Source: Crassaminicella thermophila
GTDB lineage: Bacteria > Bacillota > Clostridia > Peptostreptococcales > Thermotaleaceae
Direction: 5' to 3'
DNA length: 64,000 nt
NCBI RefSeq assembly: GCF_008152325.1
Contig: NZ_CP042243.1
Span: forward strand, 1,865,026-1,929,025
The notes beneath the pieces are model-generated. The model had not been told where the DNA came from. It ran no database searches and worked only from the letters and a program-made list of their open reading frames with translations. Made by a program: the position numbers and the translations under genes. Shown piece by piece: positions 1 through 64,000 of the stretch (positions within the stretch are counted from its first letter, which is position 1; each line of letters starts with the position of its first letter).

Positions 1-405
1 ATTAGATGATACAAGATTATGTGCAACTCTCACACCCATATCTCTTTCAGGAAATACAATTCTGTCTGCTCCTATCTTATAAAGAACCTTTGCATGCTGT
101 TCATTTTGTGCTTTTGCTACAACATATTTTACGCCTAATTCTTTTACAATAAGTGTAGCCATAATAGAAGATTGTATATTAGAACCAACGGTTATTACTG
201 CCACATCAAAATTTCTCATTCCAAGAGATTTTAAAGCTGCTTCCTCTGTGGCATCAGCTTGCACAGCATGTGTTACAGAATCAGCAATTCCTTGAATTAC
301 ATCTTCATTGCTATCAATTGCTAATACATCAAATCCTAATCCATAGAGAGTTTTTGCCACACTTGAACCAAATCTCCCACAACCAATTACCACAAATTGT
401 TTCAT
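1..405 (-). CDS. ktrA: KtrA/TrkA-type potassium uptake regulatory subunit (partial, C-terminus beyond window)
   Basis: This is the cytoplasmic nucleotide-binding gating subunit of a Ktr/Trk potassium channel. About 135 residues are visible, starting MKQFVVIGCGRFGSSVA, a Rossmann GxGxxG motif, with the acidic residue of the dinucleotide site in LAIDSNEDV. The rest of the RCK N domain follows (SSIMATLIVKELG, AKAQNEQHAKVL). The C-terminal RCK_C domain would lie left of base 1. The start ATG at 403-405 has a GAGAGGTG ribosome site located inside the end of the upstream ktrB gene, only 12 nt away, so the two are cotranscribed. The fold is clear. The Ktr rather than Trk name rests on its size and pairing with a KtrB-like pore. 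Confidence 0.9.
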   Translation of the reverse strand, partial: MKQFVVIGCGRFGSSVAKTLYGLGFDVLAIDSNEDVIQGIADSVTHAVQADATEEAALKSLGMRNFDVAVITVGSNIQSSIMATLIVKELGVKYVVAKAQNEQHAKVLYKIGADRIVFPERDMGVRVAHNLVSSN

Positions 406-417
406 AATAACACCTCT

Positions 418-1782
418 CTATCCTACAATTACTCTTTCTTCAGGATATTTTATTAATCCCTTATTCTTTTGTTGCTGTCTTGCTAAAGCTAATGCTATCG
501 TTAATGGTCCTACTCTACCTGCAAACATAGTTAGGGATAAAACAATTTTACCTATCCATGTTAGTTTTGGTGTTATTCCTAAAGATAATCCAACTGTTCC
601 AAAAGCTGATGTAGCTTCAAAAAATATTTCAATGAAGCTATGTCCCTTTTCTGTTATTGATAAAATCATTGTTACAAATATAACTAATAACATAGCAATT
701 CCTACTACTGCTAAGGAACGATTAATAATATCTCTAGGTATCCTTCTATTGAAAACTTCTGTATCATCTTTTCCTTTTATTATGCTAATAATTGTCCAAA
801 CAATAACTCCTGCTGTTGTGGTTTTTACTCCTCCAGCAGTAGATCCAGAAGAACCACCAATAAGCATAAACACCATTGTTATAAAAATTGTAGCTGTCGT
901 AAGCTTGTCCGTTGGCAATGTATTAAATCCTGCAGTCCTTGGTGTGACAGAATGAAACATAGCAGATAGCAGTTTCCCTTTAAATGTTAGTTTTCCTAAT
1001 GTATCAGGATTATTGTATTCTAATATAAAAACAGCTACGAAACCTAATAATAGTAAAATACCTGTTATATAAAGAACTAATTTTGCATGTAAGCTAAACT
1101 TTTTAAAATTTCTTTTTTGTAAAATCTCAACGATTACTGTAAATCCTAATCCACCTGTAATAATTAAAAAACAAATCACAACATTAATTAATAAATCATC
1201 TGCAAAAGGAGTTAAACTTCTAAAACCTCCTATTAGATCAAAACCAGCATTACAAAAAGCGGAAATTGCGTGAAATATACTTAAACCTATACCTTTTGAT
1301 ATACCATACATAGGGATAAATTTAAATGATAATAGCAATGCACCTACTCCCTCTATTGTAAAAGTTGTAATGAGTACATATTGAGTAAGTCTTACAATTC
1401 CAGATATGTTAAATTGATTTAGTGCTTCTTGCATTACTAATCTTTCTCGCAAAGTAATTTTCTTTCCAAAAATAATTGCAAAAAATGTGGCCATGGTCAT
1501 AAATCCTAATCCACCAATTTGAATTAATAAAATAATAACCGTTTGACCAAAAACTGTCCAATAGGTTCCTGTATCTACAACAACCAATCCCGTTACACAT
1601 ACTGCTGATGTAGCTGTAAAAATTGCATTAATAAATCCTACACTATGTCCATTATTTGATGCAATGGGTAAACTAAGCAATATCCCCCCCATCAAAATAA
1701 CACTAGCAAATCCTAAAACAAGTATCTGTGCAGGGTTTAGTTTATATTTATCAATTCTTTTATTAATGTCGATGATTATCAC
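418..1782 (-). CDS. ktrB: KtrB/TrkH family potassium uptake membrane subunit
   Basis: This is the pore-forming subunit of a potassium uptake system, partner of the KtrA protein encoded immediately downstream. The 454-residue protein is hydrophobic throughout and carries the four M1-P-M2 repeats of the SKT superfamily. P-loop filter glycines are visible in TSAVCVTGLVVVDT, FHAISAFCNAGFDLIGGF, HSVTPRTAGFNT and EATSAFGTVGLSLG, and the GGSSGSTAGGVKTTT gating loop lies between repeats. The frame opens with GTG at 1782, which directly abuts the AGGG of its own ribosome site, so the true first codon may be slightly inside. An extended -10 (TGCTATAAT) lies about 40 bases upstream. Family assignment is firm; K+ versus Na+-coupled K+ transport cannot be read from the sequence. 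Confidence 0.92.
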   Translation of the reverse strand: MIIIDINKRIDKYKLNPAQILVLGFASVILMGGILLSLPIASNNGHSVGFINAIFTATSAVCVTGLVVVDTGTYWTVFGQTVIILLIQIGGLGFMTMATFFAIIFGKKITLRERLVMQEALNQFNISGIVRLTQYVLITTFTIEGVGALLLSFKFIPMYGISKGIGLSIFHAISAFCNAGFDLIGGFRSLTPFADDLLINVVICFLIITGGLGFTVIVEILQKRNFKKFSLHAKLVLYITGILLLLGFVAVFILEYNNPDTLGKLTFKGKLLSAMFHSVTPRTAGFNTLPTDKLTTATIFITMVFMLIGGSSGSTAGGVKTTTAGVIVWTIISIIKGKDDTEVFNRRIPRDIINRSLAVVGIAMLLVIFVTMILSITEKGHSFIEIFFEATSAFGTVGLSLGITPKLTWIGKIVLSLTMFAGRVGPLTIALALARQQQKNKGLIKYPEERVIVG

Positions 1783-1819
1783 CCCTGTCCAAATTCTTCC
1801 TGCTTTTTGTTATGCATTT

Positions 1820-1848
1820 ATTATAGCATTATCTTTGTAGTTTTTAAA
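1820..1848 (-). promoter_or_regulatory. candidate promoter for ktrBA
   Basis: On the minus strand the -10 is TATAAT at 1820-1825, preceded by TGC (extended -10). The -35 region is poor (TTTAAA-like). It is placed correctly for ktrB. Plausible but not strong. Confidence 0.4.
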
Positions 1849-1912
1849 GAAACCTTATAATAAATCACTACATATTATTAACAAATAAGTAAAACTATAT
1901 GAATAAAGAATG

Positions 1913-1944
1913 AAAAAAATAGACTCATCTAGAGTCTATTTTTA
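1913..1944 (-). terminator. rho-independent terminator of infC-rpmI-rplT
   Basis: An AAAATAGACTC stem and its complement GAGTCTATTTT flank a 5-nt loop, followed by a T run on the minus strand. The stem overlaps the rplT stop codon. Confidence 0.85.
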
Positions 1945-2301
1945 TGCATTTAATTTTTGTTTTGCAACATCTACTAATTGAGCAAAACCTGCTTCATCAT
2001 AAATTGCCATTTCAGCTAACATCTTTCTATTGATTTCAACACCAGCTAATTTTAATCCATTGATTAATCTGCTGTATGACATACCATTCATTCTTGCAGC
2101 CGCATTGATTCTAGCAATCCAAAGTTTTCTAAAATCTCTCTTTCTTAATTTACGTCCTATATATGCAAATCTTAAAGATCTCATTACTGCTGGATTTGCA
2201 GCTCTAAAAATCTTACTTTTTGCTCCATAATATCCTTTTGCAAGTTTTAATATTTTTTTATGCTTCTTTTTAGCATTTACTGCTTTTTTTACTCTTGCCA
2301 T
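1942..2301 (-). CDS. rplT: 50S ribosomal protein L20
   Basis: L20 binds 23S rRNA early in large-subunit assembly and, in Bacillota, represses its own operon by binding the leader RNA. The 119-residue sequence is the usual length and begins [20 protein letters not shown], the typical basic N-terminal tail. It continues with the L20 core ([40 protein letters not shown]). It is the last gene of infC-rpmI-rplT, 28 nt after rpmI, with an AGGAGG ribosome site. An L20-type leader lies upstream of infC, so feedback regulation is expected. Confidence 0.98.
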
Positions 2302-2329
2302 GTTTTTCTACCTCCTTTTCCTTCCTAAT

Positions 2330-2527
2330 CTATGCATATGGTAATAATAGTTTAACTCTTCTTTCTTCTGCTTTTGGCATTATAGCAGCTTTACGTAAAT
2401 TCCTTTTTCTCTTAGGACTCTTCTTTGTTAAGATATGGCTTTTATATGCCTTTGCTCTTTTAACTTTACCTTTTTTTGTTATTTTAAATCTTTTTGCTGC
2501 TCCACGATGTGTTTTCATTTTTGGCAT
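2330..2527 (-). CDS. rpmI: 50S ribosomal protein L35
   Basis: This is a small basic large-subunit protein of 65 residues. [20 protein letters not shown] is the signature N-terminus, and the [12 protein letters not shown] segment is the conserved C-terminal part. It lies 23 nt downstream of infC and has a strong GGGGAGG ribosome site. Its position between infC and rplT is the universal arrangement for this operon. Confidence 0.98.
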
Positions 2528-2550
2528 AATTGTTTCCTCCCCTCTATCAT

Positions 2551-3063
2551 CTAAGCATTTTTTGGTGCTAAGAACATTATCATGTTCCTACCTTCCAAAT
2601 TCGGTTTTTTCTCAATAGTTCCAGCCTCAGAAATGAGTGCACTGAATTTTTCCATAACATCAAATCCTAATTTTGTATAACCCATTTCTCTGCCTTTAAA
2701 TCTTAAAGTAACTTTTACTTTATCACCTTTTGATAAAAACTTAATAGCTTGATTTGCTTTAACACCTAAGTCATGTTCTTCAATGTTAAGCCCTAATCTT
2801 ACTTCTTTTACATTAATAACTTTTTGTTTCTTTTTTGCTTCTTTTTCTTTTTTGGACTGTTCAAACTTATATTTTCCATAGTCCATTATTTTACAAACAG
2901 GCGGTTTGGCTTGAGGTGCTATCTTTACTAAATCTAATCTTTTTTCCATAGCCATTTCTAATGCTTTCTTTCCTGAAAAAATACCCAATTGCTGCCCATC
3001 CGTATCAATTAGTCGAACCTCACGGTCCCTAATCGCTTCATTAATTTCTAATTCTTTAATAAT
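2551..3063 (-). CDS. infC: translation initiation factor IF-3, ATT start codon
   Basis: IF-3 binds the 30S subunit and discriminates against non-standard start codons. The protein is 170 residues. The N domain is [20 protein letters not shown], then a Lys-rich linker ([17 protein letters not shown]), then the C domain ([20 protein letters not shown], ending FLAPKNA). The frame opens earlier, at 3090, but those nine codons cover the ribosome site itself. AGGAGG sits 7 nt before an ATT codon at 3061-3063, exactly where the IF-3 homology begins. An AUU start is the known autoregulatory device of infC genes. It is the first gene of the operon; promoter and leader are described separately. Confidence 0.95.
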
Positions 3064-3099
3064 GTGACACCTCCTACAATAATCATCCACATAACAGAA

Positions 3100-3252
3100 A
3101 ATAATATATACAAATTAAAAAGCGGATGCATAAGACATCCGCTTCATAAGCCAATAAATCTCTTGCTTTAAATAAAACAAGTAAAAAGCTCATATAAACC
3201 TTACGAACACATGTTGTAAGGTGAGAAGCGGAATACTTCTTCTTTATATTAC
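3100..3252 (-). ncRNA. L20-type ribosomal leader with attenuator hairpin
   Basis: The untranslated leader between the promoter and infC contains several stems. The last is a strong hairpin at 3120-3144 (AAGCGGATG and CATCCGCTT, 7-nt loop) followed by TTT on the minus strand, i.e. a terminator. An upstream segment (3224-3233, ccgcttctca) contains CCGCTT, which can pair with the AAGCGG side of the terminator, so two competing folds are possible. Position and architecture match the L20 leader family; the assignment is by layout rather than by a full consensus match. Confidence 0.7.
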
Positions 3253-3258
3253 TCAAGT

Positions 3259-3287
3259 AGTTTATCATCATTTTATGTAATTGTCAA
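3259..3287 (-). promoter_or_regulatory. sigma-A promoter of infC-rpmI-rplT
   Basis: Minus strand TTGACA (3282-3287), 17-nt spacer, TAAACT (3259-3264). It lies about 195 nt upstream of infC, leaving room for the regulatory leader. Confidence 0.88.
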
Positions 3288-3307
3288 CGCATTTTTTATA
3301 TTAGCAA

Positions 3308-4618
3308 TTATTTTTTTAACTGCATTCTTTTTTTCCATGCATGTAATCCTAATGATAAGCCAATTACGCCATAAGCAACAAAAGCTCTAAAGAATTCTCC
3401 GATCTGTGCATCTCCAAATAAATTCTTTCCTGCCTTAGGTGAAACAATAAATAGTGTATGAAAAAGTATTGTTCCAAGAAGTGCTTGCCCTATTGTTGCT
3501 CTTGAAACAGATGCTCCTCCAATAAGAAGGGCTGCAATGGAAAATGTAGCAATTTGTACATGGCTTCCATAAGTATTTAATGTACCTATGTTTTGTAAGA
3601 AAATTAGTTGTCCCCAAGCAGCTAATAATGTAGAAATAGTTATTGCAATCACCCTAACTTTATCTACATTGATCCCTGAAACCTTTGCAATATGTTTATC
3701 TTGCCCAACAGTTCTAAAATCTTGCCCAAGTTTTGTCTTTACAATCAATACATTAAACAAGCACAAAGCGCCAACAACAAGACATGTAACTATTGGTAAT
3801 TTTATTTTTGTAAGCATTTTTATATTATTAGGAATATCTTTATTGAATAGCAAAACACAACAAATCAAAATAATCATGATGCAAAATATCATTTTTGATA
3901 TATATGTAGCTGTAAAGAATTTGCTATTTTTGTTTGAATTTTTAATCTTGTAGAATCGAAATAAAGTATAGCTTAGTATAAATAATATGGTTCCTGCTAA
4001 AAGAACATAAAAAACGGGAAGCTTTACCATATTGTCTAGTGCATATTTTATTCCTACATTTCTTGAAAGATCAATGGTATTTCTAATCCCAATACCACTA
4101 CTTAAAACCATTACCGGATCCTTCATTGGAATGAATGTGCCTATTAAAAACAAAAATATAAACTGATAAATTCCATTTGCAAAAAAACCTGCAATCATAC
4201 TAGCAATCATTTCTTGTCCTTTTGTCTTATTTAGCAGCTTTCCCGTTAAATTCCCAAATAATATTGCCATAGGTGCAGAAAGAATAACACATAATAAAAA
4301 TCCTTTAATCCCTGTTATCCCCCAGTGAGTTACAGCAATAATAGCAATTTGTCCTGCCATTGCTCCAATTGTAATCCCAAAGTTTAACCCCATTCCTGCA
4401 AGTACAGGAATAATAAGTGAAAGTACCAAAAAAGAATTTCTTGTCATTCTAGTTAACAATTCACTTGCAATAAAAAATAATGGCAATTTTGAAAGCTTAA
4501 CCCCAATAAGGCATACTATCACAAACAATATAGTTACACTATGACTAATTAAAAACTTTTTTATACTAAATTTTTCAAACCCTTTATCTATCTCTTTTAC
4601 ATTGTTCATTTCTGTCAT
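3308..4618 (-). CDS. ABC transporter permease (BmpA/ribose-nucleoside type), second of pair
   Basis: This inner-membrane permease of the branched-chain/simple-sugar superfamily (BPD_transp_2) has 436 residues and about ten hydrophobic segments. The conserved core is AGMGLNFGITIGAMAGQIAII near the N-terminus. The EAA-like coupling region is GQDKHIAKVSGINVDKVRVIA, followed by IAALLIGGASVSRATIGQALLG. The ATG overlaps the stop of the upstream permease by one base (TAATG) with an AGGGGGGG ribosome site, so translation is coupled. It is last in an operon of lipoprotein, double ATPase and two permeases. The best-known relatives import nucleosides or ribose, but the DUF3798 binding protein makes the substrate uncertain. 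Confidence 0.85.
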   Translation of the reverse strand: MTEMNNVKEIDKGFEKFSIKKFLISHSVTILFVIVCLIGVKLSKLPLFFIASELLTRMTRNSFLVLSLIIPVLAGMGLNFGITIGAMAGQIAIIAVTHWGITGIKGFLLCVILSAPMAILFGNLTGKLLNKTKGQEMIASMIAGFFANGIYQFIFLFLIGTFIPMKDPVMVLSSGIGIRNTIDLSRNVGIKYALDNMVKLPVFYVLLAGTILFILSYTLFRFYKIKNSNKNSKFFTATYISKMIFCIMIILICCVLLFNKDIPNNIKMLTKIKLPIVTCLVVGALCLFNVLIVKTKLGQDFRTVGQDKHIAKVSGINVDKVRVIAITISTLLAAWGQLIFLQNIGTLNTYGSHVQIATFSIAALLIGGASVSRATIGQALLGTILFHTLFIVSPKAGKNLFGDAQIGEFFRAFVAYGVIGLSLGLHAWKKRMQLKK

Positions 4619-5658
4619 TAGTTTTCCCCCCCTACTTTTGTTAATGCATAAAGAATAATCCCATTTTGTACAATCATTCTAAGTACCTCAGATAAATTTC
4701 CTTCACGTACAATTTCATTTGCAACAGGGAGAGCAACTGTCAAAAGTCCTTGGAATAAAAAAACGCCTAATATCACATGTGATATTTTTGCCTTGCTTGC
4801 TGAAGCTCCGCCAATAAGTATAGCAGCTACAGCTGGAAATGCCATCATAAGAGGCGCTTGATACAATTGGATAAAACCATAGCTTTGAGCATAGACAAGG
4901 ATTCCAACTGCTCCAAGTACTGTTGATAAAATCGTTCCAATAATTCTACAATTATCAACATTTATGCCAGAAGCAGCTGCAAATTTTGGATTATCTCCTG
5001 CAGCCTTCATAGCCACTCCCATCTTACTCCTTGAAAATAGCCATACAATAAAGCAGCAAGCAAAGAAAAACAATAATAATCCTGTAGGAACTTTTATTCC
5101 ACCAATATGAAATAATAAAAAGTTATTTAGTATTTCCCCAAAAGTTGAATCTAGGGCAATGGTAACCCTTAACCCCTGTCCAATCGGCCAAACCATCTCA
5201 GGATGTTTAAATGGTAATAATATCCACATAATACTCATAAAAAACACAACAGAAAATCCTGTATATGTAGCAACTAGCATCTCAGAACCTTTTATTTTAT
5301 TTAAGAGAATACCGTATACCCAGCCAACAATGATTGCAAAAGGCAATGATATGAATAATCCTGCAAAAAAACTTCCTGCTCCAGTTAGCCCTAATTCTAT
5401 GCTTATAAGTCCACCAAGCAACCCACAAATGATTCCAAGAGGTAATGCAAAGTTTGGTCCAATACCCGATTGAATAGCAGGCACCATAGCAAGAACCAAT
5501 ATACCATACATACCAAACCTTCGAATCGTATCTGAAATCAAAGAATATATAGGCAGCTTCAATAGTAATGCAACAATAAATAAAAATATGAAAAAGGAAC
5601 TGATAATTAATCTTGGAAGACCAAATTTATTTGTAAATCGTCTCACTGCTTCGCTCAT
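4618..5658 (-). CDS. ABC transporter permease (BmpA/ribose-nucleoside type), first of pair
   Basis: This is the companion permease, 346 residues. It has the family landmarks IQSGIGPNFALPLGIICGLLGG, the coupling segment AAGDNPKFAAASGINVDNCRIIG and the glycine-rich PAVAAILIGGASASKAKISHV. It is shorter than its downstream partner, as is usual for heterodimeric pairs. The start codon abuts the stop of the ATPase gene with no gap, so it is coupled. With its partner it should form the membrane channel for the solute delivered by the DUF3798 lipoprotein. Confidence 0.85.
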   Translation of the reverse strand: MSEAVRRFTNKFGLPRLIISSFFIFLFIVALLLKLPIYSLISDTIRRFGMYGILVLAMVPAIQSGIGPNFALPLGIICGLLGGLISIELGLTGAGSFFAGLFISLPFAIIVGWVYGILLNKIKGSEMLVATYTGFSVVFFMSIMWILLPFKHPEMVWPIGQGLRVTIALDSTFGEILNNFLLFHIGGIKVPTGLLLFFFACCFIVWLFSRSKMGVAMKAAGDNPKFAAASGINVDNCRIIGTILSTVLGAVGILVYAQSYGFIQLYQAPLMMAFPAVAAILIGGASASKAKISHVILGVFLFQGLLTVALPVANEIVREGNLSEVLRMIVQNGIILYALTKVGGEN

Positions 5659-7266
5659 TTATAAAGCCTCCTTACTGTGAAGTTTTCGATATTCTCCAGC
5701 CATCATTAAACCGAAATCTCTATCACTTGCAGAAGGACTAAGTATGCCTTCTATCTTTCCTTCTGAGATAATAGCAATTCTATCACAAATAGACCTTAAT
5801 TCTGCGAGCTCACTAGAAGTCATTACAATTGTCATTCCAAGTTCTTTATTTAATTTTACCAACAAATCCAATACTAGCTTTTTCGCTCCAATATCGATTC
5901 CTCTGGTAGGTTCTGAAACAAATAGAACATTTGGTTCTAATGTTAATGCTCTTGCAATACAAACCTTTTGCTGATTTCCCCCACTAAGTCTTCTAGTAAG
6001 CTGAGTAGGACCTGTACATCTAATATCCAAATTTTCTATCATTTTTAGTGCATGTACCCTTGTTGCCTTCGTATCTATTTGATCAAAAAAAACAAATTTT
6101 TTTAAAAACTTATCTTTAATTTGCATAGTTGTAACCACTATATTATGCTCAATAGAAGAATCTAACAGTAATCCTATTCCTCTTCTATCCTCTGAAACAA
6201 AAGCCAAACCACTTTTAAGGGCTTCTTTCGTATCATTTAATTTTAACTTTTCTCCTCTTAAAAGGACCTCTCCTGTTGACTCATAAAGCCCCATTATACC
6301 ATTTGCAATACCAATCTTCCCTTGTCCAGCTAAACCTCCTATACCTAGTATTTCTCCCTTTCTAACTTCTAAATCTATCCCCTTTACTTCTTCTCCTGGC
6401 ATATCCACTCGGAGATCTTTAATAGAAAGTATTACTTCTCTATTCTCTAATTCTTCTTTATTGCTTTCATCTTTTTGCGTAACTTCTATCTTTCTTCCAA
6501 CCATTAATTCTGCCAGCTCTCCTACATTGGTTTCTTCTTTTTTTCTTGTAGCCACCAATTCTCCATCCCTAAGTATGGTTATTTTGTCAGCAGCTTCCAT
6601 AACCTCATCTAATCTATGTGTAATAAAAAGAATAGCAATGCCAGATGCTGCTAGTTTTTTCATAGACCTGATAAGATTGTCTGCTTCACTTTCCGTCAAA
6701 ACTGCAGTAGGTTCATCAAAAACTAAAAGCCTAACATTGCTTTTATCAATTTCCCTTGCAATTTCTATAAACTGCATATAACCAACGGGTAAGCCAGCAA
6801 CCTTAACCCACTCCTCTATATTGATTCCAAGGGTATCTAATGCCTTTCTTGCATCTTTATTCATTTTTTTGTAATCTAAAAATTTTAAGCTGTCTCCAAA
6901 TAATCTACTAATTGGATTATCTTTTGTGATTTCTCTATTCAGCTTTATATTTTCTGTCAAAGAAAATCCAGGTACAAGCATAAACTCTTGATGAACCATG
7001 CCTATACCAATCTCCATAGCTTCTTTGGGAGATTTAATATCTACTTTTTCTCCTTCAATAATTACCTCTCCGCTAAATCCTCCCGTTGAATGAATAACTG
7101 GCATTCCAAATAGAACATTCATAAGGGTTGATTTTCCAGCACCATTTTCTCCAAGCAATGCATGAATCTCTCCAGGTTTAACAGATAGACTAACTCCTTT
7201 TAATACTTGATTTCCAAAATATTCTTTCTCAATATTATTCATCTGAAGTACATATTTTTCTGACAT
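5659..7266 (-). CDS. ABC transporter ATP-binding protein with two nucleotide-binding domains
   Basis: This tandem ABC ATPase of the simple-sugar/nucleoside type (MglA/YufO-like) has 535 residues. Domain 1 (about 1-260) has Walker A GENGAGKST and a Walker B with LLVFDEPTAV. Its signature region is degenerate (VAGLPVGYMQFIEIAREI instead of LSGGQ). Domain 2 (about 270-525) has an altered Walker A (GGLAGQGKIG), a good signature LSGGNQQKVCIARAL and Walker B VLFVSEPTRGIDIG. Such asymmetry is normal in this family. A GAGGTGGTG ribosome site precedes the ATG. A hairpin lies between it and the lipoprotein gene. Confidence 0.9.
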   Translation of the reverse strand: MSEKYVLQMNNIEKEYFGNQVLKGVSLSVKPGEIHALLGENGAGKSTLMNVLFGMPVIHSTGGFSGEVIIEGEKVDIKSPKEAMEIGIGMVHQEFMLVPGFSLTENIKLNREITKDNPISRLFGDSLKFLDYKKMNKDARKALDTLGINIEEWVKVAGLPVGYMQFIEIAREIDKSNVRLLVFDEPTAVLTESEADNLIRSMKKLAASGIAILFITHRLDEVMEAADKITILRDGELVATRKKEETNVGELAELMVGRKIEVTQKDESNKEELENREVILSIKDLRVDMPGEEVKGIDLEVRKGEILGIGGLAGQGKIGIANGIMGLYESTGEVLLRGEKLKLNDTKEALKSGLAFVSEDRRGIGLLLDSSIEHNIVVTTMQIKDKFLKKFVFFDQIDTKATRVHALKMIENLDIRCTGPTQLTRRLSGGNQQKVCIARALTLEPNVLFVSEPTRGIDIGAKKLVLDLLVKLNKELGMTIVMTSSELAELRSICDRIAIISEGKIEGILSPSASDRDFGLMMAGEYRKLHSKEAL

Positions 7267-7298
7267 TTTTTCACCACCTCAATAATTTCATGAAAATG

Positions 7299-7325
7299 CA
7301 AGGCTGCCTATATGGCAACCTTACA
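7299..7325 (-). other. intercistronic hairpin between binding-protein and ATPase genes
   Basis: AAGGTTGCC and AGGCAGCCTT on the minus strand form an imperfect stem with a 4-nt loop and a weak T-rich tail. It probably attenuates or stabilises the transcript so that more binding protein than transporter is made. This is inferred from position and structure. Confidence 0.45.
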
Positions 7326-7360
7326 CTTTCATGTTTATCTAAATTATAAATAAGAACTAA

Positions 7361-8536
7361 TTAAAAGTTTAGGAAATCTAGTAACACCATTAAATAGTTA
7401 TCATATTTTACTCCACTTTCTTCCAATGGAGATAATGTAATATCAACTTTTGCATATTCTTTAAATTTTTCATTTACCTTTTCTACATCTAGCTTTCCAT
7501 TTGTTTCTCCATCTATGTATGCTTTTGCATATTCAGCACCTGCTTCAACAAACATCATGGCAACAGGTACTGGCCAAGTAGAAAATCTTCCTGTACCGTT
7601 CTTTTCTGCTATCTTTTCTTTAATTTGATCTACTACAAAATTAATATCACCTTTTTTATCTTCAGGAATCTTAATACCTAATGCTGAAGGGAATCCATGA
7701 TATGGAGATGGACAGCAAGGTTGTGGATATATTGCTCCTTCATCTAAGCTTGCTTTGATAAGAGGTACTTGCATTGCACAGTTTGTACTAAAGAATGCAG
7801 TATCCTTTCCATACTGTTCAACCTTTCTTGGCACATCTTCTAAGATAAATTGCTGTGCACCTGATACACCAGCATCACCTGTAGGATCTGGCGCTGTTGC
7901 ATCTACAAATTTAAGCCCTAACTTTTCACAATTTTCTTTAAACAAATCTCTTCTTGCAGAAAGTAGTGCATAAGACATATGTCTCGGGAATGAATAGTGG
8001 ACAAAAGTTTTTGCTCCTTGTTTTTTAGCCTGCTCAATAATTGTATGACCCATTGATAGTTCATCCATAGCAAATACAATATCTGCCTTAGATGCAATCA
8101 TTTTTGGATCCTCTCCAGGCGTACCAGCTATAATCAAAAGATCATCTCTTAGTTCCTTTACTTTATCAATAGCTGCTGAAGTTCCAGGAACAGCTTGAAC
8201 AATAATAAGGGCTTTAACATCTGGATCTGATGCCATACTTACAAGGTTTGCTATGGTTGTTTCTTGCTCATCCATAAATTTATCAGGATAAGTCATTAAA
8301 ATCACATGCTCTTCACCATATTTTTTAAGTACGTTTTGAGCAGCTCTATACTCTTCCTCATTCTGAGAAACAGTACCAGTCATAATTCCTATTTTCCAAT
8401 TTCCATCTTCTTTAGTTTCTGTAGCTGCTGCTTCTTCAGTAGCTGCTGGTTCTTCTGATGCTTGTTTTTGGCCACAAGCTCCTAAACTGAACATCATCAT
8501 CAGGACCAACAAAATTGCAAAACTTCTTTTTAACAT
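7361..8536 (-). CDS. DUF3798 family substrate-binding lipoprotein
   Basis: The likely solute receptor of the downstream ABC importer, 391 residues from the ATG at 8536. That ATG has a GGGAGG ribosome site 7 nt away and starts exactly at the signal peptide MLKRSFAILLVLMMMFSLGAC; the lipobox is LGAC. The longer reading frame (from 8596) adds 20 residues without sense. The mature part begins with an acidic linker, then WKIGIMTGTVSQNEEEYRAA, EQETTIANLVSMASDPDVKA and HYSFPRHMSYALLSARRDLF. I recognise these as the DUF3798 family, a periplasmic-binding-protein-like fold. The ligand is unknown. Being first in the operon and followed by a hairpin fits a binding protein made in excess. Confidence 0.85.
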   Translation of the reverse strand: MLKRSFAILLVLMMMFSLGACGQKQASEEPAATEEAAATETKEDGNWKIGIMTGTVSQNEEEYRAAQNVLKKYGEEHVILMTYPDKFMDEQETTIANLVSMASDPDVKALIIVQAVPGTSAAIDKVKELRDDLLIIAGTPGEDPKMIASKADIVFAMDELSMGHTIIEQAKKQGAKTFVHYSFPRHMSYALLSARRDLFKENCEKLGLKFVDATAPDPTGDAGVSGAQQFILEDVPRKVEQYGKDTAFFSTNCAMQVPLIKASLDEGAIYPQPCCPSPYHGFPSALGIKIPEDKKGDINFVVDQIKEKIAEKNGTGRFSTWPVPVAMMFVEAGAEYAKAYIDGETNGKLDVEKVNEKFKEYAKVDITLSPLEESGVKYDNYLMVLLDFLNF

Positions 8537-8843
8537 TTTAATTCCTCCCATACTCTTATTTATTCTTTTAGAGAAAAGGTGTTTTTCCCTTTTCAATAAA
8601 ATTTATAATACTAATTCATTTCTATGCAGATTATGTCCCATTTCATTCCAAAATGTTTTTATTTTTTTCAGAATAATTATTATATTCTATATTTTTCAAA
8701 AAAACCCTTTTAAGACCATTATTTTTTTATATTTTCTGATATTTCACAAACAAAATCATTTAAAAAATTTTTTTATTTATCATTTCTATTAATATTTTTA
8801 CTGCTAGATTGGGAAAACTAATCATGAACGAATATGAAAGAAG
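8537..8843. promoter_or_regulatory. divergent intergenic region; weak sigma-54-like site at 8625-8640 (minus)
   Basis: These 307 bases lie between the DUF3798 lipoprotein (minus) and the FtsH-like gene (plus) and are very AT-rich. No TTGACA-type promoter stands out. On the minus strand TGGGACATAATCTGCA keeps the GG-N10-GC geometry of a sigma-54 promoter but departs from TTGC at -12. I see no repeat, RNA or further gene here. Confidence 0.3.
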
Positions 8844-10415
8844 GTGATAAAAATTTATAAAAAGAAAATAATTTTTATTCTTTTCTGCTTTAGCTTAATA
8901 ATTACTTTTATGGTAATGTTCGGTTCCTTAAACGGAAATATAAGTTTCGTCCGTATTAACATTATAAATAAATTTCTACTGATCCTAGCTTGTTCAGTAT
9001 TGTTTATTTACTACATGAAATTAGATAAATCACCTCAATTAGAACCTGTACAAATAAAAATGGAAAAAAAAGATAAAGATGATAGACTAAATAACCTAAA
9101 TAAACCTTCAGTCCGTTTTAATGATGTGGCAGGACTTGATGAAGTAAAAGAAGAACTTGCAGAAATTATTGACTTCATTAAATCTCCCCAAAAATACCAC
9201 AAAATGGGAGCAAAAATTCCTAAGGGCATTTTATTTCATGGTCCTCCTGGAACAGGAAAAACGCTACTAGCACAAGCTCTTGCCGGAGAAACTGAATCTA
9301 GTTTTTTCTCAGCTAGTGGATCAGAATTCGTTGAAAAATATGTTGGTGTTGGAGCAAAAAGAGTAAGATCTTTATTTGAAAAAGCAAAAAAGAGTGCTCC
9401 AAGTGTAATTTTTATAGATGAAATCGATGCCATAGGTGCTAAAAGAACGACTGAAAGCAATAACGAAAAAGATCAAACACTCAATCAACTTCTAATAGAA
9501 ATGGACGGTTTCAATTCAGACCAAACAGTTGTAGTAATCGGTGCAACAAATCGTCTTGATTTATTAGATGAAGCACTTTTAAGGCCCGGTAGATTTGATC
9601 GTCACATGTTTATAGGAAACCCAGATGTTCGAGCAAGAGAAGAGATATTTTTAGTTCATACAAAGAATAAGCCTATAGATAAAAGTGTAGATATAAAAGC
9701 ATTAGCCAAAAGAACACATGGTATGTCAGGTGCTCATATTTCTAATATAGCAAATGAAGCTGCAATACTAGCTGTAAGAAACAATAAAACCACCATTGGA
9801 ATAGAAGAATTTAACGAAGCCATTGAAAAAGTTATTGCAGGCCTTCAAAGAAAAAATACTGTTATTTTAGAAAAAGAAAAGCGAAAAGTATCCTTCCATG
9901 AGGCAGGGCATGCTTTGATGGGAAAAATTTTAAATACAGATTTGGTATCAAAAGTATCCATTGTTCCAAGAGGTGAAGCTTTAGGATATGTAATGTATGC
10001 TCCTGAAGAAGATCGATATCTAACGACAACCGAAGAACTTAAAAATAAGATAAAAGTTTTGCTTGGAGGTAGATGTGCTGAACAAATTATTTTTGGAGAA
10101 ATCTCTACTGGTGCAAAGGATGATTTAAAAAAAGCAAATAGCATTGCTTATCAAATGGTTTGTGATTATGGCATGAGTAACCTATTAAATAGAGTTTTTG
10201 AACCCGCTTTTGTGAAAAATTGTTACCCTATGATTGATAAAGAAATAAAAAACATCATAGAAGAATGCTATAATGACACTTTTGAAGTTTTGAAAAACAA
10301 TTCTAATTTATTATCTACAATTGCTCATGAATTATATGAAAAAGAAACCCTTTCTGGTGAAGAACTTGAAAATATAATTCAAATTCACTTTAAAAAATAT
10401 GGTGCAACAACATAA
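8844..10415 (+). CDS. compact FtsH-like ATP-dependent zinc metalloprotease
   Basis: A membrane-anchored AAA+ protease that should unfold and degrade proteins at the cytoplasmic membrane face. The 523 residues contain two closely spaced N-terminal membrane segments (about 8-28 and 42-58) with only about a dozen residues outside. The AAA+ domain has Walker A GPPGTGKT at 133-140, Walker [12 protein letters not shown] near 188-198 and the arginine-finger region RPGRFDRH. The M41 peptidase domain has HEAGH at 352-356 and a candidate third ligand Asp in [11 protein letters not shown]. Ordinary FtsH is around 600-650 residues; this one lacks most of the external domain and has a shortened C-terminus. 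The start is GTG overlapping its GAAGG ribosome site. It is probably a paralogue beside a housekeeping FtsH elsewhere. Confidence 0.88.
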
Positions 10416-10440
10416 AAGAGAGTCACATAGACTCTCTTTT
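10414..10440. terminator. bidirectional terminator between ftsH-like gene and thrS
   Basis: AAAAGAGAGTC and GACTCTCTTTT with a 5-nt loop form a perfect stem with A/T flanks on both sides. It serves the two convergent genes and overlaps the thrS stop codon. Confidence 0.88.
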
Positions 10441-12352
10441 ATAATATCCTGTTTTCAATTTCTTCCTTTAATTTTTGTATGAAGTTTTCAATATCTTGAC
10501 TTCCTAGTTCCCCATTATCTCTAGACCTTACAGCTATTGTATTAGATTCAACTTCTTTTTCTCCAACAATAACCATATAAGGAACTTTTTCTAATTGTGC
10601 TTCACGAATTTTATAACCAATTTTTTCATTTCTATCATCTAATTCAACACGTATATTGTTTTCTTTCATTAAGCTTGCAATCTTTTCTGCATATTCTTTA
10701 AATTTATCAGCAATTGGCAATACTTTTACTTGAACAGGAGATAGCCATGTTGGGAATTTTCCTGCAAAATGTTCTATTAATATTCCAATAAATCTTTCTA
10801 TACTACCAAAGGCTACTCTATGAATAACTACAGGTCTATGTTTTTCTCCATCCTTACCAATGTATGTTAAATCAAATCTTTGTGGTAATTGGAAGTCAAG
10901 CTGAATTGTTCCACACTGCCAAGTTCTTCCAATGCAATCTTCTAAATGGAAATCTATTTTAGGTCCGTAAAATGCCCCATCACCTTCATTTAATTTATAT
11001 GGAAGATTTAATTCTTCCAAAGCTTCTTGCAAAGCTGTTTCAGCCATTTGCCATTCTTCATCTGATCCCATTGAATCTTCAGGTCTTGTAGATAGCTCTA
11101 CATGATATTTAAATCCAAATCTAGTATACACTTCATCTATTAGTTTTGCTACTCCTTTTATTTCATCTTTAATTTGTTCTGGAAGCATAAAAATATGTGC
11201 ATCATCTTGAGTAAAAGCTCTTACTCTCATTAGTCCATGAAGTGCTCCAGATAATTCATGTCTATGAACTCTTCCAACTTCCCCAACTCTCATAGGAAAA
11301 TCTCTGTATGAATGCATATCATTTTTATATATAAGCATTCCTCCAGGACAATTCATCGGCTTAATAGCAAAATCTTCATCATCAATTTTTAAAGTATACA
11401 TGTTTTCCTTATAATGATCCCAATGTCCAGAAGTCTCCCAAAGCTTTCTGTTTAATATAATAGGCGTTTCCACTTCAACATATCCAGCTTTTCTATGCAC
11501 TTCTCTCCAATATTCTAATAAAGTATTCTTAAGCTGTGTTCCCTTTGGCAAGAAAAATGGAAAACCAGGACCTTCTTCAAGAATTGTAAATAATTTTAAT
11601 TCTTTTCCTATTTTTCTATGATCTCTTTTCTTAGCTTCTTCTAATCTATAAATATATTCTTCTAACATTTTCTGTTTTGGAAATGATGTTCCATAAATTC
11701 TTTGAAGCATTTGATTTTTTTCATCCCCACGCCAATATGCACCAGCAACACTCAATAATTTTATTGCTTTTACAGGTTTTGTTGAAGGTAAGTGAGGTCC
11801 TGCACAAAGGTCTACAAAATCCCCTTGCTTATAAAAAGAAATAACTGCATCTTCAGGTAAATCTTTAATTAATTCTACTTTGTAGTTTTCTCCTCTTTCT
11901 TCCATATATTTTATTGCTTCATTGCGAGGCAATTCAAATCTTTCTAATCCTAAATTTTCCCCAGCAATTTTTTTCATTTCTTTTTCAATTTTTTCTAAAT
12001 CACTTTCTGTAAATCTATGTTCTGAATCAAAATCATAATAAAATCCATTTTCAATAGCTGGGCCTATAGCAAGCTTTGTATCAGGAAATAATCTTTTTAC
12101 AGCTTGTGCTAAAATATGTGCACTTGTATGTCGAAAAACCTCTTGACCTTTTTCATCATCAAATTTTAAAATGTTTATCTCTGCATCTTCATTAATAACA
12201 TATTTTAAATCTACAATCTTATCATTTATCTGTCCCGCTACTGCTTCTTTCGCAAGTCTTCCACTAATCTCTTTTGCAACTTCTAATATTGTTATTCCTT
12301 TTGAAAATTCCTTTATAGAACCATCTTTTAAAGTTACCTTTATATTGCTCAT
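10439..12352 (-). CDS. thrS: threonine--tRNA ligase
   Basis: Charges tRNA-Thr. The 637-residue protein from the ATG at 12352 starts MSNIKVTLKDGSIKEF, the TGS domain. It continues with the editing domain (FRHTSAHILAQAVKRLFPDT and the second-domain Cys in VDLCAGPHL), the class II core (MNCPGGMLIYK, RVHRHELSGALHGLMRVRAF, ending with motif 3 around GSIERFIGILIEH) and the anticodon domain. An AAAGGAGG ribosome site 8 nt upstream fixes the start. The upstream 29 codons in the same frame are part of the T-box leader and are not coding. Transcription is controlled by that T-box. Confidence 0.97.
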   Translation of the reverse strand: MSNIKVTLKDGSIKEFSKGITILEVAKEISGRLAKEAVAGQINDKIVDLKYVINEDAEINILKFDDEKGQEVFRHTSAHILAQAVKRLFPDTKLAIGPAIENGFYYDFDSEHRFTESDLEKIEKEMKKIAGENLGLERFELPRNEAIKYMEERGENYKVELIKDLPEDAVISFYKQGDFVDLCAGPHLPSTKPVKAIKLLSVAGAYWRGDEKNQMLQRIYGTSFPKQKMLEEYIYRLEEAKKRDHRKIGKELKLFTILEEGPGFPFFLPKGTQLKNTLLEYWREVHRKAGYVEVETPIILNRKLWETSGHWDHYKENMYTLKIDDEDFAIKPMNCPGGMLIYKNDMHSYRDFPMRVGEVGRVHRHELSGALHGLMRVRAFTQDDAHIFMLPEQIKDEIKGVAKLIDEVYTRFGFKYHVELSTRPEDSMGSDEEWQMAETALQEALEELNLPYKLNEGDGAFYGPKIDFHLEDCIGRTWQCGTIQLDFQLPQRFDLTYIGKDGEKHRPVVIHRVAFGSIERFIGILIEHFAGKFPTWLSPVQVKVLPIADKFKEYAEKIASLMKENNIRVELDDRNEKIGYKIREAQLEKVPYMVIVGEKEVESNTIAVRSRDNGELGSQDIENFIQKLKEEIENRIL

Positions 12353-12380
12353 ATATATTACCTCCTTTATTTTGTAAACT

Positions 12381-12645
12381 AAAAAACCTCTCATCCCCAA
12401 GCAAAGCTCAGGGACGAGAGGTATCTCCCGCGGTTCCACCCAAATTGACCGTGTCCACTTTATGGCATTAACGTTGCCTAACGAATACCTTTTTGCTTTT
12501 TAGCTACTAAGGTACAGCTCAAAGGTAGTTTTCCTATATCCATATCAAAGGATGCTTACAGCCTATGACATCCTCTCTCTTTTGACTGGGTTTATAGTAC
12601 TCTTCCTTTTCATAGCTTTTAACAATATTAAAACCTTCTTTTCCA
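12381..12645 (-). promoter_or_regulatory. T-box leader of thrS (threonine specifier)
   Basis: The antiterminator motif GGGTGGAACCGCG lies at 12429-12441 (minus). It is followed by a terminator stem (CTCTCGTCCC with GGGGATGAGAG, then T6) at 12385-12420. Stem I occupies about 12515-12645. The specifier codon reads ACT at 12527-12529, six bases before a GAG; this same spacing gives the right codon in the valS leader. Uncharged tRNA-Thr should bind and permit read-through into thrS. Confidence 0.93.
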
Positions 12646-12655
12646 ACTTTGTTTA

Positions 12656-12684
12656 ATTATAAAAATATTTTCAATACTTGTCAA
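12656..12684 (-). promoter_or_regulatory. sigma-A promoter of thrS
   Basis: Minus strand TTGACA (12679-12684), exactly 17 nt, TATAAT (12656-12661). A perfect consensus, directly upstream of the T-box. Confidence 0.95.
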
Positions 12685-12709
12685 TAAGTTTTCTCAATTT
12701 TTCTTTATA

Positions 12710-13312
12710 TTATACCATCAATATAATTATTCCTTGAATAAGACCAATAATACATCCTAAAATTGCGCCTAAAATCTCTATATGCTTTAATTCTTTTTTT
12801 GCAATAGCAATAACAATTTCTTCTAATTTCTCTAATTCAAAATCATTAATCTTTTCCTCTATTATTTTAGATATCTTTATTTTTTCTGTGGCTTTATGAA
12901 CCATCTTTTCTGTTAGCTCAGTAATAACACCTTCAGCCTCGTTATCAATAATCTCTTCAATATACTCCTCTATCATACCTTTAAAAGCACTAGGAATAAA
13001 GCTAGGTAACTTTTGCTCTACAATCATTTTTATTTTTCGTTTAATAGCAAAGATAATTTCACTTTTATTTTCATCTTCAATAAATTTATCTATAATTTCT
13101 TCCATAGAAATCAACTCTGTTTCTACAATCTCTCCTACACTTTTAGCTAGTTCCCCTTTTCTTTTTGGAATTAATCCTTGAATACTTACGTTCAAAACAG
13201 GCACATTAATTGGTTGTAAGGGCCTAAATATAAATTTGATTGCTAAAACGTTCGTAATCCATCCTATAATCGATCCAACTGCAGCTAAGATGAATAACTT
13301 TATCCAAAACAT
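12710..13312 (-). CDS. DUF445 family membrane protein
   Basis: A 200-residue protein of the DUF445 family, function unknown. It starts MFWIKLFILAAVGSIIGWITNVLAIKFIF, a first membrane segment with the conserved GWxTNxLAIK motif, then FRPLQPINV and GLIPKRKGELAKSVGE, both characteristic. The middle (about 70-165) is acidic and helical. It ends with a second hydrophobic helix (ILGAILGCIIGLIQGIIILMV). The ribosome site GAGGTGAG precedes the ATG. It sits between the YtxC-like gene and the thrS promoter. No function can be read from the sequence; topology suggests a membrane-tethered helical hairpin. Confidence 0.88.
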   Translation of the reverse strand: MFWIKLFILAAVGSIIGWITNVLAIKFIFRPLQPINVPVLNVSIQGLIPKRKGELAKSVGEIVETELISMEEIIDKFIEDENKSEIIFAIKRKIKMIVEQKLPSFIPSAFKGMIEEYIEEIIDNEAEGVITELTEKMVHKATEKIKISKIIEEKINDFELEKLEEIVIAIAKKELKHIEILGAILGCIIGLIQGIIILMV

Positions 13313-13444
13313 TATATCTCACCTCTATAATCTTATCTTTTGCAAATATATAGAAATCTATAGCATAAATCAGTATAACATAGTTAAATAGCGAATACAA
13401 TATCCTAACTTTTTATATAAACAATTTAAGAGTAGAGAATATCT

Positions 13445-14356
13445 CTACTCTTGTATAATATTTTGACTTGACAGACAAAGTTCACAACCACTGCACATAT
13501 ATACTCTATCTGAAAATACATTTTTGATTGTCTCAATAATTTCTTTTTTCTTGATTTTAGAAGAAAAATGGATAACAATTTTTCTAGGTGCCAAAGTAAT
13601 TAAAGAACTTATTAACAAATCATCATAGCTAATATCTTTATCTGCCATTTCTAACGCTAAATCTTCTAGGTATTCATTATTAATAGATTTATTTTGGTAA
13701 TCATAAAGATCATATTTTCCATCTTTTCTTATAAGTACATTAACCATATCTATTTTTGCTTCTTGAATATCTACAAAATATCTTAAAAGTCTTATAAATT
13801 CATTATATTCTTTTTCCATTAAATAATCTTCAACAGCCTTGTCTATATTATTTTCTAATTCCTCAATATAACTTCGCAATCTAAACCTAACAAAGCCTTT
13901 TAAATTAATAATATTATTTTCTCTTAAATAACTTATAATTTCTTGAATAATTTTTTCTTTTCTATTCTCAATACAAACTTCATCTTCCCTATATTTATAT
14001 ACTTCTTGATCTTGAATTGTCTTTAAATGTTTAAGAATAGATTTTCTTTCCTGTAGATTAAAATAATAATATTGATTTGCTAAAATTTTATTGGCCAATT
14101 TTTCTTCCATGTCTTTAAGAATTATTTCAGAAAAAATGTTTGCCATATAATATTTAAATACACTACCAAAATCATCGGTTGTATAATTTTTTAAACTTGA
14201 TTCTTTTACTGCATATTGAATATAGGTTATCTTACCTTGTTTGTAAATATCTTTATCAATCGTTATTCCTTCTTTATTAAAATAATTTATATCTTTATCT
14301 AATCTATCATAAACACTCTGCCAGCAATCATTTAATATAACCATCATAAGATCCAT
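13445..14356 (-). CDS. ytxC: YtxC-like putative sporulation protein
   Basis: A 303-residue soluble, mainly helical protein resembling the YtxC family, associated with sporulation in Bacillota but biochemically uncharacterised. The start is taken at 14356 (MDLMMVILNDCW) because AAGGAG lies 8 nt upstream. The open frame runs 20 codons further up without a ribosome site. Landmarks are the basic/aromatic stretch NIINLKGFVRFRLRSY and the C-terminal CSGCELC, a CxxCxxC cluster that could bind metal. It lies near thrS and DUF445, an arrangement I recall from other Clostridia. The family call is from memory of the motif order, hence moderate confidence. Confidence 0.75.
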   Translation of the reverse strand: MDLMMVILNDCWQSVYDRLDKDINYFNKEGITIDKDIYKQGKITYIQYAVKESSLKNYTTDDFGSVFKYYMANIFSEIILKDMEEKLANKILANQYYYFNLQERKSILKHLKTIQDQEVYKYREDEVCIENRKEKIIQEIISYLRENNIINLKGFVRFRLRSYIEELENNIDKAVEDYLMEKEYNEFIRLLRYFVDIQEAKIDMVNVLIRKDGKYDLYDYQNKSINNEYLEDLALEMADKDISYDDLLISSLITLAPRKIVIHFSSKIKKKEIIETIKNVFSDRVYMCSGCELCLSSQNIIQE

Positions 14357-14438
14357 TGCTTTCACTCCTTCTTCTACTGTATTAGTAGTATATGTGTAAT
14401 AAGAAGTGATATTCAAAATACAGGATTACATTTATTTC

Positions 14439-15203
14439 TTAATATGCCATTTCTAAAAAAGGTATTATTGAGCCAATATCTATTGGTTTTTTATCATCTA
14501 AAAAAACAGGCTCAACTTGCTGATTACTTAAAAAGTCTAAAATCCTTTCATAATCAGGATGGTTCCTTAAGTGCCCAGAAAAAGCCAATTTATTTTTTCC
14601 AATAAATCCTGATATTCCTCCTATAAAACCATAACTAAGTCCCGGTAAATCTATGTATCCAGGAGATATTAACAATGTTTCTATTCCATATTTTTCTACT
14701 TTTTTAGCAATCCCTCTATCAGATGTAATAATGGCTTTTTCACTAACAACACAAATTGAACATTTTGAATATCCTTGCTTCACATGAATAAACTCTACAC
14801 CGCTTTTTTCAAGTAATTTTAAGGTAACTTTATCTGTATATTTCAAATTATGTATGGCAAAATTCGAAACTCTTGCTATATTATATGCTATATTTTCTGG
14901 ATAGTTCCTAAGCAAGAAAGTTTCACCTTTGATCACATTAAGCCCTAGTTTTTTAAGAGGTTCTTTTAATATTTCATAAACATTTGGTGCAACAACAAAA
15001 TCTTTTCCATCGACAGGATGTAATAAAATATCTGGATGATATGAGATAGCATCGTACAACTCTTTGCAAAAAGGTGTTTTTACTATATGTATACTCATAT
15101 TCTTTAATTTATTCGTCAAAATTTGAGGAGTTCGTCCATCTATAATTACAGCTAAGACATCCTCTTTTGGTAAAAAAGGTATATCAAGAAATTTATATTT
15201 CAT
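14439..15203 (-). CDS. pentein-fold-like protein (DUF6873 type), function unknown
   Basis: A 254-residue protein resembling the DUF6873 group, thought to share the guanidino-group-modifying (pentein) fold. It contains repeated beta-rich modules: VKQGYSKCSICVVSEKAIIT, a turn with SDRGIAKKVEKYGIETLLIS and SYGFIGGISGFIGKNKLAFS, then GHLRNHPDYERIL. The Cys in KCSIC and the His residues in GHLRNH are candidate functional residues, but I cannot confirm a catalytic Cys-His-Asp triad. The start is the ATG at 15203 with AGGTGAT five bases upstream, rather than the GTG three codons earlier that overlaps this site. It could be cotranscribed with ytxC (83-nt gap). Confidence 0.6.
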   Translation of the reverse strand: MKYKFLDIPFLPKEDVLAVIIDGRTPQILTNKLKNMSIHIVKTPFCKELYDAISYHPDILLHPVDGKDFVVAPNVYEILKEPLKKLGLNVIKGETFLLRNYPENIAYNIARVSNFAIHNLKYTDKVTLKLLEKSGVEFIHVKQGYSKCSICVVSEKAIITSDRGIAKKVEKYGIETLLISPGYIDLPGLSYGFIGGISGFIGKNKLAFSGHLRNHPDYERILDFLSNQQVEPVFLDDKKPIDIGSIIPFLEMAY

Positions 15204-15261
15204 TATTATCACCTAATTTATATTTTTAAGTTTATTATATACTAATTTGTTATCAAATATA

Positions 15262-15950
15262 AATATCCACCAGCTTAGCTGGTGGTTTTTCCTAAGCCCT
15301 ATAAGGGCAACTTTCCAGCGTTGTGCCTTAAGGCACGCATAAATTTCGCCAGCCGCATAAAATTCTCTACTTGCTACCCTTAAAAGGGTCTATATACTCT
15401 TTCATACTTATTTGATCTGTTGCCATATCCTCATTTTGCTGGCTTTTTATATATTCTTCTATTGCCTTTTTATTTCTTCCTACTGTATCTACATAATATC
15501 CTCTACACCAGAAATGTCTATTCCCATATCTATATTTTAAGTTTGCAAACTTTTCAAATATCATTAAACTACTTTTTCCCTTTAAATAACCTACAAAACC
15601 TGACACACTCATTTTTGGTGGAATTGAAACTAACATATGTATATGATCAACACATGCATTTGCTTCAATTATTTGAACTCCTTTCCAATCACATAACTGT
15701 CTTAATATCTTTCCTATTTCTGCTTTCTTTTTTCCATAAATCTCTTTTCTTCTAAACTTAGGTGAAAAAACTATATGATACTTACAATTCCATTTTGTAT
15801 GTGATAAACTAGTACTATCCATATAGGATACCTCCTTTGATTTTAGAATTGGCTGGCGAAACCTATTCTATTTTATCAAAAGGAGGTTTTATTTTTCTGC
15901 TCATCGCTAAAGCTTTTCAGAACTCACTAGCTTAGCTAGTGGTTTTCTTT
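15262..15950 (-). mobile_element. IS200/IS605-type insertion sequence, single tnpA, no tnpB
   Basis: A compact element of about 690 bp. Near each outer edge is a short palindromic hairpin of the same sense: CCACCAGCTTAGCTGGTGG at 15267-15285 and CACTAGCTTAGCTAGTG at 15925-15941, each followed by a T-rich stretch. These match the subterminal hairpins recognised by TnpA in this family. Such elements lack terminal inverted repeats and target duplications, so exact ends cannot be fixed by eye. Internal structures include GTGCCTTAAGGCAC (about 15323-15336) and an 11-bp inverted repeat flanking the gene (15344-15354 and 15851-15861). The element sits just downstream of the terminator of the 4-hydroxybutyrate operon, where it does no harm. 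Confidence 0.8.
15367..15822 (-). CDS. tnpA: IS200/IS605 family transposase TnpA
   Basis: A 151-residue Y1 HUH single-strand transposase. The metal-binding HxH is at residues 60-62 (VDHIHMLVSIPPK), and the catalytic tyrosine is most likely Tyr124 in IEEYIKSQQ, with the conserved Gln four residues on. The N-terminal HTKWNCKYHIVFSPKFRR and FWCRGYYVDTVGRN are family hallmarks. Length and motifs are intact, so it may be active. The AAAGGAGGT ribosome site can pair with an AACCTCCTTTT sequence about 45 nt upstream in the mRNA, so translation is probably repressed by structure, as known for IS200. Confidence 0.95.
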   Translation of the reverse strand: MDSTSLSHTKWNCKYHIVFSPKFRRKEIYGKKKAEIGKILRQLCDWKGVQIIEANACVDHIHMLVSIPPKMSVSGFVGYLKGKSSLMIFEKFANLKYRYGNRHFWCRGYYVDTVGRNKKAIEEYIKSQQNEDMATDQISMKEYIDPFKGSK

Positions 15951-15957
15951 ATACAAT

Positions 15958-15984
15958 AAAAACCGCCCTAAAACCGGGCGGTTT
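15958..15984 (-). terminator. terminator of the 4-hydroxybutyrate operon
   Basis: AAACCGCCC and GGGCGGTTT form a GC-rich perfect stem with a 7-nt loop, followed by TTATT on the minus strand, just after the stop of the dehydrogenase gene. Confidence 0.9.
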
Positions 15985-15987
15985 ATA

Positions 15988-17145
15988 CTATTTTCTTGTA
16001 GCAGCAACTTCTTCTATACTATCTTTTGAATAATATAGATTTTTATAGATATTTAATATATCCTCTCTTGAAAGTGGTACATAGTTATTTGCAAGTAATC
16101 TTTGTTGCTTTTCAAGTACACTATCTGTAAAACTTTCAATTTCTTCTTCTTTCATACCATATTCTTTTAAAGGTTTTTTGCTTAATAATTTATCTAATAC
16201 ATTTTCAATAGCATCATATACATCTTTTTCTTCAACTTTTAAAAGATCTGCTAGGAATGTATTTAATTCTTTAATCTTTCCATCTGGATTGATTCTATTG
16301 TAAGTTTTAAATACTTCTGTGAAGAATTGATAGTTTGCTTCTCCATGTGGAACATGATAAGTTCCTCCTAATGGATAAGATAGAGCATGAACAGCTCCTA
16401 CACCAGTATTTCCAAATGCAATCCCTGCATAATTACTTGCTATTACGAAATCTTCTAAAATTTCTAAACGATAATCTTCACCTTTTTCAATAATATCTAA
16501 ATATCCTTTTAAAATCATCTCTGTTGCTTTTACACTAATCATTTGTGTAAAATCATTAGCATTTGGTGATACGTAAGATTCAATAGCATGAATTAATGCA
16601 TCTATTGAACTATATACAAAGAATTTATATGGAAGACCTTTTACAAGTTCTGGAATAAGAACTGCATAATCAGCATATAATTCATCGATTGCCAATCCCA
16701 TTTTTGTATGTTTTGATTTAATTTCAGCAATAGAAATATTTGTTACTTCACTACCTGTTCCACAAGTTGTAGGTACAATAATTAATTCCTTATCTTTTAT
16801 AAAATCAATTTTCTTTTCAAACATATCTAATGCATTTTTTCCATCTTTGAATATTAATAATTTTGCAATATCTATAACGCTTCCCCCACCAACTGCAATA
16901 ATTCTTTTATATTGCTTAGCAGTTACATCTGCTAAAATCTGATCAATCATTTCATCTGATGGCTCACCTACACCATATTTTTCTTGCATTAAAAAGTCTG
17001 CACCTAAGTTTAATTCTTTCATAAAAGGATCATAAAGAAATTGATGAGTAAGTACTAAATCTCCTTCTCCAATTTTAAACTCTTCTGCAAATCCTTTAAA
17101 ATCATCAAATTTATGAATTTGTGTTGGCAACTTAAAAAATTTCAT
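15988..17145 (-). CDS. 4hbD: 4-hydroxybutyrate dehydrogenase (iron-type alcohol dehydrogenase)
   Basis: Interconverts succinate semialdehyde and 4-hydroxybutyrate with NAD(H). The 385-residue group III alcohol dehydrogenase has the nucleotide-binding AVGGGSVIDIAK and the metal ligands of the family in DALIHAIESYV and AVHALSYPLGGTYHVPHGEANY (Asp and His residues). It is the last gene of the minus-strand cluster abfD-nifU-like-CGGC-abfT-4hbD. That context, rather than sequence alone, distinguishes it from butanol or 1,3-propanediol dehydrogenases. The terminator follows at once. No succinate-semialdehyde dehydrogenase (sucD) gene is in the window, so the semialdehyde source (succinyl-CoA or GABA) is open. 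Confidence 0.88.
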   Translation of the reverse strand: MKFFKLPTQIHKFDDFKGFAEEFKIGEGDLVLTHQFLYDPFMKELNLGADFLMQEKYGVGEPSDEMIDQILADVTAKQYKRIIAVGGGSVIDIAKLLIFKDGKNALDMFEKKIDFIKDKELIIVPTTCGTGSEVTNISIAEIKSKHTKMGLAIDELYADYAVLIPELVKGLPYKFFVYSSIDALIHAIESYVSPNANDFTQMISVKATEMILKGYLDIIEKGEDYRLEILEDFVIASNYAGIAFGNTGVGAVHALSYPLGGTYHVPHGEANYQFFTEVFKTYNRINPDGKIKELNTFLADLLKVEEKDVYDAIENVLDKLLSKKPLKEYGMKEEEIESFTDSVLEKQQRLLANNYVPLSREDILNIYKNLYYSKDSIEEVAATRK

Positions 17146-17184
17146 TAGTCTTCCTTCCTTTCTGTGCTTTTATTTATAAATTTA

Positions 17185-18486
17185 CTAAAATTTACAATTA
17201 AATCTTTTTTCCCATTCTTCAATAAGCATTGATCTAAAATCTGGATGAGCTATATTTATTAATGCTCTTCCTCTTTCCTTTAGGGTTTTTCCTCTAAGAT
17301 CAGCAATACCATACTCTGTAACTACATAATGTACATCATTACGTGATGTTGTAACAGCTGAACCCTCATCTAATAATGGTACGATACGAGAAACTTTTCC
17401 TTTTGATGCTGTTGATGGAATAGCAATAATAGACTTTCCACCCTTAGCCATACTTACACCGCGAACATAATCAACCTGTCCACCTACACCACTAAACTGT
17501 CTTAGGCCTATACTTTCTGAACCTACTTGTCCCATTAAATCAATTTGAATACATGAATTTATAGAAACCATTTTTTCATTTTGCATAATTACACAAGGAT
17601 TGTTTACATAGTCTACTGGATACAATTCAACAGATGGATTATTATCAACAAAATCATAAAGTCTCTTTGTACCCATTAAGAATGTTACTACCATCTTTCC
17701 TTTATGTATGCTTTTTTTACTATTATTAATAACACCTGCTTCTACTAATTCAACAACACCATCAGAAAACATTTCTGAATGAATACCTAAATCCTTTTTA
17801 TCTTTTAAAAATAAAAGTACTGCATCAGGAATAGCTCCAATACCTAATTGAAGCGTAGAACCATCTTCAATAAGTTTTGCACAATTTTGTCCGATCGCTT
17901 TTTCTACATCTCCAATCTTTGGAGGTTGTAACTCTATAATCGGATAAGATGTCTCTACGATATGGTCAATTTCAGATATATGAATAAAAGAATCTCCCAT
18001 AGTTCTTGGCATTTGATCATTTACTTCTGCAATAACTATTTTCGCACATTCTGCTGCTGGCTTTGTATAATCACAAGAAAGACCGAAACTACAATATCCA
18101 TGTTCATCAGGACGGCTTAACTGAATCAACGCCACATCTACTGGTAAGTATCCTTCTTTAAATAATCTTGGAACTTCTGTAAAGAAACAAGGAGTATAGT
18201 CTGCTCTTGCTTCATTTACTGCTTTACGCGTAGATCCCCCTACAAATAATGCATTATGTCTAAAATGTGGTGCCATTTCTGGTTTTGTATATTCACTCTT
18301 ACCCATTGCTACCATATGAACAATTTCTACATCTTTATATTGATCTTTATTCTTTACCATTGCATCTACTAATTCTAATGGCTCGCTACATGCATGACCA
18401 ATAACTACTCTATTTCCAGACTGAATATGTTTTACAGCTTCTTCTGCAGTCGTAAGTTTGGACTTATAAACATCTTGCCAACTCAT
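17185..18486 (-). CDS. abfT: 4-hydroxybutyrate CoA-transferase
   Basis: Activates 4-hydroxybutyrate using acetyl-CoA (or butyryl-CoA). The 433-residue family I CoA-transferase (Cat2/AbfT-like) has a first half with GNRVVIGHACSEP and the AcCoA hydrolase/transferase C half with LQLGIGAIPDAVL and GIHSEMFSDG. The Glu in HSEMFSD is the covalent catalytic residue. Numbering from the second ATG (18486) makes it Glu238, the same number known for the C. aminobutyricum enzyme. That start also has AAAGG nine bases upstream, whereas the first ATG, three codons earlier, abuts it. C-terminal GVGGQVDYVRG and EYGIADLRGKT are conserved. It feeds AbfD with 4-hydroxybutyryl-CoA. Confidence 0.92.
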   Translation of the reverse strand: MSWQDVYKSKLTTAEEAVKHIQSGNRVVIGHACSEPLELVDAMVKNKDQYKDVEIVHMVAMGKSEYTKPEMAPHFRHNALFVGGSTRKAVNEARADYTPCFFTEVPRLFKEGYLPVDVALIQLSRPDEHGYCSFGLSCDYTKPAAECAKIVIAEVNDQMPRTMGDSFIHISEIDHIVETSYPIIELQPPKIGDVEKAIGQNCAKLIEDGSTLQLGIGAIPDAVLLFLKDKKDLGIHSEMFSDGVVELVEAGVINNSKKSIHKGKMVVTFLMGTKRLYDFVDNNPSVELYPVDYVNNPCVIMQNEKMVSINSCIQIDLMGQVGSESIGLRQFSGVGGQVDYVRGVSMAKGGKSIIAIPSTASKGKVSRIVPLLDEGSAVTTSRNDVHYVVTEYGIADLRGKTLKERGRALINIAHPDFRSMLIEEWEKRFNCKF

Positions 18487-18503
18487 CCTATCCATCCTTT
18501 CTA

Positions 18504-18773
18504 TTACTGAATAATTTTTCTGATTGCATCTATAACTTTTTCATAGTCTCTTTCATCTTTTACAAAAAATATTCCTTGTTTTGTTTGAATGCCTTTATAG
18601 TTTGCACAACAATTTGTACAACCTCCTATTATTAAAAGAAAGTCATAGATAAAACCTTCTTTAGCAACTTCAAAAACAAAATCATTTCCTAATTCTTTTT
18701 TTACTCTATCCACAAACTTACCCCGTTCATATCGTGGATTACATCCCCCACAATATTTCACGCCTACTTTCAA
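18504..18773 (-). CDS. small CGGCN-motif cysteine-rich protein, function unknown
   Basis: An 89-residue protein translated from a TTG start (18771-18773), with AAGGAG 8 nt upstream. It begins KVGVKYCGGCNPRYERG and has a second cluster GGCTNCCANY near residue 50, together six cysteines in CxxC, Cx2CC-like spacing, with an alpha/beta pattern in between. I do not know a characterised member. The cysteine pairs suggest a metal or Fe-S site, or redox chemistry. It lies between the NifU-like gene (11 nt) and abfT (17 nt) and is surely cotranscribed, so a helper role for the [4Fe-4S] enzyme AbfD is a reasonable inference. Confidence 0.8.
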   Translation of the reverse strand: MKVGVKYCGGCNPRYERGKFVDRVKKELGNDFVFEVAKEGFIYDFLLIIGGCTNCCANYKGIQTKQGIFFVKDERDYEKVIDAIRKIIQ

Positions 18774-18784
18774 AGTATCTCTCC

Positions 18785-19063
18785 TTACTTATCTTTTTTC
18801 AGTATTTTCTTAGCCATATCAATAAGTTCTTGGCTTACCTCACTAACTAAAGCTACTTCTTTTACTTCCGGAATCTCTTCTTGTAAGTCTGTAAGTACTA
18901 TATCTTCAAGGGTAAATCTAGCAGACGGACAACCGCTACAAGCACCTAAAAGTTTTACCTCTACAACACCATCTTCTACTTTTACAAGCTCAATATCTCC
19001 AAAATGCATAGCTAACTTAGGTCTTATCTTTTTCTGAATTACTTCATTTACCTTGTCAAACAT
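18785..19063 (-). CDS. NifU-like C-terminal domain protein (Fe-S scaffold/carrier)
   Basis: A 92-residue stand-alone NifU C-terminal domain. Such proteins hold or deliver iron-sulfur clusters through a CxxC pair, seen here in GACSGCPSARFTLEDI. The N-terminal helix (FDKVNEVIQKKIRPKLAMHF) and GDIELVKVEDGVVEVKLLG strand region are typical. The ribosome site is GGAGTGATTAT. It is 62 nt downstream of abfD, and the neighbouring AbfD needs a [4Fe-4S] cluster, so a dedicated maturation role is likely but unproven. Confidence 0.88.
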   Translation of the reverse strand: MFDKVNEVIQKKIRPKLAMHFGDIELVKVEDGVVEVKLLGACSGCPSARFTLEDIVLTDLQEEIPEVKEVALVSEVSQELIDMAKKILKKDK

Positions 19064-19125
19064 ATAATCACTCCATTACAAGGTTGGGGTGGATTTTTCC
19101 ACCCCTCCTATACTGTAAAAATTTA

Positions 19126-20616
19126 TTATTTTGTAGTTGCTGCTTCTCTTTTTGCAATAGATTCTTCATCTATTCCAACTATTTTTCTTGCTAATTCCTT
19201 CTTATGCTCAATATTACCTTGTCTTGCAATCATAATTCTTTGAGCTTGTGGAGAACCAGCTCCATGCATTGACTCTGTTCTGTATCCAACTGCTGCTGCT
19301 CCTAATGTCATATTTTCAATTAGTCTTAATACTCTCATTCTATGCTCTGTTGGAACAGCATTTACTCCTTTGAAGTATTTTTCACATACTGGTCCAATTA
19401 CTGGATGCTTGAAATCTTTTTCTGATGGCATTGTTACCATAAGTCCACCTGCAATATCTTCTGCAAGTCTTGTGATTTCATATGGGAATCTTGTTACATT
19501 TTGCTTACATACATTTGCAAGTAATAAGTCAATTTGATAGTTTCCAGCTTCTGTTGGATATCCTTCTGCTGAACATGCGATACCACAGCAGTATAGAGTT
19601 TCATTTAAATGAGTCATTTCGATTAATTTATCTTTAATGTGAGAAGCTTTTGCTGCACCGTTAAATTCTGCTGCTAATGCTGCTGCACCTATAAGAACGT
19701 CACCAACACCTACTTTACATCCACCATAACTTTGACGATGATATCCTGCAAATCTTTCTACTAGCATTCCTGCAAATTCTACTTCTCCATTTAAGAAAAT
19801 TCTATCATTTGGTACAAATACATCATCAAATACAACTAATGCTTCTTGTCCTCCAAAATTTTTGTTTCCTAAATCTATATCTGCACCTTCTTCTAATTTT
19901 CTTGTATCACAAGATTGTCTTCCGTAAATCATATATAATCCTTCAGCATCTGATGGTACTGCAAAGGATATAGCATAAGCTTCGTCTCCTTCTCTCATAG
20001 CTATTGTTGGCATTATTAGATGCTCATGAGAGTTTACTGCTCCTGTTTGATGAGCTTTTGCTCCTCTTACAACAATACCATCTTCTCTTCTTTCTACTAC
20101 ATGTAAGAAAAGATCTGGATCTTCTTGCTTACTTGGAGCTAATCCTCTATTTCCTTTAGGGTCTGTCATTGCACCATCTACTACTAAGTCATTTTTTTGT
20201 ACATACTCTAAAAACTTTTTAAAGTTTTCATGATAATTTGTTCCATGTGCTTTATCTATTTCATAAGTTGTACTATATACAGCATTGAAAGCATCCATAC
20301 CAACACATCTTTGGAAACAAGATGCTGTTTTTTGTCCAAGAAGTCTTAGCATTTTTACTTTCTTTCTTAAATCATCTGTACTTTGATGTAGATGTGTAAA
20401 ACGGTTTACTTTTTCTCCTGTTAAGTTTGATGTTGCTAACATTAGATCTTCATATTGCGGATCTTGTGCTAACTCATAAGTCATCGCTACAGAATTGATA
20501 GATGGTCTAATAATTGGATGATCTACAAAGTTTTCAATTAGTTCTCCAAACATATAAACCTTTATATTCAATTTTCTTAAACTATCAAGATACTGCTCTT
20601 TTGTCATTAATGCCAT
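19126..20616 (-). CDS. abfD: 4-hydroxybutyryl-CoA dehydratase / vinylacetyl-CoA isomerase
   Basis: Converts 4-hydroxybutyryl-CoA to crotonyl-CoA by a ketyl-radical mechanism using FAD and a [4Fe-4S] cluster. The 496 residues are the usual length. The cluster ligands are all present: Cys100 and Cys104 in SCFQRCVG, His293 and Cys300 in HRQSYGGC. This is one residue offset from the C. aminobutyricum numbers (99, 103, 292, 299). HQSTDDLRKKVKMLRLLGQK, GAKAHQTGAVNSHEH and EHRMRVLRLIENM are highly conserved. First gene of its transcript, it is preceded by a strong sigma-54 promoter (20721-20737) and palindromic activator sites. The product enters butyrate formation encoded elsewhere. Confidence 0.96.
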   Translation of the reverse strand: MALMTKEQYLDSLRKLNIKVYMFGELIENFVDHPIIRPSINSVAMTYELAQDPQYEDLMLATSNLTGEKVNRFTHLHQSTDDLRKKVKMLRLLGQKTASCFQRCVGMDAFNAVYSTTYEIDKAHGTNYHENFKKFLEYVQKNDLVVDGAMTDPKGNRGLAPSKQEDPDLFLHVVERREDGIVVRGAKAHQTGAVNSHEHLIMPTIAMREGDEAYAISFAVPSDAEGLYMIYGRQSCDTRKLEEGADIDLGNKNFGGQEALVVFDDVFVPNDRIFLNGEVEFAGMLVERFAGYHRQSYGGCKVGVGDVLIGAAALAAEFNGAAKASHIKDKLIEMTHLNETLYCCGIACSAEGYPTEAGNYQIDLLLANVCKQNVTRFPYEITRLAEDIAGGLMVTMPSEKDFKHPVIGPVCEKYFKGVNAVPTEHRMRVLRLIENMTLGAAAVGYRTESMHGAGSPQAQRIMIARQGNIEHKKELARKIVGIDEESIAKREAATTK

Positions 20617-20720
20617 TTACATCATCTCCCCTTTTAATTTCGTTATTATTTTAACAAATTTTTCATTTTTTGTACATATATTTTTTATCTTTTCATTAAA
20701 CTTAACACTCTTGATTCTGT

Positions 20721-20737
20721 TGCAATATCCATGCCAA
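20721..20737 (-). promoter_or_regulatory. sigma-54 promoter of the abfD operon
   Basis: Minus strand TTGGCATGGATATTGCA matches the -24/-12 consensus TGGCAYG-N4-TTGCW with correct spacing. It lies about 105 nt upstream of the abfD ATG. No sigma-A promoter of similar quality is visible here. Confidence 0.9.
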
Positions 20738-20852
20738 TTTAAAATCAATTTCTTATAAATAAACATTCATTGATCTTTTATTGAAATTACTTGCTTTCAA
20801 AGCGATTCTTATAATCATACTTTTTATGGTATACATAATAAAAAAACACTTC

Positions 20853-20975
20853 GTTGCAATAATGCAACATAATTGTTTTAATTTTTTTTAGAAAAATCTA
20901 TACTTTACTATTCAAAGGTGTTTTGACATACATTCTTTTTGTTGCTTTTTTGCAACGATGTTGTATTTTTGCATC
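20853..20975. promoter_or_regulatory. upstream activator palindromes for abfD
   Basis: Sixteen-bp palindromes of the form GTTGC-N6-GCAAC lie at 20853-20868 (GTTGCAATAATGCAAC) and 20941-20956 (GTTGCTTTTTTGCAAC), with a degenerate copy at 20960-20975. They are about 120-240 bp upstream of the -24 element, the usual enhancer distance. The same motif occurs before the permease at 23381-23506. They are probably bound by the Fis-type activator at 23511-25589. The last copies abut the DUF1847 stop codon and may also act as its terminator stem. Confidence 0.8.
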
Positions 20976-20977
20976 GT

Positions 20978-21595
20978 TTATTTCTTAAATCTTTTTCTAT
21001 AAAAACTATGTGCACAATACAACGCTCCTATCGGATTATGTGCTAATACCCTATCTTTGACTACTAATGCAGTAGCAGGAGCTTTTACATACTTAAAGAA
21101 CAAAGAATCATGACCTACACAAAGCCCTAATGCAATATTAAACTCTGTTTCTTCCTTATTTAATAACATTGCTTGTCCGATAGGATTACAGCTAATTTCC
21201 AATCTATCTTTTCTATCTTCATCATTCAATATTAATTCATTTTTATCTATACTTCCATTTTTGCAAATCACTGACGAAACCTCAAACCCATTATCTTTAA
21301 GAATTTTTACAAATGTCTTCGCCTCTTTTTTTAATCCTATACAAAACGCTACACCTATTTTTTTATATCCCATAATTTTACAAAATTCAATAGTTTCTTC
21401 AATCCGTGATAATTGACCACGTCCTTTATTCTCTAATTGCATTGTTCCATCTATGAATTTTTTTATATTTTCTTTTTCATACTCTTCTCTTGCTTCTGCA
21501 CAAACTCCCTCTTCCCTTATAGGACAGTTTTTTGGTGCATCTTCATATTCTCCTTTTCTACACCCTATAACTTCACAACTATCACATGTAAACAT
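20978..21595 (-). CDS. DUF1847 family cysteine-rich protein
   Basis: A 205-residue protein I recognise as DUF1847, an uncharacterised and probably metal-binding family. The N-terminus MFTCDSCEVIGCRKGEYEDAPKNCPIREEG carries four to five cysteines in zinc- or Fe-S-like spacing. A Rossmann-like middle follows (YKKIGVAFCIGLKKEAK, GFEVSSVICKNG), then conserved CNPIGQAMLLNKEETEFNI, LGLCVGHDSLFFKY and AHNPIGALY. The AAAGGAGG site is 12 nt from the ATG, a little far. It lies between the permease and abfD on the same strand. No own promoter is clear. Its link to 4-hydroxybutyrate metabolism is by position only. Confidence 0.85.
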   Translation of the reverse strand: MFTCDSCEVIGCRKGEYEDAPKNCPIREEGVCAEAREEYEKENIKKFIDGTMQLENKGRGQLSRIEETIEFCKIMGYKKIGVAFCIGLKKEAKTFVKILKDNGFEVSSVICKNGSIDKNELILNDEDRKDRLEISCNPIGQAMLLNKEETEFNIALGLCVGHDSLFFKYVKAPATALVVKDRVLAHNPIGALYCAHSFYRKRFKK

Positions 21596-21717
21596 ATTAA
21601 TAAGAATCCTCCTTTATATAAAATAAACAATATTCATTAATACTTTAACACAAAGTAAGTTTATGGTATATATCAACTTCATACTATAAAAATAAATATA
21701 AAGACACTTAAATTAAA

Positions 21718-21754
21718 ATTATGCAGATATCTTATAAAAGACAATCTGCATAAT
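21718..21754 (-). terminator. terminator after the NCS2-like permease
   Basis: ATTATGCAGAT and ATCTGCATAAT form an 11-bp perfect stem with a 15-nt loop, followed by TTTAATTT on the minus strand, directly after the permease stop. Confidence 0.65.
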
Positions 21755-21764
21755 CTTTTCTTAA

Positions 21765-23132
21765 CTATGCTGCTTTTTCTTCTTCTCCGAAAATATATAC
21801 ATCATACTCTGGCTTGTTACCTAGATTAATTAGTAAACAAAGAATAATACCTGTTGCAAGCCCCCATGCAGCACCACGAGTAGCAAGTACAGCACCCATT
21901 ACACCAGCAATACCTAAATCATTAAAAGTACGTGCTTTCATAACACCAACACGAACAGAAACATATCCTTGAATTAGCATAGTTGATGCAAGAGCAATTC
22001 CTAGTATTGGTTTGCAAAGGGTAACAATAGGAAGAAGCAAATAACCAGTAAGGGTACCAAATCTAAAGGATCCTGCTCCACCATGGATTGAGTCCATTGC
22101 TTTCCTACCATGTTTATAACGTTCACATATAACAACTTGCATTGCTGCCCAAAGAGGACCACACATTGTTAAATCAGGTCCAATAATAGACATTAAAAGG
22201 TTTCTTAATCCAAATACTAAGTGAGATCTGTTAGGATTATAATCAATATGTTCATCCGGACGAACTCTTTGAGCATCTTCAAGCAATGCTTGTGCTTGAA
22301 TCATATCTCCAAATAAAACAATGTAAGCAGATAAAACCATTGGTAAACTTTCAATAAACATACTCATTGGTGGAAATCCTACCCCAAAAAATGTCCAATC
22401 CTTCCACAACGTTGCAAATGCTGGTTTTGTAATACCCCATTCCACTTGCGGCCATGGTGTCTCCCCTACTAAAGGTCCTACAATGATTGCAATAACAACA
22501 ATTGGTAAAATACCTAAGTTTGCAATAACCTTTAAAATTGAATGATTATTTCTGATACTCTTAAAATGGTTTGAAAACAATAAATAAAATCCTAATCCAA
22601 TACAAATAATAATAGATTTTGGAAATGTATCAAATCTAGCACCTTCCTTAAAAATAACCATTACTGCTGCAAAGCCTGCACCTAATATAATCCCTGATTG
22701 CATTGCATTTGGTATAATAGAAACGATTTTTTTACCAAGTCCCGTAATACCTAAGATGATTGCTAGAATACCCAAAGTCATTTCAAATGCAATTAAAGCC
22801 TGCATCCTCTCATGTCCCATTTCATATTGACTAACATGAATCATCAAAAGTGGAATAGCAGGAGTTACCCATCCAGGTACAACCGGATCTCCTAAAAAAA
22901 CATGGGCACAATACAGAATTCCATTCAATAATACAATTGCCATGGCTACTTCGAATGGCATTCCCAAATATTCTTGAAGCATAGGAATAGCACCAAGACA
23001 TACAGCACACATTAATAATCCTTGAATATAATCTGCCCATTCAAATCGATAATGAATAAAAGGAATACGTATTTTAAATGGTCCTACTGACATATACGGC
23101 TGTTCTTTTCCAAATTCTCTGTTCATTGCCAT
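21765..23132 (-). CDS. NCS2/SLC23-like membrane permease
   Basis: A 455-residue polytopic membrane protein with about 12-14 hydrophobic helices. Composition and motifs (QSGIILGAGFAAVMVIF, GDMIQAQALLEDAQR, a half-helix-like IIGPDLTMCGPLW) place it with the nucleobase-ascorbate/SulP-like fold, although it is divergent from true uracil or xanthine permeases. The start has GGAGGAGAAATT upstream. The gene is transcribed alone between two hairpins. Its promoter is of sigma-54 type with the same upstream palindromes as abfD. I infer that its substrate belongs to the same pathway (4-hydroxybutyrate, GABA or another carboxylate) rather than a nucleobase. Family assignment is moderate; substrate is inference. 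Confidence 0.65.
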   Translation of the reverse strand: MAMNREFGKEQPYMSVGPFKIRIPFIHYRFEWADYIQGLLMCAVCLGAIPMLQEYLGMPFEVAMAIVLLNGILYCAHVFLGDPVVPGWVTPAIPLLMIHVSQYEMGHERMQALIAFEMTLGILAIILGITGLGKKIVSIIPNAMQSGIILGAGFAAVMVIFKEGARFDTFPKSIIICIGLGFYLLFSNHFKSIRNNHSILKVIANLGILPIVVIAIIVGPLVGETPWPQVEWGITKPAFATLWKDWTFFGVGFPPMSMFIESLPMVLSAYIVLFGDMIQAQALLEDAQRVRPDEHIDYNPNRSHLVFGLRNLLMSIIGPDLTMCGPLWAAMQVVICERYKHGRKAMDSIHGGAGSFRFGTLTGYLLLPIVTLCKPILGIALASTMLIQGYVSVRVGVMKARTFNDLGIAGVMGAVLATRGAAWGLATGIILCLLINLGNKPEYDVYIFGEEEKAA

Positions 23133-23270
23133 AATTTCTCCTCCTTCTTTCTTAAAACATATGTACTTTTATATAGATATATGAAACAGTTTTAAAATTA
23201 TACTCTTTATATCATCTCCCGTTTTTAAGAATCTGTGTAATAATTTTACATATGCCCCATTTTTATGTAT

Positions 23271-23286
23271 AGCAAGATTTATACCA
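23271..23286 (-). promoter_or_regulatory. sigma-54 promoter of the NCS2-like permease
   Basis: Minus strand TGGTATAAATCTTGCT has TGG and TTGCT at the right -24/-12 spacing, about 140 nt upstream of the permease ATG. The match is somewhat weaker than the abfD promoter at positions -22 to -20. Confidence 0.72.
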
Positions 23287-23376
23287 TTTTTTCCATTTTA
23301 ACCCATAAATTTATTTTTTATTGTATTTCTATGAGCCTTCTATTTATGTAGCATTATTTTCATTTTAAATCAAAAA

Positions 23377-23507
23377 CTCTGTTGCTATAATGCAACAGAG
23401 TTTTTTTAATTTTCACATCTGTTTATTTCATTTTCTTGTTTTTTCATACTTTATTTATTTTTTACGCCTCATTTGCAGCAATGCAACAAAATTGCAATTT
23501 TGCAACT
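23377..23507. promoter_or_regulatory. upstream activator palindromes for the permease; one doubles as terminator
   Basis: Three copies of the 16-bp N-TTGC-N6-GCAAC palindrome: 23381-23396 (GTTGCTATAATGCAAC), 23472-23487 and 23491-23506, each of the last two with one mismatch. They lie about 95-220 bp upstream of the -24 element. The first is embedded in a longer perfect palindrome (ACTCTGTTGC...GCAACAGAGT) ending in T5 on the minus strand, so it may also terminate the activator transcript. Confidence 0.75.
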
Positions 23508-23510
23508 ACT

Positions 23511-25589
23511 TTAATTGTTATATTTCTTTCTTTTCCGAACAAAAGTAGATGCATCAATCCCTAATACCTTTGCAGCGCTTCGTACATTTCCGTACTTTTC
23601 AAAGGCTTTATCTATTAATTCCTTTTCTAATTTTGCTACAGCATCCCTTAGTGGTAAAATTTCACTTGTGTCAGTTAAACTTTCATTAACATTTTTGCAA
23701 AAAATATTTTTAGGCAATTCTTCAGAAGTAATCTTTTCTTGATTACTCATAATAAATACCCGCTCTACAATATTTTTTACTTCTCGCACATTTCCTGGCC
23801 AATCATACTCATATAAACACTCTAATGCATCTTTGCTAAACTCTTTATTCCATCCATATTTTCGATTCAAACCTGAAAGAAAGTAGCGAATAAGCGGAAT
23901 AATATCTCCCCTTCTTTCCCTCAGAGGAAGAATATTTATAGGTACAACATTTAATCGATAATAAAGATCTTCTCGAAAACGCTTTTCCTTTACCATCTCT
24001 TCTAAATTTCTATTTGTAGCAGCCAAAATGCGCACATCAATTTTGATAGGCATAGTTCCTCCTACTCGTTTAACTTCCTGTTCTTGTAAAACTCGAAGAA
24101 GTTTAACTTGCATATCTAAAGATAATTCTCCTACCTCATCCAAAAATAACGTTCCTCCATCAGCAACTTCAAACAGCCCTACTTTCCCTTCTTTATTAGC
24201 TCCTGTAAAAGCACCTTTTTCATATCCAAATAATTCAGATTCAATTAGGTTTTCTGGAATAGCTCCACAATTTATTTTAATAAATTGATTTTTCTTTCTG
24301 TTACTGTTCTTATGAATAAATTTAGCCACTTCTTCTTTCCCAACACCAGTTTCTCCTAATAATAATACTGTTGTATCAACCTTTGCAACTCTTTTTGCAA
24401 GCCTCATTGTCTGAAGCATTTTCTCATCTTCAGCAACAATATGCAAAGTATTCAAAAGCTGTAATCTCATTTCTTCTATTTCTGAGTAATACTTTTGTGC
24501 TAATTCTTTATTTTTTTCTAATTGCTCCTTCAGTTTAGCAAGTTCAGTAATATCTCTTACATTCGTTACCACCATACTAATTTTTCCATTCTCATCAAAA
24601 ATAGGTGTACTCGTAACAAGTGCATTTTTTCCAGTACGAAATTTTTGATGAATCGTAGTAGTCTTTCCAGTTTTTAACACTCTCAAAGTAGCAGACTCAG
24701 AAATGTAACCCTTTTTTTCCAAATCACACATATTACTTCCTAACATTTCTTCTCTTTTAACTCCAGTAATTCTTTCATAGGCTTTATTAATCCTTAAAGT
24801 ATTTGCTTCTCCATCCGTAAGATAAATACCATCATAGGAAGATTCAATAACTGCATCAAGTTTTCTTGAAAGCCTTTGTACAGTATTTAGTTCATCTATA
24901 ATACTTGGCAAATCCGAACTATCCTTAAATACAATAACTCCAGCAAAAATTTCTTTATCCTTATACAAAGCAATACGATCACATATTAGCTGTTTATCTT
25001 TAAACTGAATTTTTTCATTGTATTGGCTTATTCCAGTCTTAATTACCTCATGCAATTTCAATTCTGGCAAAACATCTTCTATTTTTAAATTTATAATATT
25101 TTTATCTAAATTTAATATTCTGCCAGCTGAAGGATTACATCTCTTAATAACCCCTTTTTTATCAATAGTAATCACACCATTGTTAGTAGAATTTAAAATA
25201 GCTTTCATTTCACAAGATTCTTTAATTTCTCTAGCAAGCAGTCTTCTAGATAAATCCGTACGCGTAAGTATTCCTACCAAGTTTCCTTTTGCATCTACAA
25301 CAGGCAATCTTCCCACATTAAGATTCCAAGCATCTTTAATATCAGCATCTTCATCAATGGTTATTATTCTTTTAGAAGAAATTTCATCAATTGAAGTATT
25401 AGGAGAAATCTTGTTAATAAATGCTTTTATTAAATCATTTTTTGTTATAATCCCTACTAACTCACCATATTGATCAAGTACAGGAGCACCATCAATATGC
25501 TTATTAATAAAAAGCTTTGCAACATCCTCAAAGGTATCCTTTTCTGATAACACAATAGGATCTTTTGTCATTAAATCCTTAACTTTCAA
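23511..25589 (-). CDS. sigma-54-dependent activator with CBS, PAS, AAA+ and Fis-type domains
   Basis: A 692-residue enhancer-binding protein. Residues 1-120 are a CBS pair (VKDLMTKDPIVLSEKDTFED, LVGILTRTDLSRRLL). About 125-225 and 240-355 are two PAS modules (STNNGVITIDKKG, ESSYDGIYLTDGEANTLR). A coiled coil follows, then the AAA+ domain with Walker A GETGVGKE near 410, the sigma-54 contact loop GAFTGA near 458 and Walker B GGTLFLDEVGEL. The last 45 residues are a Fis-like helix-turn-helix (VRSAAKVLGIDASTFVRKRK). CBS domains often sense adenine nucleotides and PAS small ligands. Adjacent sigma-54 promoters and GTTGC-N6-GCAAC sites make it the likely regulator of abfD and the permease. Confidence 0.93.
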   Translation of the reverse strand: MKVKDLMTKDPIVLSEKDTFEDVAKLFINKHIDGAPVLDQYGELVGIITKNDLIKAFINKISPNTSIDEISSKRIITIDEDADIKDAWNLNVGRLPVVDAKGNLVGILTRTDLSRRLLAREIKESCEMKAILNSTNNGVITIDKKGVIKRCNPSAGRILNLDKNIINLKIEDVLPELKLHEVIKTGISQYNEKIQFKDKQLICDRIALYKDKEIFAGVIVFKDSSDLPSIIDELNTVQRLSRKLDAVIESSYDGIYLTDGEANTLRINKAYERITGVKREEMLGSNMCDLEKKGYISESATLRVLKTGKTTTIHQKFRTGKNALVTSTPIFDENGKISMVVTNVRDITELAKLKEQLEKNKELAQKYYSEIEEMRLQLLNTLHIVAEDEKMLQTMRLAKRVAKVDTTVLLLGETGVGKEEVAKFIHKNSNRKKNQFIKINCGAIPENLIESELFGYEKGAFTGANKEGKVGLFEVADGGTLFLDEVGELSLDMQVKLLRVLQEQEVKRVGGTMPIKIDVRILAATNRNLEEMVKEKRFREDLYYRLNVVPINILPLRERRGDIIPLIRYFLSGLNRKYGWNKEFSKDALECLYEYDWPGNVREVKNIVERVFIMSNQEKITSEELPKNIFCKNVNESLTDTSEILPLRDAVAKLEKELIDKAFEKYGNVRSAAKVLGIDASTFVRKRKKYNN

Positions 25590-25657
25590 TGAATTCCCTC
25601 CATGTTTACTTTTTTAATCATTCATTTTATACAAACATTATATATAACAAAACAAAA

Positions 25658-25683
25658 AAATCCTAGCAAAAACTAGGATTTTT
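25658..25683 (-). terminator. terminator of the tRNA operon
   Basis: AAATCCTAG and CTAGGATTT flank a 7-nt loop, with a T7 tail on the minus strand, 20 nt after tRNA-Cys. Confidence 0.88.
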
Positions 25684-25703
25684 AAAAATTATGTAATTTT
25701 CAC

Positions 25704-25778
<75 letters not shown>

Positions 25779-25783
25779 AGACT

Positions 25784-25858
25784 TGGAGCGGAAGACGGGA
25801 TTTGAACCCGCGACCCTCGCCTTGGCAAGGCGATGCTCTACCACTGAGCCACTTCCGC
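25784..25858 (-). tRNA. tRNA-Gly (GCC)
   Basis: Minus-strand cloverleaf with acceptor GCGGAAG/CTTCCGC, anticodon loop TTGCCAA (GCC), T-arm GGTTCAAATCC and encoded CCA. Five nt separate it from tRNA-Cys. Confidence 0.97.
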
Positions 25859-25864
25859 ACTAAA

Positions 25865-25940
25865 TGGTGCCCAGAGGCGGAATCGAACCACCGACACGGG
25901 GATTTTCAGTCCCCTGCTCTACCGACTGAGCTATCTGGGC
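25865..25940 (-). tRNA. tRNA-Phe (GAA)
   Basis: Minus-strand cloverleaf with acceptor GCCCAGA/TCTGGGC, anticodon loop CTGAAAA (GAA), T-arm GGTTCGATTCC, discriminator A and encoded CCA. Confidence 0.97.
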
Positions 25941-25944
25941 AAAT

Positions 25945-26021
25945 TGGCGACCCGGAAGGGACTCGAACCCTCGACCTCCAGCGTGACAGGCTGGCATTCT
26001 AACCAACTGAACTACCGGGCC
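25945..26021 (-). tRNA. tRNA-Asp (GTC)
   Basis: Minus-strand cloverleaf with acceptor GGCCCGG/CCGGGTC (one G-T pair), anticodon loop CTGTCAC (GTC), T-arm GGTTCGAGTCC and encoded GCCA end. Confidence 0.97.
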
Positions 26022-26029
26022 AAATTAAA

Positions 26030-26105
26030 TGGTGGGCGCAATAGGGATCGAACCTATGACCCCCTGCTTGTAAGGCAGGTGCTCTCCCAGCTGAGCTATG
26101 CGCCC
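26030..26105 (-). tRNA. tRNA-Val (TAC)
   Basis: Minus-strand cloverleaf with acceptor GGGCGCA/TGCGCCC, anticodon loop CTTACAA (TAC), T-arm GGTTCGATCCC and encoded ACCA end. First gene of the Val-Asp-Phe-Gly-Cys operon. Confidence 0.97.
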
Positions 26106-26130
26106 TTAATTTTCCTTACCGACAAAGATT

Positions 26131-26159
26131 ATTATACACATTAACTTATACTCTGTCAA
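26131..26159 (-). promoter_or_regulatory. sigma-A promoter of the tRNA operon
   Basis: Minus strand TTGACA (26154-26159), 17 nt, TATAAT (26131-26136). Perfect consensus 26 nt before tRNA-Val. Confidence 0.95.
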
Positions 26160-26191
26160 GAAAAAATAAGATTTTTATATCTATTTATCAT

Positions 26192-26222
26192 TAAAGAACA
26201 CTGTAGTTATAAAACTACAGTG
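26192..26222 (-). terminator. terminator of hslO
   Basis: CACTGTAGTT and AACTACAGTG with a TTAT loop, then TTCTTT on the minus strand. It overlaps the hslO stop codon. Confidence 0.8.
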
Positions 26223-27093
26223 CTTCTTTATAAAGCTTTTGCAAATGTTCTTTATCAAAATGATATTTTTTATTACAAAAATGACATGTAAGTTCAGCTT
26301 CTCCATCTTCTTCAATTATTTCCTTTAGATCTTTTGCTCCAATACTAATCAACGCTCTTTCAAGTTTTTCAACTGAACAGTCACACACAAAATTTACTTC
26401 CTTTTTATCCAGTATCTCAACATCAAATCCTTCTAAAACATTTCTTAAAATTTCTTCCCCATCTTTTGTTTTTTCCATAATTTGAGTAACAGGTAAAAGA
26501 TTATTTAATCTTTCTTCAAGTTTTGTAATAACATTCTCATCAGCATCTGGTAAAACTTGAATAATAAAACCTCCAGCAGCTGCTACACTATAATCTCTAT
26601 CAACAAGTACGCCTAAAGCTACTGCTGAAGGCTGCTGTTCAGAGTAAGCAAAATACGCTGTAAAATCCTCTGCTATTTCTCCAGATACTAAATCATGTTG
26701 TCCAATATAAGGTTCTTTTAAACCTAAATCTTTTATTACAATTATTTTCCCCTTACCTATAGCACCACCAACATCTAGTTTTCCATTGTCTTTTAAAGGC
26801 AATTCAACATAAGGGTTTGATACATATCCTTTTACATTTCCTTTAGAATCTGATACAGCTAAAACTTGCTTTAGAGGTCCATCCCCTTTTATTTGTACTG
26901 ACAGCTTATCTTTTTCACCCTTTAGCATCAATCCCATCATTGCAGTTCCTGTAAGAGTCCTTCCTAAAGCAGCAGTTGCAACAGGTGTTGTATTATGTAT
27001 TTTTCTTGCTTCCTCTACTAATTCTGTTGTAACGGCTAAAAAAACTCTTAGATTTTTATCCGCAGCCATTGCACGAATGACATAATTTTTCAT
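26215..27093 (-). CDS. hslO: redox-regulated chaperone Hsp33
   Basis: A holdase chaperone in the cytosol switched on by oxidation. The 292-residue protein begins MKNYVIRAMAADKNLRVFLA and has the core GRTLTGTAMMGLMLKGEKDK, SVQIKGDGPLKQVLA and YVSNPYVELPL. The C-terminal redox switch carries the four zinc-binding cysteines as VCDCSVEKLE and CHFCNKKYHF (CxC and CxxC). Length and motif order are standard. AGGAGGAAGATACA precedes the ATG. It is probably monocistronic, bounded by its own terminator and the upstream csp terminator. Confidence 0.97.
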   Translation of the reverse strand: MKNYVIRAMAADKNLRVFLAVTTELVEEARKIHNTTPVATAALGRTLTGTAMMGLMLKGEKDKLSVQIKGDGPLKQVLAVSDSKGNVKGYVSNPYVELPLKDNGKLDVGGAIGKGKIIVIKDLGLKEPYIGQHDLVSGEIAEDFTAYFAYSEQQPSAVALGVLVDRDYSVAAAGGFIIQVLPDADENVITKLEERLNNLLPVTQIMEKTKDGEEILRNVLEGFDVEILDKKEVNFVCDCSVEKLERALISIGAKDLKEIIEEDGEAELTCHFCNKKYHFDKEHLQKLYKEAL

Positions 27094-27159
27094 TGTATCT
27101 TCCTCCTATCTTTCTAACTATATCTATTATACGTGTAAATTCATATTTGTAAACATAAT

Positions 27160-27187
27160 AAAAGCCCCGATTACCATCAGGGCTTTT
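27160..27187 (-). terminator. terminator of the cold-shock gene
   Basis: AAAAGCCCTGAT and ATCGGGGCTTTT form a 12-bp stem with a tetraloop, followed by TATT on the minus strand, about 55 nt after the csp stop. Confidence 0.82.
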
Positions 27188-27240
27188 AAATGCTACACGT
27201 TCATTAAAGATTTTATTGCACTTCTATATAAAAGTTTTTA

Positions 27241-27441
27241 TTAAGCTTTAGTAACGTTTGTAGCTTGAGGTCCTTTTTCTCCTTGAACTACTTCAAATTC
27301 AACAGCTTGACCTTCTTCTAAAGTTTTGTAACCTTCCATGTTGATTGCTGAGAAATGTACGAAAACATCGTCTCCATTTTCTCTTGAAATAAATCCATAA
27401 CCTTTTTCTGAGTTAAACCATTTTACAGTACCTTTTTCCAT
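27241..27441 (-). CDS. CspA-family cold-shock protein
   Basis: A 66-residue single cold-shock domain that binds single-stranded RNA and DNA. RNP1 (EKGYGFI) and RNP2 (DVFVHFSAI) are intact. Acidic-basic balance and length are those of CspA/CspB. The start is the ATG at 27441 ([14 protein letters not shown]) with GGAGG ten bases upstream. The nine codons before it in the same frame cover that site. The leader contains a GCGTAA...TTACGC hairpin and a consensus promoter. Confidence 0.96.
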
Positions 27442-27494
27442 TAAAACAAGCCTCCTAACAAATTTCATGCGTAAGTATTTTACGCTTCAATTTA

Positions 27495-27523
27495 AGTTTA
27501 TCACAGCTATTTTGTCGTGTCAA
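27495..27523 (-). promoter_or_regulatory. sigma-A promoter of the cold-shock gene
   Basis: Minus strand TTGACA (27518-27523), 17 nt, TAAACT (27495-27500). A small hairpin (GCGTAA-N5-TTACGC) follows in the leader. Confidence 0.88.
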
Positions 27524-27548
27524 TCATAATAAATTAATAAATTTTCAA

Positions 27549-28289
27549 TTATTTCTGACATACAAAATAGATGCGTTCACTTTCTTCTTTAGGGTCAGAA
27601 AATGTAAATGCTTCAAATATCTCTATTTTTTGAAATCCTATTTTTTTTAGTTGTTCTAATACTTCCTTTTCTTTATATGCACGTTGTCTATGTGCTTCTT
27701 CATATTTCCTATAAAGCTTTCCTTCTTTCATAAAAATTGTCAGATCAAAATCACAAATGCTTTTGTTTTCATCAAAATAATTTTCCCATATATATGATAC
27801 ATCTTCATAGTTTTCTGCATAAGTATTATTTCCAAGTATATTCGATAGTTTATAATAGGAACTAATATCAAAAATAAATAAACCCTTTTCCTTTAAATGA
27901 CTATAAACTAACCCAAATACTCTTACTAAATCATCTTCATCAACAATGTAATTTATACCATCACAAATACATAAAATAACATCTAACTCACTAGGCAAGA
28001 CTAAGTCTCTCATATCATGATTTAAATAGATTACCTCAACCCCTATATTTCTTGCTTTTTCTTGAGCAACAAAAAGCATATCTTCTGAAATATCAACCCC
28101 AATAAGATTATACCCTTTCTTCGCTAAATTATTCGTAATATTTCCAGTACCACAAGCTAATTCAGCTATATTCTTAGGTTTTGCCCCGTATCTTTCAAAT
28201 ATTTTCTCAATGTATTCTACCCATTTATCATAATCTACATCTTTCATAAGCTTATCATATACATAAGCAAAAGCACTATAGCTTTCCAT
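27549..28289 (-). CDS. class I SAM-dependent methyltransferase
   Basis: A 246-residue Rossmann-fold methyltransferase of unknown substrate. The SAM-binding motif I is NIAELACGTGNITNNLAKKG, the acidic motif II is LIGVDISEDML, and the motif IV region is LDVILCICDGINYI. It starts MESYSAFAYVYDKLMKDVDY, typical of small YcgJ/UbiE-like relatives. The ATG at 28289 is chosen because AAAGGAGATG lies upstream; the six codons before it overlap that site. It is probably transcribed alone. Confidence 0.88.
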   Translation of the reverse strand: MESYSAFAYVYDKLMKDVDYDKWVEYIEKIFERYGAKPKNIAELACGTGNITNNLAKKGYNLIGVDISEDMLFVAQEKARNIGVEVIYLNHDMRDLVLPSELDVILCICDGINYIVDEDDLVRVFGLVYSHLKEKGLFIFDISSYYKLSNILGNNTYAENYEDVSYIWENYFDENKSICDFDLTIFMKEGKLYRKYEEAHRQRAYKEKEVLEQLKKIGFQKIEIFEAFTFSDPKEESERIYFVCQK

Positions 28290-28368
28290 TTCACATCTCC
28301 TTTGCATTTTTATATATTTATATTATATAAGTTTATTTCAATAAGAAAAGAAAAAGAGATAGATTTTT

Positions 28369-28581
28369 CTATCCCTCAACTTTCTTTGCATTCTTTAATT
28401 GTTTTTTTCTTACCGTAATTAATCCACCAATTCTACCAGTTTCTTTTGCAGTAAGCCCTCCCCATCCTAACTGCTCTACTTTTTCCAATAATCCTAACTC
28501 TTTCGCAATTTCATATTTCCAAACATCCTCAATAGTTTCTATCTTTTTCTTTTTATTTTTTTCACTGTTTTTCTTTGACAT
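28369..28581 (-). CDS. alpha/beta-type small acid-soluble spore protein (divergent)
   Basis: A 70-residue spore DNA-binding protein. After a Lys-rich start (SEKNKKKKIE) it has KYEIAKELGLLEKVEQLGWG and LTAKETGRIGGLITVRKKQL. These are the two conserved helices, with the germination-protease region around YEIAKELG and the DNA-contacting G-x-GGxxxxR part. It is made in the forespore and coats DNA. Ribosome site GGGGAGGGG. The second SASP gene lies at 55172. Confidence 0.9.
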   Translation of the reverse strand: MSKKNSEKNKKKKIETIEDVWKYEIAKELGLLEKVEQLGWGGLTAKETGRIGGLITVRKKQLKNAKKVEG

Positions 28582-28634
28582 TTATACCCCTCCCCTATTA
28601 AGTATTATTGGTAAGGGGTAACTTTTTTATACAT

Positions 28635-29369
28635 CTATAATAGATTTAAAATATTTTCCTTTAATTCATTAAATTTTTCACTAACAAAAGTCCTATTATC
28701 TCTTGGTCTTTCAATATCTACACAAACAACTTCTTTCACCTTTGCAGGTCTCTCTGAAAGAATATAAATTTTATCAGAGAGAAATATAGCCTCATCAATA
28801 TCATGGGTAATAAAAAGTATGGAAGACTTAAGATTTTCCAATACACTAAGTAGCCAATGCTGCATATTTCTCTTAGTTATCGCATCCAACCCTCCAAAAG
28901 GTTCATCCAGTAACATAATATCATTAGAAAATAAATATGTTCTTAAAAGAGCTGCTCTCTGTCTCATTCCTCCAGAGAGCTGAGATGGATAATGATTTTC
29001 AAATCCTTCTAATCCAAATAAATCAAAATATTTTTTCGCTTTATCCCCTGCATCTTTTTTTGTGTACCCTTTTAAAATAAGAGGAATGCATACATTTTCT
29101 ATGATTGTTTTCCATGGAAGTAGCAAATCCTTTTGGTGCATATAGCTTACTCTTCCTGTTTTTCCTATATAATTTTTTCCTTCTATGATTATTTTTCCTT
29201 CATCAGGTTTTATCAGTCCAGAAATAATATTAAATAAAGTGCTCTTTCCACTTCCACTAGGACCTAAAATACTAACAAATTGGTTTTCTTCTAAATAAAG
29301 AGAGATATCTTCTAGTGTCTTGAGATTTCCAAAATACTTTTTTACATTTAATACCTCTATCTTCTTCAT
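28635..29369 (-). CDS. thiZ: ABC transporter ATPase for thiamine precursor (ThiZ-like)
   Basis: A 244-residue nitrate/taurine-type ABC ATPase. Walker A is GPSGSGKST, signature LSGGMRQRAALLRTY, Walker B IMLLDEPFGGLDA, and the H-loop Asp-rich ILFITHDIDEA. It starts MKKIEVLNVKKYFG at 29369, right after the binding-protein stop. The frame could also open at 29393, overlapping that gene. As last gene of the TPP-riboswitch operon it should energise uptake of a pyrimidine precursor such as HMP or formylaminopyrimidine. The substrate is inferred from the riboswitch and the THI5-like binding protein. Confidence 0.88.
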   Translation of the reverse strand: MKKIEVLNVKKYFGNLKTLEDISLYLEENQFVSILGPSGSGKSTLFNIISGLIKPDEGKIIIEGKNYIGKTGRVSYMHQKDLLLPWKTIIENVCIPLILKGYTKKDAGDKAKKYFDLFGLEGFENHYPSQLSGGMRQRAALLRTYLFSNDIMLLDEPFGGLDAITKRNMQHWLLSVLENLKSSILFITHDIDEAIFLSDKIYILSERPAKVKEVVCVDIERPRDNRTFVSEKFNELKENILNLL

Positions 29370-29370
29370 A

Positions 29371-30369
29371 TTATTTCTTTGGTAAAAACTCATTTGTAAA
29401 TGCTTCTTTAACCTCTAGTTTGTTTTCTAGAAGATTTTTCTCTTTCATCCAATTTGCAAAATTACTCCATATTTCTTCTTTCATTTCTCCCCATCTTGAT
29501 GCATCAGCCTGATACTCTTTTGCTAAATATTTTTGACTTGCAATAACCATTTTCTCATCTAATTCAGGTACATTTTTTAATAAATCTTTTGCTGCATCCT
29601 CAGGATGATTAATAGCATACATATATCCTTTTGTTGTTGCTTTTAAAAATTTCCTTACTAACTCAGGCTTCTCATCTAATAATTTTTCATTTGCAATAAT
29701 TACTGGTGTATAATAATCTAAATTAGGATCAACATCTTGCAATTTTATAAAATTTAGTGGAAAATTCTTTAATTCTGCTGCTACACCATCCCATCCATAA
29801 TAAATCCACGAAAAATCTACATCCTTTTGTACACTCGTAAAAAAGTCTACTGCACCAATGTTTACCATTTCTAATTTTGAAAAATCTGCTCCTTCTTTTT
29901 CCATTAGAGCTTTTAACATAGCCTCTTCCATAGGCGAACCCCATCCACCGTATTTTTTTCCTTCAAAATCCTTTGGTGTTTTAATATTCTTATTTGCTGG
30001 AGAAGCAAATCCAGATGTATTATGCTGTATAATCGCAGCAATAGCTTTAATAGGCAATGGATTTTCTGCTGTTCTTGCATAAGTTACCTGCTCCTGATAA
30101 CTTATTCCAAACTCCCCTTGTCCAGCAGCTATTAAATCTGCACTGCCCCCTTCTGTAGGCTGTATTATCTCAACATCTAATCCTTCATCCTCATAGTATC
30201 CTTTCTCTTTTGCAACATATAAACCTGTATGATTAGTATTTGGCACCCAATCTAAAATAACTGTTATTTTTTTATTTTCTTTTGCCTCTTGAACTTCTTT
30301 TTTGGTACATCCTACACCATTTACTATTAACAATGCTAAAACTAAAAAAGCTATAAAATATCTTTTCAT
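29371..30369 (-). CDS. thiY: NMT1/THI5-like substrate-binding lipoprotein (ThiY-like)
   Basis: A 332-residue solute receptor. The signal peptide [21 protein letters not shown] ends in lipobox GVGC. The mature protein has [23 protein letters not shown], the hallmark start of NMT1/THI5-like proteins, then [20 protein letters not shown] and [12 protein letters not shown]. These proteins bind the 4-amino-5-hydroxymethyl-pyrimidine moiety or its precursor. Its ATG overlaps the permease stop (TAATG) with GAGGAGG upstream. Part of the four-gene TPP-riboswitch operon. Confidence 0.92.
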
Positions 30370-31157
30370 TATAAAATTTCCTCCTCATAATCTTTATTTA
30401 AGTATCTACTCCAAGGCATACATTTCTTCTCTAGAATATTGATAAGTTTTAACAGAATAATACTTAATAATGTTATAACAATAATTGTAGCGAAAACTTT
30501 ATCAATAGCAAAAGAATGCCGTACTCTTATCATATAAACACCTAACCCTTTCTTTCCTCCCATCCACTCTCCTATAATAGCTCCCATAATACTATAAGTA
30601 CCTGAAATTTTAAGCCCTGAAAAAAAATTAGGCATAACTGCAGGAAACTTTACCATTTTGTATATTTGCAGCTTACTAGCACCCATGCTTTTAAGGAGGC
30701 CAAGAAGTTCATCATCTACAGAAGCTAAGCCTTCTAGTAAGCTAACAGTTATAGGAAAGAAGCAAACTAACACTACTACAACAATTTTAGGCAGATATCC
30801 ATACCCAAACCACATAGCAAACAATGGAGCTAGAGTAATAATTGGTATTGTTTGAGAAGTAATAATAATTGGATAAAGAGCCTTTTTAAAAACCATAATT
30901 CCATCCATCATTACTGCTATAATTATAGATAAGAGTATTGCCATAATAAAGCCTAAAAATGCCTCATATAATGTAATTATCAAATGCTGCAGCATATCTG
31001 GAAATATTTTGATAAGAGTGTATAAAACCTTTGTAGGAGCTGGTAGTATATAAGCAGGTACCATTCCACCCCTAACAATTAATTCCCAAAATATAAAAAT
31101 AAACCCAATAAAAATGACAGAGACTTTACTTTTTTCTATATTTTGCAATTTTTTCAT
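30369..31157 (-). CDS. thiX: ABC transporter permease for thiamine precursor (ThiX-like)
   Basis: A 262-residue permease with six hydrophobic segments. The EAA-type coupling loop [21 protein letters not shown] precedes [20 protein letters not shown], typical of the nitrate/sulfonate/pyrimidine group. [12 protein letters not shown] in the N-terminal part is also characteristic. The frame overlaps the upstream thiamine-binding protein by 32 bases and has no clear ribosome site at 31157. A later start (for example TTG at about 31148) is possible. Confidence 0.88.
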
Positions 31158-31419
31158 CCATCGTCACGCCCTCTGGCTTATAATCAATCTTTATAACAGA
31201 CATTACTCTTGTTGCACCTTCTTTTATACATATTTCTTGAGCTTTTTTTACAATCTCTAACAAACCATCTAAGTCTCCTTCTATGGTTGTTTCCATAGGC
31301 CCAACTTCATATTTATATCCAGATGCATCAATTAATTTTATTACTTCATCTACTACTGGATATATTCTTTCGTCAGGTACTCTTGGCAATACCTGTAAGC
31401 TTAAATTAACATGTGCCAT
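31126..31419 (-). CDS. thiamine-binding protein (MTH1187/YkoF-like, DUF77)
   Basis: A 97-residue ferredoxin-like protein that binds thiamine or a precursor in related systems. MAHVNLSLQVLPRVPDERIYPVVDEVI and YKYEVGPMETTIEGDLDGLLEIV are the family core. It is first in the TPP-riboswitch operon, with a GGAGGAACTGTT site. Its presence with NMT1-type transport genes suggests a cytosolic or accessory carrier. Confidence 0.88.
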   Translation of the reverse strand: MAHVNLSLQVLPRVPDERIYPVVDEVIKLIDASGYKYEVGPMETTIEGDLDGLLEIVKKAQEICIKEGATRVMSVIKIDYKPEGVTMDEKIAKYRKK

Positions 31420-31438
31420 AACAGTTCCTCCTATTCAA

Positions 31439-31470
31439 TAAAAAACCCTTTATCTTAACTGGATAAAGGG
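31439..31470 (-). terminator. riboswitch-controlled terminator
   Basis: CCCTTTATCC and its near-complement GATAAAGGG, followed by TTTTTT on the minus strand, just before the thiamine-binding gene. It is the expression platform of the TPP riboswitch. Confidence 0.85.
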
Positions 31471-31487
31471 CATAATAATTTAATATA

Positions 31488-31571
31488 TTTCCCTCCGCTG
31501 GCATTATCCAGTTCAGGTTATGGGTCGGAACAAAGAAGCTCCCTCTCAGCCGATTTCCTTCAGCTCCCCTT
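31488..31571 (-). promoter_or_regulatory. TPP riboswitch aptamer (THI box)
   Basis: The minus strand shows the conserved series GGGGAGCTGAAGG, GGCTGAGAGGG, GACCCATAACCTGA, CTGGATAATGCCAGCG and AGGGAA, the full THI-box order. It controls the four-gene pyrimidine-uptake operon through the terminator at 31439-31470. It begins only five bases after the CPBP protease stop codon, so its promoter must lie inside that gene or transcription must read through. Confidence 0.96.
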
Positions 31572-31575
31572 TTTA

Positions 31576-32511
31576 CTAATGCATAATAGAATTTAGTTGT
31601 AAATAAACCACATATATAAATATAATACCCGTTAGAAGTATAGGTGTAAATACAAATAAGGACATTTTTTTTATTTTTTCTATATTTTCCACTTCCATAT
31701 ATCTTCTTTTTTTTGTATCTTTAATAATTATTCTTAACAAAAGATAAGCACCTACTCCTGTAATTGTAGCAATAAATCCTACAAAAACAGTAGCCATAAT
31801 TAACTGCAGTGTATTTGGCATATTAGTGGAAATATCTTGTTTTGGCAATTTTCGGTTGATTAAATTAATTAAAAAACCTAATGTTACTGCTACCCCATTA
31901 TTAGTCATATGTCCAATAATCCCTGCAAATAATGAATCTGTTCGATATACTAAATAGCCGAAAATAAGGCCTAGAATCACAGGTCCTAAAAAATTTTGAA
32001 TATTAAAATGAAATAAACCAAATAAAAAAGAAGAAATAACAATAGCATTTATCTGTCCCATTCTTTCATAACTACGCAGTATGAGTCCTCTAAAAAAAAA
32101 TTCTTCACAAATCCCTGCAGACATAGAAATAATAATCATCAAAACGAAATATTCAGATATATTCTTTGCAGTAGGAATAGGTGGTGGCTCAATATTTCCT
32201 AAGGTGCTTATAAAAGTCATAATCACAAGGTTAAAAAATAAAGCTATCGGATAACTAAGAATTGTAATGCCAATAATCAATAATCCATGCTTTAACTTTA
32301 ATTTATTAAGCCTAAAAACCCTTTTAAAATTATCACCTTTTAGTCTAACATAGATCAAGGGTGGCAATAATATAAGGATGTATTCTGTAATAATTAGTCC
32401 ACTCTCTACATCTTTATGCTGTACATAATACCCAATAGTTAATAGCAAAATAGCTGTAATAAGATATAATATATTTGCTCCTAAGATCCCTACTTCTTTT
32501 CTATTTTCCAA
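31576..32511 (-). CDS. CPBP-family intramembrane metalloprotease
   Basis: A polytopic membrane protein of about 311 residues with eight or so hydrophobic helices. The Abi/CPBP signature motifs are present: EEFFFRGLIL (EExxxR), FGLFHFNIQNF (FxxxH) and HMTNNGVAV (HxxxN). These form the membrane-embedded glutamic-type protease site. The physiological substrate is unknown. Start choice: GTG at 32520 lies one base from AAGGA, whereas TTG at 32511 has proper spacing, so TTG is preferred. It is 12 nt after the M20 gene. Confidence 0.85.
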   Translation of the reverse strand: MENRKEVGILGANILYLITAILLLTIGYYVQHKDVESGLIITEYILILLPPLIYVRLKGDNFKRVFRLNKLKLKHGLLIIGITILSYPIALFFNLVIMTFISTLGNIEPPPIPTAKNISEYFVLMIIISMSAGICEEFFFRGLILRSYERMGQINAIVISSFLFGLFHFNIQNFLGPVILGLIFGYLVYRTDSLFAGIIGHMTNNGVAVTLGFLINLINRKLPKQDISTNMPNTLQLIMATVFVGFIATITGVGAYLLLRIIIKDTKKRRYMEVENIEKIKKMSLFVFTPILLTGIIFIYVVYLQLNSIMH

Positions 32512-32523
32512 ATCATCCACTCC

Positions 32524-33699
32524 TTATAGCTTTTTATCTAATCCATTTATTTGTCTTAATAAATTTAAATATACCTGTACTCCCGTTAAAAGTATCTCTT
32601 CATTAAAAGTAAATTTATTATTATGAAGCGGATATATACATTCTTTTTCCTCGTTTCTAACACCAAGAAAGAAAAAAAGTCCAGGAATTTTTCTTTGAAA
32701 ATAAGAAAAATCTTCAGAGATCATCTGTGGCTCCATATTCACAACATTTTCCTTTCCAACAGCTTTTATAAGTTTCTCTACTAGATTTTTATCATTTATA
32801 ACTGCAGGATACATGTCTCTAAATATAACCTCTATCTTGCAATTATGTACAATTTCAATTCCCTTTGCTATCTTTATCATTCTTTCTTTTATTGTTTCAT
32901 ACGTTTCTTCGTTAAAAGCTCTTAATGTCCCCTCTAAAGTAACATCTCCTGCTATAATATTCCTTCTTTCTCCTCCATACATTTTTCCTATTGTAAGCAC
33001 TGCTCCTTCAACAGGATTAATATTTCTACTTATTATTGTTTGATAAGTAGAAATAAGATCAGCAGCAATAACAATTGAATCCTTTGCCTTTTGCGGAATA
33101 GCCCCATGTCCACTTTGTCCATTAATGATTATATCAAATTCACCTGTTTGCGCCATCATAGGCCCTTCTTTACATCCAATCTTTCCTTCCTCTACTTCTG
33201 GATACACATGCAACCCAACGATATTATCAATTTGAAATTTTTCAATAACACCTTCTTCAATCATTGGCTTTGCTCCTCCGGGGCCTTCTTCTGCTGGCTG
33301 AAATAAAAATACAATATTGTCTCTTAATTTTTCTGCATGTAAAGATAAAAACTTAGCAAGTCCTAACACAATAGCCATATGTCCATCATGCCCACAAGCA
33401 TGCATCATTCCTTTATGTTTCGATGCATAAGAAAGATTTGTTTTCTCCTCTACACTAAGAGCATCCATATCTGCTCGAAAAGCAATAGTTCTGTCTCCAA
33501 TATTTCCTTTTAAGTATCCTATAACCCCAGTTTTGGCTACATCCTTATATACCTTTATTCCATACTCCTGAAGTTTTTCTATTATAAAAGCATTTGTTTT
33601 TTCTTCTTTAAATCCAACTTCAGGAATCTGATGCAACACTCTTCTTACCTTAATGATTTCTTCTCTGATATCTAATATTTCTTTCTCAATATAAATCAT
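32524..33699 (-). CDS. M20-family amidohydrolase
   Basis: A 391-residue metallo-hydrolase of the M20D group (N-acyl amino acid or hippurate-type hydrolases). Metal-binding motifs are visible: MHACGHDGHMAIVLGLAK, QPAEEGPGGAKPMIEEG, GLHVYP and, near the C-terminus, SEDFSYFQRKIPG. The lid domain begins with FDIIINGQSGHGAIPQKAKD. Start at 33699 (MIYIEKEI) with GGGGAG five bases upstream; the frame opens five codons earlier. It may act on N-acetyl amino acids; the neighbouring acetyl-route lysine pathway includes an N-acetyl-diaminopimelate step that a homologue (DapL) performs, but that role is only a possibility here. Confidence 0.85.
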   Translation of the reverse strand: MIYIEKEILDIREEIIKVRRVLHQIPEVGFKEEKTNAFIIEKLQEYGIKVYKDVAKTGVIGYLKGNIGDRTIAFRADMDALSVEEKTNLSYASKHKGMMHACGHDGHMAIVLGLAKFLSLHAEKLRDNIVFLFQPAEEGPGGAKPMIEEGVIEKFQIDNIVGLHVYPEVEEGKIGCKEGPMMAQTGEFDIIINGQSGHGAIPQKAKDSIVIAADLISTYQTIISRNINPVEGAVLTIGKMYGGERRNIIAGDVTLEGTLRAFNEETYETIKERMIKIAKGIEIVHNCKIEVIFRDMYPAVINDKNLVEKLIKAVGKENVVNMEPQMISEDFSYFQRKIPGLFFFLGVRNEEKECIYPLHNNKFTFNEEILLTGVQVYLNLLRQINGLDKKL

Positions 33700-33781
33700 T
33701 TTTACTCCCCTCATCTCTAATAAAATTACCTATAAAGTATTGTATCCTTTTTTTTATTATTAGAAAAGTAAAAATTTTTAG

Positions 33782-33810
33782 TTGACACGCCTTAAAAGTT
33801 ATGTTACGAT
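33782..33810 (+). promoter_or_regulatory. sigma-A promoter of the lysine operon
   Basis: TTGACA (33782-33787), 17 nt, TACGAT (33805-33810), about 30 nt before the lysine riboswitch. Confidence 0.85.
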
Positions 33811-33837
33811 ACGTTAAAATAAATATTTAAATATTAG

Positions 33838-34032
33838 CGTTGTGTTTTAGAGGTTGCGATGAACAATGAGTATTTTAGAATAGGCTAAGGGAGCTGTTAT
33901 GTCTAGAAGAAAGGTGTCATCGCCGAAGCATATTTCCCCTCCCTTGGGATTTACTGCTGGTATTATGTTGAATAAGCATAATACTGTCATTGATAGGTTG
34001 CCCAGTCTATCAATGGTGCGCTATTTCACACG
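33838..34032 (+). promoter_or_regulatory. lysine riboswitch aptamer (L box)
   Basis: The conserved elements appear in order: AGAGGTTGCG at 33849, AATGAGTA, GGTGTCATCGCCGAAGC, CTGCTGG, ACTGTC and the closing GGTGCGCTATTTCACAC that pairs with the start. Stem-loops P3, P4 (GGTATTATG...CATAATACTG) and P5 (TTGATAGG...CTATCAA) are evident. It is followed by a terminator, so lysine binding should stop transcription of the asd-dap operon. Confidence 0.93.
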
Positions 34033-34063
34033 GGGTGAAAGTTGTATTCTTTATGCGTTTTCT

Positions 34064-34101
34064 ACGGCAAAGAGCTTCTTTTACTCTTTTGCCGTTTTTT
34101 T
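34064..34101 (+). terminator. lysine-riboswitch terminator
   Basis: ACGGCAAAGAG and CTCTTTTGCCGT with a 9-nt loop and T8 tail. Expression platform of the upstream L box. Confidence 0.9.
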
Positions 34102-34347
34102 ATTTATAGAAAACAACTCTTACCTTTTGTTACTTACGTGAAATATCTCACCATATAAAGAATCATTCAATAACAGCATAACCTTTTACAATACTAAATC
34201 CTCTAAAACTTTTAAAAATATTACAGAAAACAATTTACAAATATTTCAAAATAGTATATCATATATGTAACCATTTTTTTATAAATATATTATAATAATA
34301 TTAGCAGAAGTTAATCATATAAATTTCAAACACAGGAGGCAGATATT
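34102..34347 (+). other. leader between riboswitch terminator and DeoR-type gene
   Basis: About 245 AT-rich bases without a gene. TATAAT near 34288 with a poor -35 (TAACCA-like) could be a second, lysine-independent promoter for the downstream genes. AGGAGG at the end is the ribosome site of the next gene. Nothing else is recognisable. Confidence 0.35.
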
Positions 34348-35118
34348 TTGATTACTGAAGCTCGTAGAAAAAAAATAATTGAGCTAGTAGAAAGAGAAGG
34401 TATTGTAAATCTTCACCAATTAACAGAAACTTTTAATGTTTCTATCTACACAATAAGAAGAGATCTTACAGCCTTAGAGAAAAATGGCCTTCTCAAAAAA
34501 ACTCACGGAGGTGCTGTAAGAGTAGAAAAATCAAAATGGATCCCATCAATAGAAGAAGGAAAAACAGAAGCACTAAACGAGAAAAAAAAGATTGCTATAA
34601 AAGCAGCTCAATTCGTTGATGATGGTGATACAATCATGCTTATGGGAAGTATGATCAGTTTGCTTATGATTCCAATAATAAAAGATAAAAATATTACAGT
34701 CGTTACCAATTCCTTAGATGTAGCAAAAGAACTCTCTCAAATTCCTAATATAGAAACAATAGTCATTGGCGGTCGAATCAAAAACTATAAAGGAAATATA
34801 CTAGGTTCTAGAGCTATTAATGATTTAAAAAATTACCATTTCGATAAAGCTTTTATTCCATGTGCTGGTATTAAAGAAGATACAGGAATTAGCACTTCAA
34901 CAATCGACAGCAGTGATTTTTTAAAAGCTGTTATTGATTCTAGCCGAAAAAATATTGTAATAGCAGACTATAGAAAAATTGGGAGAATTACTTTTGCAAA
35001 TGTATGTCAGCTTGATAAAATCCATGTACTCATTACGGATGATAAAGCTGATAAAGAAGCTTTAAATAAAATTGAAAAGAAAGGAATCTATATAGAAATT
35101 GGTAATGCTTTATTATAA
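34348..35118 (+). CDS. DeoR/GlpR-family transcriptional regulator
   Basis: A 256-residue repressor-type protein. The N-terminal winged helix is RRKKIIELVEREGIVNLHQL with recognition helix SIYTIRRDLTALEKNGLLKK and THGGAVR. The C-terminal DeoR sensor domain (GDTIMLMGSM, VVTNSLDVAKEL, VIGGRIKNYKGNILGS) resembles phosphosugar-isomerase folds and usually binds a sugar phosphate. The start is TTG with AGGAGG 8 nt upstream. It is unusual that such a gene is the first gene after a lysine riboswitch and 35 nt before asd. It may regulate this operon or simply be carried on it. Confidence 0.9.
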   Translation: MITEARRKKIIELVEREGIVNLHQLTETFNVSIYTIRRDLTALEKNGLLKKTHGGAVRVEKSKWIPSIEEGKTEALNEKKKIAIKAAQFVDDGDTIMLMGSMISLLMIPIIKDKNITVVTNSLDVAKELSQIPNIETIVIGGRIKNYKGNILGSRAINDLKNYHFDKAFIPCAGIKEDTGISTSTIDSSDFLKAVIDSSRKNIVIADYRKIGRITFANVCQLDKIHVLITDDKADKEALNKIEKKGIYIEIGNALL

Positions 35119-35153
35119 TTTTATAAATATCATACATTTTAGGAGGTAATAAC

Positions 35154-36155
35154 ATGAGAAAAGTAAATATTGCAATAGTAGGTGCTACAGGAATGGTTGG
35201 AAGAACTTTTTTAAAGGTATTAGAAGAAAGAGATTTTCCATTTGAGAATCTTTATGTATTTGCTTCTGCCAAATCAGCTGGCCAAAAGGTGTCTTGTAAA
35301 GGAAAAGAATTTATTGTTGAAGAACTAACAGAAAATGTTTTTGACAGAGATATTGACATAGCTTTATTCTCTGCTGGAGGAGAAATTAGTAAAAAATTTG
35401 CACCTATTGCTGCTTCAAAAGGCGTTATTGTAGTAGACAACAGCAGCGCTTGGAGAATGGATAAGGATATTCCTTTGGTTGTTCCAGAAGTAAATCCAGA
35501 AGATATAAAATGGCATAAAGGAATTATCGCTAATCCTAATTGCTCTACTATACAAGCAGTTGTAGCATTAAAACCTCTACATGATCATTATAAAATAAAA
35601 AGAATTGTATACTCTACTTATCAAGCTGTATCTGGATCAGGAGTAAAAGGTGTAGCCGATTTAGAAGAAGGATTAAAAGGCAATGATATTAAAACTGCTT
35701 ATCCACATCCTATCGCTGGTAATTGCTTGCCTCATATTGATGTATTTTTAGAAAATGGTTATACAAAAGAAGAAATGAAAATGATTAATGAAACTAAAAA
35801 GATTTTAAATGATTATGACTTAAAAATTACAGCAACTACTGTAAGAGTACCTGTAAAAGATTGTCATAGTGAATCTATTAACATAGAGTTTGAAAAACCT
35901 TTTGAATTAGATCAAGTAAGAAATATATTAAAAAATGCTCCTGGTATAATCGTTGAAGATGATGTCTCTAACAATGTATATCCATTAGCTAGGAATGCAG
36001 CTGGCACAGATGAAGTTTATGTAGGAAGAATCAGAAGAGATCTTAGTGTAGAAAATGGATTGAACTTATGGGTAGTAGCAGATAATATTAGAAAAGGAGC
36101 TGCAACAAATACAGTTCAAATCGCTGAATTATTAGTTCCTACTTTGGAAGAATAA
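35154..36155 (+). CDS. asd: aspartate-semialdehyde dehydrogenase
   Basis: Reduces aspartyl phosphate to aspartate semialdehyde, the branch metabolite for lysine, threonine and methionine. The 333-residue protein has GATGMVGRTFLKVLEER for NADPH binding, the catalytic Cys130 in NPNCSTIQ, and the C-terminal RNAAGTDEVYVGRIRRD. AGGAGG precedes the ATG. It is in the lysine-riboswitch operon with dapA, dapB and dapH, so supply of semialdehyde is tuned to lysine demand. Confidence 0.97.
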   Translation: MRKVNIAIVGATGMVGRTFLKVLEERDFPFENLYVFASAKSAGQKVSCKGKEFIVEELTENVFDRDIDIALFSAGGEISKKFAPIAASKGVIVVDNSSAWRMDKDIPLVVPEVNPEDIKWHKGIIANPNCSTIQAVVALKPLHDHYKIKRIVYSTYQAVSGSGVKGVADLEEGLKGNDIKTAYPHPIAGNCLPHIDVFLENGYTKEEMKMINETKKILNDYDLKITATTVRVPVKDCHSESINIEFEKPFELDQVRNILKNAPGIIVEDDVSNNVYPLARNAAGTDEVYVGRIRRDLSVENGLNLWVVADNIRKGAATNTVQIAELLVPTLEE

Positions 36156-36203
36156 ACATAAAATAATTATTATCTTTTAAATTTTATGAAAGGATGGTTT
36201 TTT

Positions 36204-37088
36204 ATGAATTTATTTACCGGTTCTGGTGTTGCAATCGTTACTCCTTTTAAAGATGGAACAGTAAATTTTAAAAAATTAGAAGAAATGCTTAACTGGCATG
36301 TTGAACAAGGAACAGATGCCATTGTAATTTGTGGTACTACCGGAGAAGCTTCTACAATGACAGATGAAGAACAAAAGGAAACCATTAAATTTACTATAGA
36401 AAAAATCAATGGACGAATACCAGTAATTGCTGGAACAGGAAGTAACTGTACAGCTCATGCAATAGAAATGAGCCAATATGCAGAAAAAGTAGGTGCTGAC
36501 GCTGTATTAGTCATTACTCCTTACTATAATAAAGCAACTCAAAGAGGATTAATCGCACACTTTTCTGCTATAGCAGAATCAGTAAAAATCCCTATTATTG
36601 TATACAACGTTCCTGGTAGAACTGGTGTAAATATACTCCCTTCTACATTAGCAGAATTAGCAGAAAAATACTCAAATATAAAAGGTGTAAAAGAAGCAAG
36701 TGGTAATATTTCTCAAGTTGCTGAAATTGCTCGCCTTATGCCAAATGATTTTTATATATACTCTGGTAATGACGACATGATTGTACCATTGATGTCATTA
36801 GGAGGTTCTGGTGTTATTTCTGTAGTAGCTAATATCGCTCCAAAAGATACACACGATATTGTACAAAAATTCATTGACGGAGACGTAAAAGAAGCTTGTA
36901 AGCTTCAACTTCGTATGAAACCATTAATTGATGCATTATTCATTGAAGTAAATCCTATTCCAGTAAAAACTGCTATGAATCTTATGAATTTTGAAGTAGG
37001 AGAACTAAGGCTACCTCTTGTAGATATGGCTGATAATAATTTGAAAGTATTAAAAAAGAGAATGGAAGAATATGGTCTAATAAAATAG
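36204..37088 (+). CDS. dapA: 4-hydroxy-tetrahydrodipicolinate synthase
   Basis: Condenses pyruvate with aspartate semialdehyde. A TIM-barrel protein of 294 residues from the ATG at 36204 ([15 protein letters not shown]). Lys163 in GVKEASGN forms the Schiff base; Tyr134 in VYNVPGRTG and the Thr-Thr of GTTGEAS complete the active site. AAAGGA nine bases upstream supports this start over the ATG six codons earlier, which lacks a ribosome site. Confidence 0.97.
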
Positions 37089-37103
37089 GGGGTATTTTCT
37101 TAA

Positions 37104-37856
37104 ATGAAAGTAATCATAAGTGGATGTAATGGAAAAATGGGTAGAGTTTTAGTCAGATTAATTGCTAATGAAAAAGAAATGGAAATAGTAGCAGGAATTG
37201 ATAAACATAAAGATAAATTTGAAAATACATTCCCTGTATATGAAAAAGCTTGTGAATGCAAGGAAAAAGCAGATGTTTTAATTGATTTTTCTCATCATAG
37301 TGCATTTTCTGATATACTAAAATATTGTTTAGATACAAAAACGCCTTTGGTTATGGCTACAACAGGATTAACAGGAGAAAATCTTAGAAGCCTTATGAAA
37401 GCTTCTAATGAAATCCCAATATTCCAGACAGGAAATTATTCCCTTGGTGTAAATGTAATTACAAACCTAGCTAAGAAAGCTGCAGCATCTCTTGGAGATG
37501 ACTTTGACATAGAAATAATCGAAAAACATCACAATCAAAAAGTTGATTCTCCTAGTGGTACAGCTTACCTAATAGCTAATGGTATCAATGAAGCATTTGA
37601 AACTAAAAAAGAATTTGTATACGGAAGATATGGTAAATCTGATAAAAGAACATCTACCGAAATTGGTATACATGCCATTCGTGGCGGTACCATAATTGGA
37701 GAACACACTGTTATATTTGCAGGTCCTGATGAAATTATAGAAATCAAACACACTGCTCTTTCAAAAGATATATTCGGTTTAGGTGCAATAAAAGCTTCTA
37801 AATTCTTGATAAAACAAAAAAATGGTTTCTATAATATGAATGATATGCTAAAATAA
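37104..37856 (+). CDS. dapB: 4-hydroxy-tetrahydrodipicolinate reductase
   Basis: NAD(P)H-dependent second step of the diaminopimelate branch. 250 residues. The nucleotide fold starts MKVIISGCNGKMGRVLVRL; the catalytic region is EIIEKHHNQKVDSPSGTAYL, with the family E-x-HHxxKxDAPSGTA-type motif (Val replaces Ala-like residues). FAGPDEIIEIKHTA follows near the C-terminus. It lies 15 nt after dapA with AGGGGGT upstream. Confidence 0.96.
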   Translation: MKVIISGCNGKMGRVLVRLIANEKEMEIVAGIDKHKDKFENTFPVYEKACECKEKADVLIDFSHHSAFSDILKYCLDTKTPLVMATTGLTGENLRSLMKASNEIPIFQTGNYSLGVNVITNLAKKAAASLGDDFDIEIIEKHHNQKVDSPSGTAYLIANGINEAFETKKEFVYGRYGKSDKRTSTEIGIHAIRGGTIIGEHTVIFAGPDEIIEIKHTALSKDIFGLGAIKASKFLIKQKNGFYNMNDMLK

Positions 37857-37896
37857 TTGAAATGATATTAGTAAAACGAAAGGACTGATTCTACCA

Positions 37897-38634
37897 ATGA
37901 ATACAGAAAAAGAACGAACCAACGAAAATATAGATTTAACAAATCCTTATGCCATAGCAAAATTTATTAAAGAAGCAAAAAAATCTACACCTGTAAAGGT
38001 ATATGTTGATGGAAACCTTGAAGATGCTCCAACTGAAAATATTAAAAAATTTGGTCATCAAGATTTTTGGATTCTTATAGGAGAACATACAGATGTTTTA
38101 GATTACTTAGAAAAACATAAAGAATTCATCCGAGACTATTTCATTGAAAATGATCGAAGGAATTCAGCCATTCCAATGCTTGATATAAAGAATATAGAGG
38201 CAAGAATCGAACCTGGTGCAATCATAAGAGATCGGGTAAAAATAGGCAAAAATGCTGTAATAATGATGGGCGCAGTTATAAATATAGGTTCTGAAATTGG
38301 CGAAGGTACTATGATTGATATGAATGCAGTACTTGGAGCTAGAGCTACCATAGGAAAAAATGTACACGTAGGTGCAGGTTCCGTTATAGCAGGTGTATTA
38401 GAACCACCAAGCGCAACACCAGTAATCATAGAAGATAATGTAATGATTGGTGCAAACGCTGTTATATTAGAAGGCGTTCGTGTAGGAAAAGATGCAGTTG
38501 TTGCTGCCGGAGCAATAGTTACAAAAGATGTTCCTGCTGGAGCAGTTGTTGCTGGTTCTCCTGCAAAAATAATAAAACATAAAGACGAAAAAACTGCTGA
38601 TAAAACAAAATTATTAGAAGATCTTAGAGGTTAA
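37897..38634 (+). CDS. dapH: tetrahydrodipicolinate N-acetyltransferase
   Basis: Acetylates tetrahydrodipicolinate, committing to the acetyl variant of lysine synthesis found in Bacillota. The 245-residue protein has an N-terminal helical domain ([20 protein letters not shown]) and a left-handed beta-helix of hexapeptide repeats ([38 protein letters not shown]). It ends with [19 protein letters not shown] and PAKIIK. Also called dapD of the acetyl type. The following steps need an N-acetyl-diaminopimelate aminotransferase and deacetylase, not found adjacent to this gene. Confidence 0.95.
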
Positions 38635-38635
38635 T

Positions 38636-38664
38636 AAAAGCTGAGGTATTTCACCTCAGCTTTT
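38636..38664. terminator. bidirectional terminator between dapH and dapF
   Basis: AAAGCTGAGG and CCTCAGCTTT with a 7-nt loop and A/T flanks on both sides, between convergent genes. Confidence 0.85.
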
Positions 38665-39496
38665 ATATATCTATAAACTCTCCTACACAAATAGTAGTAG
38701 CTTTTCCTTTCATAAAAATTTCAAATGACTCTTTTATTTCTACCTCTATTAATCCACCTTCTGCTTTAACCATAACCTTATTGCTAAGCTTATTTAAAAC
38801 ATTCCCTATAACAACACTTGAACAACATCCTGTACCACATGCTAACGTTCTTCCTGCTCCTCTTTCCCAAGTGTATACATTTATATTATTTTTATCTTTC
38901 ACCTCAACAAAATTGACATTTGTCCTTTTAGGAAAAATTGAATGTTTTTCTATTTTGTGTCCTAATTCATTAATATCTATATCTTTAATATCATAAATAA
39001 AAATTACTGTGTGGGGTACACCTAACAATATAGTTGAAAATACAAATTCCTTCCTATCTATCTCAATACTCTTTTCAATTACATTTTTACCTTCACATAA
39101 AACAGGTATAGCTTTTGGATCAAATATTGGTTTATTCATTTTAACCTTTACAAACTTTACCTCTTTATTCTCTACTTCAAGCCATATAGTTTGAATACCA
39201 GCTAAAGTCTCTACAGTAAAAACTTCTTTGTCAACAATATCGTTATCATATACAAACTTAGAAAAACACCTGATTCCATTTCCACACATTTCACCTTCAG
39301 AACCATCTGAATTATAATAAATCATCTTAACATCTGCTATATCACTATTTTCAACAACCATCATTCCATCTCCACCAACACTAAAATGCCTATTGCAAAC
39401 CTTTAAAGCTAATTTTGAATAATCATCAATTTTCTCTACGATTCCATTTAAAAGTACAAAATCATTTCCTGCACCATGCATTTTTGTAAATTTCAT
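38663..39496 (-). CDS. dapF: diaminopimelate epimerase
   Basis: Interconverts LL- and meso-diaminopimelate. 277 residues from the ATG at 39496 (MKFTKMHGAGNDFVLL) with AAGGAGG upstream. The two active-site cysteines are present in EMCGNGIRCFSKF and ACGTGCCSSV, with RGAGRT preceding the second. The nine codons before the chosen ATG cover the ribosome site. It is transcribed in the same direction as lysA, 42 nt downstream, so lysA-dapF form an operon opposite to asd-dapABH. Confidence 0.96.
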   Translation of the reverse strand: MKFTKMHGAGNDFVLLNGIVEKIDDYSKLALKVCNRHFSVGGDGMMVVENSDIADVKMIYYNSDGSEGEMCGNGIRCFSKFVYDNDIVDKEVFTVETLAGIQTIWLEVENKEVKFVKVKMNKPIFDPKAIPVLCEGKNVIEKSIEIDRKEFVFSTILLGVPHTVIFIYDIKDIDINELGHKIEKHSIFPKRTNVNFVEVKDKNNINVYTWERGAGRTLACGTGCCSSVVIGNVLNKLSNKVMVKAEGGLIEVEIKESFEIFMKGKATTICVGEFIDI

Positions 39497-39538
39497 AAAA
39501 AACCTCCTTAGTAGCTTATACACTACTATTATACCTTT

Positions 39539-40822
39539 TTATAACTCATTTCTTAACAAATATTCATAAGTTTCTCTTTTTACAATTAAACGATCTATCC
39601 CATTACTTACCATTACTACTGCAGGCCTAGGTATTTTGTTATAGTTACTAGCCATAGAATAATTATAAGCACCAGTACTCTTAAATATTAGAATATCTCC
39701 AGCTTCAAGCTTTGGAACTTTTAAATCATACCTTAAAATATCTCCAGATTCACAGCATTTCCCTGCTACCGTCACTAAACTATTTTTTTCTTGATTCATC
39801 TTATTTGCTACAATCACTTCGTATTTTGCACCATACAATGCTGGTCTTGGGTTATCAGGCATTCCCCCATCGATTCCCACATATGTTCTTACATTAGGTA
39901 TTTCCTTAATTGATCCTACAGTATATAAAGTAATACCTGCTTCTCCTACTAACCATCTTCCAGGTTCAATTATTACAGTAGGCATTAAAAGATCATATTT
40001 ATGGCATTCCTCTTTAATAGTTTCCATTATAGCATCTGTAAAATATCTTAAAGGCTTTGATTCATCTCCTTCAAAATAATAAATTCCAAATCCTCCGCCA
40101 GTATTTAGTTCTTTCGTTATAAATCCAATAGATTCTTTCATATCATTCATTAGTTTTACTAGTATTTTCACAGCTTTTATATGTGATGAATTATCAAAAA
40201 GCTGTGAACCTACATGAAAATGGAATCCCATTAACTCAATATTTGATGAATCTATTGCTTTTTTTATTGCTTCATTAATTATATTTCCTTTAAGAGGTAT
40301 TCCAAATTTAGAATCTACTTGTCCTGTACTAATATATTTATGTGTATGACTATCTACACCAGGAGTAATTCTAAATAAAATTTTCATCTTTTTACCAAAA
40401 GCTTGTGCTACACTATTTAATAGTTCTAATTCGTACAAATTATCGACAACTATTCTTCCAACATTATTTTTTACTGCCATTTCTATCTCTTCTAATGTTT
40501 TATTATTTCCATGAAAAATCACTTTCTCCATTGGAAAACCTGCCTTTAAAGCCGTATATAATTCTCCCCCTGAGACAACATCTATTCCAATGCCTTCTCT
40601 TTCTATAATTCTGCACATCTCCATAGTCAAAAAAGCTTTGCTCGCATAAACAGCCTTAGTATTTTCATACTTTTTTAAAAAATCTTCTCTTATTTCTTTA
40701 CATCTTTCACATATATAGTCTTCTGACATAACATAAAGAGGTGTACCATACTTTTTAGCTAATTGTACAGTATCACATCCTCCAAAATAAAAATGACTTG
40801 AAATAGGCTCTATAACTTTCAT
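39539..40822 (-). CDS. lysA: diaminopimelate decarboxylase
   Basis: PLP-dependent last step of lysine synthesis. 427 residues. The PLP lysine is in AVYASKAFLTMEMC; glycine-rich phosphate loop ELNTGGGFGIYY; and EPGRWLVGEAG, CCESGDILRYD with the catalytic Cys of the partner subunit, and STGAYNYSMASNYNKIPRPA. The ATG follows AGGGAG. Unlike asd-dapABH it has no lysine riboswitch in front of it. Confidence 0.96.
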   Translation of the reverse strand: MKVIEPISSHFYFGGCDTVQLAKKYGTPLYVMSEDYICERCKEIREDFLKKYENTKAVYASKAFLTMEMCRIIEREGIGIDVVSGGELYTALKAGFPMEKVIFHGNNKTLEEIEMAVKNNVGRIVVDNLYELELLNSVAQAFGKKMKILFRITPGVDSHTHKYISTGQVDSKFGIPLKGNIINEAIKKAIDSSNIELMGFHFHVGSQLFDNSSHIKAVKILVKLMNDMKESIGFITKELNTGGGFGIYYFEGDESKPLRYFTDAIMETIKEECHKYDLLMPTVIIEPGRWLVGEAGITLYTVGSIKEIPNVRTYVGIDGGMPDNPRPALYGAKYEVIVANKMNQEKNSLVTVAGKCCESGDILRYDLKVPKLEAGDILIFKSTGAYNYSMASNYNKIPRPAVVMVSNGIDRLIVKRETYEYLLRNEL

Positions 40823-41126
40823 TACTTCAACTCCCTAATATATGTTTTTATATATTATTTGCAATATGTATGCCATTTTCACATATATATGATAAAAGAC
40901 TTATCATTATTCACATCCTTCTATTTTAAAGGCTTTACAAATTTTGCAATAATTGCTTTGAAAAACATTTTTTAAGTTGTCTATAAATTAAGTTCGTTTA
41001 AACGGACTCAATTTATTACTTTTATTTGCATATCCATAGAAAGCTTGTACAAAACAGATAAATGACAATTTAATTTTTTCCGAATTTACGTACTATGTTC
41101 CGTATTTTAGGAATAAATTTGATATA
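40823..41126 (-). other. intergenic region upstream of lysA
   Basis: About 300 bases between lysA and the hpt terminator. TTGCA and TAAAAT elements near 40926-40950 (minus) could be a promoter but are spaced 15-16 nt. CGTTTAAACG at about 40995-41004 is a perfect 10-bp palindrome with partial extension (AGTTCG...CGGACT). I see no gene, T-box or riboswitch. Confidence 0.4.
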
Positions 41127-41158
41127 AAAAAGCCAATAGCTATTAGCTATTGGCTTTT
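41127..41158 (-). terminator. terminator of hpt
   Basis: AAAAGCCAATAGC and GCTATTGGCTTTT form a long stem with T6 on the minus strand immediately after the hpt stop. Confidence 0.9.
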
Positions 41159-41159
41159 A

Positions 41160-41690
41160 TTAGTCTACAAAAGCAAATACATATGGAACGTTTCTATAAT
41201 AATCTCCATAATTTAATCCATATCCTACAATAAACTTATCTGGTATAGTAAATCCAACATAATCTGCTTCAAGCTCTGTTTTTCTTCTAGAAGGTTTATC
41301 AAGCAATACACAACATTTTATACTAGCAGGATTTTTTGTTTTTAAATGCTCTAAAACAAATTTCATTGTAAGTCCTGTATCCGCTATATCATCAATTACT
41401 AAAACATCATATCCTGTAAGATCTACATTTAAATCATATAAAATATTTACTTTTCCTGATGATTCTTCTCCATGACCATAGCTTGAAGTAGCCATAAATT
41501 CTACTCTTACAGGAGCATCAATTTCTCTCACTAAATCTGCTGCAAAGATAAAACTTCCCTTTAAAAGAGATACAGCTAGTATTTTTTTCCCTTTATAATC
41601 TTTTGCAATTTGCTTACCTAATTCCTCTACTCTTTTTTGAATATCTTCTCTAGAAAAAAGTACCTCTTTTCTTTTGTTCTCTATAGTCAT
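41160..41690 (-). CDS. hpt: hypoxanthine phosphoribosyltransferase
   Basis: Purine salvage enzyme in the cytosol. The 176-residue type I phosphoribosyltransferase has the PRPP-binding motif DVLVIDDIADTGLTMKFVLE, the early loop LLKGSFIFAADLVREI, and YVGFTIPDKFIVGYGLNYGD, the hood that contacts the base. Bounded by a consensus promoter and its own terminator, so it is monocistronic. GGAGGCG precedes the ATG. Confidence 0.96.
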   Translation of the reverse strand: MTIENKRKEVLFSREDIQKRVEELGKQIAKDYKGKKILAVSLLKGSFIFAADLVREIDAPVRVEFMATSSYGHGEESSGKVNILYDLNVDLTGYDVLVIDDIADTGLTMKFVLEHLKTKNPASIKCCVLLDKPSRRKTELEADYVGFTIPDKFIVGYGLNYGDYYRNVPYVFAFVD

Positions 41691-41738
41691 TTAATATTTC
41701 GCCTCCAATTTTCGTCATTATTCCTCATATTACTCAAT

Positions 41739-41767
41739 ATTCTAATCTATATCCTAGTCTTTGTCAA
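41739..41767 (-). promoter_or_regulatory. sigma-A promoter of hpt
   Basis: Minus strand TTGACA (41762-41767), 17 nt, TAGAAT (41739-41744). Confidence 0.85.
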
Positions 41768-41778
41768 TTATAATATCC

Positions 41779-43074
41779 TTATGAAGCTGATTGCATATTT
41801 TTCATAACTTTTAATATAACATGATCCGTGATAGTCATTCCTTCTATAGATAAAGTTCCTAAATTTTTTATGGTATCTTCCGCAGTTTCTGCCACAATTC
41901 CATTTCTAGAAGGCACAATATTATTGCTTAATGCCAAAAGAGCTGATTGAATCGCAGTAGAAGCAGATGTTGCAAGCTTTAATGCACATCCTACCTTTGC
42001 ACCATCACAAATCATTCCACTGACATTTGCCAACATATTCTTTATAACTCCATCTATTTGTTCTTCATCTGCACCCATCAACCAAGCAATTGCAACACTA
42101 GCACCTGTTGACGCTGCAACACCACAACCACATATAGCTGATAATCTACCTATATAATATTTTATATAACTATTTATAATATGACTTATTGCTACAGCTT
42201 TTGCCAATTTTTTATCTTCCACATGAAATTTATTTTTATACGCTACAATAGGCAATATTGCTGTTAATCCATTATTCCCACTTCCATTACTACTCATCAC
42301 AGACAGATTAACCCCAGACATTCTTGCATCTGATGCAGCGGCTGTTAGCATCATCGCATAATTCATTAAATCATCGGACAATATGCCTTTTTTAATATTC
42401 TCATAAAAGCTAATACCAACTCCCATGCCTACTTTTTTATCTAATCCTACCATAGCTACTCTTTCATTCATTTTTAATCCATCCAACATAAAAGCAATAT
42501 CTTCATAAGGAATTTGCTCTATTTCCTTTATAATCTCCCTGATCCTTATATTATACAATGAATTTTTAAAATCATTTATTTCTTCATTTTCTGCTTTTAC
42601 ATCCAATAATATTTCTCCACATTTTTCCACATAGGTAAATTGATTATGTTTTCCCCTAATAATAGTCTTTGTAAAACCACAATCTGTAAAAAGCTTTACT
42701 TGCACATATACTTTTTCTTTTGTATCTTTAATTCCTAATGATAATTTTCCACTATTTAAAAAATCTTTTGCCAAGCTAACATCCTTTTCTAAAATTCCTT
42801 CTAATACCTGTAAACCTTTTTCACTTTTTCCTCCAATCAAGCCTAATGCACCTGCTATTTCAAGTCCTACTTCATTGGTATTTGGAATTCCTACACACAA
42901 ACCATTCTTATAAATATTTGGACTAACTTCAATCTCTACACTCTTAATCTCATAAAAATCTATCAATTCTTTTGCTTTGGCACAAGCTAAAGCTACAGCT
43001 ACCGGTTCTGTACATCCCATTGCTGGCACGACTTCTTTCTTTAATGTTTTTAGAATAAGATTTCTTAAATTCAT
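41779..43074 (-). CDS. cyuA: L-cysteine desulfidase family protein (CyuA/UPF0597)
   Basis: Likely degrades L-cysteine to pyruvate, ammonia and sulfide with an Fe-S cluster, or deaminates serine. 431 residues from the ATG at 43074 with AAAGGAGG upstream. Conserved cysteines occur in VPAMGCTEPVAVALA (N-terminus), ICGCGVAAST and ICDGAKVGCALKLAT; NGSGNNGLTAILPIVAY is the family signature. It is transcribed alone from a near-perfect sigma-54 promoter next to a dedicated activator gene. That makes inducible amino-acid catabolism very likely. Substrate specificity (Cys versus Ser) is not decided by sequence. Confidence 0.88.
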   Translation of the reverse strand: MNLRNLILKTLKKEVVPAMGCTEPVAVALACAKAKELIDFYEIKSVEIEVSPNIYKNGLCVGIPNTNEVGLEIAGALGLIGGKSEKGLQVLEGILEKDVSLAKDFLNSGKLSLGIKDTKEKVYVQVKLFTDCGFTKTIIRGKHNQFTYVEKCGEILLDVKAENEEINDFKNSLYNIRIREIIKEIEQIPYEDIAFMLDGLKMNERVAMVGLDKKVGMGVGISFYENIKKGILSDDLMNYAMMLTAAASDARMSGVNLSVMSSNGSGNNGLTAILPIVAYKNKFHVEDKKLAKAVAISHIINSYIKYYIGRLSAICGCGVAASTGASVAIAWLMGADEEQIDGVIKNMLANVSGMICDGAKVGCALKLATSASTAIQSALLALSNNIVPSRNGIVAETAEDTIKNLGTLSIEGMTITDHVILKVMKNMQSAS

Positions 43075-43119
43075 AAAAAATCCTCCTTTTTTCAATAATT
43101 ACATGTTGCTCAAAAAAAT

Positions 43120-43136
43120 CGCAATAATCGTGCCAA
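43120..43136 (-). promoter_or_regulatory. sigma-54 promoter of the cysteine desulfidase gene
   Basis: Minus strand TTGGCACGATTATTGCG is an exact match to TGGCACG-N4-TTGC, about 46 nt before the ATG. Confidence 0.95.
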
Positions 43137-43162
43137 AAAAACATGTTGAAAAATGCCCATTC

Positions 43163-43229
43163 TTCTCAATTTAATCTTATTTTGAGAATAAAAATAGCAA
43201 AACAGTCTTAAAATGAGAATTAATTCTCA
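43163..43229. promoter_or_regulatory. candidate activator sites for the cysteine desulfidase gene
   Basis: TTCTCA-N14-TGAGAA at 43163-43188 and TGAGAATTAATTCTCA at 43214-43229 share the half-sites TTCTCA and TGAGAA. They lie 30-95 bp upstream of the -24 element, rather close for enhancers but the only symmetric sites present. Confidence 0.55.
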
Positions 43230-43245
43230 TTTTAAGACTGTTTTA
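43199..43245 (-). terminator. long palindromic terminator of the cysteine-desulfidase activator gene
   Basis: AAACAGTCTTAAAATGAGAA and its exact complement TTCTCATTTTAAGACTGTTT flank a TTAA centre. On the minus strand the stem is followed by T-rich sequence and overlaps the stop codon. The middle also forms the activator-like palindrome noted separately. Confidence 0.7.
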
Positions 43246-45007
43246 TTTTATATTCTTTTAATTTTCTATATAAAGTTGCTCGACTCATTCCTAAAGCTTC
43301 AGCAGCTTTAGGAATTGCCTGCTTCGTATTTCCAAAATATTCTATAGCCTTCTTTATCTCTTTTATTTCTAATTCTTTAATAGGTATGATTTTTTCAATC
43401 TTTGTTTCTTTAAAACTCTTTTTGGTATTTGTTAATCTATTTGGCAAATCAATATCCTTTATTACGTGGCTACTACACATATTAACAGCATATTCAATAG
43501 TATTCTCAAGTTCTCTTACATTTCCAGGCCAATCATAATTAATTAGTATTTCTAGTGCATACGTATCTATTTCTTTAATATTTTTTCCTAGCTTTCTATT
43601 ACATTTGCTCAACAAATATTTTACAAGGATTACAATATCCTCTTTTCTCTTTCTTAATGGTGGAATATTTAAAGGGATAACATTTAATCTATAAAATAAA
43701 TCTTCTCTAAATTCTCCTTCTAGTACTTTTTGTTCTAAATTTTTATTCGTAGCTGCAATCACTCTTACATCTATTGGAATAAATTCTTTTCCTCCAACCT
43801 TTTCAATAACATACTCCTGTAACACCCTTAATAGTTTCGTTTGTAAATGAATAGGCATATCTCCAATTTCATCTAAAAAAAGAGTACCTTTATTTGCTAA
43901 TTCAAACTTTCCTGTCTTTCCTCCTTTTTTCGATCCAGTAAAAGCACCTTCCTCATAACCAAAAAGCTCACTTTCTAACAATTGCTCTGGAATAGCTGCA
44001 CAATTAATAGGAATAAATGGTCCTCTATATCTATTACTATGAAAATGTATCGCCCTTGCAAATAGCTCTTTTCCTGTTCCGCTCTCTCCTTGTATTAGTA
44101 CAGTAGATGTTGTTTTTGCAGCCTTTTGAGCCTCAAGCTTTACAGCTTCTAGACAATGGCTATTGCCTATAATATTCTCAAAACTAGTTATAATTGTCCC
44201 TGTAGCAATATCATTTACCACATTTAGTATCTCTGAAATATTACTAAATGTAAAAACAATACCAAAGGTTTTTCCCTCTATAACAATAGGATTTGCATCA
44301 AAAACACCTCTAAAGTGATAATGTTTTCTTTTATATCTAAATTCCCTATTTTTTACACAAATATTTTGCATAACCAAATTACTGAAATTCAAATTTTCCA
44401 ACAAGTCTTTAATGTTCATACGAGAAGTTCTATTTTCATCTATTTGAAATAATTGAGCTGCTTTCTTATTATACCGCAAAAACCATCCTTCTTTATCAAC
44501 TGCAATAATACCTCTATCTACAGAATCTAGTACAGTCTCTAACTCTCTTGCTAATAATTTAATTTTATCAGTCTTTTGTTTATCTAAAAGCTTTGAAGCA
44601 ATCAAATCTCCCATTCTGTTTAAAAATTCCATAAGATTTGTTTTATTCTTTATAAGAGCGTCTCTCTGTTCTTCTTCAAAAGCAATCAAGCCGATAACTC
44701 CAAATATCTGATCATTGACTTTTATAGGACAACAAACCTCTGCATATTCTTTGCAGCTTTTTATGTTTTCACATTTTAAACAAGCATCATGATTCCTAGG
44801 ATTTTCAATAATAAAACTTTCTCCTTGCCTCAAAGCAAAGCCAAAGACAGAATTTTTATTTACTTTTTCTCCTATATTTTTTTTATAACGTCCAGTAGCC
44901 GCTATTCTATTAAGATGATTGTCTACAATTGTTACATCCACTTTTAAAACACTTTCTATGGCTTCAGCAATCTTTTGAACACTTGAAATAATTTTCATCA
45001 AATTCAT
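43232..45007 (-). CDS. sigma-54-dependent activator with Cys-rich GAF-like, PAS, AAA+ and Fis-type domains
   Basis: A 591-residue enhancer-binding protein. The N-terminal GAF-like sensor (about 1-150) has a cysteine group CLKCENIKSCKEYAEVCCPIK that could hold a metal or Fe-S cluster or sense thiols. A PAS module follows (VLDSVDRGIIAVDKEGWFLR). The AAA+ domain has Walker A GESGTGKE, GAFTGS (a variant of GAFTGA) and Walker B GTLFLDEIGDM. It ends with the HTH KAAEALGMSRATLYRKLKEY. Start taken at 45007 with AGAGGA 8 nt upstream; the frame opens 20 codons earlier. It is adjacent to the sigma-54-driven cysteine desulfidase gene, its likely target. Confidence 0.92.
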   Translation of the reverse strand: MNLMKIISSVQKIAEAIESVLKVDVTIVDNHLNRIAATGRYKKNIGEKVNKNSVFGFALRQGESFIIENPRNHDACLKCENIKSCKEYAEVCCPIKVNDQIFGVIGLIAFEEEQRDALIKNKTNLMEFLNRMGDLIASKLLDKQKTDKIKLLARELETVLDSVDRGIIAVDKEGWFLRYNKKAAQLFQIDENRTSRMNIKDLLENLNFSNLVMQNICVKNREFRYKRKHYHFRGVFDANPIVIEGKTFGIVFTFSNISEILNVVNDIATGTIITSFENIIGNSHCLEAVKLEAQKAAKTTSTVLIQGESGTGKELFARAIHFHSNRYRGPFIPINCAAIPEQLLESELFGYEEGAFTGSKKGGKTGKFELANKGTLFLDEIGDMPIHLQTKLLRVLQEYVIEKVGGKEFIPIDVRVIAATNKNLEQKVLEGEFREDLFYRLNVIPLNIPPLRKRKEDIVILVKYLLSKCNRKLGKNIKEIDTYALEILINYDWPGNVRELENTIEYAVNMCSSHVIKDIDLPNRLTNTKKSFKETKIEKIIPIKELEIKEIKKAIEYFGNTKQAIPKAAEALGMSRATLYRKLKEYKIKQS

Positions 45008-45097
45008 CAAAATCATCCTCTTACTTTTCATAAAATTTATCTTTATCATATCAAATCTTAAATACAATCAAAAGTATTATTCCTTTTTTTACAAATA

Positions 45098-45127
45098 AAA
45101 AAAGCTGGCACATTAGTCCAACCTTTT
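45098..45127 (-). terminator. probable terminator of pfkB
   Basis: AAAGGTTGG pairs imperfectly with CCAGCTTT, followed by T7 on the minus strand, overlapping the pfkB stop. Confidence 0.6.
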
Positions 45128-46051
45128 TACCTTAATTTCTTTATAAAATTTTTCTACCCACTTTAAATCAACATACCCAATTTTTTCCTCAATCACATTA
45201 GCTGTTCCCGTAGCTACTGCCCATTTAAAAGCCTCTTCTAAATCATTTTTCCTATAGATTGATACAGCAAATCCTGCTACAAATGCATCTCCACATCCTA
45301 CAGAATTAATTGGAGATACTTTTGGAGCACATACCTTATATACTCCATCTTTTGTAGTAAATATTGCACCCTTATCCCCTAAAGAAATCCCTACTACTTC
45401 AATCCCTTGTTTACAAATATGCTTACATTCAAATATAATTTTATAATCACTATCAAGTTTATAACCAACTAATTCTTCTAATTCTTCGAGGTTTGGTTTA
45501 ATCATAAAAGGCTTTGCTTTTATAGCTTCTTCTAGATAATTTCCACTTGCATCAATAATCATTTTTACATTATTGTCCTTTGCAATCTTTACCATATCTC
45601 CATATATGGTTTTTGGCAAGCCTTGTGGTACTGAGCCTGCTGCAACAATAATTTGACTATATTTTAATATTTTTACAAACTCCATTACAAATGCATTCAG
45701 CTCTTCTTTTGTCACTACAGGTCCCTTTTCAGCAACAATTGTTTCTGTTTTATTCAGAGGATCTACAATAGCAGTAAATATTCGAGAAGGTTCATTAATT
45801 TGAACAAATGATGTATAAATATCTAACTTGTCCAACTCTTCTTTAATAAATTTACCAGAGTATCCTCCAAGCAAACCTGTTGCATTTACTTTTTCTCCCA
45901 AAATCGTGGCAACCCTCGCCACGTTTAATCCTTTCCCGCCAGCCGTGATTTTTACATCTTCTACATGTATATGATATTTGTTATTCGGTTTAAAATCATT
46001 TATTACATAAGCTCGATCTATGGCAGGATTTAAGGTAACTGTAGTAATCAT
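45113..46051 (-). CDS. pfkB: PfkB-family hexose-phosphate kinase (1-phosphofructokinase-like)
   Basis: A cytosolic sugar kinase of the LacC/FruK type. The 312-residue protein begins MITTVTLNPAIDRAYVI, has the first PfkB signature region AGGKGLNVARVATILGEKV and the second NSVGCGDAFVAGFAVSIYR with the catalytic Asp in GCGDAF. IIDASGNYLEEAI and IKPNLEELEEL are typical. No PTS genes are adjacent, so 1-phosphofructokinase versus tagatose-6-phosphate kinase remains open. A possible promoter is TTGACT (46245-46250) and TAGAAA (46222-46227) with 17-nt spacing, minus strand. Confidence 0.88.
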   Translation of the reverse strand: MITTVTLNPAIDRAYVINDFKPNNKYHIHVEDVKITAGGKGLNVARVATILGEKVNATGLLGGYSGKFIKEELDKLDIYTSFVQINEPSRIFTAIVDPLNKTETIVAEKGPVVTKEELNAFVMEFVKILKYSQIIVAAGSVPQGLPKTIYGDMVKIAKDNNVKMIIDASGNYLEEAIKAKPFMIKPNLEELEELVGYKLDSDYKIIFECKHICKQGIEVVGISLGDKGAIFTTKDGVYKVCAPKVSPINSVGCGDAFVAGFAVSIYRKNDLEEAFKWAVATGTANVIEEKIGYVDLKWVEKFYKEIKVKRLD

Positions 46052-46255
46052 ATAATCCCCTTCTTACTTTATACAAATTCATAAATACAAAAAGACACAA
46101 ATCTATTATAATCACAAAAGTATTGATTTGCAAAGCTTTTTTGATTTATTTATTAAAAAATAGATACTCCTCTTAATATTATCATATTTTTACAAAATTT
46201 TCTATACATTTAGAATAGGTCTTTCTAGCTAAATTTCTCTCTAAAGTCAATAAAA

Positions 46256-46399
46256 TCATCTTTTAACTTTTTCTTTTATATCTAACCTGTAGAGTATATC
46301 TTTAATTTCTTTTAACAATACAACAATCTTATTAAGAGAATATTGTATACTCACTAATATTATAAAAAGTATAGCTCCCCCAACCACCCAATAATTCAT
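46256..46399 (-). CDS. 47-residue single-pass membrane protein, uncalled small gene
   Basis: A short gene below usual length cut-offs. ATG at 46397-46399 with AGGAG nine bases upstream, TGA at 46256-46258. The product begins MNYWVVGGAILFIILVSIQY, a single membrane helix, then NKIVVLLKEIKDILYRLDIK, an amphipathic basic-acidic helix. It has its own promoter: minus strand TTGCGT (46455-46460), 17 nt, TATAAT (46432-46437). I do not recognise the family. Promoter, ribosome site and membrane-helix pattern together make it a real gene. Topology suggests N-out, with a cytoplasmic coiled tail. Confidence 0.75.
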   Translation of the reverse strand: MNYWVVGGAILFIILVSIQYSLNKIVVLLKEIKDILYRLDIKEKVKR

Positions 46400-46431
46400 A
46401 TTTTTCACTCCTATTTCATAATCTTAGCATT

Positions 46432-46460
46432 ATTATAATTCATTTTTATATCATACGCAA
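46432..46460 (-). promoter_or_regulatory. sigma-A promoter of the 47-residue membrane-protein gene
   Basis: Minus strand TTGCGT, 17 nt, TATAAT, about 30 nt before the small gene's ATG and just after the SSB-like gene's terminator. Confidence 0.75.
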
Positions 46461-46474
46461 AGCATATATAATAA

Positions 46475-46501
46475 AAAAACACACCTTCTAAAGTGTGTTT
46501 T
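46475..46501 (-). terminator. terminator of the SSB-like gene
   Basis: AAAACACAC and GTGTGTTTT with a 9-nt loop and T7 on the minus strand. Confidence 0.85.
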
Positions 46502-46518
46502 ATAATAAATCAATTACA

Positions 46519-47169
46519 TTATTTCTCTTCTTTATTGTTCTCATCCTGACTAACTTCCATTTTAGATATAGATACTTCATATGCAACCTTCGTTATTACC
46601 TTTTCATCACTTATTCTTTTTTGATATTCCCTACTCTGTATTCTTCCCCATATTTTTAAATGATCCCCTACTTTTAATTTTTCTGAAAATCTTGCATTTC
46701 TTCCCCAAGCAATACAAGGAATATAGTCAGATTTATTATATGGTCTATTTACTGCTATTAACATATCTGTAATCTCTCTACCAAAAGGTGTTGATCGATA
46801 TACAGGTTTTTTACAAACATAACCATCTAAAAAAATTTGATTTGGATTTTTTATTTCTTCTTTTCCATCATACAAAGACAAATCCCTCGCAAAAATCGTT
46901 AAAATTAATTTATTTTTCCCCCCTACATACTTATTATATGACCGTAACTGCCCCTCAATCTTAACAGTTGTTCCTATATCAATAGGCAAATCAATTATTA
47001 ACCTTTCCGAAACAGTTACAGGCAGTATATCACTATAGTCACTTAGCCTATCAACCTTTATCTCGAATGAATAAAATCCTTCTCCATACATTTCATGACT
47101 ATAGACTAAAGGTGAATATATTTCTCCTACAATTGTTACTGTATTTGTATCAATTACTCTCTCTGGCAT
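46519..47169 (-). CDS. single-stranded DNA-binding-like protein with two OB domains
   Basis: A 216-residue protein related to SSB. Two OB-fold halves are visible. Residues about 8-100 contain VTIVGEIYSPLVYSHEMYGE and GTTVKIEGQLRSYNKYVGGK. Residues about 110-195 contain IFLDGYVCKKPVYRSTPFGREITDM, PCIAWGRNARF and VGDHLKIWGRIQSREYQKR, the latter being much closer to canonical SSB. The acidic tail (SQDENNKEEK) lacks the classic DDDIPF-like tip that recruits partner proteins. It probably has a special role beside the main SSB. Strong ribosome site AGGAGCGTGGGGGG; probably monocistronic. Confidence 0.82.
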   Translation of the reverse strand: MPERVIDTNTVTIVGEIYSPLVYSHEMYGEGFYSFEIKVDRLSDYSDILPVTVSERLIIDLPIDIGTTVKIEGQLRSYNKYVGGKNKLILTIFARDLSLYDGKEEIKNPNQIFLDGYVCKKPVYRSTPFGREITDMLIAVNRPYNKSDYIPCIAWGRNARFSEKLKVGDHLKIWGRIQSREYQKRISDEKVITKVAYEVSISKMEVSQDENNKEEK

Positions 47170-47268
47170 TTCTACCCCCCACGCTCCTTCCTAATTCTTA
47201 TGTACTTTTTCAGGGCTAATCTACAACTATATTTATTCATGATATAGTACAATTATGATTAAGAAACA

Positions 47269-47296
47269 AAAAAAGAGAAAATTAATTTTTCTCTTT
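47269..47296 (-). terminator. terminator of the Mur-ligase-like gene
   Basis: AAAAGAGAAAAA and TTTTCTCTTTT with a short loop and T7 on the minus strand, overlapping the stop codon. Confidence 0.82.
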
Positions 47297-48541
47297 TAAA
47301 AGTTTATTCACAAGATTTTCTCCTTCATCCATCCCATGCCCACCAAGAAGCAAAATCAAATCATTCTTTCCTGCATATAACAAAGCTAATTCTAATGCAT
47401 CTTTTAATCGGTCCTTATGTTCATATACAATTTCATCTTCTTCAAATATCTTATGAAATATTTCTTTTTCTTTATCTAAAACTTTATAGTTTTCATCTAC
47501 TGTATCTACACTAGAAGTTGTAATCATTTTTGTAGATTTCATTGCTTTCATCCAGTTAGCTATAAGTAATGCATTGTTTTTATTCAAATCGACACCGCCA
47601 TTCCCAATAATAGCGTTTACAATGTATAAATTCTCATAATCAATACTTTGAATTGTTTCAAAAAGAGCCTCATAACTTGGGGGATCATGACTCATATCAT
47701 CTATGATTTGATACACATCATTATAAATCCGATACATTCTTCTTTTTATTCCTTTAAATTTTTGAAATGCTTTTACAATATCTTCTGGCAAAACGCCATA
47801 TATTAGGGTTGCTGCAATAGCAGCTAATGTATTATAAACATTATGTTTTCCAAGGAGATTAATTGAAACTGGAAATTCCATAGGATCAATTTCAATATCA
47901 TTCCGTGCAGTTATTCCCCTCTGAATGCAGCAATTAAATCTGATAGAAGGAGTACTATCAATACTAGATGCTGTAATAGTTGCCTTAGAACAAAGCCCAT
48001 AAGTAATCATTAATCTATTTTTCATATCCTCTAATAACATACTATTATTTTTATTATCTGTATTCACAATAACTACTCCATTTTCAGATAGATGCTTTCC
48101 TATTCTATTTTGTATATCTAAGTAGCCCTCATGATTTATATATTCAGTTTCTATATTTGTATATACTAAAGCATCAAATTTTATTCCATATATAAATGCT
48201 TCTTTAAAAGAATAGTTATCTACTTTCATTACAACAATTTGTATTCCTTTTTTTATCATCTTGTCAAAATACTTAAAAACATGTTCTGTATCACAATAAA
48301 TCCAACTAGTTTTAATCTTTTCTTCATCAAACCATACTTCTTCACAACTTAAAAATCCAACATGCTGTCCGTGTTCCTTTAATATATGATATATAATTTT
48401 TGCCGTTGTTGTCTTCCCGTTTGTCCCAATAACACCAACTATTTTTATTTTTTCAAAAGGATAGTCATATTTCTTATTATACAAATGCCAAGCTAATTCT
48501 TTTTTATCATTTTTTTTGATTTCTACTCCTTCAATCAGCAT
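47282..48541 (-). CDS. Mur-ligase family protein (MurE-like), role unknown
   Basis: An ATP-dependent amide ligase-fold protein of 419 residues. The P-loop is VIGTNGKTTTAKIIYHIL, the middle domain has VYTNIETEYINHEGYLDIQN, and the hinge region contains INLLGKHNVYNTLAAIAATL. The C-terminal domain begins FKGIKRRMYRIYNDVYQIID and has a MurE-like Asp-His-like pair only in part (IIDDMSHDPPSYEALFE). It lacks the N-terminal UDP-MurNAc-binding domain of true MurE and has an unusual C-terminal half. It may therefore ligate another substrate, as for cyanophycin- or polyglutamate-type relatives. RBS GAGGAG, monocistronic. Confidence 0.78.
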   Translation of the reverse strand: MLIEGVEIKKNDKKELAWHLYNKKYDYPFEKIKIVGVIGTNGKTTTAKIIYHILKEHGQHVGFLSCEEVWFDEEKIKTSWIYCDTEHVFKYFDKMIKKGIQIVVMKVDNYSFKEAFIYGIKFDALVYTNIETEYINHEGYLDIQNRIGKHLSENGVVIVNTDNKNNSMLLEDMKNRLMITYGLCSKATITASSIDSTPSIRFNCCIQRGITARNDIEIDPMEFPVSINLLGKHNVYNTLAAIAATLIYGVLPEDIVKAFQKFKGIKRRMYRIYNDVYQIIDDMSHDPPSYEALFETIQSIDYENLYIVNAIIGNGGVDLNKNNALLIANWMKAMKSTKMITTSSVDTVDENYKVLDKEKEIFHKIFEEDEIVYEHKDRLKDALELALLYAGKNDLILLLGGHGMDEGENLVNKLLKEKN

Positions 48542-48615
48542 GATTCATCTCCTCTTTGAAAATCAAGTTGCTTTATTATATTTTTCTCAACTTAAAATAA
48601 AATATGTATAAAATA

Positions 48616-48923
48616 GAGGCATGAAGAAATTTCATGCCTCAGACTGTAAACAAAATAAAAATTTATGAATGAAAAATAAAAGCAAATAATTGCAAAATTT
48701 TAGTAAAGAAAACTTGATGAAGAATTTCAGAAAAATCCGTAGGCTTAGCATGGATGCTAAGCCAGCATCCTACAAGATAGGACGTCTTGATTAGGTGCGT
48801 TAGGATTTTTCGAAATTATGAAGCTTAGTTTTCTCTAAAAATTTGTTTATGAGCGTTATTTTTCAATTCATTAATAAATATAACTTTGTCAACAAACTCA
48901 AGCATGAAGAAATTTCATGCCTC
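48616..48923. repeat. 260-bp imperfect palindrome flanked by 22-bp direct repeats
   Basis: GCATGAAGAAATTTCATGCCTC (a hairpin in itself) occurs at 48619-48640 and again at 48902-48923. The 261 bases between them form one long imperfect inverted repeat. The left arm (GAATTTCAGAAAAATCC) matches the complement of the right arm (GGATTTTTCGAAATT), and outer AT-rich arms also match. At the centre sit GGCTTAGCATGGATGCTAAGCC and CATCCTACAAGATAGGACG. No reading frame is apparent. It could be a MITE-like insertion into a terminator, or a structured RNA. The right-hand hairpin also serves as terminator of the NSS-transporter operon. Confidence 0.7.
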
Positions 48924-48936
48924 TATCTATTATTCA

Positions 48937-49041
48937 TTATGCATTATTTTTTGAATTAAAAGCTTTATTAATCAATATGATAAATCCTATAAAATAAAAT
49001 CCTAAAATCATTGCCATCATAAAAGTAGAAGTTGCTGACAT
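48937..49041 (-). CDS. MetS-like NSS transporter small subunit
   Basis: A 34-residue membrane peptide gene starting on the base after the transporter stop (TAA directly followed by ATG on the minus strand), with GAGAGGTGA upstream. The peptide begins MSATSTFMMAMILGFYFIGF, one hydrophobic helix with the SATSTFMMAMILGF-like start that I associate with the small MetS-type subunits of NSS transporters, then INKAFNSKNNA. In the MetPS methionine system the small subunit is needed for activity. Too short for default gene finders, but position, ribosome site and composition all agree. Confidence 0.82.
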   Translation of the reverse strand: MSATSTFMMAMILGFYFIGFIILINKAFNSKNNA

Positions 49042-50541
49042 TTATCTCACCTCTCTTGTGGATAATTGTGTAATATCTCTTCCTTTTCCAATCCTACCTG
49101 CTAAAATATTATTTGTCTTTAAACCTAATATAACATAAATAACAAATTGAAATAGGATTGTTCCAGGACTATATACTTCTAGTGGATTCCACCAGCTATC
49201 TGGATACCAGCCAACCGCCTGAAACATCCACCAGCCTGTAAGCACAATAAAAAATAAAGGAAATAATTTTACACATACACTCCACCATTTTCCAACTTTC
49301 ATATCAGTCCATTCTGTATTAATTACTTTATTTCTTATTTCTTCTAAACCGTATTTCATTAAAGCAAATGCTACAAATAATCCACTTACTAATAACCCAA
49401 TTCCTAATACAAAATCTTGATTATTTAAGAAATCTAAGCTATAAGCTGAAGGAATTCCTAATATAAAACCACTAATAATAATCAATAATGTTGCTTTTTT
49501 TCTTGTCATTCCCATATCCATTAAATTTCTTACTCCTACTTCAATCATTGGAAGTAAAGATGATAATGCTGCAATTGTCATAGATAAGAAAAAGATTGCT
49601 GCTAATATTCTTCCTGCTGGCATTGTTGGAAATAATTGAGCTAAATAGATAAATGCAAGTCCTGTATTTCCTGATGTTATTGCTTGGTTAACAAACTCTT
49701 GATTTGGTGATAAAGCAAATATCGCTGGTAATATAGTTAATCCTGCTATAAGTGAACCAACATTATTTCCAAAACCCATAATCATACAATTTGCCGCAAT
49801 GTCTTCTTTCTTTTTCGTATACACTGCATAAGTTATAATAAAGCCCCATCCAGCACCTGTTGACCATGCTGCCTGAGTAAATGCCTCTAACCAAATTTTA
49901 GGATTTTTTAACATATAAAGTTTAGGACTAAATAAATATTCAAGTCCTTTTGTTGCTCCAGGAAGTGTCACAGATCTTATAACTGCTGTTAACATTAATA
50001 TAAATAATGTTGGTATCATAATTTTACTCGCTTTTTCAATTCCTCCATTTACACCTTTATATATAATAATTCCTGCTATTGTCATTGATATAAAATGAAA
50101 GAATATAGTCTGAGATGGTGTCGTAGTAAAAGTATGCCATATTGCTTCTGTAGCTTCAGTTCCCATTCCAGATTTAAACGCTCCTGAAACAGCTAATGTG
50201 AAGTATTTCATACACCAACCCATAATTACAGAATAATAAAACATAATTGCTAAACATACTGCGGCAATCCATGTACCCATCCAAGTAAATTTTTTGCCAA
50301 CAAAATCGCGAAAAGCACCTATTGTTCCAAGTCCTGTTTTTCTACCCATAACCATTTCACCCATTAAAAGAGGGATTGCCCAAACAAATAGTGCTACTGT
50401 CCATGCAATAAGAAATGGTCCTCCTCCATTAGATGCAGCAACTCTTGGGAATCTCCATATATTTCCTGTTCCGATTGCCATTCCCATAGATGCAGCAATA
50501 AATCCCCATCTACTACTCCATTGTTCATTCTGCCTGCTCAT
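49042..50541 (-). CDS. sodium-dependent transporter, NSS/SNF family
   Basis: A 499-residue Na+-coupled amino-acid symporter with 12 membrane helices. The sodium and substrate sites in helix 1 read AASMGMAIGTGNIWRFPRVAASNGGGPF; helix 6 is AFTQAAWSTGAGWGFIITYA; and helix 8 contains SLLPMIEVGVRNLMD. The extra-long form resembles MetP. RBS GGAGGAG. The gene is preceded by a T-box whose specifier reads CCC, i.e. tRNA-Pro, so proline is the predicted cargo. Clostridial Stickland fermenters use proline as electron acceptor, which fits. The small subunit follows at once. Confidence 0.93.
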   Translation of the reverse strand: MSRQNEQWSSRWGFIAASMGMAIGTGNIWRFPRVAASNGGGPFLIAWTVALFVWAIPLLMGEMVMGRKTGLGTIGAFRDFVGKKFTWMGTWIAAVCLAIMFYYSVIMGWCMKYFTLAVSGAFKSGMGTEATEAIWHTFTTTPSQTIFFHFISMTIAGIIIYKGVNGGIEKASKIMIPTLFILMLTAVIRSVTLPGATKGLEYLFSPKLYMLKNPKIWLEAFTQAAWSTGAGWGFIITYAVYTKKKEDIAANCMIMGFGNNVGSLIAGLTILPAIFALSPNQEFVNQAITSGNTGLAFIYLAQLFPTMPAGRILAAIFFLSMTIAALSSLLPMIEVGVRNLMDMGMTRKKATLLIIISGFILGIPSAYSLDFLNNQDFVLGIGLLVSGLFVAFALMKYGLEEIRNKVINTEWTDMKVGKWWSVCVKLFPLFFIVLTGWWMFQAVGWYPDSWWNPLEVYSPGTILFQFVIYVILGLKTNNILAGRIGKGRDITQLSTREVR

Positions 50542-50615
50542 ATTACTCCTCCTTTTTTATTAAGCGGACAATTCTTTTGCAAATCATTATAAATACTGTA
50601 TAAATTTTCTAGAAA

Positions 50616-50850
50616 ATAAAAAAATCCTCATCCCAAAAAAAGGGACGAGAATTTACTCGCGGTACCACCCTAATTAGCCAATTGGCTCACTCTACCTAAT
50701 CGTAACGTGATTAGAAACGTAATGGCTTTATCACCATATGCTCTAGAGCGGGTTCAAAAAACTAGTTTGCAAGTCTCTCACCAATGACTTACTCTCTGTA
50801 AAACATCATTTTTTTACTATTCTCCTTCATCGCATTTTACCATTTTATAT
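50616..50850 (-). promoter_or_regulatory. T-box leader of the NSS transporter operon (specifier CCC, proline)
   Basis: Antiterminator motif GGGTGGTACCGCGAG lies at 50656-50670 (minus). The terminator (CTCGTCCC with GGGATGAG, then T7) is at 50620-50652. Stem I has the TTGGTGAGAG apical element. The specifier is CCC at 50750-50752, six bases before GAG. The same spacing gives ACT in the thrS leader and GTA in the valS leader. Hence tRNA-Pro control. Confidence 0.88.
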
Positions 50851-50859
50851 TTATATCCT

Positions 50860-50888
50860 ATTATACATAAAAAATTTTTTATAGTCAA
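50860..50888 (-). promoter_or_regulatory. sigma-A promoter of the NSS transporter operon
   Basis: Minus strand TTGACT (50883-50888), 17 nt, TATAAT (50860-50865). Confidence 0.92.
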
Positions 50889-50936
50889 CATAATATTCTA
50901 TTTTTATACAAAGTATCATGTATAATAATTCATAAC

Positions 50937-51710
50937 TTATTCTTTTTTATTTTTTCTTTGCATTCCTGTATGATCTATATAAAAATCATCTTTCATAATC
51001 AGCTCTGATATAGGAACTATTTCATATCCTTCTCTTTGTAATCTTTCAATAACTAATGGTAGATACTCTAGTACATATTTTGCATTATTATGAAATAATA
51101 CAATTGAACCTTTTTTCACATTTCTTGTAACTCTATCTACAACAGGCTGTGCTCCTAATTCTTTCCAATCAAGAGAATCTACATCCCATTGAATCGTATA
51201 ATAACCATTTTTTTTTGCCGTTTCAATCAAACGGTTATTATAATCTCCAAATGGTGGCCTAAATAATATAGGTTTTACGCCTGTAATCTTTTCAATTTTT
51301 TCTCCTGTTTCATTTAACTCTTGTGTAATCTGCCCTACAGATAACTTTGACATATGTGGATGAGTGCTAGAATGATTTCCAATTTCATGACCTTTATCTT
51401 GAATTTTTTTAACCATATCAGGATATTTATCCACCCAAAATCCTACTAAGAAAAAAGTCGTCTTTACATTATATTTATCTAATATATCTAATATTCCATT
51501 CGTATATTGATCTCCCCAAGCTGCATCAAAACTTATTGCAATCTTTTTTTCTTCTGTATCTACACAATATATAGGCAAAACTTTATCTTTATTCATTACA
51601 CCAATAATCATATTCCCAAAATCACTAAGATATACAAATGTAACACCAATCAATATAAAAATACATAAAATGCTTAAAATTACCCTTCTATTAATCACCC
51701 ATATTTTCAT
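50937..51710 (-). CDS. pdaB: polysaccharide deacetylase, PdaB-like sporulation protein
   Basis: A NodB-domain deacetylase anchored by one N-terminal membrane helix (ILSILCIFILIGVTFVYLSDF). 257 residues from the ATG at 51710, where GAGGGGG lies upstream; the frame opens 28 codons earlier. Motifs: IAISFDAAWG (motif 1; the second Asp of the usual DD pair is replaced by Ala), HEIGNHSSTHPHMSKLS (motif 2), LFRPPFGDYNNRLI (motif 3), IQWDVDSLDWKE (motif 4) and VLFHNNAKYVLEYLP. The single Asp at motif 1 is a feature of PdaB. It is needed for stable spores in Bacillus. Acts outside the membrane on cell wall or cortex. Confidence 0.87.
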   Translation of the reverse strand: MKIWVINRRVILSILCIFILIGVTFVYLSDFGNMIIGVMNKDKVLPIYCVDTEEKKIAISFDAAWGDQYTNGILDILDKYNVKTTFFLVGFWVDKYPDMVKKIQDKGHEIGNHSSTHPHMSKLSVGQITQELNETGEKIEKITGVKPILFRPPFGDYNNRLIETAKKNGYYTIQWDVDSLDWKELGAQPVVDRVTRNVKKGSIVLFHNNAKYVLEYLPLVIERLQREGYEIVPISELIMKDDFYIDHTGMQRKNKKE

Positions 51711-51863
51711 CCTGAATCCCCCTCTATCATCCATTGTTATTATAATATTAAATTTATTCTGAAAGTGTACTAATATTCCTAAAAAATATAGCAATTTCTA
51801 GGTATACTATCATTCATCATTTTATAAACATAATATTGAAATAAATAAAGGGAGAGAATCTTT

Positions 51864-52769
51864 GTGATATTTTCTATTTTAATTGGAGTAATTATTTTTT
51901 TTGTTGGAATATTCATAATAACAAATTCTATGTCAAAATTATCTAATAATCATTTTAAAAATTTTATTATGAAACTTACTAAAAATCCTCTTTTAGGTGC
52001 ATTAGCAGGAATTATTGTAACTACCTTAACACAAAGCAGTAGCACAACTTCTATATTAGTTGTAAGTTTAGTAAATTCAAGAATAATAAACCTATATCAA
52101 GCTGTACCAGTTATTATGGGAGCAAATATAGGAACCACATTTACAGCTCAACTTATCAGTTTTGACTTTTTTTTTCTGATTCCCTATATATTAATATTAG
52201 GTACTATCTTATTTTTTTTAAGGTTTAAAAATATAGGTAAATTTTTAATTGGCTTTTCTTTTCTTTTTCTAGGAATAAAATTTATGGTCTATTCATTAAA
52301 ACCATTGAAGGATTTAATGTCTTTTAAATCATTAATATTATCTATAGAAAACAACAGCTTAAAAGGTGTTTTTATTGGCATAATCACAACAGCCATTATG
52401 CAAAGCAGCAGCACTTCTGTAGCAATTATTCAAAGTCTTGCCATAGGAGGCCTTATCAATATTTATCAAGCCGTACCTATTATTATGGGACAAAATATAG
52501 GTACATGTGTTACAACCCTTTTATCTAGTATAGCTACTGATAAAAATGGAAAAAGAACTGCAATAATTCATCTTTTTTTTAATATAATAGGCACTTTAAT
52601 TTTTTATCCTTTTATTAATTTATTTTCATATTTTATATATAAACTTACACCTTTTGATCCTGTTAGACAGATAGCAAATGCACATAGTTTATTCAATATA
52701 ATAAATGTTATTCTTTTATTTCCATTTATAAACTTAATGGTATTTATATCAAAAAAAGTAGTAAGATAG
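51864..52769 (+). CDS. Na/Pi cotransporter family protein, short form without PhoU domain
   Basis: A 301-residue membrane protein with two inverted PNaS repeats. Each repeat has the QSSS motif: TTLTQSSSTTSILVVSLVNS and TAIMQSSSTSVAIIQSLAIG, each followed by YQAVPVIMGANIGTT-like and YQAVPIIMGQNIGTC. These form the sodium-phosphate site. The usual C-terminal PhoU-like regulatory domain is missing; the protein stops right after the last helix. Start is GTG with AAGGGAGAG upstream. Isolated gene between divergent and convergent neighbours. Phosphate is the likely substrate. Confidence 0.88.
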   Translation: MIFSILIGVIIFFVGIFIITNSMSKLSNNHFKNFIMKLTKNPLLGALAGIIVTTLTQSSSTTSILVVSLVNSRIINLYQAVPVIMGANIGTTFTAQLISFDFFFLIPYILILGTILFFLRFKNIGKFLIGFSFLFLGIKFMVYSLKPLKDLMSFKSLILSIENNSLKGVFIGIITTAIMQSSSTSVAIIQSLAIGGLINIYQAVPIIMGQNIGTCVTTLLSSIATDKNGKRTAIIHLFFNIIGTLIFYPFINLFSYFIYKLTPFDPVRQIANAHSLFNIINVILLFPFINLMVFISKKVVR

Positions 52770-52789
52770 CTTAAAGCTATCTTACTACT
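52757..52789 (-). terminator. palindromic terminator between Na/Pi transporter and deacetylase genes
   Basis: AGTAGTAAGATAGC and GCTATCTTACTACT form a perfect stem spanning both stop codons. A T7 run follows it only on the minus strand, so it terminates the deacetylase gene. On the plus strand it may still act as a 3' hairpin. Confidence 0.75.
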
Positions 52790-53849
52790 CTAATACATAA
52801 GTTCTTAATTTTTTATCCCCTATTTTTGCAGTATCAATTACTTCCTTATAGCCTTCAGGTATTGTTACAACTTCTGGATCTCCATCAGATATATATCTTA
52901 CTCTAACTCCTTTTTCAAAACGGTCTACCCAATCATACATACCAACACCTTGTACATATTTTTGAAGATCACTAGCTCTTACTCTATGAATAGCTAGTGG
53001 GTTAAATTTTGTATGATAAGGAGATTTATATGGGTCCCAGCCTACCTCTAAAATTGCTATATTTTTATAATCTAATCCATCATAATTTCCTGATTCTAAG
53101 TATTTATATAAACTTTTATCTTTAGGTCTTGACCCAAACGGTAAAGCATGAGTATTCACTTCATAATCAGGTAAATATTTTTTTACTAATTTCACAATAC
53201 TACCTAATTCCTTTTGAATTCTTTTAGCATCTGCATTTTTATAATTTATATGACTAGCAGTATGATTTCCTATATCCATCCCTTTTTCAACAATATATTT
53301 TAACTTATATGCCAAATGCTCTTCTTGTCCAAATGGTATGTTATTATTTATAAAAAAAGTTGCTTCTAGTGGAAAATCAGGATGTTTTTCATGGAATTTT
53401 TCAAGAATTCCAACAGCACAATCCGGATCAATAATAAAATCACCTTTTTCATTTTTAATCATATTAAAATTATTCTGCCATCCATCATCAAAAGTTAATA
53501 CAATAGGTGTATATCCTGCTTTAGTTGTAATATTTCCTGTTACATAATCTTTCAAGCTGATTGGTCTATAACCTTTATCATAAAGATATTGTAAATCTTT
53601 TCTAAAATTTTCTGGAGTTCTTGTAAATTCTCCTTCTGGCTCAGCAATGCTATGATACATCAGTACCATAATTTGGCCAGCTTCATTTGGTTTAATTTTT
53701 TGTAAATCAATCTCTTTTTTCTCAACTTTTTTTTCATTTTCTATTGCTACAGCTTCCTTTTCTTCCTCTTTAACTGCTTTTGTAGTACAACCTGTTGCCA
53801 ATATACTTGCTGCTATTACTAATGCAATTATTTTTTTATATATAGCCAC
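52785..53849 (-). CDS. polysaccharide deacetylase lipoprotein
   Basis: A secreted, lipid-anchored NodB-type deacetylase of 354 residues. The signal peptide MAIYKKIIALVIAASILATGC ends in a lipobox (ATGC). A charged linker rich in Glu/Lys (about 25-50) follows. The catalytic domain has QIMVLMYHSIAEPEGEF, VLTFDDGWQNNF (the DD metal/base pair), MDIGNHTASHINYKNA with two His, and THALPFGSRP. A C-terminal part with HRVRASDLQKYVQG may be family specific. Substrate could be peptidoglycan or a surface polymer. GTG start with GGGAGG. Confidence 0.88.
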   Translation of the reverse strand: MAIYKKIIALVIAASILATGCTTKAVKEEEKEAVAIENEKKVEKKEIDLQKIKPNEAGQIMVLMYHSIAEPEGEFTRTPENFRKDLQYLYDKGYRPISLKDYVTGNITTKAGYTPIVLTFDDGWQNNFNMIKNEKGDFIIDPDCAVGILEKFHEKHPDFPLEATFFINNNIPFGQEEHLAYKLKYIVEKGMDIGNHTASHINYKNADAKRIQKELGSIVKLVKKYLPDYEVNTHALPFGSRPKDKSLYKYLESGNYDGLDYKNIAILEVGWDPYKSPYHTKFNPLAIHRVRASDLQKYVQGVGMYDWVDRFEKGVRVRYISDGDPEVVTIPEGYKEVIDTAKIGDKKLRTYVLE

Positions 53850-54063
53850 TTATAATCCTCCCTTATTTTTATCTTTATAATAATTATATAATAGTCTGAT
53901 TCCATAATCTAGTTTACAAATAATGAAAAAACTAGAAATTTATTATTTTTTGTAGCCTTTTAGAAGAATTTCTTACAAAATCATTTTTTTACAAAACATA
54001 ATTTTGATAAATAAACAAAAACTAATATATAGATAAGCAATTTCAATTAAAGGAGGTCTTCTC

Positions 54064-54252
54064 TTGTCAAATATAAGAAGTCAGTACACCAATATAAAAG
54101 GAGAAAGAGTAGAATTAGGCAGAAGAACCTTTAAAGTTGATGAAAGACACTTTTTAAGGGAAGCTCAGTCCCAAAAAGCTCAATTAGAAAGTGTTCATCA
54201 GCATGGTACTAGAAAAGATGTAAAAATAAAAATGAATAGAAAATTAACGTAG
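54064..54252 (+). CDS. small basic protein of unknown function (62 aa)
   Basis: A 62-residue, strongly charged protein, no membrane segment or signal. It begins SNIRSQYTNIKGERVELGRR and has DERHFLREAQSQKAQLESVH, probably a helix. TTG start with a perfect AAAGGAGG 7 nt upstream, and a terminator directly after the stop, so it is an expressed monocistronic gene. I do not recognise the family. Confidence 0.72.
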   Translation: MSNIRSQYTNIKGERVELGRRTFKVDERHFLREAQSQKAQLESVHQHGTRKDVKIKMNRKLT

Positions 54253-54279
54253 GGTAGAAAAATCTACCCTATCTTTTTA
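54250..54279 (+). terminator. terminator of the 62-aa protein gene
   Basis: TAGGGTAGA and TCTACCCTA with a 4-nt loop, then TCTTTTT on the plus strand. It overlaps the stop of the convergent gene. Confidence 0.83.
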
Positions 54280-54958
54280 TAACCTGATTCCCTTTAGGAC
54301 ATACTCTAACACAAATGCCACATACAACACCTCTTCCAATATGCTGATAATGATTATGCATATGCATACTACAAGCTTTTGCATCAACTAATTCTTCTCT
54401 TTTTATCCCTGGATACCATAATTCTCCTCTCAAAGCTAAAGCTGGACATGCTCTAACACATTTTTTACAACTTCCACATTGTGATTCTTCTACAGGCTTA
54501 TCATAAATTGCTTCCATATTTGTTAAAACTGTTCCAAGCCTTACCCTTGGTCCAAATTCCTCTGTTACTAAACACGCATTTCTTCCAATCCATCCAATCC
54601 CTGCCCTTGTAGCTGCAGTTCTATGTTGAAAAATTCCACTATACTGCTTACCATCAATATTCACACTTTGTGATGCAGGAATTGGCATAGCCAAGTATCC
54701 CCAGTTTTGAAGCTGCATAGAAATTTTTAATGTTATTTGATCAATATAAGTATTTACTGTTCTATAATGATGAAAATATGTATGAGTTGGTGTATCTTCT
54801 ATTTGGGCTATAATTTCATCAGATAATCTTACTGCAATCGAAATACCTGTTTTTAGATGCTTTAAATCTTTTGGTAATAAATCTTCTAAAAATGCAAACC
54901 CTACTTTTGAAGCACCCCATTTTTTAATTTTTTCTTTTAGTATTACTGTTTTGTCCAC
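54269..54958 (-). CDS. QueG-like 4Fe-4S double-cluster protein (short)
   Basis: A 229-residue soluble iron-sulfur protein related to epoxyqueuosine reductase. It carries the conserved HHYRTVNTYIDQITLKI region, TRAGIGWIGRNACLVTEEFGPRVRLG, and two 4Fe-4S clusters: CGSCKKCVRACPALAL and CSMHMH-x-CGICVRVCPKGN. True QueG is around 350-390 residues with an N-terminal corrinoid-binding part; here that part is reduced and the HEAT-repeat tail is missing. It is therefore more likely a reductive-dehalogenase/QueG-like ferredoxin of unknown substrate. GTG start. Confidence 0.82.
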   Translation of the reverse strand: MDKTVILKEKIKKWGASKVGFAFLEDLLPKDLKHLKTGISIAVRLSDEIIAQIEDTPTHTYFHHYRTVNTYIDQITLKISMQLQNWGYLAMPIPASQSVNIDGKQYSGIFQHRTAATRAGIGWIGRNACLVTEEFGPRVRLGTVLTNMEAIYDKPVEESQCGSCKKCVRACPALALRGELWYPGIKREELVDAKACSMHMHNHYQHIGRGVVCGICVRVCPKGNQVIKR

Positions 54959-55171
54959 AAAAATTCCCTACCTTCAAATTTTCTTTTATTTTATTATTTT
55001 ATCACTAAATAAGCAATTTATTTTATCATGAAATTAATCATTTTTTGCATTTAATCCAATAATTATACTACATTACAAAATATACTAACATATTTTTTTG
55101 TGATTTGGTTAAATTAATAATACAACATTAAAAATGTTGTACTCAAAAAAAATTGCTGGGAGGGAAAATAA

Positions 55172-55375
55172 ATGGCAAATAATAATAAGGTAGTTGTTCC
55201 TGAAGCTAGAATGGCTTTAAATCAAATGAAAGCTGAAATCGCTAATGAACTTGGACTTACAAATTATGAAAATATTGATAAAGGAAATTTAACTTCTAGA
55301 CAAAACGGTTATGTGGGTGGATATATTACAAAAAGATTGGTTGAAATGGCTGAAAGAAGTATGGCTGGTAAATAA
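55172..55375 (+). CDS. alpha/beta-type small acid-soluble spore protein
   Basis: A 67-residue DNA-binding spore protein. Both conserved segments are present: ARMALNQMKAEIANELGLTN, with the germination-protease site around KAEIANELG, and GNLTSRQNGYVGGYITKRLV. Ribosome site GGGAGGG. A hairpin (ACAACAT...ATGTTGT) lies about 30 nt upstream, and a terminator follows. It should be transcribed in the forespore; I could not identify a convincing sigma-G promoter. Confidence 0.95.
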   Translation: MANNNKVVVPEARMALNQMKAEIANELGLTNYENIDKGNLTSRQNGYVGGYITKRLVEMAERSMAGK

Positions 55376-55385
55376 ATATAATAAT

Positions 55386-55424
55386 AAAAGGAGAAATGAG
55401 TTTATCATTTCTCCTTTTATTTTG
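55386..55424 (+). terminator. terminator of the spore-protein gene
   Basis: AAAAGGAGAAATGA and TCATTTCTCCTTTT with a 5-nt loop and a T-rich tail. Confidence 0.85.
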
Positions 55425-55499
55425 TTGCGCTTTTATGTTTAGAATATGCTATAATCATATTGGATATATATTTTATATTTTTATGAAGCAGGTGAAAAT

Positions 55500-56030
55500 A
55501 TGTTTTATAATGATACACAACAACTAGCAAAACACAAGCTTATATTATTATATATATTTGATAAATTTTCAATGGCTCTTACAAATACACAAATAACCCA
55601 GTTTATTATGGAAAAAGATTATATGAATTACTTCTTGTTACAACAGTTTCTTGGAGAATTAGTAAACACTGGCATGTTAGAGTATAGTAAAAGTAATAAT
55701 AGCTTTTTCTATGTATTAACAGAAAAAGGTAAGCGTACTTTACAGTATTTTAAAGATAGATTATCAAATGAATTAATTGATGAAATTGACAAATCTATCG
55801 AACAAAGAAAGCAAATATTACTAAAAGAAATGCAAATTACAGCAGACTACACAAAAAGAAATAAAAATGAATACATTGTAGATTTAAAGGTGATTGAAAA
55901 TAATATTACTTTAATTGATTTAAAGCTAAATGTAGTTTCTAATAAGCAAGCAAAACAAATTTGTGAAAAATGGAAAACACAAGCACAAAATATTTATGGA
56001 GATATTATAAATTTACTAATTAAACAATAA
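55500..56030 (+). CDS. DUF4364 family winged-helix protein
   Basis: A 176-residue protein of the DUF4364 family found in Clostridia. The N-terminal half is winged-helix-like: QLAKHKLILLYIFDKFSMAL, TNTQITQFIMEKDYMNYFLLQQFLGEL, then SFFYVLTEKGKRTLQYF. The second half is helical and charged, with no catalytic motif. Presumably a DNA-binding regulator, target unknown. An extended -10 (TGCTATAAT at 55447-55455) lies about 45 nt upstream. Confidence 0.85.
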   Translation: MFYNDTQQLAKHKLILLYIFDKFSMALTNTQITQFIMEKDYMNYFLLQQFLGELVNTGMLEYSKSNNSFFYVLTEKGKRTLQYFKDRLSNELIDEIDKSIEQRKQILLKEMQITADYTKRNKNEYIVDLKVIENNITLIDLKLNVVSNKQAKQICEKWKTQAQNIYGDIINLLIKQ

Positions 56031-56062
56031 TCCCCCCTTTTTTCTGCTTATATCAGGGGGGA

Positions 56063-57004
56063 CTATACGCATACGATTGTGCTTGGCTCTATTCCCACAG
56101 GAATGTTTTTTAAAATGCTTAAATTTTTCAAATTCATAACTGTTAATGTATTATCTTGCATATTTCCTACAAACAAATATTGATTTTTTTTGTCTTTTTC
56201 AATACAGCCTGGCATTCTTCCTACATAAACACGATCTATTAACTTCTTTTCTTTTATATCTAAAATATTTACAGCATTCAGTTCGGCATCTGTAATATAT
56301 AAAATATTTTCATTCTTTCCTATCACTGCTTCTACTGGCATTTTTCCTACTCTTATTCTATCCATAATTTTTAAATTTTTACTATCTAAAATGGTAATAC
56401 TTCCACCTTGTCTGCTTGAAAAACTAGTATTTACAACAAAAATGAAATTCCCTTCTTTATTTAAAGTAATATGATAAGGGTTTGGATGAACATATACTGA
56501 CTTTTCTATGTCATTAGTAGCTGTATTAATAACAGTTATTGTATCTGAACCTATATTTGTTACATATAGCTTTTGATTATCTTTACTTAATTTAACATCA
56601 TGCGGCATTCTTCCTACAGGTATTTGGGCTAATAAACCTCTACTTTCTAGACTAATAACAGAAATAGAATTAGAATCAGTATTTGATACATATATAGTTT
56701 TGTTCTTTTTACAAATCACTATATGACTTGGACAACTTCCTACACATATATTGTCAATAATTTTATTTTGAATAAGATCAACTATACTAATACTTGCATT
56801 ATGTGAGTTTGTTATATAAAGATATCTTTTATTGTAATCAATAACAGCATGATGTGGCCCTAAAGCTGGCTTTTTTATTTTATAAAAAAATATATCTTCC
56901 AGCTCTATTTTATATATTTCTTCTAATTTTATTAAGTTTAAAACGGAAATTGTATCCTCTCCCATATTAGCTACAAAAACCATATTTTCAAAATTTGTTT
57001 TCAT
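56063..57004 (-). CDS. YVTN-type beta-propeller repeat protein
   Basis: A 313-residue protein made of about seven 40-45-residue blades. Repeated elements include YITNSHNASISIVDLIQNKI, IYVSNTDSNSISVISLES, LYVTNIGSDTITVINTATND and FVGNMQDNTLTVMNLKN, with VGRMPHDVKL/VGRMPGCIEK-type links. No signal peptide is present, so it is probably cytosolic, which is less common for this class. Such propellers act as ligand or protein platforms; function unknown. Ribosome site AGGGGTG. Confidence 0.88.
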   Translation of the reverse strand: MKTNFENMVFVANMGEDTISVLNLIKLEEIYKIELEDIFFYKIKKPALGPHHAVIDYNKRYLYITNSHNASISIVDLIQNKIIDNICVGSCPSHIVICKKNKTIYVSNTDSNSISVISLESRGLLAQIPVGRMPHDVKLSKDNQKLYVTNIGSDTITVINTATNDIEKSVYVHPNPYHITLNKEGNFIFVVNTSFSSRQGGSITILDSKNLKIMDRIRVGKMPVEAVIGKNENILYITDAELNAVNILDIKEKKLIDRVYVGRMPGCIEKDKKNQYLFVGNMQDNTLTVMNLKNLSILKNIPVGIEPSTIVCV

Positions 57005-57087
57005 CCCTTCACCCCTAGAAAAGTCATAGATTTCATATTACCTTTATATCATTTTATGCATATATTTTTTTGTTGTGATTGTTTTTG

Positions 57088-57116
57088 TTGACCTTTCTAA
57101 ATTTATGTATTATCAT
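57088..57116 (+). promoter_or_regulatory. sigma-A promoter of the TSCPD gene
   Basis: TTGACC (57088-57093), 17 nt, TATCAT (57111-57116). Confidence 0.75.
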
Positions 57117-57152
57117 CTTTTATGAATACAATAGTGAATAGGAGGATTTGCA

Positions 57153-57404
57153 GTGTATATTTATAAGACATCCGGTGTTTGTTCAAAGCAAATTGAATTT
57201 TCCGTAGAAAATAATGTTATTAAAAAAGTAAAATTTTATGGTGGATGCCCAGGTAACTTACAGGGAATTAGTAAGCTTGTAGAAGGAATGCATGTTGATG
57301 AAGCAATAAAAAGACTTAGTGGCATTACATGTGGACCAAAATCAACTTCTTGTCCTGATCAATTATCAAAAGCTTTAGTCGCATTAAAAGAAAAAATTGC
57401 ATAA
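57153..57404 (+). CDS. TSCPD-domain protein (TIGR03905-type)
   Basis: An 83-residue stand-alone TSCPD domain. The motif is visible as STSCPDQLSKALVALK, with KFYGGCPGNLQGISKLVEGM before it. TSCPD domains occur at the ends of B12-dependent ribonucleotide reductases; this single-domain form has unknown function. GTG start with AGGAGG. A palindromic terminator follows. Confidence 0.9.
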   Translation: MYIYKTSGVCSKQIEFSVENNVIKKVKFYGGCPGNLQGISKLVEGMHVDEAIKRLSGITCGPKSTSCPDQLSKALVALKEKIA

Positions 57405-57432
57405 ATAAAATCGCCATATGGCGATTTTATTT
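57404..57432. terminator. bidirectional terminator after the TSCPD gene
   Basis: AAAATCGCC ATAT GGCGATTTT is a perfect palindrome with A/T flanks on both sides, between convergent genes. Confidence 0.85.
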
Positions 57433-57633
57433 AAATAATATTTTGTTATATAATCTTTCTTTAGAATAATATAAATTTCTTAACTTTACTTCTTTTATTA
57501 ATTGATCACAAATAGCTAATGTTTCTTTATAATATTTATCTTCTGATTTTAAACATTTAAACGTTTCATGGATTTTGTTAATTAGTTCTTCATCATTAAG
57601 CCTCTTAAACGGCCTAAAATTAAGTACCTTCAT
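57427..57633 (-). CDS. small helical protein of unknown function (68 aa)
   Basis: A 68-residue charged, soluble protein. Start at the ATG at 57633 with AGGGGGC eight bases upstream; the frame opens 13 codons earlier, before that site. It reads KVLNFRPFKRLNDEELINKI and then two helices with many Lys/Glu. No known motif. It lies 61 nt after the sigma-54 activator and may be transcribed with it. Confidence 0.62.
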   Translation of the reverse strand: MKVLNFRPFKRLNDEELINKIHETFKCLKSEDKYYKETLAICDQLIKEVKLRNLYYSKERLYNKILFK

Positions 57634-57694
57634 AAAAAAAAGCCCCCTATTCATATATTTTAGTATATGCATAGGGAGATAAATTATGATTAAA

Positions 57695-59551
57695 CTATTT
57701 AATTTTATATTTTTTTAACTTTTCATAAAAACTAGTCTTTCCAATTTTTAAAGCCTTCATAGCCTTTGCTCTATCATTTTGATAATATTTTAATGCTTCT
57801 TTTATGGCATTTTTTTCTGCTTTCTGTACATATTCTTTTAAAGGTTTAATGATTTCTCTAGATTCTTCAACTTTTTTTATGCCAATTTTAAAAGGTAAAT
57901 GATATACTTGTATAGTATTTCCTTCTGCAATGTTTACGGCTCTTTCTAAAACATTTTCAAGCTCTCTTATGTTTCCAGGCCAATCATGTTTCATTAAACG
58001 ATAAAGAGCTTCTCCTGAAATATTTTTTTCTTCAATCCCCATTCTTTTACATATTCTTGGCAAAATAGCATTTGTCAAAGAATAAATGTCTTGTTTTCTT
58101 TCTCTTAATGGAGGTAGCCAAATAGGAAAAACATTAACCCTATAATATAAATCCTCTCGAAACCTACCCTTAAGCATCTCTTCTTCTAAATCTTTATTCG
58201 TAGCTGCAATAATTCGCACATCCACTGATATTTCTTTCGTTCCTCCTAAACGAAAAAATGTTTTATTTTGCAATACTTGCAATAGTTTTACCTGTAAATG
58301 TAAACTCATTTCAGCTATTTCATCTAGAAATATTGTTCCTTTAGATGCTGCTTCAAAAAGTCCTTCTTTCCCTTGACTTCTTGCTCCTGTAAAAGCTCCT
58401 CTTTCATATCCAAATAATTCACTCTCTAAAAGCTCTTCTGGAATAGCACCACAATTCACATGAATAAAAGGCTTATCTTTGTATTTACTTGCATTATGTA
58501 TAGCTCTTGCAAGCAAGCTTTTTCCTGTACCACTCTCCCCTAAAAGCAATAGAGTTGAATTTGATTTAGAAGCTTTATAAGCTAATTTTTTTACATTTTT
58601 AATTTCTTCACTCTCTCCTAATATTTCTGAAAATAAATCTTGCGTATTTTTTTCTTCTTTAAGCATTCTTTCCATTTGTTTAATATGCAGTAAAGCCTCA
58701 TCTCTTTCTTTTGTTACTTTTTTAAGGATAGATATATCTTCTACTTTTAAGGCTGCTCCTACTCGTTTTCCTTCTATACTTACAGGCAATAAAGTACAGA
58801 GAGTTGGAAAACCATTAATCTCTGTAAACTTATCTTTATAGCTGATATTTTTTCCTTTTGCTACTTGATAAAATTCTTTAATTGTATCCCCAAACTCATG
58901 TATTTCAAATATATCTTTTCCTATAACATCAAATTCTTCATACTTACCTTTTCCTCTAAATGATTTTCCTGATAATAATTCAGTAATACTTTCTCCACGA
59001 GCAGTATAACCTCCTGCTTGATAAAATTTCACTTTCTTTGTATCCCCATCAATTACTACCATATGTCCTACGGCATTAATATAATTCATTTTAAAAGATT
59101 GATTTTCTACTGTGATCTCAATAAACTTCATCAAAAAGTTAATCTGTATACGAATAGCAATATTTTGAAAAATTGTATCTAATACAAAAATATCCTTATT
59201 ATTTTCTGATTTTTGATATTTATATACAGGTAAAACATCTTTGCTTTTATATAATCCAATTCCTGCAAATACATCTCTTAAATTAATATCTGAATCATCT
59301 ATACCTATATAATTTAAGTCCTTTGGTGTAAGCCCACCATCATCCTTCCCTAGACAATTATCTGCAATGATTACAATATCTTTAGGGTTTATTTTTCCTG
59401 CATCATGTCCAATTCCTTGATTATGGACAATTCCAAATATTTCTTTTGCTTTCTTATTATATATTTGAATTTTTCCTTTATAGTCTATAAATATGAAGCC
59501 CTCTGTCATCATGTCTGCAAACTGCTTAATATAGCTTTCATTTTCAAACAT
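57695..59551 (-). CDS. sigma-54-dependent activator with PAS, AAA+ and Fis-type domains
   Basis: A 618-residue enhancer-binding protein. The first PAS-like module is QFADMMTEGFIFIDYKGKIQ, then a family-specific region (about 45-180) with NPKDIVIIADNCLGKDDGGL, and a second sensor region (VIDGDTKKVKFYQAGGYTAR). AAA+ domain: Walker A LGESGTGKS, contact loop GAFTGA, Walker B GTIFLDEIAEM. HTH: RAKAMKALKIGKTSFYEKLK. Start at the ATG at 59551, preceded by AAAGGTGA; the GTG three codons earlier is inside that site. It is 17 nt after folC and probably in the folC operon. No sigma-54 promoter is visible nearby, so its targets lie elsewhere. Confidence 0.92.
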   Translation of the reverse strand: MFENESYIKQFADMMTEGFIFIDYKGKIQIYNKKAKEIFGIVHNQGIGHDAGKINPKDIVIIADNCLGKDDGGLTPKDLNYIGIDDSDINLRDVFAGIGLYKSKDVLPVYKYQKSENNKDIFVLDTIFQNIAIRIQINFLMKFIEITVENQSFKMNYINAVGHMVVIDGDTKKVKFYQAGGYTARGESITELLSGKSFRGKGKYEEFDVIGKDIFEIHEFGDTIKEFYQVAKGKNISYKDKFTEINGFPTLCTLLPVSIEGKRVGAALKVEDISILKKVTKERDEALLHIKQMERMLKEEKNTQDLFSEILGESEEIKNVKKLAYKASKSNSTLLLLGESGTGKSLLARAIHNASKYKDKPFIHVNCGAIPEELLESELFGYERGAFTGARSQGKEGLFEAASKGTIFLDEIAEMSLHLQVKLLQVLQNKTFFRLGGTKEISVDVRIIAATNKDLEEEMLKGRFREDLYYRVNVFPIWLPPLRERKQDIYSLTNAILPRICKRMGIEEKNISGEALYRLMKHDWPGNIRELENVLERAVNIAEGNTIQVYHLPFKIGIKKVEESREIIKPLKEYVQKAEKNAIKEALKYYQNDRAKAMKALKIGKTSFYEKLKKYKIK

Positions 59552-59568
59552 ATAAATCACCTTTTAAG

Positions 59569-60861
59569 CTACTTTCTATTTTTAAGTAGAGTTCTTACAT
59601 TCCCAATCATATACAAAGAACCAGCAAATACGACTACATCTTCAAAGTTAGCTAAAGATAATGCTGTTTCAACCGCATCTGCTATTTTTTCTTTTTTTAG
59701 TGTAGTTTTTTCAAACTTTGCTACCTTTTCATACAATTTTTCCACAGACATAGCTCTTGGATTATCTGGCTTTGTAAGGACTAATTTTTGTGCAAGTGGA
59801 ACAATCTCATCAATCATTGAAGAATCTTTGTCTCCTAAAATCCCTAAACATAATATAATATTCTTATCATAAAAAAGCTCCTTTAATACTTTTGATAAAG
59901 CTTTCATTCCTTGAGGATTGTGGGCCCCATCTATTAGTACAATAGGATCTCTTTTCATAATCTCAAGTCTTCCAGGCCAAATACTTTTCTTTAAACCTTC
60001 ATATAATGCTTCCTTAGAAATTTTTATATAATGCTCCTTCTCTAAAACATATAAAGCAGTTAAGCATACTGTAGCATTTTGAATTTGATGTTCTCCTAGC
60101 ATAGATATACATACATTTTCCAATTTTTCACTTCCATAATTCACATTAAAAATTTGTCCTTTATCATCTTTTTTTATTACTTTAATACTATCAATAGGTG
60201 CCTTTACTAATTTTGAATTTTTATTGCTGCATACATCTTTTATAACTTCCATAGCTTCTCTTTTTTGAGGGTAAGAAACCACATAGCTATTTTCCTTAAT
60301 AATTCCTGCCTTTTCATAAGCTATTTTATCCAAAGAATCTCCTAAATAATCTATATGATCTATATCTATAGGAGTAATAACTGAAAGTAAAGGATCTACT
60401 ACATTTGTTGCATCAAATCTTCCTCCCATACCTACTTCTAATACTAAAAAATCTACATTTTGTCTTTTAAAGTACTCAAATCCTATAGCAGTAACAACTT
60501 CAAATTCTGTAGGATGATTCTTTCCATTTGAAATCATTTTATTTATTTTGCCCTTTACATAATCTGTTATTTTAGCTAACTCTTCTTTAGGAATATTCTC
60601 TCCATTTATTCGGATTCTTTCAGTAAACTCCTCTAGGTATGGAGAAGTATAAAGACCTACCTTATACCCTTGTTCTTTTAATACAGAAGCTATAAATGAT
60701 GAAGTAGAACCTTTTCCATTTGTCCCTGCCACATGAATAACTTTCAAATCCCTATGAGGATTTCCCATTAAATCTAATAAATAAGTAATATTTTCAAGTC
60801 CTAGTTTGCTGCCAAATTTGTATGTACCATGAATATAACTTAGAGCCTGTTCATAATTCAT
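59569..60861 (-). CDS. folC: folylpolyglutamate synthase / dihydrofolate synthase
   Basis: Adds glutamate to folates. 430 residues, usual length. The P-loop is VIHVAGTNGKGSTSSFIASV, followed by VGLYTSPYLEEFTERIRING, then EVVTAIGFEYFKRQNVDFLVLEVGMGGRFDATNV and DHIDYLGDSLDKIAYEKAGI with the catalytic-loop His. The C-terminal domain has LIDGAHNPQGMKAL. Located between valS and the activator gene, a common clostridial pairing. AGGAGG precedes the ATG. Confidence 0.95.
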   Translation of the reverse strand: MNYEQALSYIHGTYKFGSKLGLENITYLLDLMGNPHRDLKVIHVAGTNGKGSTSSFIASVLKEQGYKVGLYTSPYLEEFTERIRINGENIPKEELAKITDYVKGKINKMISNGKNHPTEFEVVTAIGFEYFKRQNVDFLVLEVGMGGRFDATNVVDPLLSVITPIDIDHIDYLGDSLDKIAYEKAGIIKENSYVVSYPQKREAMEVIKDVCSNKNSKLVKAPIDSIKVIKKDDKGQIFNVNYGSEKLENVCISMLGEHQIQNATVCLTALYVLEKEHYIKISKEALYEGLKKSIWPGRLEIMKRDPIVLIDGAHNPQGMKALSKVLKELFYDKNIILCLGILGDKDSSMIDEIVPLAQKLVLTKPDNPRAMSVEKLYEKVAKFEKTTLKKEKIADAVETALSLANFEDVVVFAGSLYMIGNVRTLLKNRK

Positions 60862-60881
60862 TTTATATCCTCCTATACATA

Positions 60882-60901
60882 CAGCCGGGTATACACCCGG
60901 C
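60882..60901 (-). other. perfect palindrome between valS and folC without a T run
   Basis: AGCCGGGTGTATACCCGGCT is a perfect 20-bp palindrome 7 nt after the valS stop. The flank on the folC side (minus strand) is GTATGTATAGG, not a T run, so classic termination is doubtful. It may be an mRNA processing or stabilising hairpin. Confidence 0.6.
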
Positions 60902-60907
60902 TTATAA

Positions 60908-63568
60908 TTATTTTATTTTCTTTTTCATTCCCTCTAATCTTTCTATAACCTTATCCATCATAGATTGATAATTTGCTTGTTTATTTTTCTCTTCTTCAAT
61001 AACTTTTGCTGGAGCTTTTTCTAAAAATCCTTTATTAGAAAGTTTTCCATTTACCCTTTTTAATTCTTTTTCTAATTTTTCTTTTTCTTTTTCTAATCTT
61101 TCTATTTCTTTTTCAAAATCAACTAATTCGTCTAATGGAAGGAAAATCTCAGCACCTGCTACAACTGCAGACATAGCATCTTCTGGAATATCCTTTTTCT
61201 CTTTTTGAAGTACTACCTCTGTAGCACTTGCAAGAGTTATAAAATAATCTTTCCCCATATCTATTGCATCATAAGCTTCATCGGATGCTACAATAATAAC
61301 TTTTGCTTTTTTAGATGGAACTACATTCATTTCAGCACGAATATTTCTTACACTTCTGATTGCGTCCATAATTATTTCCATATTTTTCTCTTCTTGTACA
61401 AAGCTATATGAAGGATCATATTTAGGCCATGGTGCAATCATAACGCTATCCTCTTTTGTAGTAGGAAGATGTTTCCATATTTCTTCAGTGATAAATGGCA
61501 TAAATGGATGTAATAGTTTTAACATATTCTCAAGAACATATGTCAACGTATATAATGCAGCATGTTTTGTATCTGTTTCCTCTCCATATAGTCTTGGTTT
61601 CACAAGCTCAATATACCAGTCGCAGTACTCACTCCAAATAAAGTCATAAACCTTTTGTACAGCCATTCCTAATTCAAACTTATCTAAGTTGTCAGTAACT
61701 TCCTTAGCAACCTGATTCATTCTAGATAATATCCATTTATCTGCAAGCGTAAAGTGTTTCTCACACTCTGCTTTATCAAATGTATCTTGATTTAAATTCA
61801 TTAATACAAAACGAGTAGCATTCCACAATTTGTTTGCAAAATTTCTATTAGACTCTACTCTCTCAATATAAAAACGCATATCATTTCCAGGACTATTACC
61901 TGTAGCAAGAGTCATTCTTAAAGCATCTGCTCCATATTGATTGATAATATCAAGTGGATCAATACCATTTCCAAGAGATTTACTCATTTTTCTACCTTGT
62001 GAATCACGCACTAAACCATGTACAAACACATATTTAAAAGGAATATCTCCCATTTGCTCAATTCCTGAGAACATCATCCTTACTACCCAGAAGAAAATAA
62101 TATCGTATCCAGTAACCAACACATCTGTAGGATAAAAATATTTTAGTTCTTTTGTTTCTTCTGGCCAACCAAGAGTTGAAAATGGCCATAATGCTGAACT
62201 AAACCAAGTATCTAATACATCCTCATCTTGTTTTAACTTACTACTATTACATTTGCTGCAAAGCTCTGGAGCTGTTCTTGATACAATAATTTCTCCACAA
62301 TCTTCACAATAATAAGCAGGTATTCTATGTCCCCACCACAATTGTCTTGAAATACACCAGTCCTTTATGTTTTCTAACCAGTGGAAATAAATTTTATTAA
62401 AACGCTCTGGAATAAATTTTGTCTTACCTTTTTTTACAGCTTCAATAGCTGGTTTTGCAAGCTCTTCCATCTTTACAAACCACTGATCGCTTAATCTTGG
62501 TTCAACTACTGTACTACAGCGATAACAAACACCTACATTATGCTGATGCTCTTTCACTTTTACTAAATAACCAGCATCCTCTAAATCTTTTACAAGAGCT
62601 TTTCTACATTCGTAACGATCCATACCTTTATACTTTCCTGCATGTTCGTTCATTTTTGCTTCATCATCCATTACAGTTATTTGCTCTAAATTATGTCTTA
62701 AACCTACTTCAAAGTCGTTCGGATCATGAGCAGGAGTAATTTTTACAGCACCTGTACCAAACTCTTTATCTACATATTCATCTGCTATAATTGGAATCTC
62801 TCTTTCTACAATTGGCAATATTAATGTTTTACCAACTAAATGAGCATATCTTTCATCTTCAGGATGTACTGCTACAGCTGTATCTCCAAGCATTGTTTCA
62901 GGTCTTGTAGTAGCAATTTCTAAATATTCATCTGAATCCTTTACTGGATATTTTATATGCCAAAAATATCCACCCTTCTCTTCATGCTCAACTTCAGCAT
63001 CAGAAAGAGAAGTTTTACAATCTGGACACCAGTTAATAAGACGATTTCCCCTATATATATATCCTTTTTCATAAAGTTTTACAAAAACTTCAGTTACAGC
63101 TTTATTACAACCTTCATCCATTGTAAATCTCTCTTTTGACCAATCACAAGAATTTCCTAATTTTTTCATTTGCTCTACGATTCTTCCGCCATACTCTTCT
63201 TTCCATGCCCAAGCTCTTTTTAGGAACTCATCTCTTCCAATTTCTTCTTTTGTCTTTCCTTCTTCTTCTAATATCTTTTCTACTACTTTTACTTCTGTTG
63301 CAATACTTGCATGATCTGTTCCTGGCAACCATAATGTTTCATAACCTTGCATTCTCTTATACCTAATTAATATATCCTGTAAGGTATGATCAAGGGCATG
63401 TCCCATATGAAGCTGTCCAGTAATATTAGGCGGAGGTAGTACAATAGTAAATGGTTCTTTATCAGGATTTACTTCTGCTTTAAAATATTCTTTTTCCATC
63501 CAATAATCATAAATTCTTTTCTCAAATTCTTGTGGATTATAGGTTTTATCCAAATTTTTTATTTCCAT
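60908..63568 (-). CDS. valS: valine--tRNA ligase
   Basis: Charges tRNA-Val. 886 residues, the usual Bacillota length. Class I motifs: [20 protein letters not shown] near residue 47 and [14 protein letters not shown] near 526. Editing-domain signatures include [20 protein letters not shown]. Zinc-binding cysteines occur in [15 protein letters not shown] and CEDCGEII...CSKCN. The C-terminal coiled coil ([19 protein letters not shown]) is typical of ValRS. AAAAGGAGTG precedes the ATG, which overlaps the end of the small membrane-protein gene. Controlled by a Val T-box. Confidence 0.97.
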
Positions 63569-63777
63569 AATAACACTCCTTTTCCTTTAAAATATCTAAT
63601 AAACTCTAGACTTTTTGGAAACTCACCATTAATGATCATAAAAATTCCTATTACTGCTATGAAAAGTCCTATAAACTTTATATTAATAGGATTCCACTTA
63701 AAAATTTTCATTAAATATTTCGTTCCATATACAAAAATTGAACCAAAAATTAACAATATAACTCCTACATAAAACAT
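63559..63777 (-). CDS. small membrane protein between the T-box and valS (72 aa)
   Basis: A 72-residue protein with two membrane helices ([20 protein letters not shown] and [18 protein letters not shown]). Start at the ATG at 63777 with GGGGTGAG upstream; the ten codons before it cover that site. Its stop overlaps the valS start by ten bases, so valS is translationally coupled to it. The Val T-box controls both. I do not know the family; it might be a hypothetical conserved in related Clostridia. Confidence 0.68.
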
Positions 63778-63789
63778 AATCTCACCCCA

Positions 63790-64000
63790 AAATAAAAACC
63801 CCTTCATCCAATAAGGACGAAAGGATTATTTTCGCGGTACCACCTTAATTCCAGAAAACACTGGCTCTCATAAATCAATAACGGGATTTCCCGGCTGAAT
63901 CTACATGAATCTTTCTCAATTCAGCAACTCAGAAGCTACCTTCAATAATTCTTCCCTAAGAAACCTTTCAGCCTACGGATTTCTCTCTCTATAGGGGGTT
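63790..64000 (-). promoter_or_regulatory. T-box leader of valS (valine specifier; 5' part beyond window)
   Basis: Antiterminator motif AAGGTGGTACCGCG lies at 63833-63846 (minus). The terminator (TCCTTTCGTCC with GGATGAAGG, then T5) is at 63795-63830. The specifier GTA is at 63937-63939, six bases before GAG. The 5' end and the promoter are outside the window. Confidence 0.92.

Follow-up and report, generated by a model that had tools for sequence, protein, structure and literature searches.

IS1272, a member of the IS1182 family, inserts at stem-loops and, according to the description of its insertion sites, replaces them without target duplication (PMC5678879). Similarly, TnSha1 targets hairpins, several of which have been confirmed as transcription terminators, and deletes part of the hairpin in which it lands (PMC4923244). 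The duplication of a whole stem-loop has been drawn as pathway b in Fig 13 of the IS1272 model (PMC5678879). Bacterial MITEs that give rise to sRNAs are small, geneless, palindromic and present in many copies, and the main text of a review on them contains neither the term IS1182 nor the term CsrA (PMC10969869). In a literature search by title and abstract opening, with most subscription papers, preprints and ISfinder outside its scope, no MITE that duplicates terminators was found. TwoAYGGAY (RF01731), in turn, is an orphan Rfam RNA described as two adjacent hairpins with GGA-containing loops and a long stem (PMC2864571, PMC4333381). It was proposed earlier, from its motif, to be a CsrA-binding sRNA (PMC4333381), and passages on this RNA in three papers do not mention mobility. 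The SELEX consensus of CsrA is given as RUACARGGAUGU, and the repeat of CsrB as CAGGA(U/A/C)G (PMC7652899).

The locus described here resembles all of these in part. It lies in the window, a stretch of 64,000 nucleotides from Crassaminicella thermophila, where the 22-mer GCATGAAGAAATTTCATGCCTC is present twice, at 48619-48640 and 48902-48923, on either side of an imperfect palindrome; the pair is absent from the listing of a direct-repeat search of the window. Both these repeats and the near end-to-end folding of the segment between them were part of the original prediction, and both are borne out, as the predicted fold of 48600-48940 reaches -105.5 kcal/mol, whereas 100 dinucleotide-shuffled sequences average -58.1 and none of them folds as well (z -9.4). 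The predicted length of 261 bp also holds, but the coordinates 48641-48901 do not: the element proper occupies 48640-48900 on the + strand, with C48640 assignable to either the repeat or the element. Its terminal inverted repeats are CAGACTGTAAACAAAATA on the left (48640-48657, + strand) and TGAGTTTGTTGACAAA on the right (48885-48900, - strand), and no frame of at least 60 codons is listed inside it. The flanking 22-bp unit is a terminator-like hairpin on the - strand, with two sites found versus 0.2 expected, and a T-rich tail follows its left copy on that strand. Both neighbouring genes are on the - strand. A Mur ligase gene with middle and C-terminal domains (47282-48541) has its 5′ end towards the element, and a sodium:neurotransmitter symporter gene (PF00209, 49042-50541) has its 3′ end towards it; the duplicated terminator presumably belonged to this gene. 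A caiA match at 48574-48649 was taken as chance, with 25 bits against a cut-off of 55.5.

In all likelihood, the palindrome is an IS1182-type miniature transposon that duplicates terminators and carries a captured TwoAYGGAY-type module. In this respect, the recognition of the repeat as a host terminator and of the loops at the tip as being of the CsrA type goes beyond the original prediction.

The first line of evidence comes from the copies of the element in its own genome, which is the only one to represent its genus in the comparison set. A search of this genome (3.08 Mb, two contigs) returned 48 rows, some of which are the palindrome matching itself reversed. There are 24 near-complete copies with the window copy included (88-100% identity, at least 212 bases matched), and the shorter rows, from L025 on, are fragments. 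The consensus of 25 aligned copies starts with CAGACTGTAGACAAAATA and ends with TTTGTCAACAAGCTCA, and the flanks of the copies are unrelated from site to site. The family is thus short and geneless, with terminal inverted repeats and many copies in unrelated surroundings, which are the features of a MITE and the result that had been expected to favour one. A single-copy decayed sequence, the outcome that the original prediction had allowed for otherwise, is ruled out by the 24 near-complete copies. Concerning their orientation, the - strand carries all 10 near-complete copies located at 0.01-0.9 Mb, and the + strand carries 12 of the 14 located at 1.9-3.05 Mb. Two further loci (L031 and L033, G000:C1 near 76892 and 492119) consist of element left ends with most of the remainder missing, and a c-di-GMP-I riboswitch is found near another copy (L017:754-838, - strand).

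The second line of evidence is the sequence that flanks each copy. Both ends can be recognised by motif in 14 of the 25 copies, while one end is unrecognisable in the other 11. When flanks of 40 bases were aligned, 11 of the 14 two-ended copies showed direct repeats with scores of 15.5-28, as opposed to a maximum of 12 among 182 mismatched left-right pairs; the remaining three (L002, L006, L014) have no long repeat, with scores of 8-9. What is repeated is host sequence that varies per site. Inspected by eye, most of these repeats comprise a complete terminator hairpin, and that of L011 comprises one hairpin arm and the loop only. Parts of both hairpins are also retained, by eye, around five copies with damaged ends (L013, L017, L018, L019, L022). 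An automatic hairpin scorer gave a median of 8 pairs in 19 left flanks versus 5.7 in shuffles, and its counts are low because stems with loops longer than 8 or shorter than 3 (for instance, those of L004, L012 and L015) are missed. Judging from these sequences, the MITE nature of the element and the hairpin duplication are established, much as had been predicted.

The third line of evidence comes from larger relatives. The original prediction placed the mobilising transposase elsewhere, and relatives allow its family to be named, as IS1182, but none was found in the element's own genome, where the two profiles searched, PF13751 and NF033551, gave 0 matches each, at E values up to 1 for NF033551. 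Mobilisation of the copies by a transposase of the IS1182 family is, consequently, a strong inference from relatives. The source transposase appears to have been lost from this genome, which makes the copies look like relics. Across the order, a profile search found PF13751 in 109 of 297 genomes. By eye, 12 of 30 IS1182 loci (L129-L158) carry the end CAGACTGTAGACAAA or one near it, and in the other 18 such an end was not seen within the stretch examined. Among 20 further IS1182 stretches, three from G208 lack such an end and five from G023 have the left end only. In L175 and L176 both ends are present and one flank is cut off by a contig end. Ten IS1182 elements are complete with both ends and both flanks: seven from G152 and one each from G081, G283 and G034. 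Nine of these ten lie between perfect 21-30-bp direct repeats, which are whole hairpins that touch both ends with zero offset; the mismatched flank pairs of these relatives score 10.5 at most (90 pairs).

These IS1182 elements have in common with the window element the end CAGAnTGTAGACAAA, terminator-like hairpin targets and the duplication of the whole hairpin. For instance, the copy consensus agrees with the G283 end at 15 of 15 bases (14 of 15 for the window copy) and with the G152 end at 17 of 19 (16 of 19 for the window copy, and 18 of 19 for some copies, L002 and L019 among them). They differ in size, being about 1.5-2.2 kb long with a frame of about 480-540 codons, whereas the window element has 261 bp. 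Transposases from four of the loci (L166, L135, L154, L155) score 449-464 bits against NF033551 (cut-off 270), and the partial frame of L167, with 247 bits, falls under that cut-off. The shared ends and the same kind of target, duplicated whole, are as expected of a non-autonomous derivative. Thus, taking together the copies, the site-specific hairpin duplications, and the ends and hairpin duplications that it has in common with IS1182 elements, the window element is classed as an IS1182-type MITE. Two observations on the relatives may be added. The IS1182 element L161, in G152, has terminator-like hairpins that differ between its two sides, possibly as a result of recombination between copies. 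In addition, G023, of the same family as the window, holds five IS1182 copies (L167-L171) with a longest frame of 298 codons each, and L167 covers just the C-terminal half of the transposase.

The same data bear on two other ways of producing such a locus. IS1634 makes long target duplications of variable length. A terminator-targeting element of this or another IS family would explain why the duplications seen here are long and vary in length, but both the end sequences and the hairpin targets match IS1182 elements, the one family whose transposases were sought in this genome, and such an origin is very unlikely. Alternatively, the insertion might have replaced a hairpin, as in IS1272, with the second hairpin gained separately. 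As far as the IS1272 account goes, that element does belong to the same family and does target terminator hairpins. Nevertheless, the hairpins on the two sides of a copy match one another but not the hairpins found at other sites, the duplication is perfect in 9 of 10 full-length relatives, and the window element family does not display the removed hairpin and missing target duplication that, in the published descriptions, set IS1272 and TnSha1 apart from it. This second route is therefore hardly credible. In effect, the sequences provide evidence for duplication of the complete stem-loop target by members of the IS1182 family. The IS1272 authors had included this pathway in their model as a possible one, while the hairpin is removed by IS1272 itself, and such cases may already be on record in ISfinder.

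For the IS1182-type miniature transposon, insertion may be envisaged as follows. On each strand, a DDE transposase of the IS1182 family would join a 3′ end of the element to the terminator stem at its 5′ foot. Gap repair would then copy the whole stem-loop to either side; joining at the stem's 5′ foot on both strands is what would leave a complete stem-loop on both sides. According to open-frame calls, the right-hand gene is directed at the element in 22 of the 25 copies (with E for the element, the arrangements are <E< in 17, >E< in 5, <E> in 2 and >E> in 1), so that most copies lie reversed and downstream of a gene. The transcript of that gene would meet the first hairpin, then the reversed element, and then the second hairpin with its T-rich tail. 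Because the transcript would reach this second hairpin after the element, termination is probably kept, one hairpin copy further on. The 10 bases after the hairpin hold 5.0 T next to the right-hand gene versus 6.5 at the far copy (n = 11, P 0.047), a small difference that hints at a shift of termination to the far copy. This arrangement suggests a way for an element to live in terminators while leaving termination intact.

In addition to its ends, the element has a recognisable interior. Its core (48691-48859, + strand) matches RF01731 with 32.3 bits, under the gathering score of 43, and is enclosed by IS1182-type ends. RF01731 matches 12 of 20 own loci scanned, all on the + strand of the element and one of them above the cut-off (L016, 43.7). 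A model, R1, built from 12 own cores and L057, in turn matches 14 of 23 RF01731 loci and finds 14 of the 297 genomes of the order, the own genome included. Since RF01731 matches own loci and R1 matches RF01731 loci, homology holds both ways, and by these matches the core is a divergent homologue of TwoAYGGAY. It shares with that RNA, as described in the literature, paired adjacent GGA-loop hairpins on a long stem. Here, the first tip hairpin is GGCTTAGC-ATGGAT-GCTAAGCC (48742-48763) and the second is CAAGAT-AGGAC-GTCTTG (48773-48789), both on the + strand and with a GGA loop of the CsrA type. The original prediction had taken CATCCTACAAGATAGGACGTC as a single hairpin, which is not the case, as the second tip hairpin is CAAGATAGGACGTCTTG.

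Covariation had been named as a check for a structured RNA, and it is strong. The alignment, fitted to R1, combined the 14 RF01731 loci matched by R1 with 22 loci from the order and a single own core, and left out the nine RF01731 loci that R1 missed and four order loci without GGA (L189-L192). Among its 39 matches there are 37 distinct cores, with changes on both sides in 43 of 44 pairs and a covariation of 0.689, versus 0.185 when shuffled and at most 0.152 when slid. A simple scan found two or more GGA-loop hairpins in 26 of the 37 cores and one in 11, a few of its picks not being the tip hairpins. The core thus has a covarying stem that bears two hairpins, their loops being of the AnGGAY type. 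Within the own genome, 22 of 25 copies retain both GGA and 3 have lost one, and the six GGA columns are 98% conserved versus 91% for matched columns (P 0.03). The four excluded loci (L190, L191, L192 and L189, in G011, G023, G127 and G134) share the core arms (AAGAAAACTT and similar) and have a different tip, in which, by eye, GGA hairpins are absent and some contain a GTTTGAnnGAAGTGAGTTT-like stretch. They possibly carry another module on the same arms.

These results make the second reading of the original prediction, a structured RNA between two terminators, partly right, as TwoAYGGAY homology and strong covariation are both found in the core. However, its non-mobile version does not fit. 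An ordinary regulatory RNA of the TwoAYGGAY type, sitting immobile between two terminators, would account for the RF01731-like core and its covarying stems, but not for dispersed copies with unrelated flanks, transposon ends and duplicated hairpins specific to each site, and it is highly improbable as an explanation. The MITE and the structured RNA are compatible, not exclusive, readings.

As for what the module does, its loops, CAYGGAYG and YAGGAYG with exceptions, place GGA in hairpin loops and resemble the CsrA SELEX consensus and the CsrB repeat. The own genome has a CsrA gene at C1:501924. In the class, RF01731 was found in 27 of 291 genomes (19 above the cut-off) and CsrA (PF02599) in 95 of 291; the RF01731 counts are lower bounds, since that search used strict filters and scored at most nine candidates per genome. 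Without a match at E 0.001 in this search, the own genome was counted as negative. CsrA is present in 23 of the 27 TwoAYGGAY genomes versus 72 of 264 others (Fisher P 4.7e-9, uncorrected for kinship), and the four TwoAYGGAY genomes that lack it are G467, G507 and G544 (80-88% complete) and G561 (95%). In the order, all 14 R1-positive genomes have CsrA versus 137 of 283 others. This comparison adds little, because four of the 14 (G011, G023, G127, G134) lack GGA hairpins by eye, yet have CsrA, and because CsrA is present in 15 of 16 genomes of family f1 in any case. Binding of CsrA by the element core is, accordingly, a supported hypothesis. Judging from sequence, covariation and co-occurrence, this captured module of the TwoAYGGAY type, with its pair of GGA-loop hairpins, would most likely bind CsrA when the + strand is transcribed. 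The earlier proposal of CsrA binding by TwoAYGGAY gains support in this way, and many natural variants are now at hand.

A MITE with an interior devoid of function is the alternative to be weighed most seriously here, and it has a real, if somewhat less than even, chance of being correct. The GGA loops would be inherited and drifting, and the arms would be kept paired by templated correction of the quasi-palindrome. This would agree with the loss of one GGA in 3 of 25 copies, with the finding that promoter-like sites near the GGA strand or in the element are no more frequent than chance, and with the GGA strand running antisense to each of its two neighbours in 17 of 25 copies, a position that speaks against transcription of these copies from neighbouring promoters. 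Nevertheless, stems change in pairs across genomes while GGA stays in the loops, the GGA columns exceed matched columns in conservation as given above, and most TwoAYGGAY genomes have CsrA.

Regarding mobility outside the own genome, hairpin duplication was rejected as a general feature of TwoAYGGAY, as 38 of 39 RF01731 stretches have flank scores of at most 11 (39 of 40 were tested; L118, cut by a contig end and mixed in strand, was left out). The one high value, 19.5 in L092, seems to combine an 8-bp duplication with an old end repeat of the G332 element. As a control, 300 random flank pairs gave a mean of 8.6, a 95th percentile of 10.5 and a maximum of 51, the high values presumably arising from pairs of copies from one genome. 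G332 has nine TwoAYGGAY copies, of which eight were tested for ends and seven are two-ended. Five of these seven have duplications scoring 8-10, whereas 42 mismatched pairs score no more than 5; L089 and L093 score 5 and 4. This repeat has ends unlike those of IS1182 and duplications of about 8-10 bp. By contrast, L186 of G008, whose core was found by R1, has a 28-base hairpin repeat (score 23) and IS1182-like ends, the right one within 3 mismatches of the motif and the left one seen by eye. Among the 26 order loci, the other high flank scores are those of the near-tandem pair L208 (52.5) and L203 (15), and the rest are at most 12. The core thus travels in at least two kinds of element, the G332 repeat and the IS1182-type element of the own genome and G008, and an RNA that had been an orphan in Rfam is thereby connected with mobile elements.

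More tentatively, TwoAYGGAY may be a CsrA-binding module that is carried from place to place by miniature transposons unrelated to each other (terminator-duplicating ones of the IS1182 type in the own genome and G008, and a different one with duplications of about 8-10 bp in G332) and scatters CsrA decoy sites, with gene ends spared where the terminator is duplicated. A general role in cis-regulation is unsupported. In 64 rows of TwoAYGGAY loci, 15 are co-directional and 17 are antisense to both neighbours (15 versus 15 once three doubled places are removed), and no orientation preference is seen.

Some loci also differ in their arrangement or in their arms. In G043, two TwoAYGGAY copies, L203 and L208, follow each other almost in tandem at a distance of about 80 bases. 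The outer arms of the G490 loci (L058, L085, L097-L099) are highly divergent, yet look paired. Finally, the outermost ends of the G310 loci (L067, L120-L123) vary, by eye, in compensating pairs between copies, as if the ends were corrected within the palindrome.
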